Assembly (NCBI GenBank): GCA_944331915.1
Contig: CALVIR010000010.1
Span: forward strand, 1-35,598
Direction: 5' to 3'
DNA: 35,598 nucleotides
Source: an uncultured Bacilli bacterium
GTDB lineage: Bacteria; Bacillota_I; Bacilli_A; RF39; UBA660
Shown here: positions 1-35,598 of the stretch, piece after piece
Layout: each line of letters starts with the position of its first letter
Numbering within the stretch: the first letter of the stretch is position 1
Made by a program: the position numbers and the translations under genes
The notes under the pieces: generated by a model
Told to the model about the DNA's origin: nothing
The model's input: only the letters and a program-made list of their open reading frames with translations
Databases searched by the model: none

Positions 1-76
1 TTTGGTACATTATTGTGTTTGAATATAAAATTTATAAATTTTTGATGCTTTTTTTGTAAAAAACCTAAACTCAAAA

Positions 77-3000
77 CTATTTTTTCATACAAGATAGTAA
101 TGCTACTAAATAGTAAATAGGATGTTTATCTAGTTTCACGATGTCTAATATGATTGTTAAATCATTAAGATTACTCTTAAATCTAAACATCGGTGTAATA
201 TTATAAGCATCTACAAATAATTCTTCTGTATTTAATAGTTTGGTTGTTTCTCTATCAAAATAAAGTTCAATAGAGTTCTTAGTCTCTCTTACTTTTGTAA
301 CTTTTACCTCTTTTACTAATTTTTCAAACCATTCTTCATACATATAAATAATAATACTCTCATCAAGCTTACCAAACCTATCTTCTAAATCACTCTTAAC
401 CTCTTCTAATTTCTCCTTACTATCAATTTCATTAATCATACGATGAATTAATATTTTTAAATCATTATCACTAACATAATCATCACTAATATGTGTAGAT
501 ACATTTAATAAAGTATTATTACCTGTATCCTCATCTTCTTCTTGTTCCTTAACATTTCCTTTCAAATAATTAACCTCTTCATCAAGCATCTTTAAATACA
601 AATCTATTCCTACACTATCAATAAAACCAGCTTGCTTACTACCTAAAATATCTCCAGCACCTCTTATTGATAAATCACGAGTTGCAATAGAAAACCCACT
701 ACCTAATTCTGTAAATTCTTTAATAACATTAAGTCTTTTAACTGCCGTTTCTGTTAAAACTTTTCGATCATTGTACATTAAATAGCAATAAGCTATTTTA
801 TTACTTCTTCCCACTCTTCCTCTTATTTGATATAACTGACTAAGACCAAAATGATCAGCATCAATTATAATTAATGTATTTACATTAGGTATATCTATAC
901 CTGTTTCAATAATTGTTGTACACACTAAAACATCCGCTTCATGATTAATAAAAGACTGCATCACATCTTCAATTTGGGTTTTATCCATTTGTCCATGTGC
1001 ATAAGTTATTTTTGCAAGTGGTACTAAATCTTCCAAAAAAGCGACCTCTTTATCTATTTCTGCTACATTATTAAAGAGAAGAAATACTTGTCCATTTCTT
1101 GATATCTCTTTTAATATCGCTTCTTTTATTAATTGTTTATTATAAGCAATAACATAAGTCTGAATTGGATATCTTTGAGCAGGTGGTGTTTGAATCAAAG
1201 AAAGGCTTCTAAGTCCCACAATAGACATCTGTAATGTTCTAGGAATGGGCGTTGCTGTCAATGTCAAGACATCAATATTACTTTTATATTGCTTTATTTT
1301 TTCTTTATGTCTAACCCCAAATCTCTGCTCTTCATCAATAATTAGCAATCCCAAATCTTTAGGTTTAATATCATCACTTAAAATTCTATGGGTTCCAATA
1401 ACTAAATCAATCGTTCCATTTGCTAACTCTTCTAAGATTCTTCTTTGTTCTTTAGGACTCGTAAAACGATTTAATAATCCAATACTAACTGGAAAATCTT
1501 TAAAGCGCTCTAAAGCATTTTTATAATGTTGACTAGCTAAAATAGTAGTAGGACATAAAAACAATACTTGTTTACCTGCTAAAACCGCTTTAAATACAGC
1601 TCTAAAAGCCACCTCAGTCTTACCAAAGCCAACATCTCCAACTAATAATCTATCCATTGGACTTTCTTTTTCCATATCTTCTTTTATTTGTTTAGCAGCA
1701 AGCAATTGATCATTAGTCGCTTTATATGGAAAAGCATTCTCAAACTCTTTTTGCATCTCATTATCTTTAGGAAAAGCAAAACCCTTTCTTCGTTCTCTTT
1801 CAGCTTGCACTCTAAGTAAGTCACTAGCCATATCCTGAACTTTACTCCGAACTCTACTCTTTACCTTTTCCCATTCTTTTCCCCCAAGCTTATAAATAGT
1901 AGGTCTAACCCCTTCTTTACCTGTATATTTATAAAGCAAATCAATCTTTTCTACTGGTATATATAGCTTATCATTTTCTTGATATAATACCTCTAAATAA
2001 TCTTTTAAAACCCCTTGCTGACTTAAAGTCTTAAGCCCATTATATATACCAATACCATGTACTTGATGAACTACATAATCTCCAACCTCTAATTTATTTA
2101 AATCAGTAATTTTAGAACTATATTTAAATTTTGTCTTATATCTTTTAGATGTCTCTTGATTTTTAAATAACTCCTTCGCCGTCAAAAAGACTATATTTTT
2201 ATAAACAAACCCCCTACTCATTTCAAATTCTACTAAATTAAGCTGTTTTTCGTAAATATTATCAAAAGAGCTATCTACTAACGGCAAATTAATTTTTCTT
2301 CTAAAACTATTTAATTGATAACTTTTCAAGCAGACAATAACTGTATAATTTTTATATAACATTTCTCTAATATATTTAACAATACTATCTATATCATCAT
2401 TAAATAAAGGTGGTGTTGTACTATTATAATTAATAACTTTTAAATAATTATCAAGATTATCAACACTAAGATAATTAATGATTTTACTATTATCAAGTTC
2501 TTCAAATGGAAACATATATTTACCTTTAAAATCTATATCTTTATCTGTCTGATACTCTAATATATCTTCACATATATTTTTATAATTAACTAACAAAGAA
2601 CTTTTATCTTTATATATAGTCACTAAATTATTTAAATAATTACTAATATTACCTACGTTAGTATAGAAAGGTAAATATTTACTTTTACGTTCTTCTGAAG
2701 GAATATCTTTATCTAAAGAAAATACCTCTGTATAAGGATAAATATTAACAGAATTTATTCCCGCTAAAGACTTTTGATTATTAAGATCAAAATATCTAAT
2801 TGATTCGATAAAATCTCCAAAAAATTCTATTCTAATTGGATAATCTTCTCCCACTAAAAAAACATCAATGACAAATCCTCTTACCCCAATTTCACCTGTC
2901 TTTGTGACTAAACTAGTTCTCTCATATCCTAAATTAATTAATTTACTAACTAACTCTGCAGGAGCAATTTCCATATCTTTTTTCAATTGTATTTTTGCCT

Positions 3001-3364
3001 TTAAAAATTCTTCTTTAATAGGTAAAAAGCGTAAATAACCCATTAAATTAGTAATTACAATACTCTTATCTTTACCACTAATTTCTCTTAAAGTCTCTAA
3101 TCTATTAACCATTAAATCTGGACTTATTGCCATCGCTTCACTAGTTAAAAAGTCATCCATGGGAAACAAATAAACATTATCTGTATAATTACTAATGCTA
3201 TGATACAAATTATTAGCTTCTACTAAACTAGATGTAACAATTAAAACACTATTATTATTTTCTAACAACTTATTTACATAAATGGAAAAAAGCTCTTCTG
3301 TCATCCCGGTAAGAGCTACATTCTCTGTATAAATTTTATCAAACATATTAGCAAATAAATTCAT
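77..3364 (-). CDS. mfd: Transcription-repair coupling factor Mfd
   Basis: This is the ATP-dependent translocase that removes stalled RNA polymerase from damaged template strands and recruits UvrA. Visible parts, in order: UvrB-like N-terminal modules (about 1-400), an RNA-polymerase-interacting CarD-like domain starting near residue 426 (GDYVVHQVHGIGIYNG), and a RecG-type helicase core with Walker A GDVGFGKT (576-583), Walker B DEEQ (677-680) and TATPIP (704-709), followed by the TRCF C-terminal region. At 1095 residues it is slightly shorter than the roughly 1150-1180 usual in Bacillota, with no obvious missing motor motif. It lies 14 bases after pth in the same direction, as in Bacillus, and probably shares its transcript. 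I see no convincing terminator in the 76 bases left of its stop. Confidence 0.97.
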   Translation of the reverse strand: MNLFANMFDKIYTENVALTGMTEELFSIYVNKLLENNNSVLIVTSSLVEANNLYHSISNYTDNVYLFPMDDFLTSEAMAISPDLMVNRLETLREISGKDKSIVITNLMGYLRFLPIKEEFLKAKIQLKKDMEIAPAELVSKLINLGYERTSLVTKTGEIGVRGFVIDVFLVGEDYPIRIEFFGDFIESIRYFDLNNQKSLAGINSVNIYPYTEVFSLDKDIPSEERKSKYLPFYTNVGNISNYLNNLVTIYKDKSSLLVNYKNICEDILEYQTDKDIDFKGKYMFPFEELDNSKIINYLSVDNLDNYLKVINYNSTTPPLFNDDIDSIVKYIREMLYKNYTVIVCLKSYQLNSFRRKINLPLVDSSFDNIYEKQLNLVEFEMSRGFVYKNIVFLTAKELFKNQETSKRYKTKFKYSSKITDLNKLEVGDYVVHQVHGIGIYNGLKTLSQQGVLKDYLEVLYQENDKLYIPVEKIDLLYKYTGKEGVRPTIYKLGGKEWEKVKSRVRSKVQDMASDLLRVQAERERRKGFAFPKDNEMQKEFENAFPYKATNDQLLAAKQIKEDMEKESPMDRLLVGDVGFGKTEVAFRAVFKAVLAGKQVLFLCPTTILASQHYKNALERFKDFPVSIGLLNRFTSPKEQRRILEELANGTIDLVIGTHRILSDDIKPKDLGLLIIDEEQRFGVRHKEKIKQYKSNIDVLTLTATPIPRTLQMSIVGLRSLSLIQTPPAQRYPIQTYVIAYNKQLIKEAILKEISRNGQVFLLFNNVAEIDKEVAFLEDLVPLAKITYAHGQMDKTQIEDVMQSFINHEADVLVCTTIIETGIDIPNVNTLIIIDADHFGLSQLYQIRGRVGRSNKIAYCYLMYNDRKVLTETAVKRLNVIKEFTELGSGFSIATRDLSIRGAGDILGSKQAGFIDSVGIDLYLKMLDEEVNYLKGNVKEQEEDEDTGNNTLLNVSTHISDDYVSDNDLKILIHRMINEIDSKEKLEEVKSDLEDRFGKLDESIIIYMYEEWFEKLVKEVKVTKVRETKNSIELYFDRETTKLLNTEELFVDAYNITPMFRFKSNLNDLTIILDIVKLDKHPIYYLVALLSCMKK

Positions 3365-3378
3365 TTAACTTACCCCTA

Positions 3379-3939
3379 TCAATGTCTATTATATTTACTC
3401 ATTAAAGTCTGAAAATCCAAAACAAAATAATCATCTAGAACTTTATTAAGTATTAAAAATTCTTCTTCTAGTGTCTCTTTTTCCTGTTTAGAAAATCCTG
3501 AAAGTACATAATCCATAACATTATCAGTATTATTAGAAATACCAACTCTAAGTCTTTTAAATTCATCTGTATTTAAATAGGAAATAATACTTTTTAAGCC
3601 ATTATGTCCTCCACTACTACCTTTAGGACGCAATCTAAATTTACCTAATTCTAAATCTAAATCATCACTAACAATTAAAATATCCTTAGGAGCAATCTTG
3701 TAAAAATTAGCAAACTTACTAACTGCTATTCCAGAATTATTCATATAAGTTAAAGGTTTAACAAAAATAACTTTCTCACTATTAATATTAGTCTCTAAAT
3801 ATAAAGCCTCAAACTTTTCTTTATATTTCTCTTTAATACCTTTATTATCTAAATAATTATCTATAACCATGAATCCCATATTATGCCTTGTATTTTCATA
3901 TTTTTTTGTAGGATTACCAAGCCCAACAATTAGTTTCAT
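3379..3939 (-). CDS. pth: Peptidyl-tRNA hydrolase
   Basis: This enzyme releases peptides from peptidyl-tRNAs that drop off the ribosome, recycling tRNA. The N-terminus has the family signature VGLGNPTKKYENTRHNMGF, with the catalytic His at about residue 19 and the substrate-binding Asn at about 9. Further family blocks are FVKPLTYMNNSG, DDLDLELGK and GGHNGLKS. Its 186 residues match the normal family length. An AGAGGTGATT ribosome-binding site sits just upstream of the ATG. It is followed closely by mfd. The 72-base gap to rsmI upstream carries a Noc-type palindrome at 3992-4011. Confidence 0.97.
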   Translation of the reverse strand: MKLIVGLGNPTKKYENTRHNMGFMVIDNYLDNKGIKEKYKEKFEALYLETNINSEKVIFVKPLTYMNNSGIAVSKFANFYKIAPKDILIVSDDLDLELGKFRLRPKGSSGGHNGLKSIISYLNTDEFKRLRVGISNNTDNVMDYVLSGFSKQEKETLEEEFLILNKVLDDYFVLDFQTLMSKYNRH

Positions 3940-3991
3940 CCAATCACCTCTTTGAAATTAATAATCTAACTACTTTCTATTAAAGCCAAAA

Positions 3992-4011
3992 ATTATTTCC
4001 CGGGAAATAAT
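3992..4011. promoter_or_regulatory. noc-box: Isolated Noc-binding-type palindrome (NBS)
   Basis: A perfect 20-bp palindrome contains ATTTCCCGGGAAAT at 3995-4008, identical to the Noc-binding consensus reported for B. subtilis and to the core of the seven island copies at 10.7-12.4 kb. It abuts the rsmI stop codon (4012) in the rsmI-pth gap. There is no U-tract, so it is not a normal terminator. Binding by the Noc-like protein encoded at 28605 is inferred. Confidence 0.8.
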
Positions 4012-4842
4012 CTATCTACTATTATCAAGGTATTCTTTATAAACAATAGACTTAGGAATACCTCTTTCTTTCGCTACTAACTTAATCGCTTCATTTTTCG
4101 TATTACCATCTTCTATATAGAAATTAACATGATCAACGATACTCATGTTGTTAAAATCAAACTCTAATTTAGCACCTTCTACTACTATAACAAATTCTCC
4201 TTTTAGTTCAAATTTACTATCTAAAATTTCACTAATACTACCTCTAATTGCTTCTTCATATTTTTTAGAAATTTCTCTAGCTAAACAAATTTTTCTATCA
4301 CCAAATATTTCTTTGATATTTAGAAGGGTAGCTAAAATACGATGTGGTGCTTCATAGAAAATAATTGTAAAAGGATAATTCTTTAAATTAGTTAACTCCT
4401 TTTTTCGTTTAGCCTCTTTTGCATTAAGAAAACCATAAAATATAAAAGGTAAAGGTGCTAATGTTGACATTGTAAGCGCAGGAACAAAAGCTGTAGGACC
4501 AGGCAAACTAATAATTTCATACCCCTTAGATACTATATAACTTGTTATTCTATATCCAGGATCACTAATTAAAGGTGTCCCTTGATCAGTAACTAAACCT
4601 ACATTGAAGCCCCCAACTAAATAAGATAAAACTCTATCTTTCATTTTCTCTTCGTTAAATTCATGACAACTAACTAATTTATTTTTAATATTGTATTTAT
4701 CTAATAACTTTTTCGTTTCTCTTGTATCTTCACAAAGAATTATATCAACTGTTTCCAGTACTTTTAAAGCTCTTATTGTAATATCATCTAAATTACCAAG
4801 TGGTGTTGGTATCAAATATAAACTAGGTCTATCTCTATCCAT
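4012..4842 (-). CDS. rsmI: 16S rRNA (cytidine1402-2'-O)-methyltransferase RsmI
   Basis: This is a tetrapyrrole-methylase-fold enzyme that 2'-O-methylates C1402 in the 16S rRNA decoding centre using SAM. The start reads YLIPTPLGNLDDITIRAL, the RsmI P-loop-like motif, followed by ILCEDTRETKKLL, GLVTDQGTPLISDPGYR, SLPGPTAFVPAL and FYEAPHRI, all family hallmarks. Length (276 aa) is typical. A GTG at 4845 could also initiate, but the ATG at 4842 is better spaced from the AAGGAAG ribosome-binding site (4852-4858), so I chose it. Its start overlaps the end of the upstream methyltransferase gene by 8 bases, suggesting coupled translation. The neighbourhood matches the yabB-rsmI segment of Bacillus. 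Confidence 0.96.
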   Translation of the reverse strand: MDRDRPSLYLIPTPLGNLDDITIRALKVLETVDIILCEDTRETKKLLDKYNIKNKLVSCHEFNEEKMKDRVLSYLVGGFNVGLVTDQGTPLISDPGYRITSYIVSKGYEIISLPGPTAFVPALTMSTLAPLPFIFYGFLNAKEAKRKKELTNLKNYPFTIIFYEAPHRILATLLNIKEIFGDRKICLAREISKKYEEAIRGSISEILDSKFELKGEFVIVVEGAKLEFDFNNMSIVDHVNFYIEDGNTKNEAIKLVAKERGIPKSIVYKEYLDNSR

Positions 4843-5533
4843 CACAATCTTCCTTTCCTACCATCAACGGAGCCATTACTTTTAAGCCTTGTTCTTTTCC
4901 GTTCTTACGTGCTTCAAGTAAAAATAATTTAGATGGTTTCTCCATATCATGATATATAAACTGTACTCTTTTAATCGCCAAACCATATCGTTTAAGCAAA
5001 TCTCTTATCTCAAAAAATCTCTCAACTCTTTGAATTAAGAAGAGTCCTCCCCCATTTTTTAAAATCTTATTAGCATTACTAACGACATCTTCCATAGTTA
5101 ATGATAAATCATGACGAGCAATTTTTTTAGCATTTTTAGAACTTACCTGACTTTCATTTTCCAACGTAAAGTATGGAGGATTACAAACAACAATATCAAC
5201 GCTATTTATCTCAAAGTATTCTTTTATATTTTGAACATAATCATTAATTATTGTTATTTTTTCCTCTAAGTTATTCTCTTTAATCGAACTTAATGCTAAA
5301 AAACATGCTTTTTCATCACATTCTATACCTACGATATTAAGATTATAATCCCCCATTAACAAAGGAATTATTCCTAAGCCACACCCAAATTCTACTAAAG
5401 TTTTATCTTTAACAAGAACTCTTATAAATTTTACTAATGATAAATTATCAGTCGTAACTTTAAAATATTCATCATCATAATAAAAAGTAATATCTTTACC
5501 ATTATAAGTATAAACTGTTTTCTTATTATTCAT
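4835..5533 (-). CDS. tRNA1(Val) A37 N6-methyltransferase-type protein (YabB/TrmN6 family)
   Basis: This is a Rossmann-fold SAM-dependent methyltransferase. It shows the SAM motif VEFGCGLGIIPLLM (from residue 47) and the amino-methyltransferase catalytic motif NPPY (118-121), which acts on exocyclic amino groups of adenine. Family assignment to YabB/TrmN6 rests on these motifs, the 232-aa length, and position next to rsmI and ricT as in B. subtilis. The tRNA target is inferred from E. coli TrmN6 and not shown for this protein. The start overlaps the end of ricT by 8 bases, and the 3' end overlaps rsmI, so it sits inside a translationally coupled operon. Confidence 0.88.
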   Translation of the reverse strand: MNNKKTVYTYNGKDITFYYDDEYFKVTTDNLSLVKFIRVLVKDKTLVEFGCGLGIIPLLMGDYNLNIVGIECDEKACFLALSSIKENNLEEKITIINDYVQNIKEYFEINSVDIVVCNPPYFTLENESQVSSKNAKKIARHDLSLTMEDVVSNANKILKNGGGLFLIQRVERFFEIRDLLKRYGLAIKRVQFIYHDMEKPSKLFLLEARKNGKEQGLKVMAPLMVGKEDCDG

Positions 5534-6299
5534 GAACTTTTAACTCCACTATACCCTTATTTTTTATCTCTACTTTATAAGTTTTATTAAATACATTTAC
5601 CTCAATAACTTTACCTAATCCATCAGAGGTTTCAACTAAATTACCAATATTAGGTAAATTCTTTTTTAATTCAGTATAAACCTCATCCTCATAGTTTAAA
5701 CAACAAAGAAGTCTACCACATAAACCATTTATCTTACTAGGATTAAGAGCTAAAAACTGATTTTTAGCCATATTTATTGATACACTAGCAAATTCAGTCA
5801 AAAACTGATTACAACATAAAAACAATCCACAAGGACCAAGTCCCCCCACCTTTTTAGCTCTATCTCTAACTCCAATTTGTCTTAATTCTATTCTCGTTTT
5901 ATATTTCTGCGCTAATACTTTAGCAAGTTCTCTAAAATCAACTCTATTATCAGCCACATAAGATATAAACAATTGCTTTCTATCTAACGTATAAAAAGAA
6001 CTAATAAAACGCATTTCAAGACCCAAATTATCAGCTTTATCTTGAGCATAAAGAAGTACATCGCCACTTTCTGCGAGATTTCTCTTATTTTGCTCTAAAT
6101 CACGTTCCGTTGCTACTCTTACAAAAGTAGTATTATATAAAGGATCATCTTCCTCTAAAACATCTATAACTGTCGCTAGTTTATATAATGAATTATCAGC
6201 AACAATTACTTTTGTACCAATCTTCATAGTTAATGAACAAGTAACTTTATCATAGCTGTTAAACAATTCACTATCATAACTTATTTTTAGTATTTGCAA
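5526..6299 (-). CDS. ricT: RicT/YaaT, PSP1-domain regulator of RNA processing
   Basis: A PSP1 C-terminal-domain protein equivalent to B. subtilis YaaT (RicT), a member of the Y-complex with YmcA and YlbF that stimulates RNase Y processing and the Spo0A phosphorelay. The diagnostic block RIELRQIGVRDRAKKVGGLG is followed by two cysteine clusters, GPCGLFLCC and GLCGRLLCCLNY, the set that ligates a 4Fe-4S cluster in the B. subtilis complex. At 257 aa it is near the usual 270-280. It follows holB after only 3 bases, as in Bacillus. The yabA gene normally found next to it is missing. Whether it serves sporulation here cannot be judged. Confidence 0.93.
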   Translation of the reverse strand: MQILKISYDSELFNSYDKVTCSLTMKIGTKVIVADNSLYKLATVIDVLEEDDPLYNTTFVRVATERDLEQNKRNLAESGDVLLYAQDKADNLGLEMRFISSFYTLDRKQLFISYVADNRVDFRELAKVLAQKYKTRIELRQIGVRDRAKKVGGLGPCGLFLCCNQFLTEFASVSINMAKNQFLALNPSKINGLCGRLLCCLNYEDEVYTELKKNLPNIGNLVETSDGLGKVIEVNVFNKTYKVEIKNKGIVELKVHE

Positions 6300-6302
6300 T
6301 AT

Positions 6303-7142
6303 CTACACCTCCATCAAAGAAAGCAATAATTGATCAATCCATAATTTCATATTAACATTATAATTCAACTTATTCAAGCTTTCTTCAAAAACAGCTATAA
6401 TTAAAACAAGTTCTTCTAGATTATTTTCTTTTTCCAATTTAGAATTGCTACTAATATTAAGCAAATTGGTATAATATAGTAAAGCATTTTTTACACTTTC
6501 AACCGCTTTCTCTTTATCCTTAAAAATCCCCTTAATATAGATATTAAAGTTTAATAGTAAATCAGTTTCTTTTCTTTTAGCAATATCATCAAAGAAAGCA
6601 AGCATCTCTTCACTAAAAGAAACCTGTAAGTTACTTTCAAATTGTAAACTAATAATCTGACATCTCGACCTAATTGTATCTAAAACATTATATTGGTTAT
6701 TAGTAACTAAAATAGCAATTATATCCGCACTAGGCTCTTCCAAAAATTTTAAAATTGTATTCGCTGCACTAGCATTCATTTTAGAAGCACTATATATAAC
6801 ATACACTTGCTTTGTACCATAAACAGATTTATTAGCAAAAAGCTCTTTTATATTAAGCAATTGTTCTTTTTTAATTTGATTATTTACAGGTTCAATCTCT
6901 ACATAGTCAGGAAATTCATTTTTCTCCACCAAATGTAATATTTTTTCTAAAGGCAAAGTAACCTTTTCATTATATGTACCTTCATATATTTTCTTAACCA
7001 AAAAAAGAATGTAATCTCTAACTACATTTTTATCATTATTATTTGTTTCAACTAAATAAGCATGTGACAAACTACTATGCAAAAAAATATTTGTTACTTG
7101 CTTATAATAATTAGGTTGTCTATTCTTTACTGCTAAATCCAT
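6303..7142 (-). CDS. holB: DNA polymerase III delta-prime subunit
   Basis: This is the clamp-loader stator subunit, an AAA+ fold that helps load the DnaN sliding clamp with DnaX and HolA. It shows the early SSLSHAYLVE block, a degenerate nucleotide-binding region, KMNASAANTILKFLEEP and the arginine-finger context TIRSRCQ (SRC motif), all shared with DnaX. The protein is short (279 aa, usually about 310-330), mostly in the C-terminal collar. An AGGAGAAAAG ribosome-binding site precedes the ATG. It lies 43 bases after the bofA-like gene. The tmk and yaaQ genes that normally sit just upstream in Bacillus are absent. Confidence 0.92.
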   Translation of the reverse strand: MDLAVKNRQPNYYKQVTNIFLHSSLSHAYLVETNNNDKNVVRDYILFLVKKIYEGTYNEKVTLPLEKILHLVEKNEFPDYVEIEPVNNQIKKEQLLNIKELFANKSVYGTKQVYVIYSASKMNASAANTILKFLEEPSADIIAILVTNNQYNVLDTIRSRCQIISLQFESNLQVSFSEEMLAFFDDIAKRKETDLLLNFNIYIKGIFKDKEKAVESVKNALLYYTNLLNISSNSKLEKENNLEELVLIIAVFEESLNKLNYNVNMKLWIDQLLLSLMEV

Positions 7143-7185
7143 TCTTTTCTCCTAAAATTAATTTAATATTATTATTTTATCCAAT

Positions 7186-7371
7186 CTAAAAGACAAGTAC
7201 TTTAAGTAAAACTAAAACAAAAAGCATTGGAAAACCTAAAACACTAACTGCACCAATTGTAATATAGTTAATTGGTATAACCAAATTAAATCTAGTTGCA
7301 ATCAAGTTATAACCATATAAAACAAATGCACTTATTATAATTCTTTTTACTATTTGCCATATTCTTTTCAT
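7186..7371 (-). CDS. bofA: Small BofA-family membrane protein
   Basis: A 61-residue hydrophobic protein with two predicted membrane segments (about 10-27 and 37-60). The C-terminal stretch NLVIPINYITIGAVSVLG followed by GFPMLFVLVLLK matches the conserved end of BofA, the inhibitor of pro-sigma-K processing in B. subtilis. Its position just after recR also matches. It is shorter than B. subtilis BofA (about 87 aa), lacking most of the N-terminal part. BofA-family proteins are found beyond known sporulators, so a sporulation role is not implied. The ribosome-binding site is weak (GGGTG well upstream of the ATG). Confidence 0.75.
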   Translation of the reverse strand: MKRIWQIVKRIIISAFVLYGYNLIATRFNLVIPINYITIGAVSVLGFPMLFVLVLLKVLVF

Positions 7372-7415
7372 ATTAGTATCAACACCCAGTAAATAATATG
7401 CCTATAGTTAAAAAA

Positions 7416-8012
7416 TTAGACTATTTCTTTACGATCTTCTAAAGCCCTTTCTAAAGTTAAAGTATCTATATATTCCATATCAGCACCAATCGGAACACCA
7501 CTAGCAAGCCTTGATACTATTACATCTAATCCCTCTAAAATTTTTTTAATATATAAAGCTGTTATTTCTCCTTCCACACTTGGTTTAAATGCTAAAATGA
7601 CCTCTTTTATTTTTTCATTTTTAATTCGATCTAATAATTTATCAAGACCAATATCTTCCGGATTAATATCATCAAGCGGAGAAATTAGACCATTAATAAC
7701 ATGATAAAGCCCTTTATATGTCCCTAATCTCTCAAAAAGAAAAACAATCTTTGAATCTTCAACCACACAAATTGTCTCTTTATCTCTTTGTGTTGATTCA
7801 CAAATAGAACATTTATCTTTATCTGTAAGTGTGTTACAAATTTCACAAGGATGAATATTATCTTTCACTGCTTGTAAGTTTTCTTCTAACATAGCAAACT
7901 TTTCTTCATCAAATCCTAAAACAGAAAAAGCCATTCTTTCTGCTGTTTTTTCACCTATTCCAGGAAAATTTTGAAAACTTTCAATAAGATTTTTTAGACT
8001 ATCTGGATACAT
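7416..8012 (-). CDS. recR: Recombination protein RecR
   Basis: RecR forms a ring-shaped clamp that works with RecF and RecO to load RecA on gapped DNA. Features: N-terminal helix-hairpin-helix (FPGIGEKTAERMAF, about 16-29), a four-cysteine zinc finger CEIC-X9-CSIC (about 56-72), a Toprim domain beginning ICVVEDSKIVFLFE, and the C-terminal block ASGVPIGADMEYIDTLTLERAL. The 198-aa length is exactly typical. The start codon overlaps the ybaB stop by one base (TAATG arrangement), so the two are translationally coupled as part of the dnaX-ybaB-recR unit found across bacteria. Confidence 0.97.
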   Translation of the reverse strand: MYPDSLKNLIESFQNFPGIGEKTAERMAFSVLGFDEEKFAMLEENLQAVKDNIHPCEICNTLTDKDKCSICESTQRDKETICVVEDSKIVFLFERLGTYKGLYHVINGLISPLDDINPEDIGLDKLLDRIKNEKIKEVILAFKPSVEGEITALYIKKILEGLDVIVSRLASGVPIGADMEYIDTLTLERALEDRKEIV

Positions 8013-8308
8013 TAAAACAATCCAGGCATAGAACTAAAACGTCCCATTTTATCTTCAGTTATTTTATCAACTTGTTTCATTGCTTCATTAGTTGCAATTA
8101 AAATCATATCTTGAAGCATTTCCAAATCTTCACTAGAAAAGTTTTCATCACCATCTATTTTTACATCTAAAAGTTCTTTTTTACCATTTACTTTAACTGT
8201 TACTAAGCCATTAGTACTACTAAACTCCATCTTATCAATTTCATCTTTAGCTTTCATCATATCACTTTGTAACTTTTGAGCTTGTTTCATCATTGCTTGT
8301 ATATTCAT
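8012..8308 (-). CDS. ybaB: YbaB/EbfC nucleoid-associated protein
   Basis: A small DNA-binding protein of the YbaB/EbfC family, a homodimer that coats the nucleoid. The N-terminus MNIQAMMKQAQKLQSDMMKA and the central GLVTVKVNGKKELLDVKID are family hallmarks. An in-frame codon at 8353 would give a longer product overlapping dnaX by 35 bases. The ATG at 8308 has a strong AGGAGG (8313-8318) directly ahead and yields the usual 98 residues, so that start is chosen. It lies between dnaX and recR, a widely conserved order. Confidence 0.95.
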   Translation of the reverse strand: MNIQAMMKQAQKLQSDMMKAKDEIDKMEFSSTNGLVTVKVNGKKELLDVKIDGDENFSSEDLEMLQDMILIATNEAMKQVDKITEDKMGRFSSMPGLF

Positions 8309-8318
8309 AATTTTCCTC

Positions 8319-10019
8319 CTATTCAATCTCAACAATATCTCCAAATAATTCAACTACCTCATTAATTGAATCATCTAACTCATCACTTAAAATTTTATCA
8401 CTACTACTAGAAATATTCAAGCTTGGTTCTTCTTGATATTCAAAGTGTTTACCCTCATTTAGTAATTTAATATATTCTTTCTTTAATTGCTCCCATTTTT
8501 CATTAGTAATAACCGCAATATGTTTATTTGCATTAGTTATTTTATTATAAAAATCCTCTAATTTATCAAGATGATCTTTTAATTTTTCTATCATTCCTTC
8601 ATAATCATAACTAATTACCAAATTATCAGTACTTGAAGCTCTTACCTTTGCATCTAAAAGTTCACATGCTAAGTAACCATTTTCCTGATCAAAAGTATAA
8701 TCATCAAGTAGTTTATAATTATTTATCTCTTTAACCAATTCTTCCTTTGCTGCTTTTATCATTGTATTTTTAGTTCTAATTTCCATCAAATTAGAAAACT
8801 GTTCTAAAGAAATATTTTGTTTTTTTCTACTCATAACAGGCTCTATATTATCTTCCTTTTTCTTAATATTTGATGTAGTTTCTTCCTTAGCTACTTTAGT
8901 TTCACCTAGTTTTTCTTCATTTATATTTGTCCTAATTTCTTCTCGTTTTATCTGAGCATCAGGTTCAACAGTCTTATTTTTATTCTTTAGATCGTTCATA
9001 TAACTAAGCAAGGTTATTTCAACAGATATCCTTACATCATCAGCTTTCTTTATAGAAACTAACCGATCATTTAATATATTTAGAAACTCTACCATAGTAT
9101 TTGCAGAAAACTCTAAAGCTTGATCAGAAATATAATAAGCAAACAATTCATCTTTTATATTCAACATTAACTGTTTAAGGATTTGAACCAAGTTTTTTCC
9201 CTCTAAATAATAAGTCTCTATTAATTCTAAAACTTTAGATACATTAGCAGAAAAAATATAATTTTCAAATTTCTTAATTTTTTGAGTAGTTATCTGTCCA
9301 TTTATATTATAAAAATCTTCTACTGTTATTTTCTCTAAATTATAAGCATATAACTTATCCAACAAACTAATTGCATCCCTCAAACATCCATCAGATGATT
9401 CGGCAATTTTTTCAAGCACTTCATCATCAATATTAATATTCTCAGCATCAACTATTGTTTTTAAGCGCATTACAATCTTATCATTTGTAATTTTCTTAAA
9501 ATTGTACCACTGACATCTAGAAATAATAGTTAACGGAATTTTTTCAGGATCAGTCGTTGCCAGAATAAAAATAACATGACTAGGTGGTTCTTCAATTGTT
9601 TTCAATAAAGCATTAAAAGCCCCAATAGATAACATATGAACCTCATCTATTATATAAACTTTATATTTAAGTTCACTAGGTAAAATATTAACTTTATTTC
9701 TTAATTCCCGGATTTCATCAACCCCATTATTAGAAGCCGCATCAATTTCAATAATATCCATACATTCATTAGAAAATGAGTAATTACAATTTTTACATTT
9801 TCCGCACGCCAACCCGTCAACTGGTTCAAGACAATTAACTGCTCTTGCAAAAATCTTTGCAATCGTAGTTTTACCTGTACCACGAGGACCAGAAAAAAGA
9901 TAAGCATGACTTATATGATTATATTTAACAGCATTTTTTAATGTTTCAACAATTATATCCTGTCCAACTACGTCTTTAAAATCCAAAGGTCTATATTTTC
10001 TATATAAAGCCTGATACAT
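8319..10019 (-). CDS. dnaX: DNA polymerase III gamma/tau subunit
   Basis: This is the clamp-loader ATPase and replisome organiser. It has Walker A GPRGTGKTT (about residues 44-52), a zinc module with cysteines at CLEP...CGKCKNC (67-83), Walker B IDEVHMLS, EEPP, and the sensor/arginine-finger segment TTDPEKIPLTIISRCQ. Domain III follows, then a charged linker (about 360-410) and a C-terminal tau-like region. The length of 566 is normal for Bacillota. I looked for a programmed frameshift signal and found none convincing. The upstream gap to tadA is 44 bases. The ybaB and recR genes follow immediately. Confidence 0.97.
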   Translation of the reverse strand: MYQALYRKYRPLDFKDVVGQDIIVETLKNAVKYNHISHAYLFSGPRGTGKTTIAKIFARAVNCLEPVDGLACGKCKNCNYSFSNECMDIIEIDAASNNGVDEIRELRNKVNILPSELKYKVYIIDEVHMLSIGAFNALLKTIEEPPSHVIFILATTDPEKIPLTIISRCQWYNFKKITNDKIVMRLKTIVDAENINIDDEVLEKIAESSDGCLRDAISLLDKLYAYNLEKITVEDFYNINGQITTQKIKKFENYIFSANVSKVLELIETYYLEGKNLVQILKQLMLNIKDELFAYYISDQALEFSANTMVEFLNILNDRLVSIKKADDVRISVEITLLSYMNDLKNKNKTVEPDAQIKREEIRTNINEEKLGETKVAKEETTSNIKKKEDNIEPVMSRKKQNISLEQFSNLMEIRTKNTMIKAAKEELVKEINNYKLLDDYTFDQENGYLACELLDAKVRASSTDNLVISYDYEGMIEKLKDHLDKLEDFYNKITNANKHIAVITNEKWEQLKKEYIKLLNEGKHFEYQEEPSLNISSSSDKILSDELDDSINEVVELFGDIVEIE

Positions 10020-10063
10020 ACCATCACCCCAATCAATATATAGTATACATGAGTGAAAGAAAA

Positions 10064-10531
10064 TTATCTATCTAAAACGTTTGTTTTAACACGTTTTTTT
10101 TCAAAAAACTCTGTTATAAAATTAGTATTATCAAAATCACAATTCATTTTAATGTTTTCCACAGGCTTATTCGCATCTATATTTGTAAATATTTCTTTAA
10201 CAATTTTCTTATTTTCACAGCTAGTTGAATCAAACAAATAATAAACACGATCTATCCTTGCTTGCTTAATAGCACTAGCACACATTGGACAAGGTTCAAG
10301 AGTTACATACATATCACAACCATTTAAACGCCAGTTTTGTAATTTTTTACTTGCTTTCATAATAGCAGTAATTTCCGCATGTTCTATAACACAACGTCTT
10401 TCTTCCTTTCGATTATATGCTTCAGAAATGATTTCACCATTTTTAACTATAACCGCACCTACCGGAACCTCATTTTTTTTATATGCTTTAAAGGCCTCTT
10501 CTATAGCAACCTTCATATAATTATCTTTCAT
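10064..10531 (-). CDS. tadA: tRNA-specific adenosine deaminase TadA
   Basis: TadA deaminates A34 to inosine in the tRNA-Arg(ACG) anticodon. The zinc-dependent deaminase motif is complete: HAEITAIMKA (catalytic Glu and first zinc ligand) and PCPMCASAI (two cysteine ligands). GAVIVKNGEIISEAYNRKE is also a family block. Length (155 aa) is typical. The ATG at 10531 is preceded by AGGAGGGA. The SRP RNA gene lies directly upstream in the same direction, and the neighbourhood tadA-SRP RNA-dnaX is conserved in Bacillus, although there the RNA lies between the two genes. Confidence 0.96.
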   Translation of the reverse strand: MKDNYMKVAIEEAFKAYKKNEVPVGAVIVKNGEIISEAYNRKEERRCVIEHAEITAIMKASKKLQNWRLNGCDMYVTLEPCPMCASAIKQARIDRVYYLFDSTSCENKKIVKEIFTNIDANKPVENIKMNCDFDNTNFITEFFEKKRVKTNVLDR

Positions 10532-10550
10532 CTAATTGTCCCTCCTAAAA

Positions 10551-10580
10551 CAAAAAAAAAGTGCACATAAATTAAATTTG
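10551..10580 (-). terminator. Intrinsic terminator formed by the SRP RNA 3' stem
   Basis: The 3' strand of the SRP RNA hairpin (ending GTGCAC on the minus strand) is followed at once by nine T residues (complement of 10552-10560). This is a typical way for this RNA to end. It also separates the RNA from tadA. Confidence 0.7.
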
Positions 10581-10633
10581 TTAAGGCTGCTATGTTTCCA
10601 TTCTGACCTGGTTCCAAACTAATTTATTGCACA
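10552..10633 (-). ncRNA. ffs: Small SRP RNA (4.5S-like)
   Basis: On the minus strand the conserved helix-8 region reads GGTCAG-AATGGAAACAT-AGCAGCC, the same length and layout as E. coli GGTCAG-N11-A-GCAGCC, with a GAAA tetraloop on an ATG/CAT stem. The flanks pair into one long hairpin: TGCA, ATAAATT and GTTTG on the 5' side with CAAAT, AATTTAT and TGCAC on the 3' side. A run of nine U ends the RNA, so it carries its own terminator. This gives about 80 nt, an Alu-less bacterial type. It should bind Ffh to target membrane proteins. Ends are estimated from the promoter and the U-tract. Confidence 0.9.
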
Positions 10634-10638
10634 AGAAA

Positions 10639-10667
10639 ATTATAGTACTTTTTTATTTTTTTTACAA
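10639..10667 (-). promoter_or_regulatory. SRP RNA promoter
   Basis: On the minus strand TTGTAA (10667-10662) and a perfect TATAAT (10644-10639) are separated by exactly 17 bases. The predicted start is about 10632, at the 5' foot of the SRP RNA helix. This is the best-matching vegetative promoter on the left arm. Confidence 0.8.
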
Positions 10668-10698
10668 GTACATATTTAACAAACATAATCAAAACCGC

Positions 10699-10722
10699 AA
10701 ATTATTTCCCGGGAAATAATTT
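10699..10722. promoter_or_regulatory. noc-box: Noc-binding-type palindrome 1 of island
   Basis: A perfect 24-bp palindrome with the core ATTTCCCGGGAAAT at 10704-10717. It is the left end of the NBS+parS module; parS follows at 10785. Confidence 0.88.
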
Positions 10723-10784
10723 ATTGGAAATTATACTGATAAAAATGGAAATTTATCAGTATATTTGACATTCGACAAGTATAA

Positions 10785-10800
10785 TGTTCCACGTGAAACA
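10785..10800. promoter_or_regulatory. parS: parS site 1
   Basis: TGTTCCACGTGAAACA is an exact match to the B. subtilis parS consensus TGTTNCACGTGAAACA bound by ParB/Spo0J. It lies 84 bp from the start of the 20-bp NBS at 10701, and the same spacing recurs in the second module. Confidence 0.95.
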
Positions 10801-10949
10801 TAGTCTATAATATTATATTTTCATATTAATGAATCTTATATCATCAACAACAACTCCAACTTATCGTTTTAAAACAAAAAAAGCAGTTCATTTGCACTAT
10901 AATCACAATTAAAAGTTAAAGAATAAATAATATTCAAAATAATCATAAT

Positions 10950-10987
10950 AATTACTAAATTATTTCCCGGGAAATAATTTAGTAATT
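10950..10987. promoter_or_regulatory. noc-box: Noc-binding-type palindrome 2, extended to 38 bp
   Basis: The core ATTTCCCGGGAAAT at 10962-10975 sits in a perfect 38-bp palindrome. The outer arms begin AATTACTAA and end TTAGTAATT, a flank found at no other site. There is no parS within 280 bp to its right and no U-tract. Confidence 0.88.
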
Positions 10988-11263
10988 TATCTAAAAAATA
11001 TTTTTTGTAATTATCTCATATAAAATAGAAACAACTAATATTTTTCCAAAACCTTTATTTTAACCAAAAAGAAATATACATTAATAAATACTTACAAAAA
11101 TCCAATTTATTAAAATAAAGGCATTTACTGTTTTAAGCTTCTATAAACTTTATAAAAAGGTTACACACTTTCTACCTAAATACCGTTATGTTTAATTAAA
11201 ATTTATAAAAACATCACATATTATAAAAAAGGTTTTATATAATATTTATTTTTACATTTATCA

Positions 11264-11287
11264 AAATTATTTCCCGGGAAATAATTT
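11264..11287. promoter_or_regulatory. noc-box: Noc-binding-type palindrome 3 of island
   Basis: A perfect 24-bp palindrome with the core ATTTCCCGGGAAAT at 11269-11282. It is the left end of the second copy of the NBS+parS module. Confidence 0.88.
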
Positions 11288-11349
11288 GCTGGAAATTTTA
11301 CTAGTAAAACTGGAAATATATCAGTATACTTGACATTCAACAAGTATAA

Positions 11350-11365
11350 TGTTCCACGTGAAACA
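11350..11365. promoter_or_regulatory. parS: parS site 2
   Basis: TGTTCCACGTGAAACA, identical to parS site 1 and again 84 bp from the start of the neighbouring NBS at 11266. Confidence 0.95.
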
Positions 11366-11509
11366 TAGTCTATAATATTATATTTCTATAACATTTTTCA
11401 TTCATCAACAAATTCATTCTTATGCAAGATTTATACTTAATGCATAAAATAATACAGTTATACTTATTCATAATCAAATTTAACAAAGAAATATATAAAA
11501 AGAGAGCTT

Positions 11510-11559
11510 TATAATTAGTAGTAAATTATTTCCCGGGAAATAATTTACTACTAATTATA
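11510..11559. promoter_or_regulatory. noc-box: Noc-binding-type palindrome 4, extended to 50 bp
   Basis: The core ATTTCCCGGGAAAT at 11528-11541 lies at the centre of a perfect, spacer-free 50-bp palindrome. The left arm starts TATAATTAGTAGTAA and the right arm ends with its exact complement. It is the longest dyad in the window. The flanking arm is unique to this site. Confidence 0.9.
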
Positions 11560-11602
11560 CCTTCTTCAAAAAATAGAATTTTTTTATATTACATGAATTT
11601 TA

Positions 11603-11618
11603 TGTTTCACGTGAAACA
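11603..11618. promoter_or_regulatory. parS: parS site 3
   Basis: TGTTTCACGTGAAACA, a fully palindromic parS matching the consensus, within an 18-bp dyad (11602-11619). It lies 78 bp from the start of the NBS at 11525. Confidence 0.95.
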
Positions 11619-11805
11619 TCCTATTTTATTAATGCTATATTAATTAATATAAAAAAATATCATTAGCTTTATATTTATAGATCTTATTATAAATTAATTT
11701 GCTATAAAAGAGACGTTTCTATACTAATTAAATTTTTTTTATTTCCATATTACTCTTTCTTATTACATAAAATATTTAATTATATTAAAAAACTCAATAC
11801 AACAA

Positions 11806-11837
11806 GAGAGAATTATTTCCCGGGAAATAATTCTCTC
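11806..11837. promoter_or_regulatory. noc-box: Noc-binding-type palindrome 5, extended to 32 bp
   Basis: The core ATTTCCCGGGAAAT at 11815-11828 is flanked by GAGAG on the left and CTCTC on the right, giving a 32-bp perfect palindrome. Confidence 0.88.
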
Positions 11838-11895
11838 CATTACAAAACTAACTTAAACATTACTAATTCATTTAAAATTAATGAAAATATAGAAA

Positions 11896-11925
11896 TGAGT
11901 TATGTTTCACGTGAAACATAACTCA
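11896..11925. promoter_or_regulatory. parS: parS site 4 within a 30-bp palindrome
   Basis: TGTTTCACGTGAAACA at 11903-11918 is a perfect parS. The dyad continues outward through TGAGTTA and TAACTCA to 30 bp. It lies 91 bp from the start of the NBS at 11812. Confidence 0.95.
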
Positions 11926-12093
11926 CAAATACAATAATTAAATAACTAAGGAAAATAATATTAATTGATACAATACTGCATTATATAGACTTTTAATTAT
12001 CATTTATTTTTTTTCAAAACATTAATATAATCCATAGCTGCAACTTATGTCAAGAATGTTGATATTTTTCCAATTATTCTGAAATTTTAACCA

Positions 12094-12121
12094 AAAAATT
12101 ATTTCCCGGGAAATAATTTTT
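12094..12121. promoter_or_regulatory. noc-box: Noc-binding-type palindrome 6
   Basis: The core ATTTCCCGGGAAAT at 12101-12114 lies within a 28-bp perfect palindrome with A/T-only flanks. No parS accompanies it. Confidence 0.87.
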
Positions 12122-12346
12122 CTGTTTTTTTAATAATTTTTACTAAAAACAAAACAATCAAATCAAAATAAAAACATAAAACAAGTACATATAATTTTAG
12201 TAAGCATGATAGTCAAATTACAAACAAACATAACTAAAATAATAGCAGTTATTCTATATTATTAAACAAATAGTAATTAATATTACTATATATTCAAATT
12301 TCAAAAAATATAATAAAGTTTTAAACAACAATTATATAATACATTA

Positions 12347-12376
12347 CTCAAATTATTTCCCGGGAAATAATTTGAG
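12347..12376. promoter_or_regulatory. noc-box: Noc-binding-type palindrome 7
   Basis: The core ATTTCCCGGGAAAT at 12355-12368 is flanked by CTCAA and TTGAG to make a 30-bp palindrome. It lies 12 bases beyond the gyrA terminator U-tract and has no parS partner. Confidence 0.87.
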
Positions 12377-12390
12377 ATAATAAAATGTTA

Positions 12391-12416
12391 AAAAAAAGAA
12401 CCTATTCAGTAGGCTC
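12391..12416 (-). terminator. gyrA terminator
   Basis: On the minus strand GAGCCTA and TAGGTTC pair (7 bp with one G-T) around a five-base loop, followed by seven to eight T. The stem overlaps the gyrA stop codon at 12402-12404. It should end the recF-gyrB-gyrA transcript before the centromere-like island. Confidence 0.85.
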
Positions 12417-14852
12417 CTCCTCATTAATATTACTTTCTTTATCCACAATAGTAACAGTTGATACTTTCTGATCATCTTTTAAATGAATTAATCTAACACC
12501 TTGTGTAGCACGTTTTAAAGTAGAAATTTGATCTAAAGGCATTCTCATAATTATACCACTATCAGTAATTATCATAACATCCTTAGTTTCTTCAGCATCA
12601 CTATCTATACAATTTAAAGATATCATATTACCATTCTTTTCAGTTAAGTTCAACGCTTTTACACCCTTACTACCACGATGTGTTAAGCGATATTCATTAA
12701 TATCAGTCTTCTTACCATAACCATTTTCAGTAACAATAAGAATATTCTGATTTTCATTAACAACATTAGCACCAACTACCATACTACCATCTAATTCCAT
12801 ACCTTTAACTCCAGAACTACCTCTACCCATAGCTCTTATCTCTGATTCAACAAAACGTACCATTCTACCATTACTGGCACCAATTGTAATCTCATTGTTA
12901 CCAGTAGTTTTATCCACAGCAATTAACTCATCGTTATCTTTAAGTATAATTGCTATTTTTCCACTCTTCCTAATATTATCAAATTCCTTTATTTCTGTAC
13001 GTTTTACTAAACCATTTTTAGTAACAAATAGTAAATATTTGTAGTTTTCCACAGAAGGTTCAAGGCAAACTATCGAACTAATGTTTTCGCTGTTTTCTAA
13101 AGATAATAAATTAACCACTGGTAATCCTTTAGATTGACGGTTATATTCAGGTATCTCATAACCTTTCAATCTATAAACCTTACCTTTATTTGAGAAAAAT
13201 AAGATATAATCATGTGATTTCATTGAAATTAAATGTTTTACAAAATCTTCCTCATTTGTACTCATACCCTTAATTCCTACTCCACCACGATTCTGAACTT
13301 TATAAGTATCTGCTTTCATCCGTTTTATATAACCATTATTAGTTAAAGTAACAATAATATCCTCTACAGGTATTAATGACTCATCTTCAATATACTCTAT
13401 CGCTGTCATATCAATATTAGTACGTCTCTCATCGCCATATTTAGCTTTAATTTCTAGCAATTCTTCTTTAATAACACCTAATATCTTCTCATCACTACCC
13501 AAGATTGACTTTAATTCAGCAATTAATTTAAGTAATTCATCCAATTCATTTTCTATTTTTTCTCTTTCTAAGCCCGTTAAACGTCTTAATCTCATTTCCA
13601 AAATAGCATTCGCTTGAATTTCACTTAAACCAAACTTACTCATTAAACCATTTCTAGCCTCTTCATCAGACTTAGAACCTCTAATTAACTTAATAACCTC
13701 ATCAATATGATCTAAAGCTATCTTCAATCCTTCTAAAATATGAACTCTTTTCTCTGCATTATCTAAATCAAATTTTGTTCTTCTGATAATTATCTCTCTT
13801 TGAAAATCAATATACTTTGCAATTATATCTTTAAGTCCCAATGTTTTAGGAACACCTTGATCTAGCATCAAGAAAATAATTCCATATGTTGTTTGAAACT
13901 GAGTATGCTTATATAACTTATTTAAAACAACCTGAGCATTAGCATCTTTCTTTAAGGTAATAGTAATTTTAATACCATCCTTTAAATCAGAATGATAATC
14001 AGAAATCCCTTCAATTGTCTTATTATGAACTAACTCTGCAACCTTATTTTTTAATTCCAATGTATTAACACCATAAGGTACCTCATCAATTACAATACAT
14101 TGTCTTCCATGACTTTCCTCAATTTGGGCCTTACTCCTAATAGTAATAGTACCTCGACCAGTCTCATAAGCTTTTCTAATTCCACTATTACCTAAAATAG
14201 AAGCCCCTGTTGGAAAATCTGGTCCTTTAATATATTTCATCAACCCATCAACATCAATATCAGGATTATCTATATAAGCAACACATCCATCTATGACCTC
14301 ACCTAAATTATGAGGAGGAATATTTGTTGCCATACCAACTGCAATACCAGTCGTTCCATTAACTAAAATATTAGGAAATCTAGATGGTAAAACCTCAGGT
14401 TCTTTCGTTGTTTCATCAAAGTTTGGAACAAAATTAACAGTATTTTTATTTATATTACGTAATAATTCCAAAGATATCTTTGAAAGTCTAGACTCAGTAT
14501 AACGCATTGCTGCTGCTCCATAACCTTCAATATTACCAAAATTACCATGGCCATCAATTAACATATAACGATATGAAAAATCCTGTGCCATTCTAACCAT
14601 CGCTTCATAAATAGACGAATCTCCATGAGGATGGTAATTACCCATAACCTCACCTACTGTTTTCGCACTTTTCTTATGAGGTTTATCAGGAGTATAACCA
14701 GATTCATACATTGAATAAAGTATTCTTCTATGAACTGGTTTCAAACCATCTCGTAAATCAGGTAAAGCCCTAGCTACAATAACACTCATTGAATACTCTA
14801 AAAAAGAATCTTTTACCTCTTTTACTATATTATTCTGTTCTAATCTATCCAT
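12402..14852 (-). CDS. gyrA: DNA gyrase subunit A
   Basis: This is the DNA breakage-reunion subunit of gyrase. The catalytic tyrosine is Y118 in AAMRYTES. The quinolone-determining region reads [11 protein letters not shown], with Ser79 and Glu83 at the E. coli S83/D87 positions, the unmutated Gram-positive pattern. The C-terminal beta-pinwheel follows, and its gyrase box is QNRGGVG rather than the usual QRRGGKG. That is an unusual substitution, but adjacency to gyrB supports GyrA over ParC. Length 816 is normal. The ATG lies 9 bases after the gyrB stop with AGGAGGT before it. Confidence 0.95.
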
Positions 14853-14861
14853 GTTTACCTC

Positions 14862-16790
<1,929 letters not shown>

Positions 16791-17903
16791 CTAACTCCTT
16801 TCAATACTACCATTTTCCACTTTAAAAACAACTGCATCTTTTATAATAGTTTTAGAAATATTCTTTAAATCTGTAGTTGTAATAATACTTTGAATATCTT
16901 TATTTATATACCTCAATACTTTATTCCTTTTAGTAATATCTAACTCACTAAAAATATCATCTAAAAGCAAAACTGGATTAGTCCCACTATATTCTTTAAA
17001 TATAGGAATAGATGCTAATTTATAAGCTAAAACTACACATTTCTGTTGTCCCAAAGATGCAAAATTTTTCATATCAACTCTATTTAAATAAAAAGAAAAA
17101 TCATCTCTATGAGGCCCATATAAAGTCATTCCAGCCTGTAATTCTCGTCGATAATTACTTTTATAGATATTTATAAGGTTGCTACGTAAATCATCGTCAG
17201 AATAGCTTTCTATAGGCAAATTAGGCCTATATTCAATATCAACCACACTAATATCGTCTGCAATATAATTATATATATCTCCAATATAATGATTAATTCT
17301 ATTTATATAATCATATCTAATCTTATATATAACTATTGCTTTCTCTATTAATTTATCTGTTAAAATATCTAAATAAGTCTTATCAGCAATACTATTTGTA
17401 TATAATATCTTCAGATATTCATTGCGCGTTTTTAAAATTTTATTATATTCATTATAAGTAACTAAATATGTAAAAGATAATTGGGAAAGAGAAATATTAA
17501 GCAAGTTTCTTCTTATACTAGGTGATCCTTTAATAATTTCTAAATCAAAAGGCGAAAAAATAACTAAATTTAAATTAGACAAATAATCTGCATATTTTCT
17601 AATTTTCTTATTATTAACATAAATATCTTTATCTTTAGGTAAGAATTCAATCTTTAAATCTTTAATTTGTCCATTATTACTTATTCTAGCTTCAATTTTA
17701 GCTTTTTGTTTATTAAACTTAATCAAATCACTTTCTAAAGCATTACGAAATGATTTAGTAAGTCCTAATATTGAAATTGCTTCTAAAATATTAGTTTTAC
17801 CACTACCATTATCACCGATAAAAATATTCATTTTCGCCCCTAAGGTAACCATAAATTTATTATAATTACGAAAATTATTAAATTTTAAAGACCTAATTAT
17901 CAT
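16791..17903 (-). CDS. recF: DNA replication and repair protein RecF
   Basis: An SMC-like ATPase that directs RecR/RecO-mediated RecA loading at gaps. Walker A is GDNGSGKTN (30-38), the ABC-type signature region is ASLGQQKCVVLAYKLA and Walker B is LLLDDIFSELD. At 370 aa it is standard. The ATG has no clear nearby Shine-Dalgarno sequence, although a stop shortly upstream leaves little room for another start. It is first in the recF-gyrB-gyrA operon. The upstream gene is comK-like instead of the usual S4-domain yaaA. Confidence 0.96.
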   Translation of the reverse strand: MIIRSLKFNNFRNYNKFMVTLGAKMNIFIGDNGSGKTNILEAISILGLTKSFRNALESDLIKFNKQKAKIEARISNNGQIKDLKIEFLPKDKDIYVNNKKIRKYADYLSNLNLVIFSPFDLEIIKGSPSIRRNLLNISLSQLSFTYLVTYNEYNKILKTRNEYLKILYTNSIADKTYLDILTDKLIEKAIVIYKIRYDYINRINHYIGDIYNYIADDISVVDIEYRPNLPIESYSDDDLRSNLINIYKSNYRRELQAGMTLYGPHRDDFSFYLNRVDMKNFASLGQQKCVVLAYKLASIPIFKEYSGTNPVLLLDDIFSELDITKRNKVLRYINKDIQSIITTTDLKNISKTIIKDAVVFKVENGSIERS

Positions 17904-17970
17904 AATTAATTAAAAAAACACCCATATAATCACCTACACCCTATTTTAGTACTCCTATACACGCAAGAAT

Positions 17971-17979
17971 ATTATACCA
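17971..17979 (-). promoter_or_regulatory. Extended -10 promoter of recF-gyrB-gyrA
   Basis: On the minus strand TGG-TATAAT forms an extended -10 element about 70 bases ahead of recF. The -35 region is poor. Together with the comK terminator upstream it marks the start of the gyrase operon. Confidence 0.6.
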
Positions 17980-18000
17980 TAAATACCCCTTAAAAAACAG

Positions 18001-18023
18001 AAAAAAAGCAAGTTTTTTGCTTT
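18001..18023 (-). terminator. comK-like gene terminator
   Basis: On the minus strand AAAGCAA and TTGCTTT pair around a five-base loop and run into a T-tract. The hairpin begins at the stop codon of the comK-like gene (18023-18025). Confidence 0.75.
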
Positions 18024-18472
18024 TATTCACCGCGACGATTTCGAATAATAGATTCTAACCTACTAGCTCTCATAACTTGATTATTAAAAGAATTATAAGA
18101 TACATCTACAATAATGCTTTTTTCATTCTTAAATTCAATTCTTGTCTTATCATGTCCTACTTTATAATAATCCTTAATATTTTTTAAAGATATCCAAACA
18201 CAATCATCATCTTCTGGTGAATTTGTAGGAAAAAATATTATATACCTACTATCTTCTATTACAACTGGTAACTTATATTTACTATTTAAAATATTCCTTG
18301 ATCCTTCTTTTCTTCCTGGATAAGAGCTTCCAAAATACTTACAACTATAATCTACTATTTCTAAAGGCTTTTGCGTCACATCGAATTGATAATCATCTTC
18401 AATAACAATAGAATTCCACATATCATTTGGTATAATAGCCAAAGTTTCATCATTAATTTCATATTCTTTCAT
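18023..18472 (-). CDS. comK: ComK-family competence transcription factor homologue
   Basis: In B. subtilis ComK is the master activator of competence genes. Three blocks line up well with it from memory: PLEIVDYSCKYFGSSYPGRK (36-55; ComK has PLQIVDRSCRFFGSSYAGRK), FFPTNSPEDDDCVWIS (80-95) and SYNSFNNQVMRASRLES (125-141; ComK has SYNSFENQVYRTAWL). The protein is 149 aa against 192. The missing part is the C-terminal tail, which in B. subtilis includes the FMLYP element recognised by MecA for ClpCP degradation. A G-rich ribosome-binding site precedes the ATG. It has its own terminator and stands between dnaN and recF, an unusual place. A regulatory target cannot be read from this window. Confidence 0.85.
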   Translation of the reverse strand: MKEYEINDETLAIIPNDMWNSIVIEDDYQFDVTQKPLEIVDYSCKYFGSSYPGRKEGSRNILNSKYKLPVVIEDSRYIIFFPTNSPEDDDCVWISLKNIKDYYKVGHDKTRIEFKNEKSIIVDVSYNSFNNQVMRASRLESIIRNRRGE

Positions 18473-18556
18473 AAATTTCCCCCTAAAAGCTTTACTGCTT
18501 TGCTACCAGTCTACTATATAATATTGTCGAATAAGGGAGTTTTTTGTCAGAAAAAT

Positions 18557-18594
18557 TAAAAAAAAGAGGATTTTTTTCCCAAAATTCTCTTTTT
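18557..18594 (-). terminator. dnaN terminator
   Basis: On the minus strand AAAAAGAG pairs with CTCTTTTT, and the stem continues after one mismatch as ATTTT with AAAAT, followed by a run of about eight T. It overlaps the dnaN stop. Confidence 0.75.
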
Positions 18595-19720
18595 AGTAAG
18601 TTCTAATAGGTAAAACTAATTGTGTTAAACTGTCATCTTCATCACTTTTCAACAGAATAGGTTTAATCTCTCCTACAAAATATAATTCAACTGTTTCTTT
18701 ATTAAATGATCTCAAAGCATCCATCATATATTTAGAACTAAATGAAACTTTAACATCAATATCTTGATCCTTAGTAATAACCATTTTCTCTTCTACTCTA
18801 CCAATTTCTGCACTAGATGATTTCATAATCAAATTATTACCGTCAGTTTCTAAAGTAACAATATTTTTATCTTTATCACTTGTTAAAATACTAACTCTAT
18901 CAACAACATCATAGAACTCATTAATATTAAAATGAATTTTTACTAAATGTTCCTTAGGTAATAAATTAGATGTATTTGGATATGTACCATTAATTAATCT
19001 AGATTGAAATAAAATATTCTGATATTTAAATAAAATTTTATTATTGAAAATATGGATTTCCACAATATCTGTGGAATCATCAATAATTTTCGTAAATTCC
19101 ACTAAATTTCTACTTGGAATAACAATATTTTGATTTTCTTTACTTATTTTATCTAACTTTATTACTTTTCTAGACAAACGATAAGAATCTGTTGCATTAC
19201 ATTCTAAAATATCTCCTATTAAGTTAAAGTTTATACCATTTAAAATTGCTTTATTTTCATCAATACTAGTAGCAAAAGCTGTTTGATTAACTATTTCTTT
19301 TAATAATGATGCAGAAAGTTCAATATGATTTTTACTTTCTCCTAAATCAATATTAGGATATTCACTTTCACTTATACCATTTAAATTAAATTCACTTTTT
19401 TCTGTATAAACTAATATTTTTAATTCATCTACTACCTCAATATTAATATATTTATCAGGTAATTTTCTTACAATATCTAAAATATATTTTCCTTGAATAA
19501 TAATACTACCCTCTTCTTTAACAGTAATAATATCCTCGTTATCACAATCTATAAAAGTTTGAATTGTAATATCATTATCACTAGCTGTAAGAGTTAATCT
19601 TTTTTTTGTAAGATTAAATTTTATTCCTGCTAGAACAGGTATAACATTTTTACTAGATATAGCTTTTGAAACTTTATTTAAAGCTTCCATTAATATTTCT
19701 TTTTTGATTGTAAATTTCAT
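18593..19720 (-). CDS. dnaN: DNA polymerase III beta sliding clamp
   Basis: This is the processivity clamp that encircles DNA and tethers polymerase. It has the three-fold repeated clamp domain: the N-terminal MKFTIKKEILMEALNKVSKAIS, the NATDSYRLSRKVI block in the middle domain, and the C-terminal LVLPIRTY that lines the protein-binding pocket (typical end LxxPxR). Length 375 matches the family. AGAAGGA precedes the ATG. The gap from dnaA (140 bases) carries DnaA boxes and an extended -10, so it may be transcribed from its own promoter as well as from dnaA. Confidence 0.98.
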   Translation of the reverse strand: MKFTIKKEILMEALNKVSKAISSKNVIPVLAGIKFNLTKKRLTLTASDNDITIQTFIDCDNEDIITVKEEGSIIIQGKYILDIVRKLPDKYINIEVVDELKILVYTEKSEFNLNGISESEYPNIDLGESKNHIELSASLLKEIVNQTAFATSIDENKAILNGINFNLIGDILECNATDSYRLSRKVIKLDKISKENQNIVIPSRNLVEFTKIIDDSTDIVEIHIFNNKILFKYQNILFQSRLINGTYPNTSNLLPKEHLVKIHFNINEFYDVVDRVSILTSDKDKNIVTLETDGNNLIMKSSSAEIGRVEEKMVITKDQDIDVKVSFSSKYMMDALRSFNKETVELYFVGEIKPILLKSDEDDSLTQLVLPIRTY

Positions 19721-19860
19721 TATATATTCCTTCTTTCTTATTATATATTTATATTAACAACGTGAATTATGTGGAAAACTAAAAAATTCCTTTATATTAT
19801 ACCATATTTTTTTAATTTTAGCTGTGGAAAAAAAGTGAAAAACTAATTTTTATCCACAAC
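19721..19860. other. oriC: dnaA-dnaN intergenic oriC element with DnaA boxes
   Basis: The 140-base gap carries one perfect DnaA box TTATCCACA at 19850-19858 and two near-boxes TGTGGAAAA (minus orientation) at 19770-19778 and 19823-19831. Between them lies a block of nearly pure A/T (19781-19820) that could unwind. In B. subtilis the matching interval (incC) contains the unwinding site. The role here is inferred from that and from the box content. Confidence 0.75.
19796..19804 (-). promoter_or_regulatory. dnaN extended -10 promoter
   Basis: TGG-TATAAT on the minus strand, 76 bases ahead of the dnaN ATG. It lies between the DnaA near-boxes, so DnaA binding could affect it. No good -35 is visible. 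Confidence 0.55.
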
Positions 19861-21231
19861 CTAAGGTTTTAAGTCATTTTCAAGTTTTTTAATAATTCCC
19901 GCTAAATCACTATTGTTTTTTATTTCTTGTTCTATTTTCTCAACAGAATGCATCACTGTTGAATGATCTTTACCTCCAAACTCTGTCCCTATCTTTGGAA
20001 ATGATTCACTTGTAAGTTTTCTACACAAATACATTGCTATTTGTCTAGGAAAAGCAATATTACTACTTCTTTTTTTAGATCTAATATCTTCTACAGATAT
20101 TTGAAAGTATTCTGCTACAATTTTCTGAATTCTTGTAATATCATTTTTCTCACTTAAGCCTTTACTAATAAAGTCTTTTAAAGCCTCAATCGCGAGATTT
20201 ACATCAATCCTAGCCCCTCCCATTATTGTGGAATAAGCTACTAACCTTGTTATTGATCCTTCTAGTTGTCTAACATCACTCCCAATATTTGAAGCAATAT
20301 ACTCTATTACCTCCTCAGGAATATCCGTTTCAAAATTACCAGCAATAATTTTTTTCCTTAATATCTCTTTTCTTAGTTCAAAATCAGGTGGATAAATATT
20401 AACCGTTAATCCCCAACAAAATCTTGTTCTAAGACGTTCCTCTAATAACTTTAAATCGTTAGGAGATCTATCTGAGGAAATAATAATTTGCTTAGAGTCA
20501 TTATATAAATTAGTAAAAGTATGGAAAAACTCTTGTTGCGTTTGGGTAGCCCCCCCTAAGAATTGAATATCATCAATGATAAGTACATCTATATTTCGAT
20601 ATTTATTCTTAAAAAAGTCTATATAACTAAAATTAGTACCCTTCTCGTCTTTCTTATTTATACCTACAAAATCATCTCTAAACTGATCACTTGTAACATA
20701 TAATACTCGCCGATTAGAGTTATCAACAATATAATTGCCTATCGCATGCATTAAATGTGTCTTTCCTAATCCACTATTACCATATATAAATAAGGGATTG
20801 TACATCTTCCCAGGATTTTCCGCTACTGACAAAGCCGCCGCCTGTGCAAATTTATTTGAATCTCCTACAATAAAATTTTCAAAATTATATTTTGGGTTTA
20901 AATTTGATTTTGTCTTAAAATTCTTAGGTATTCCCTCCTCTACTGCTTTTTCTTCCTCTTTTTTTTGCTCTATTTTTATTTGCACCTCATCTGGCAATAA
21001 AAAAGCAAGTTCAAAGTTTGTTCCTGTAACTTTATTCAGTGCCTCTCTTATTAGTTCAAAATAATTATCTGATAAATGTTTTTTATGAATAGACATAGGT
21101 ACTTCAATATATGCTGTACCATCTTTAAGTTCAAGTAAATTAACATCACTAAACCAAGTATCAAATGCTAAGGATGAAAGCTCATCTTTTATTTCTTTCA
21201 AGCAATTTTGCCACAAAATTTCGACATTCAT
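19861..21231 (-). CDS. dnaA: Chromosomal replication initiator DnaA
   Basis: DnaA is the AAA+ initiator that melts oriC. Domain I is at the N-terminus (LWQNCLKEIKDELSSLAFDTWF), with a variable linker around 85-112. AAA+ motifs are Walker A GNSGLGKT (151-158) and Walker B VLIIDDIQFL, and the C-terminal helix-turn-helix signature is GGKDHSTVMHSV. An in-frame GTG at 21246 would add five residues, but GGGAGGTG at 21237-21244 is spaced correctly for the ATG at 21231, which also gives a normal start (MNVEILWQ). Its product of 456 aa is typical. DnaA boxes in the leader suggest autoregulation. Confidence 0.98.
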   Translation of the reverse strand: MNVEILWQNCLKEIKDELSSLAFDTWFSDVNLLELKDGTAYIEVPMSIHKKHLSDNYFELIREALNKVTGTNFELAFLLPDEVQIKIEQKKEEEKAVEEGIPKNFKTKSNLNPKYNFENFIVGDSNKFAQAAALSVAENPGKMYNPLFIYGNSGLGKTHLMHAIGNYIVDNSNRRVLYVTSDQFRDDFVGINKKDEKGTNFSYIDFFKNKYRNIDVLIIDDIQFLGGATQTQQEFFHTFTNLYNDSKQIIISSDRSPNDLKLLEERLRTRFCWGLTVNIYPPDFELRKEILRKKIIAGNFETDIPEEVIEYIASNIGSDVRQLEGSITRLVAYSTIMGGARIDVNLAIEALKDFISKGLSEKNDITRIQKIVAEYFQISVEDIRSKKRSSNIAFPRQIAMYLCRKLTSESFPKIGTEFGGKDHSTVMHSVEKIEQEIKNNSDLAGIIKKLENDLKP

Positions 21232-21246
21232 CCTAACACCTCCCAC

Positions 21247-21480
21247 CTGATTTCATAAATTCAACAATATAATACTCTAAATTTGTGGAAAAGGAAATAG
21301 TAAAAATGAAATTTTAAAGTTTCCACAATTTATCCACAATTTTGTCCACAACAAAAAACGACATATATCAACAAAAAGTCAAGTTTTCCACATTTTCCAC
21401 AATTTTAAAATTCACAAGTTAATAAAACTTATCCACACCATGTGAAAACTGTGGATAATAAAAAAAAATGAACATGACAT
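21247..21480. other. oriC: oriC: DnaA-box cluster upstream of dnaA
   Basis: Perfect DnaA boxes TTATCCACA lie at 21330-21338 and 21429-21437, with one inverted (TGTGGATAA) at 21450-21458. Near-boxes are TTGTCCACA 21342-21350, TTTTCCACA 21384-21392 and 21393-21401 (directly abutting), and TGTGGAAAA 21285-21293. The boxes at 21330 and 21342 are 12 bp apart, close to one helical turn. The whole stretch is AT-rich. This matches the incA/incB side of a bipartite Bacillus-type origin. Gene orientation flips across this region, which supports it as the replication start. Confidence 0.9.
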
Positions 21481-21489
21481 CTTATACCA
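21481..21489 (-). promoter_or_regulatory. Candidate dnaA extended -10 promoter
   Basis: TGG-TATAAG on the minus strand, one mismatch from the extended -10 consensus. It would give a leader of about 240 nt that runs through all the DnaA boxes. No good -35 is visible. Confidence 0.45.
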
Positions 21490-21601
21490 AAGCATAGTTT
21501 TTTATCATAATAATCAAAAAGATAATAATAAAGGAAAAGGCCGCCATCGTTAAAATGGTGCACATCTTAATTAAAACGGGAACTTCGAATTTTATTTAAT
21601 G

Positions 21602-21646
21602 AGGTGTAAAAACACCTTGACAAACCATTAATCTTCTTATTATAAT
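21602..21646 (+). promoter_or_regulatory. rpmH promoter with an overlapping inverted repeat
   Basis: TTGACA (21617-21622) and TATAAT (21641-21646) are 18 bases apart and point toward rpmH. A perfect 6-bp inverted repeat with a 4-base spacer (AGGTGT-AAAA-ACACCT, 21602-21617) abuts the -35 element and overlaps it by one base, which might be an operator. That last point is speculative. Confidence 0.75.
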
Positions 21647-21676
21647 AATGTAGATTTTAAGTCTGGAGGTGTTAAA

Positions 21677-21802
21677 ATGAAAAGAACATATCAACCTAAT
21701 AAAAGAAAAAGAGCTAAAAAGCATGGTTTCTTTGCTCGTAAAAATGGAGAAGGTAAAATTTTAAATAGTCGTCGTAAGAAAGGACGTAAAGAATTAGTAT
21801 AA
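21677..21802 (+). CDS. rpmH: 50S ribosomal protein L34
   Basis: A 41-residue basic protein of the large ribosomal subunit. It begins [18 protein letters not shown] and ends [11 protein letters not shown], the L34 signature. The central segment ([12 protein letters not shown]) is shorter than the usual RMATKNGRKVL, so the protein is three residues under the common 44. A strong GGAGGTG ribosome-binding site (21664-21670) precedes the ATG. It opens the rightward cluster with rnpA, an order conserved throughout bacteria. Confidence 0.97.
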
Positions 21803-21808
21803 TAAATT

Positions 21809-21832
21809 CCACTGTTTTTGCAGTGGTTTTTT
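21809..21832 (+). terminator. rpmH terminator or attenuator
   Basis: CCACTG and CAGTGG pair around a six-base loop and are followed by six T. It lies between rpmH and rnpA and may lower rnpA expression relative to L34. Confidence 0.75.
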
Positions 21833-21891
21833 GTACATCGCAAATCAATTATCAACATGAATAGGGGAGTTATTATAGGAAGTGATCCATC

Positions 21892-22218
21892 TTGAATAAA
21901 AAATATATAATAAAAGAAGCGAAAGAATTTGATCGTTTAATAAAAAAAGGATATTGTATTAAAAACTACAATTTTTTAATTTTCTATGAAGAAAACAAGT
22001 TTCCTTATAATAAATATGGTATTTCCGTTCCAAAAAAAATAGGTAAAGCTCATATAAGAAATAAACTAAAAAGAAAAATACGTGCCATCCTAAGGAATTA
22101 TAAAAAGTCATTTTCAAAAAACTATAACTGTATTATAATTATAAGAAATAGCTGTTTAACATTAACTTATCAAGAGTTATCTAACAGTTTGGAAAAATTA
22201 TTAACTAAAATCAAGTAA
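21892..22218 (+). CDS. rnpA: Ribonuclease P protein component
   Basis: The protein cofactor of RNase P, which helps the RNA subunit mature the 5' ends of tRNAs. The RNR signature is clear in KKIGKAHIRNKLKRKIRAILR (about 43-63), as is the early FDRLIKKGYCIKN. Length 108 is typical. The start is a TTG at 21892 preceded by AGGAAGTGAT (21878-21887); no ATG is suitably placed. It lies downstream of the rpmH terminator and 10 bases before yidC. Confidence 0.96.
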   Translation: MNKKYIIKEAKEFDRLIKKGYCIKNYNFLIFYEENKFPYNKYGISVPKKIGKAHIRNKLKRKIRAILRNYKKSFSKNYNCIIIIRNSCLTLTYQELSNSLEKLLTKIK

Positions 22219-22228
22219 GGAGAAGACG

Positions 22229-23167
22229 ATGAAAAAAATAAAATCAAAATTTAAAATATTTATTATAATAATGTTGCTATTTGGAGTAACTGGTTGCCAA
22301 ACAACATTAGTAGATGAAGATAATAAGGCTGTCAAAAATCCTGAGACAGGGCAAGCTTTAACTGAAAACATCTTATGTCAACCAACTGAAGAAAAAACTA
22401 GAAAACTATATGAAGAAAATGGGGTAGATTTAGACAAATTACCAAAATGTACAGAATTTACTCCAACCTCAACTGAATATGATGGTCTATGGACAGGAAT
22501 ATTTGTAAAACCATTAGCTTTTCTCATTTTAACATTAGGAAAATATATTGGTAGCTTTGCTCTAAGTATCATCATAATTACTATTATAATAAGGTTAATC
22601 CTTTATCCATTCACTAGAAAAATGGCTCTTCAAAGTGAAATGATGCAAAAGGCTACTCCTGAGTTAGAACGAATTAGAAAAAAATATGAAGGTAAGACAG
22701 ATCAAGAATCAATGTTAAGACAAAATCAAGAGATGATGATGATTTATAAAAAATATAATTTTAATCCTCTAACTAGTTGTCTTGTTTCCTTTATTCAATT
22801 TCCTTTATTATTAGCATTCTTAGAAGCCATAAATAGGGTACCTGCCATCTTTGAAGAAAACTTTTTAGGTATTCAATTAGGTACAACTCCAATGATAGGT
22901 TTTTCTACCTCAACTTTCTATGTTTATATCATCTTAATTATAATTATTGGCCTTTCTACCATTTTCACCTTTAAAACAACTAGTATGGGTTCAGGAAGTG
23001 ATCCATCTATGAAAATGATGCCTATTGTTATGAGTGTTATCATTATCATAACTGCCTTCTTTATGCCATCAGCTTTAGGTATCTATTGGTCAGTAGGAAA
23101 TATTTTCGCAATCGTTCAAAATGTAATTGTTAAGAAAGGATTTACAAAGCATGGTAGAAAAGCATAA
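22229..23167 (+). CDS. yidC: Membrane protein insertase YidC/OxaA (lipoprotein form)
   Basis: YidC inserts and folds membrane proteins. A signal peptide ends in a lipobox FGVTGC, so Cys23 is likely lipidated. Membrane segments lie at about 93-125, 180-197, 226-246 and 265-300. The functional Arg in the first core segment is R122 (IIIRLILYPF). The stretch between the lipobox and the first core segment is about 60 residues and contains two further cysteines (about 50 and 74). It is longer than in SpoIIIJ as I recall it, where that tail is short. AAGGAGAA precedes the ATG. The 3' end overlaps jag by 17 bases. Confidence 0.95.
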   Translation: MKKIKSKFKIFIIIMLLFGVTGCQTTLVDEDNKAVKNPETGQALTENILCQPTEEKTRKLYEENGVDLDKLPKCTEFTPTSTEYDGLWTGIFVKPLAFLILTLGKYIGSFALSIIIITIIIRLILYPFTRKMALQSEMMQKATPELERIRKKYEGKTDQESMLRQNQEMMMIYKKYNFNPLTSCLVSFIQFPLLLAFLEAINRVPAIFEENFLGIQLGTTPMIGFSTSTFYVYIILIIIIGLSTIFTFKTTSMGSGSDPSMKMMPIVMSVIIIITAFFMPSALGIYWSVGNIFAIVQNVIVKKGFTKHGRKA

Positions 23168-23762
23168 TTATACAGGAAAAACTTATGAAGAAGCTTTAAA
23201 TAAAGCTAAAATAGATCTCCAAGAATTAGAAGATAACTTAATTATTAATATTAAAGAAGAAAAGAAAAGTCTTCTAAGTAAAAAAGTAGAAATTGAGGTT
23301 ATAGAAAAAAGAGTAATTAAAGAAGCGCTTAAAAGACTAATTAAAGATTTACTAAAAAATATTGGCTTTGATGTCGAAATAGAAATTACTATGAATAACA
23401 ACGTTCCTACCTATCGTCTTTATTCTGATAATGATGCTTTACTAATTGGGAAAGATGGTAAAAATCTTAAAGCATTAACTACTATTATCAACCAAATCAT
23501 AATTAAAGAAATAGGAACCAATTACAAATTTCTAATTGATGTAAGTGATTATAAAAAAAGAAATGATCAACATATTGAAACGCTAGCCAAAAAATTAGCA
23601 CGTGAGGTAAAAAATACTGGAATTGAGGTTAAAATGGATAGAATGAACTCATATCAGCGAAGACTAGTTCATAATATCCTTTCTAACAATAAATATGTCT
23701 ATACAGAAAGTATAGGGGAGGAACCTAATCGTTGTGTCGTTATTAAACCAAGGGATAAATAA
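23151..23762 (+). CDS. jag: RNA-binding protein Jag (KhpB/EloR)
   Basis: A single-stranded nucleic-acid-binding protein paired with YidC, implicated in cell-elongation control together with KhpA. It has an N-terminal Jag domain (YTGKTYEEALNKAKIDL), a KH domain (LLIGKDGKNLKALTTIINQII) and a C-terminal R3H domain (MNSYQRRLVHNIL...GEEPNRCVVIKP). A TTG at 23127 is in frame, but the ATG at 23151 starts the conserved Jag domain at the right place and has AAGAAAGGA upstream, so I chose it. That gives 203 aa, about average. It is followed by an intrinsic terminator. Confidence 0.94.
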   Translation: MVEKHNYTGKTYEEALNKAKIDLQELEDNLIINIKEEKKSLLSKKVEIEVIEKRVIKEALKRLIKDLLKNIGFDVEIEITMNNNVPTYRLYSDNDALLIGKDGKNLKALTTIINQIIIKEIGTNYKFLIDVSDYKKRNDQHIETLAKKLAREVKNTGIEVKMDRMNSYQRRLVHNILSNNKYVYTESIGEEPNRCVVIKPRDK

Positions 23763-23776
23763 TATCCCTTTTTTTT
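23750..23776 (+). terminator. jag terminator
   Basis: An 8-bp stem AAGGGATA / TATCCCTT with a five-base loop runs into eight T. It overlaps the jag stop and ends the rpmH-rnpA-yidC-jag unit. Confidence 0.88.
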
Positions 23777-23817
23777 GTCAAATTCTGCCAAGTTACTTTA
23801 AATAAGAGCATATAAAC

Positions 23818-23846
23818 TTTACAATAACTTGAAAATAAAATATAAT
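23818..23846 (+). promoter_or_regulatory. Promoter ahead of the 23879 gene and mnmE
   Basis: TTTACA (23818-23823) and TATAAT (23841-23846) are exactly 17 bases apart. It lies just after the jag terminator and 33 bases before the unrecognised gene, so a new operon starts here. Confidence 0.75.
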
Positions 23847-23878
23847 AAACAAACTGTAGAGAAAGGAAGGGTGAATTA

Positions 23879-24667
23879 ATGTTAGGAAAAGAAGACATTA
23901 TAAAAGAAAGAGATGAGTTATCATTTTTAAAAGATATATTAGCTTACGAGGAGACTAAATTAAAATGTAGCCTTGATGAGCTTTCTAAATATAGCGAGGT
24001 TCAAAACTATATATCATTATTAAAAGATATTAAAAGTTTTAAAAAGCAGGGAGTATATAATGATCCCATCAAAGCTACTTATGAAGACAATTTAGATTTC
24101 TTAGTAGACTTTTATAAAGAGGTTAAACTTTATAAAGAAACGGCTAAAACTCTAACAGATTATCAAAATTATAGTAAAAAACTAGAGACTTTTTCTTCAA
24201 CTGAAGAAGGTATTATTTATAATGGTAAAGCAAAAGAGCCATGTAAAACTTATTCTATCTGTGATTTATTAAACCATTTAATGACTTTAAAACAATCAAA
24301 TCTCCAAACAACTCCTGAAGAATTAGCGAAATATCGAGATATTGTTGCTAGAAATATTACATCTAAAGACCATTATCAAGATGATGAAATAATAGAGACA
24401 TTTCTAGGGACAAAAATATACCAAAATCCCGAAAACTACGCTGTTGAAGATATAGAAACTGGATTAGCTAAATTTCAAACAGGTAGTTCGACTTATAAAT
24501 TTGAAAATGGTATAATAAGTTTAGTATCTTTCAATGATTCTTTTATAAAGCCCAAGAGTTTAAGTCAAAGAGAAGAACATGCTTTTTATAGTGAAGAAGC
24601 ATATGTTCTTTTAAAAATAGATAAGGATACGAAAATTAAGAAAATAGGAGTAAAGAAACATGAATGA
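23879..24667 (+). CDS. Protein of unknown function upstream of mnmE
   Basis: I do not recognise this 262-aa protein. It has no signal peptide or membrane segment and reads as a soluble, charged, largely helical N-terminal half (about 1-120, Lys/Glu-rich, perhaps coiled-coil), then a short Cys-containing stretch PCKTYSIC (about 122-129) and a mixed C-terminal part. AAAGGAAGGGTG precedes the ATG. Its last 8 bases overlap the mnmE start, so the two are probably translationally coupled. In B. subtilis jag and mnmE are neighbours without this gene, so it is an insertion into a conserved block. Codon use looks like that of the flanking genes. Confidence 0.85.
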   Translation: MLGKEDIIKERDELSFLKDILAYEETKLKCSLDELSKYSEVQNYISLLKDIKSFKKQGVYNDPIKATYEDNLDFLVDFYKEVKLYKETAKTLTDYQNYSKKLETFSSTEEGIIYNGKAKEPCKTYSICDLLNHLMTLKQSNLQTTPEELAKYRDIVARNITSKDHYQDDEIIETFLGTKIYQNPENYAVEDIETGLAKFQTGSSTYKFENGIISLVSFNDSFIKPKSLSQREEHAFYSEEAYVLLKIDKDTKIKKIGVKKHE

Positions 24668-26015
24668 TACCATTGTTGCTATATCAACCAAATTAGGAGA
24701 AGGGGCTATTTCTATTATTAGAGTTAGTGGACCTGAATCTATCAATATTGTAAATAAACTATTTAAAGGAAAAGACTTAACTAAAGTAACTAGTCATACC
24801 ATAAACTATGGTTTTATTAATGATGGTATTAAAGATATTGATGAGGTTCTAGTATCTATTATGAGGGCTCCTAAAACTTTTACTAGAGAAGATATTGTTG
24901 AGGTAAATTGTCATGGTGGTATTGCTCCAACTCTAAAAATATTAGAACTCATAAATCAAGCTGGCGCCCGTCTTGCTGAGCCTGGAGAATTTACTAAACG
25001 TGCATTTTTAAATGGCCGAATTGATTTAACTCAGGCCGAAGCAGTTATGGATATAATTCAAAGTAAAACTGATGCCAATCGCTCTCTAGCTCTATCTTCT
25101 TTAGAAGGAAACTTAAAAAACTACATCACAACTTTTCGTGATAAATTAAAATACTTATTAGCAAATATTGAAGTTAATATTGACTATCCAGAGTATTATG
25201 ATATTGAAGAAATAACTCTAGAAGACATAAAAAAGACAATTACTGACTTAAAAGTGGATCTTCAAGACTTAATAACGAGATCAGTTGAACGATTAATTGT
25301 AAAAAATGGTATTAAAACAATTATTATTGGACGTCCTAATGTAGGTAAAAGTAGTATTCTAAATACTTTCTTAAAAGAAGATAAAGCTATCGTAACCAAT
25401 ATTGAAGGGACTACTAGAGATCTTGTTGAAGGAGAAATAATCTTTGATGGAATAGAACTATCCCTAATTGATACTGCGGGAATTAGAGAAACTGATAATA
25501 TTGTTGAAAAAATAGGGGTAGAGAAAAGTCTTTCTCTAATAGATAATGCTGATTTAATCATTGTCGTATTAAATAGTAGTGAAGAGTTAACAGATAATGA
25601 TAAATTTATCTTAGATAAAGTAAAAGATAGAAATCCAATCATTGTTCTAAATAAAAATGACTTAAAAGCTAAACTCCACAAAGAAGATTTTACTTTTGAT
25701 CATATTGTCAGCACTAATACTAATTCTTTTACAGGGATAGATAGTTTAAAACAAGAAATAAAAAAAATGTTTAATTTAGATGAAATTAAAGAGCAAGACT
25801 ATACTTATCTAGCTAATAATCGACAACTTCTTTTAGCTAAACAAGCCAAAAAAAATCTAGAAGAAGCTGAGAAAAGTTTATTAGCAGATGCCCCTGTTGA
25901 TATAATTGAAATTGACTTAAGAGCAGTCTTTGATACTTTAGGAGAAATAACAGGTGAAAACTATAGTGATGAATTATTAGATGAACTATTTAAAGACTTT
26001 TGTGTAGGAAAATAA
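24660..26015 (+). CDS. mnmE: tRNA modification GTPase MnmE
   Basis: With MnmG it installs the (carboxymethyl)aminomethyl group on wobble uridine 34 of certain tRNAs. It has an N-terminal folate-binding domain ([20 protein letters not shown]), a G domain with G1 [16 protein letters not shown] and NKND, and the C-terminal CxGK tail (CVGK) needed for catalysis. Length 451 is typical. AGGAG (24646-24650) precedes the ATG. It is followed by mnmG 17 bases on. Confidence 0.97.
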
Positions 26016-26032
26016 AGGAAAGAGGTGTTAAA

Positions 26033-27889
26033 ATGGAACCAGAAATTATTGTCGTAGGTGGTGGCCATGCTGGCGTAGAAGCCGCTTTAGCAAGTGCACG
26101 AATTGGTCACATAACTCTTCTTGTTACAGGAAATATCTCTAATATTGCCGACATGCCTTGTAATCCATCAATTGGCGGACCTGCTAAAGGTATTGTTGTA
26201 AGAGAAATAGATGCCCTAGGTGGTGAAATGGCCAAAAATACTGATAAAAGCTCTTTACAAATGAAAATGCTTAATACCAAAAAAGGACCAGCTGTCTGGG
26301 CTTTAAGAGCTCAAGCTGATAAAGAATTATACAAAAAAGAAATGCTTGCTACGCTAATGCAAGAAGAAAATCTTACTATAAAAGAAGCCTTAGTAAAAGA
26401 ACTATTAATAGAAGATAAAAAAGCGGTAGGAGTTTTATTAGAAGATGGTACTAAAATTAAAAGTAAAGCTGTAATTTTAACAACAGGAACCTATCTAAAA
26501 GGAACTATCCTAGTAGGAAGTAATAAAGAAGAGGGTGGACCTCATGGTGAAAAAGCCAGTAACTATTTAAGTCCTTTCTTAAAAAGTATTGGCTTTAAGA
26601 TTTTACGTTTAAAAACAGGAACTCCTCCTCGTCTTGCCAAAGATAGTATTGACTTTTCCAAAGCAGAGTTAGAAAAGGGGAGTGATGAAGATTTAGCTTT
26701 CTCCTACGATAACGAAGGAGCCTTAGCTTATAAATATCAAATTCCTTGTCATTTAATCTATACTAACGAAAAAACTCATCAAATAATTAAAGATCATTTA
26801 ACTGAATCAAGTATGTATGGTGGTTATGTTGAAGGAGTAGGTCCGCGTTATTGTCCTTCTATTGAAGATAAAGTCGTTCGTTTTGCAGATAAACCACGCC
26901 ATCAACTATTCTTAGAGCCAGAAAGTCTATCCTATGATGATATCTATCTTCAAGGTTTTTCAACCAGTATGCCTCATTATGTCCAAGAACAAATGGTTCA
27001 TTCTTTAGAAGGTCTAGAACATGCAAAAATATTAAAATATGCCTATGCAATTGAATATGATGCGATTGATCCTAAACAAATTAAACCGTCTTTAGAAACG
27101 AAAATTATTGAAAATCTTTATACCGCTGGACAAATAAATGGGACTAGTGGTTATGAAGAAGCGGCAGGTCAAGGACTTATGGCTGGAATTAATGCCTCTT
27201 TAAAATTAGAAAACAAAGAACCCTTAATCTTAAAAAGAAACGAATCATATATTGGTGTTTTAATTGATGACTTAGTAACTAAAGGTGTAACAGATCCTTA
27301 CCGCCTTTTAACCTCTAGAGCTGAATATCGGCTTCTTCTTCGTGACGACAACGCTGATTTAAGACTTCGCGAATATGGTCATCAAGTAGGACTTATCAAA
27401 GAAGAGACCTATAAAAAGTTCTTACAAAAGAAAAAAGATATTAATGAACTTACAAGAGTGTTAAGAGAAACAAAAATAACTCCTAAAGAACAAATCAACC
27501 AAGCTTTAATGTCTATTCCTACGTCACCAATAAAAGATAGTATTACTTTATATGATTTATTAAAAAGACCAGAAATAAAAATAGATGATCTTAATAGATT
27601 TATTACCTTAGATTATGATAAAGATGTTAAAAAAGAGGTAGAAATAAATATTTCTTATGAAGGTTATATTGCTAAAGCCGAAAAAGAAGCTTTAAAAATG
27701 TTAGATTTAGAAAATAAAAAAATAGATATAGATATAGATTATGATGACATCCCAAATATTGCAAGTGAAGCGAAAGAAAAATTAAAAGAAATTAGACCTT
27801 TAACATTAGGTCAAGCCAGCCGTATTAGTGGGGTAAATCCTGCTGATATTGCGATACTATCAGTCTATTTAAAGAAACGAGGTATCTAA
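26033..27889 (+). CDS. mnmG: tRNA uridine 5-carboxymethylaminomethyl synthesis enzyme MnmG
   Basis: The FAD-dependent partner of MnmE. It has the dinucleotide-binding motif [10 protein letters not shown], the family blocks [10 protein letters not shown] and [16 protein letters not shown], and [17 protein letters not shown]. An upstream in-frame extension to 26000 exists, but AAGAGGTG (26020-26027) points to the ATG at 26033, giving 618 aa, a normal length. rsmG starts one base after its stop. Confidence 0.98.
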
Positions 27890-27890
27890 A

Positions 27891-28535
27891 ATGAGCGAAC
27901 AGGAATTCATAAAAGCTATTGCAGATTTAGGTTTAACGATAACTTTAGATCAACAGAAAAAATTAGAACTAGTTTATAATACATTAATAGAAACTAATAC
28001 AAAAATGAATTTAACGCGTATTACAGCCAAAGAAGATGTTTACTTAAAACATTTTTATGACAGCTTAACTATTGCCAAAATCATTGATCTTTCAAAAGTT
28101 AATACTCTATGTGATATTGGTAGTGGTGCTGGTTTTCCTGGTATAATCCTAAAGATATTTTATGATAACCTTGATATCACTCTAATTGATGCCTTAAATA
28201 AAAGAGTAGTTTACTTAAATAATTTAGTTGAAAAATTAAACCTTAAAAATATTAGAGCTTATCACATGAGAGCTGAAGATTTAATTAGAAAGCATAAAAC
28301 CTTTGACCTTGTAACTGCAAGAGCTGTCGCTGCTTTACCTAAATTATTACCTTGGGCAATGCCTTTAGTAAATTCTCAAGGCAGCTTTATTGCCATGAAA
28401 GGAAATGTCCTTGATGAACTAAATGAAGCCCAAAAATTAATGATCAAAAAAAACTGGTATCTAAATAACCAAATTACCTTTTCTCTTCCTAATGATGCTG
28501 GTACAAGGACTTTATTAGAACTAAAGAAAAAATAA
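27891..28535 (+). CDS. rsmG: 16S rRNA (guanine527-N7)-methyltransferase RsmG
   Basis: A SAM-dependent enzyme that methylates G527 of 16S rRNA. Its SAM motif CDIGSGAGFPGI and the later DLVTARAVAALPKLLPWA are characteristic. It has 214 aa, a little shorter than the usual 230-240. The ATG lies one base after the mnmG stop, with GAGGT inside the mnmG 3' end as ribosome-binding site. The mnmE-mnmG-rsmG order is that of Bacillus. Confidence 0.96.
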   Translation: MSEQEFIKAIADLGLTITLDQQKKLELVYNTLIETNTKMNLTRITAKEDVYLKHFYDSLTIAKIIDLSKVNTLCDIGSGAGFPGIILKIFYDNLDITLIDALNKRVVYLNNLVEKLNLKNIRAYHMRAEDLIRKHKTFDLVTARAVAALPKLLPWAMPLVNSQGSFIAMKGNVLDELNEAQKLMIKKNWYLNNQITFSLPNDAGTRTLLELKKK

Positions 28536-28557
28536 TACTAGTAAACTTAAAAAAATA

Positions 28558-28566
28558 TGCTATAAT
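28558..28566 (+). promoter_or_regulatory. Extended -10 promoter of the noc-like gene
   Basis: TGC-TATAAT lies 39 bases ahead of the ATG. The -35 region is poor. It sits in the rsmG-noc gap. Confidence 0.6.
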
Positions 28567-28604
28567 GATATTAGAGATAAAATAAAAGAATAAGAGGGGA
28601 TAAT

Positions 28605-29993
28605 ATGGATAATCGTGAAAACGAAGTTGTATATTTACATTTAGATGATATAATTCCAAATAGATTTCAACCACGACAAGTCTTTGATGAAAAAGCCTTA
28701 AAAGAGCTAGCAGTCTCAATCAAAGAGCATGGTGTTATTCAACCAATTATTGTTAGAAATATTGGTAATAAATATGAAATAATTGCTGGAGAACGTCGTT
28801 ATAAAGCCTCTGCTATGGCTGGACTTACCACTATTCCTGCTATTATTAGAAACCTAGATGATAAAGAAAGTAGTAAAGTTGCTTTATTAGAAAACTTACA
28901 ACGAAAGAATTTAAATCCTATAGAAGAAGCTAAAACCTATCAAAAAATACTAGAGTTAGATCAAATGACTCAAGAAGAACTAGCTAAAACTATGGGAAAA
29001 AGCCAAAGTGCTGTCGCTAATAAACTAAGACTTTTAGCCTTAACCCCAGAGGTTCAAGACGCTCTTTTAAAAGAACAAATTTCTGAACGTCATGCTAGGG
29101 CTTTATTGAATGCCCCTGATCCTGATACTCAGAAAGCACTTTTAAAAGAAGTTATAGCAAATAAAATGACAGTAAGAGAACTAGAAGAAAAACTTGCTCC
29201 TAAGAAAAACACTGAAATAACAAGTGAAGACTTTAATAACATTTTAAATCCAGCACCTGTTAATATTAATTCTAACAATACATCTAATCTTATCAAAGAT
29301 AGTAGTCTTAATAACGATTTTAATCAAAATGTGGGTATAGATTATTCAACCCCACCAAAATTTATTGATTATGGTATTCCAAGTGTTGGAGGTTCTTTGC
29401 AAAGTACTGCTGATAAACCAATTGATATTAACGAATTAAAACAAGAAGCGAAAGATATAAATATTGAACAGCCAAAACCTAATATGGATAGTTTTTTACA
29501 AGTAGGTCCTAAAGATAACGCTCCAAAAGAACAAGAAAATTCTAACTTTAAATTCTTTTCTCCATTTGAAGATACTCATGAGGAGAAGAAAGAAGCCCCT
29601 GATGCGAAATCTTTAGAGACTGCTTTTGATAATTTAAGTCCCTTTAGCTTAGGTGGGGAAACTAAGCCATTAGAAGATACTACCAGTACCTCTATGGATA
29701 ATCTTTTAGCAGGAGTTGAAAATAAACAAGATCAACCATCTTCTAATCCTCCATCTTTTGATGCTTTCAATAATCCTTTCGCTAAAAATCCCATTTTTCA
29801 AGACAATGTTCAATCTTTAACCCAAGCTCAAGTAAGCAAACCTAAATATACCTTAAATGAATCCATTAATATCGTAAGAGATAGTGTTAAAAAAATAGAA
29901 GAAAGTGGTTTCAAAGTAGATGTAGAAGAGATGGATTTTGCTAGTAACTATCAAATTGTAATTAAAATCTCTAAAGAGAATAACCCAAACTAA
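28605..29993 (+). CDS. noc: Noc-like ParB-family protein with a long low-complexity linker
   Basis: A ParB-family CTP-dependent clamp. The N-terminal domain (8-110) carries GERRYKA (62-68) and ENLQRKN (96-102), the CTP-binding motifs. The helix-turn-helix reads GKSQSAVANKLRLLAL...ISERHARAL, with Q134, K140 and R162 at positions that set Noc specificity. Position 145 is Ala where B. subtilis Noc has Lys. Unlike B. subtilis Noc, it has no N-terminal amphipathic helix: the ParB domain starts by residue 8. Residues 200-413 are Asn/Pro/acidic low-complexity with repeated short aromatic motifs (FFSPF, LSPF, FNNPF). A C-terminal domain (414-462) probably dimerises. Its position between rsmG and parA is that of noc. 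Candidate binding sites abound at 10.7-12.4 kb. Confidence 0.88.
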   Translation: MDNRENEVVYLHLDDIIPNRFQPRQVFDEKALKELAVSIKEHGVIQPIIVRNIGNKYEIIAGERRYKASAMAGLTTIPAIIRNLDDKESSKVALLENLQRKNLNPIEEAKTYQKILELDQMTQEELAKTMGKSQSAVANKLRLLALTPEVQDALLKEQISERHARALLNAPDPDTQKALLKEVIANKMTVRELEEKLAPKKNTEITSEDFNNILNPAPVNINSNNTSNLIKDSSLNNDFNQNVGIDYSTPPKFIDYGIPSVGGSLQSTADKPIDINELKQEAKDINIEQPKPNMDSFLQVGPKDNAPKEQENSNFKFFSPFEDTHEEKKEAPDAKSLETAFDNLSPFSLGGETKPLEDTTSTSMDNLLAGVENKQDQPSSNPPSFDAFNNPFAKNPIFQDNVQSLTQAQVSKPKYTLNESINIVRDSVKKIEESGFKVDVEEMDFASNYQIVIKISKENNPN

Positions 29994-30017
29994 AAGTAGA
30001 TTGAATCTACTTTTTTT
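29993..30017 (+). terminator. noc-like gene terminator
   Basis: A 9-bp perfect stem AAAGTAGAT / ATCTACTTT with a three-base loop, then T residues. It starts at the stop codon of the noc-like gene. Confidence 0.85.
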
Positions 30018-30027
30018 CCTAAAATAG

Positions 30028-30056
30028 TTTTCATAATCCCTAATTTTTGATACAAT
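30028..30056 (+). promoter_or_regulatory. parA-parB promoter
   Basis: TTTTCA (30028-30033) and TACAAT (30051-30056) are 17 bases apart, and TGA directly before TACAAT makes it an extended -10. It drives parA, 34 bases downstream. Confidence 0.65.
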
Positions 30057-30089
30057 AATTAAGACTAATAAAAGAAGAGAGTGATAAAA

Positions 30090-30878
30090 ATGGCAAAGGT
30101 AATTTCTTTAGTAAATCAAAAAGGTGGAGTAGGAAAGACCACAACAAGTATTAACCTTTCTGCCTCTTTAGCATTCCTTGGCAAAAAAGTATTATTAATT
30201 GACCTAGATCCACAAGGTAATACTACAACAGGAGTAGGCATTAATAAAGCAGATATAAATTTAAGTATCTATGATGTTTTAACCAATAAATGTAGTACTA
30301 AAGAAGCAATGATAAAAACTAAATATAAGAAATTATATGTTCTACCAGCAACTATTAATTTAGCTGGTTTAGATATTGAACTATTAGAAAAAAGTCAAAG
30401 TGAAAAAGGCTTCGCTAAAGGAGCTCAATTGAAATATCATCTTGAAGAACTAAATGATGAAAACTTTGATTTTATCATTATAGACTGTCCACCTTCCTTA
30501 GGACTAATCACCACAAATGCTCTAACGGCAAGTGATTCTGTTATTATTCCTGTTCAATGTGAATTTTTTGCCTTAGAAGGAATAATGCAATTACTTAATA
30601 CGATAAGACTAGCTCAAAAACAATTAAATCCTAATCTAGACATTGAAGGAGTACTCTTAACTATGCTTGATTCAAGAACAAATCTTGGCTTTGAGGTAGT
30701 TGATGATATTAGAAAATTCTTTAAAGAAAAAGTTTATAATACCATTATTCCAAGATTAATTAGATTAACCGAAGCCCCTTCACATGGAGAGCCTATAATA
30801 GTTTATGATCCTAAAAGTAAAGGTTCAGAAGCCTATTTAAATTTAGCAAAGGAAGTGATTGATCGTAATGGAAAATAA
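30090..30878 (+). CDS. parA: Chromosome-partitioning ATPase ParA (Soj)
   Basis: A Walker-type ATPase that works with ParB on origin segregation and, in B. subtilis, regulates DnaA. It has the deviant Walker A KGGVGKTTTSIN with its signature lysine, the switch block DLDPQGNTTTG, and Walker B FIIIDCPPSLG. There is no N-terminal DNA-binding domain, as expected for the chromosomal small type. An in-frame GTG at 30081 is possible, but GAGAGTG ahead fits the ATG at 30090, giving 262 aa. It overlaps parB by 11 bases. Confidence 0.96.
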   Translation: MAKVISLVNQKGGVGKTTTSINLSASLAFLGKKVLLIDLDPQGNTTTGVGINKADINLSIYDVLTNKCSTKEAMIKTKYKKLYVLPATINLAGLDIELLEKSQSEKGFAKGAQLKYHLEELNDENFDFIIIDCPPSLGLITTNALTASDSVIIPVQCEFFALEGIMQLLNTIRLAQKQLNPNLDIEGVLLTMLDSRTNLGFEVVDDIRKFFKEKVYNTIIPRLIRLTEAPSHGEPIIVYDPKSKGSEAYLNLAKEVIDRNGK

Positions 30879-31749
30879 AAGAAAAGCCCTAGGTAGAGGG
30901 TTAGAAGAACTTTTTAGTAGTGAACCATTAGATATAGCTAAAGTGGAAGAAGAAATAATCAATAATACTCCTAAAGAACAAATTACAGAGATTAATCTTG
31001 ATGAATTGAGAAGTAACCCTTATCAACCTAGAAAAAACTTTGATGAAGAAAGCTTACAAGAACTAGCTTCATCTATTAAGACTTATGGTGTTTTTCAACC
31101 TATTATTGCTAAAAAAAGTATTAAAGGTTATGAAATTGTTGCTGGAGAACGTCGTGTTAAAGCCAGCCGCTTAGCAGGTCTTAAGACCATACCAGCTATT
31201 ATCAAAGAATTTACTGATGAAGAAATGATGGAGCTAGCTCTTCTTGAAAACCTTCAACGTGAAAATTTAAGTGCTCTTGAAGAGGCAGAAGCTTACTACA
31301 AACTAAAAGAAAAGCTAAATCTAACCCAAGAAGAATTAGCTGAAAAAGTAGGAAAATCAAGAAGTCATATAACAAATATGCTTGGTTTATTAGATTTACC
31401 AGCTGAGATTAAAGATGATATTATCAAAGGCGATTTAAGTATGGGGCATGCTAGAGTATTAAGTAAACTAGAAAATAAAGAGCAAGCCCTAACTTTAGCT
31501 GATAAAGTTATAAAAGAAAATTTAAGTGTTCGTAAACTAGAAGAATTAACCTCATCTCCCGAAGAATTTCACCGCAAAAAAGAAATTACGAAAAGAAAGC
31601 CTCTTGAAAATGAGTTTTCTTACTTAATAAATGATCTTGAAGAAAAACTTGATACCAAAGTAAGAATTAAGAATAATAAATTAGAAATAAGTTTTATTAA
31701 TGCAAATGATTTAAATCGTCTCCTAGAAATAATGCATTTAGATAAATAA
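30868..31749 (+). CDS. parB: Chromosome-partitioning protein ParB (Spo0J)
   Basis: This is the parS-binding CTPase clamp. The N-terminal KRKALGRGLEELF is the ParA-stimulating peptide. Further motifs are QPRKNF, GERRVKAS (93-100) and ENLQREN (127-133), then the helix-turn-helix GKSRSHITNMLGLL...LSMGHARVL. R165 and G193 are at the ParB-type positions, unlike Q and R in the Noc-like paralogue. The C-terminal dimerisation domain follows. The start is the ATG at 30868 (AAGGAAGTGAT upstream), inside the parA 3' end, so the pair is coupled. It should bind the four parS sites at 10.8-11.9 kb. Length 293 is typical. Confidence 0.96.
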   Translation: MENKRKALGRGLEELFSSEPLDIAKVEEEIINNTPKEQITEINLDELRSNPYQPRKNFDEESLQELASSIKTYGVFQPIIAKKSIKGYEIVAGERRVKASRLAGLKTIPAIIKEFTDEEMMELALLENLQRENLSALEEAEAYYKLKEKLNLTQEELAEKVGKSRSHITNMLGLLDLPAEIKDDIIKGDLSMGHARVLSKLENKEQALTLADKVIKENLSVRKLEELTSSPEEFHRKKEITKRKPLENEFSYLINDLEEKLDTKVRIKNNKLEISFINANDLNRLLEIMHLDK

Positions 31750-31763
31750 AGGAGGTATCTTCC

Positions 31764-32570
31764 TTGAAAGAATTTCTTGCTACTGATATTTTCGTTTATA
31801 TAGTAAGACCTATTATTTATATAGGTTTAGCTTATATTACTTATAAAATCATAACATTATTAATTAGCAGAACCTTAAATAGTAAAAAAGTAAATTCTAA
31901 AAATAGAAAGCGTGTTCAAACTACGATAAGTCTCATCAATAATTGTTTAAAATATATTATTGTATTTCTAACTATTTTACTAATTTTAGGTAGTTTTGGT
32001 ATTGATGTTAGTAAAATATTTGCCGGATTAGGAATCATGGCTGCTGTTTTAACTTTGGCTTTTCAAGATCTTGCTAAAGACTTTATTGCTGGTATCTCAA
32101 TTGTCATGGAAGATCAATTTGAAATAGGTGATAACGTCATGATTAATGGCTTTCGTGGTGATGTTATAGAAATGGGGCTAAAAACAACAAGAATTAGAGA
32201 TTATAAAGGAGCAGTTCAAATAATTGCTAATCATACTATTACTGAGGTTGTAAATTACAGTTTAAATCCTTCTTTAGCTGAAATTACTATTTCTGTTGAC
32301 TATAAAAATGATTTAGATAAAGTAGAGCAGGTTATAAGAGAAACCATGACTAAAATTGATGCTACTTATGAAAATTTAAAAGGTAAAACAGAACTCTGGG
32401 GTGTTGAAACGGTTGATCAAAATTCTGTTACATATAAAATTGTTGTTAAAACAAAATCTAACTTTGATTTAACTGTACAACGCAATATGCGACGTGACTT
32501 TCAAGAAGCTTTATTAAAAGCTAATATTAAATTACCACAAACACATATGGAGGTGCATAATGGAAAATAA
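31764..32570 (+). CDS. mscS: Small-conductance mechanosensitive channel (MscS family)
   Basis: A stretch-gated channel releasing solutes on hypo-osmotic shock. Two or three membrane segments lie at about 7-32, 58-80 and 83-110. The pore-lining helix is followed by the MscS block AFQDLAKDFIAGISIVMEDQFEIGD and GDVIEMGLKTTRIRDYKG, then a cytoplasmic beta/alpha domain. The start is TTG at 31764, fixed by an ideal AAAGGAGG ending 8 bases upstream. It follows parB by 14 bases and overlaps the DUF951 gene by 11. Confidence 0.93.
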   Translation: MKEFLATDIFVYIVRPIIYIGLAYITYKIITLLISRTLNSKKVNSKNRKRVQTTISLINNCLKYIIVFLTILLILGSFGIDVSKIFAGLGIMAAVLTLAFQDLAKDFIAGISIVMEDQFEIGDNVMINGFRGDVIEMGLKTTRIRDYKGAVQIIANHTITEVVNYSLNPSLAEITISVDYKNDLDKVEQVIRETMTKIDATYENLKGKTELWGVETVDQNSVTYKIVVKTKSNFDLTVQRNMRRDFQEALLKANIKLPQTHMEVHNGK

Positions 32571-32763
32571 AAACTATTCCTTAAATGACCATGTAGTATT
32601 AAAGAAAGGTCATCCATGTGGTACTAATGACTGGGAGATTATAAGATTAGGTGCTGATATAAAGCTTAAATGCAGTGGATGTGGCAGACTTGTTTTTATC
32701 CCTAGAATAGAATTTAATAAAAAAATTAAAAAGGTTATAACTAAGGAGGAAAATAATGCGTAA
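32560..32763 (+). CDS. DUF951 small zinc-ribbon-like protein (YyzM type)
   Basis: A 67-aa protein of DUF951. It has the family pattern VVLKKGHPCGTNDWEIIRLG, then ADIKLKCSGCGRLVFIPR, with cysteines at CGTN and CxxC that look like metal ligands. Function is unknown. It commonly lies between mscS/parB and ychF in Bacillota. GGAGGTG precedes the ATG. Both ends overlap neighbours (11 bases with mscS, 8 with the transporter), which implies coupled translation. Confidence 0.9.
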   Translation: MENKNYSLNDHVVLKKGHPCGTNDWEIIRLGADIKLKCSGCGRLVFIPRIEFNKKIKKVITKEENNA

Positions 32764-34351
32764 TAGAAAAAAATTAAAACTGAAAAAATTTTATTTTCAT
32801 CCCATTACCGTTTATGTAATTTTAATATTTGTAACTATTCTTCTAAGTGCTATTTTATCAGCTTTCCAAATGCAAGCGACCTATAGTACTATAAGTCCTG
32901 CTACTAACGATTTAGATACTGCTCTTGTTACAGTTCGAAGCTTACTTAATTTTGATGGGTTAAAATATATCTTTAGTAATGCTATGACAAATTTCTTAAG
33001 CTTTGCTCCTTTAGGTATGCTATTACTAACACTATTTGGTCTTAGTATAGCTAATGCCACAGGTTTTATTGATACTTTATGTAAAAGACATTTAATAAAA
33101 ATAGATAAAAAAATTTTAACCTTTATAGTTATTTTCTTAGCCACTATCTCTTCTTTAATAAATGATGTTGGTTATGTAATCTTAATTCCTATTTCAGCTT
33201 TATTATTTACTTTAAATAACCGTAACCCTCATTTAGGTATTATTGCTGCCTTTGCAGGAGTTAGTTTTGGTTATGGAGTATCTTTATTTGTTGGTAGTAT
33301 GGAGGTCAACTTAATTCCCGATACAACAATGGCTGCAAGATTAATTGACGCCAATGCACATATTAGTTTAACTTCTAACTTATTTATTATTATTGCTTTC
33401 TCAATTATTCTTTCCCTTGTTGGAACTATTATCATTGAAAAGATAATTGCTCCTCGTTTAGGAAAATTTAAAGACAAAGAAGAATTTGCTAAAACAGAAG
33501 AATTAATTGTTTCTGATGTTAAAGAATTGGAACAACAAAAAATAGAAAAAGAACATTATGAAAAAAGAGGTATAAAAGTTGCATTAATAACTGCTATTAT
33601 AGTTATTATTCTCTTTATTTATTCCATTATTCCCAATTTACCATATTCTGGTATGCTTCTTGATATGGAAGAAGATACCTATTTAGGTCAATTATTTGGA
33701 ACTAACTCTTATTTTCAAGATGGTTTTACCTATATGATGGCTTTACTTTTAACCCTTGTAGGTATTGCTTATGGAATAGGTGCTAAAACAATAAAAAATG
33801 ATAAAGATATAATCAATGGTTGCAAAGAAACATTTGCTTCTATGGGTGAGGTTCTAATGCTTATCTTTGTTGTTTCGCAATTTTCATCAATATTTAGACA
33901 GACAAATATTGGTACCGTTATAACTGCTTGGTGTGCAAATGCTATTGGTAATGTTGGTTTCTCTGGCATTGCTCTAGTTATCTTTGCTATCATTATGATT
34001 GCCATTGCTAACCTCTTTGTCCCATCTCCAAGTAGTAAATGGTCAATCTTTGCTCCTGTCTTGGTTCCTGCTTTTATGCAGTCAAACTTATCAGCACAAT
34101 TTGCTCAATTCATATTGCGAGTTGGTAGTTCTATCACTGCTGGTATAACTCCCCTTCTTGCTTGCTTTGCCATTTATATAGGCTATCTAAATATATATAA
34201 TAAGGATAAGAGTAAACCAATTACTATTCATAAAAGTATCAGCTATGTCATGCCATACTTTGTAATCATTGCCCTTACTTGGATTCTCTTAACCATAGGT
34301 TGGTATGTGATTGGCCTTCCATTAGGTCCTAATGTCTATCCAACAATTTAA
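32756..34351 (+). CDS. AbgT-family transporter
   Basis: A 531-aa polytopic membrane protein with about 11-13 hydrophobic segments. The family is recognised by HPITVYVIL at the N-terminus, NAMTNFLSFAPLGMLLLTLFG, LINDVGYVILIPISALLF, and the C-terminal hairpin LFVPSPSSKWSIFAPVLVPAF with SSITAGITPLLACF. E. coli AbgT imports p-aminobenzoyl-glutamate; other members export antimetabolites. The substrate here cannot be told. AAGGAGGAAA precedes the ATG, which overlaps the DUF951 gene by 8 bases. It is the last gene of the parA-parB run and is not in this place in B. subtilis. Confidence 0.88.
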   Translation: MRNRKKLKLKKFYFHPITVYVILIFVTILLSAILSAFQMQATYSTISPATNDLDTALVTVRSLLNFDGLKYIFSNAMTNFLSFAPLGMLLLTLFGLSIANATGFIDTLCKRHLIKIDKKILTFIVIFLATISSLINDVGYVILIPISALLFTLNNRNPHLGIIAAFAGVSFGYGVSLFVGSMEVNLIPDTTMAARLIDANAHISLTSNLFIIIAFSIILSLVGTIIIEKIIAPRLGKFKDKEEFAKTEELIVSDVKELEQQKIEKEHYEKRGIKVALITAIIVIILFIYSIIPNLPYSGMLLDMEEDTYLGQLFGTNSYFQDGFTYMMALLLTLVGIAYGIGAKTIKNDKDIINGCKETFASMGEVLMLIFVVSQFSSIFRQTNIGTVITAWCANAIGNVGFSGIALVIFAIIMIAIANLFVPSPSSKWSIFAPVLVPAFMQSNLSAQFAQFILRVGSSITAGITPLLACFAIYIGYLNIYNKDKSKPITIHKSISYVMPYFVIIALTWILLTIGWYVIGLPLGPNVYPTI

Positions 34352-34373
34352 ATACCGTCAAGGTATTTTTTCT
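34351..34373 (+). terminator. Terminator after the AbgT-family gene
   Basis: A 6-bp stem AATACC / GGTATT with loop GTCAA and a T-rich tail. It ends the parA-to-abgT gene run. Confidence 0.75.
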
Positions 34374-34392
34374 TTTAAAATGATTAAAAGAA

Positions 34393-34401
34393 TGTTATAA
34401 T
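34393..34401 (+). promoter_or_regulatory. ychF extended -10 promoter
   Basis: TGT-TATAAT lies 24 bases ahead of the ychF ATG, just past the upstream terminator. No good -35 is visible. Confidence 0.55.
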
Positions 34402-34425
34402 AAAGAACAGAAATGAGGTAATATT

Positions 34426-35556
34426 ATGAGTTTAAAAGCTGGAATCGTCGGTTTACCAAACGTCGGTAAAAGTACTTTATTTAATGCTATTACAAATCAA
34501 CACATTTTAGCAGAAAATTATCCCTTCGCTACCATTGAACCAAATGTTGGGATTGTAAATGTTAAAGATGAACGAATTGATACCCTAGCTAAAATGTTTA
34601 ACCCGGAACGAGTTATCAATACAAGTTATGAATTTATTGATATCGCTGGTCTTGTCAAAGGAGCCAGCAAAGGTGAAGGTCTAGGTAATAAATTTCTATC
34701 CCACATTAGAGAGGTTGACGCTATATGTGAAGTAGTAAGATGCTTTGATAATGGTAATATTATTCATGTTGATGGAGAAATAGATCCCATAAGAGATATT
34801 GAAACTATTAACCTAGAACTATCTTTAGCAGACTTAGAGATTATTAGTAATAGAATAGATCGTATCAGTAAAAAAGCTAGAATGAGTAAAGATAAAGACG
34901 AATTATTAGAGTTAGAAACTTTAGAAAAACTAAAAGAATCACTTGAGAAAAATATTCCTATTAGATTAGTCTCTTTAACTAAAGAAGAACAAAACATCAT
35001 AAAAAGTTTTAACTTTTTAACGAGTAAACCAATAATTTATCTAGCTAATATCAAAGAAGAAGATATTGGAAAAGAAGATAATAAATATGTTGAAATTGTT
35101 AAAGAATATGCTGCCAAAGAAAATGCTAAAACGATTGTCCTTTGTGCTAAAGTCGAAGAAGAACTAAGTGAACTATCGGAAAGAGATAAAATGGAAATGC
35201 TCGAAGGATTAGGAATTAAAGAAAGTGGCCTAGATGCCCTTGTAAAAGCAACCTATGATCTTTTAGGTTTAGCAACCTATTTTACAGTTGGTAAAGATGA
35301 GGTAAGAGCTTGGACCTTTAAGAAGGGTATGAATGCCAAAAAATGTGCTGGTATTATCCATACTGACTTTGAAAAAGGCTTTATTAAAGCTGAAATAATC
35401 TCTTATCAAGACTTAATTACCTGTGGTAGTGAACTAAAAGCCAAAGAACAAGGTAAAGCTCGTCTTGAAGGTAAAGACTACCTAATGCAAGATGGTGATA
35501 TCTGTCATTTTAGATTTAATGTGACGGAGTCTAAATTTATCGGAAAGATTATTTAA
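34426..35556 (+). CDS. ychF: Ribosome-associated ATPase YchF (Obg family)
   Basis: A universally conserved Obg-family P-loop protein that prefers ATP and contacts the ribosome; in E. coli it affects translation initiation and stress responses. G1 is [10 protein letters not shown]3 is [17 protein letters not shown], and the G4-like motif is NIKE in place of NKxD, the feature that relaxes guanine specificity. The C-terminal TGS domain is present (about 290-376). Length 376 is ten residues above the common 366. AATGAGGTAA precedes the ATG. The 42 bases after the stop at the window end hold nothing I recognise. Confidence 0.97.
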
Positions 35557-35598
35557 TAGTTGATAATGCTGTATAAAGCTTTGGAAACATTAGAATTT

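Follow-up and report, generated by a model that had tools for sequence, protein, structure and literature searches.

A Noc orthologue with no N-terminal membrane helix, a motif-bearing linker, and origin-clustered putative binding sites in a family of Bacilli

Noc function is commonly attributed to membrane attachment and widely spread DNA sites, and the locus described here raises the question of what a Noc protein could do with neither of them. The locus lies in a 35,598-nt stretch of DNA from an uncultured Bacilli bacterium (contig CALVIR010000010.1 of the draft assembly GCA_944331915.1), referred to below as the window (Table 1). The host belongs to a large family whose members are uncultured bacteria of the gut. 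A sequence-only reading had proposed that its Noc-like product has no room for a membrane helix in front of the ParB domain and that short motifs in a low-complexity linker could replace this helix as membrane or partner contacts, or could promote condensate formation.

Gene order, phylogeny, DNA-contact residues, and the occurrence of cognate sites, all read from the sequence, identify the open reading frame as a Noc orthologue. Its surroundings have the gene order mnmE-mnmG-rsmG-noc-parA-parB, which is also the place of noc in B. subtilis. In the maximum-likelihood tree, the Nocs of the host family form one clade (99/90) within Noc, and Noc and ParB are split at 100/100 in a sampling that took in only 8 ParB rows. 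Pfam assigns ParB_N to residues 8 to 99 and HTH_ParB to residues 101 to 198. Three of the four DNA-contact residues (Q134, K140, and R162, with A145 being the one that differs) match the published Noc specificity set Q, K, K, R, which corresponds to Q173/K179/K184/R201 in the Caulobacter numbering and in which one of the two lysines suffices (PMC7383237). Foldseek comparison with the PDB matched the folded part of the protein to Noc/ParB, the closest solved structures being Geobacillus and B. subtilis Noc, and returned no match for the linker. The AF2 model, built with 51 sequences, is confident in the N-terminal, DNA-binding, and C-terminal parts, and the C-terminal dimerisation domain is kept across the family. 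The curated Noc model TIGR04285 scored 292 bits, below its cut-off of 315, and covered only profile positions 1 to 205 of 255, because the match stops at the start of the long linker. Given the tree, the synteny, the contacts, and this missed cut-off, we use the name Noc orthologue for the protein and do not present it as a proven factor of nucleoid occlusion. It differs from Spo0J/ParB in its Noc-type DNA contacts, its separate clade, and the absence of the ParA-binding, ParA-stimulating motif LG(K/R)GL from its N terminus.

Table 1. Coordinates of the features discussed in the text (window positions; residue numbers are those of Noc)
Feature	Coordinates	Strand	Remarks
eighth exact NBS	3995..4008		between pth and rsmI
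NBS array between tadA and gyrA	10704..12368		7 exact NBS; match search
parS sites (4)	10785..11918		at 10785, 11350, 11603, 11903; interleaved with NBS
dnaA	19861..21246	-	oriC placed here by GC skew
noc orthologue	28605..29993	+	462 aa, without N-terminal helix; Pfam, tree, synteny
ParB_N CTPase domain and HTH	28626..29198	+	residues 8-198; PF02195, PF17762
disordered acidic linker	29199..29840	+	residues 199-412; AF2 pLDDT mostly below 50
motif C0, GIDYSTPPKFIDY	29334..29372	+	residues 244-256; 31/33 exact in genus; I.YG enrichment
motif A, KPIDINELKQEAKDINI	29415..29465	+	residues 271-287; A.DI enrichment, AF2
motif B, NMDSFLQV	29481..29504	+	residues 293-300; ADLDSLLN consensus outside genus
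motif C, NFKFFSPFE	29544..29570	+	residues 314-322; family consensus (N/G/F)(K/R)FF(N/S)
genus-only motif STSMDNLLAGV	29685..29717	+	residues 361-371; 31/33 genus members, absent outside
genus-only motif FNNPFAKNPIF	29766..29798	+	residues 388-398; column conservation
C-terminal dimerisation domain	29841..29990	+	residues 413-462; AF2 helix-strand-strand, pLDDT about 80-93
parA (soj)	30093..30878	+	adjoins noc locus
parB (spo0J)	30868..31749	+	ParA-binding motif LGRGL; parS-type HTH (GKSR, GHAR)

The absence of the N-terminal helix, as well as the start of ParB_N at residue 8, held up on closer inspection. The ATG codon of noc is preceded by a good ribosome-binding site (AGAGGGG), and the frame upstream of it is open for 8 codons only (NKRIRGDN), so that no alternative start can add a helix and an upstream start giving Noc a membrane anchor is ruled out. 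The absence is clade-wide: about 140 Noc orthologues, representing some 75 genera of the host family, are without the helix. They comprise a first set of 58 with a readable start and 86 further loci, which include a few repeats of that set and come mostly from other genera; all start shortly before the conserved block PNxFQPR and show no amphipathic stretch at the N terminus. The sister family f6 has Nocs with MGLFDFLG N termini (L196 and L201), which makes helix loss within the host family the simpler reading. Such loss alone is not unique, since the short Nocs of several more distant families (f9, f13, and f19) are also without the helix; these differ from the Nocs studied here in having short linkers that lack the motifs described below. 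Across Bacilli, Noc N termini are highly variable (compare L196 and L201 of f6 with L202, L203, L205 to L209, L212, and L213 of f9, f13, and f19), and one protein from family f17 (L204, genome G203) combines a MALFNRKD N terminus with a very long acidic extension past the C-terminal domain in an open frame of 681 aa. Judged from its sequence, the host protein has retained the fold of the CTPase clamp, the dimerisation domain, and DNA contacts of the Noc type and is without the membrane helix. It shares with B. subtilis and S. aureus Noc the gene place, the ParB_N CTPase domain, the NBS-type HTH, the C-terminal dimerisation domain, and an identical NBS core, and differs from them, together with the rest of the family, in lacking the N-terminal amphipathic helix.

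Putative Noc-binding sites (NBS) were searched for with the core ATTTCCCGGGAAAT, which is the B. subtilis consensus and is assumed to apply here, so that divergent sites elsewhere would be missed. Exact matches number eight in the window and none elsewhere in the draft assembly (93% complete); at up to 2 mismatches, 0.08 sites would be expected in the window by chance, and the whole draft assembly has a single further match. Seven NBS (at positions 10704, 10962, 11269, 11528, 11815, 12101, and 12355) share the AT-rich 1.9 kb that separate tadA from gyrA with four parS sites, and a search allowing up to 1 mismatch found no other parS in the assembly. The sign of the GC skew changes at about 21 to 23 kb, beside dnaA/rnpA, which places the array about 8 to 11 kb and the eighth NBS about 17 kb from the switch; about 9 kb separate the array from dnaA, and all exact NBS are within about 17 kb of this gene. 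Cognate sites are thus present in the genome and, as judged from the draft, are not dispersed across much of the chromosome. Clustered origin-proximal sites are a feature of the Spo0J/ParB-parS system, and here both types of site are interleaved. Taking the predicted sites at face value, the main change from textbook Noc is the restriction of its DNA sites to the origin region. Such a position beside gyrAB, dnaN, and dnaA could mean that Noc on the array mainly restrains replication initiation and that the linker contacts the initiation machinery. S. aureus Noc does control initiation and spreads over 8 to 10 kb (PMC5540599), but none of the linker motifs could be matched to an initiation partner, and we consider this reading unlikely.

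The same layout recurs in the relatives. Of the genomes tested, 12 of 13 from the genus and 19 of 20 from the family contain NBS (1 to 13 each, clustered), and the NBS loci that were read lie within the mfd-pth-holB-recR-dnaX-tadA-gyrA segment beside dnaA. In G142, represented by a near-complete 1.257-Mb contig, the NBS span 6.4 kb and are located 17 to 23 kb from noc. The staphylococcus-like genomes (f11), unlike those of the host family, contain dispersed one-mismatch NBS. In two genera, represented by five genomes, neither noc nor NBS was detected; G166, the genome among these in which parS was looked for, has kept 4 parS sites. Five other noc-negative assemblies (G098, G109, G113, G145, and G159) still contain NBS with 0 or 1 mismatch; they are ambiguous because noc may be missing from the draft, and 4 of the 5 come from genera with noc-bearing members. 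In several congeners, NBS and parS alternate at near-constant spacing, with periods of 76, 105, 115, and 125 to 127 bp. It is conceivable, if still doubtful, that these alternating units form a dual centromere, loading two ParB-type clamps on one origin array, with the helix-less Noc as a second centromere-binding protein and its linker motifs docking the origin to a dedicated partner; if true, this would be a function not known for Noc. The loss of noc together with NBS while parS remains, as well as the regular NBS-parS tandem units, provides natural experiments on the divergence of ParB/parS from Noc/NBS and on the sharing of the origin.

The linker of B. subtilis and S. aureus Noc is short. 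That of the family measures between 72 and 502 aa (about 214 aa in this protein), carries motifs, and is otherwise poorly alignable. The Asn/Pro/acidic low-complexity character ascribed to residues 200 to 413 in the sequence-only reading agrees with the AF2 disorder profile and with the composition (12.5% Asn, 9.7% Pro, 15% Asp plus Glu, no Arg, net charge of -14). The motif positions given there, FFSPF at 317-321, LSPF at 344-347, FNNPF at 388-392, MDSFL at 294-298, and MDNLL at 364-368, were exact, and their conservation turned out to be uneven. MDSFL and FFSPF fall into the family-wide motifs B and C, respectively; MDNLL and FNNPF are conserved within the genus and absent outside it (mean column conservation in the genus is 0.89 for STSMDNLLAGV and 0.93 for FNNPFAxNPIF vs 0.55 over the remaining linker); LSPF as written occurs in this protein only, and its relatives have (D/N)PFNLG at this place. 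Two further elements had gone unlisted: motif C0 (GIDYSTPPKFIDY), the most conserved stretch of the linker, which reads PRFINYGE in other genera, and the helix motif IDINxIKxxAxDIN at residues 273 to 286, within motif A. AF2 predicts weak helices at residues 275 to 281 (motif A) and 294 to 298 (motif B). An unbiased count of gapped 3-residue patterns over 102 non-redundant linkers found A.DI in 48 (4.3 expected), D.LL in 42 (4.6 expected), KFF in 31 (1.8 expected), RFF in 11 (0.2 expected), I.YG in 21 (0.5 expected), and YF..P in 19 (0.7 expected). Co-occurring motifs keep a single order, A (DIxxIKxxAxDIN), B (DxDxLL), and C [(N/G/F)(K/R)FF(N/S)], although the set is incomplete in some members and the shortest linkers are devoid of some or all motifs. 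The A/B/C module is not known from any other protein, and no partner was found.

This conservation bears on whether the family simply carries out ordinary nucleoid occlusion with fewer sites, in which case one origin cluster would be enough and the linker would be a flexible spacer or a condensate-promoting tail. The small genomes (1.0 to 1.6 Mb) would fit such an arrangement, as would the observation that B. subtilis Noc condenses and that its condensates recruit FtsZ to the membrane (PMC9606368). On the other side, ordered motifs are retained across about 75 genera in linkers whose other parts turn over, B. subtilis Noc condenses without a comparable linker (PMC9606368), and B. subtilis Noc devoid of the membrane helix is non-functional (PMC4331003), which makes ordinary occlusion improbable here.

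The suggestion that the linker motifs replace the helix as membrane or partner contacts gains from the clade-wide absence of the helix and from the conservation of MDSFL and FFSPF in orthologues, so that for these two motifs neither of the refuting conditions named in the sequence-only reading applies. Its membrane part, as worded there, is not supported: LSPF is private to this protein, MDNLL and FNNPF do not extend beyond the genus, and a search of the linker for a positively charged amphipathic helix found none. The windows around KFF have a mean net charge of -1.3 and an amphipathicity of 0.36, compared with 0.30 for their own shuffles. The helix of B. subtilis Noc is flanked by positive charges, and its phenylalanines or charges have been mutated in order to disrupt it (PMC4331003). 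For the net-negative, barely amphipathic motif C, direct membrane binding is therefore not favored over the alternative, and a protein partner of the linker appears more likely. Nevertheless, motif C could be a relocated anchor, i.e., the lost N-terminal membrane sequence, through which clustered Noc would bind the membrane by avidity and anchor the origin. Its KFF(N/S)xxE/D pattern resembles the membrane helices at the C terminus of FtsA (NKFFGHFFEN) and the N terminus of SepF (DKFKKFFNGEEE) of the host family; (K/R)FF is strongly enriched in the linkers, KFF being sometimes present in two copies; the B. subtilis residues mutated in the helix tests were K2, F5, R7, F8, and F9, and that helix is weak and can be substituted by a foreign one (PMC4331003). 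Besides the charge and the near-random amphipathicity of the KFF windows, however, FFS is followed by Pro in the genus and the linker of this protein contains no arginine, so that we regard a relocated anchor as rather unlikely. As for the division proteins themselves, FtsA ends in NKFFGHFFEN or similar, and the C-terminal peptide of FtsZ is DYDFPPFLRDKNF in the genus and mostly DIPxFLR in the other genera of the family (L086 to L097 and L214 to L243). Mimicry of the FtsZ peptide by FFSPF was considered; the genus FtsZ tail shares only x-P-F with it, and no claim is made.

The role of Noc in this family, with its lost anchor, motif-bearing linker, and origin-clustered sites, is probably not that of textbook Noc. 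The reading that we favor, and find somewhat more likely than not, is that this orthologue has turned into an origin- or centromere-restricted DNA clamp whose linker motifs would recruit a partner. Noc would load on the NBS array in a CTP-dependent manner and spread locally beside ParB, giving one origin-proximal body; the linker motifs, displayed in many copies, would bind a partner, most likely a segregation, division, or envelope protein; and the origin region would be tethered, positioned, or licensed, instead of the whole nucleoid being covered. The retention of Noc and of the exact site by a whole family that has dropped both membrane attachment and widely spread sites suggests that the core function is separable from these features. 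In the part of the literature that was searched, neither the helix-less long-linker variant nor NBS-parS arrays nor any Noc from this lineage was found to be described.

The array region has some further peculiarities. The gene for the bacterial small SRP RNA (RF00169, 53 bits; positions 10552-10638, minus strand) is located directly beside it. The extended conserved NBS core is AATTATTTCCCGGGAAATAATT. The NBS at 10962, 11528, 11815, 12101, and 12355, as well as the parS at 11903, are within unusually long perfect palindromes; those of the NBS have half-arms of 14 to 25 bases (a 50-bp palindrome surrounds 11528), and the arm sequences differ from site to site. Such palindromes could possibly reflect palindrome-driven growth of the array or form cruciforms.
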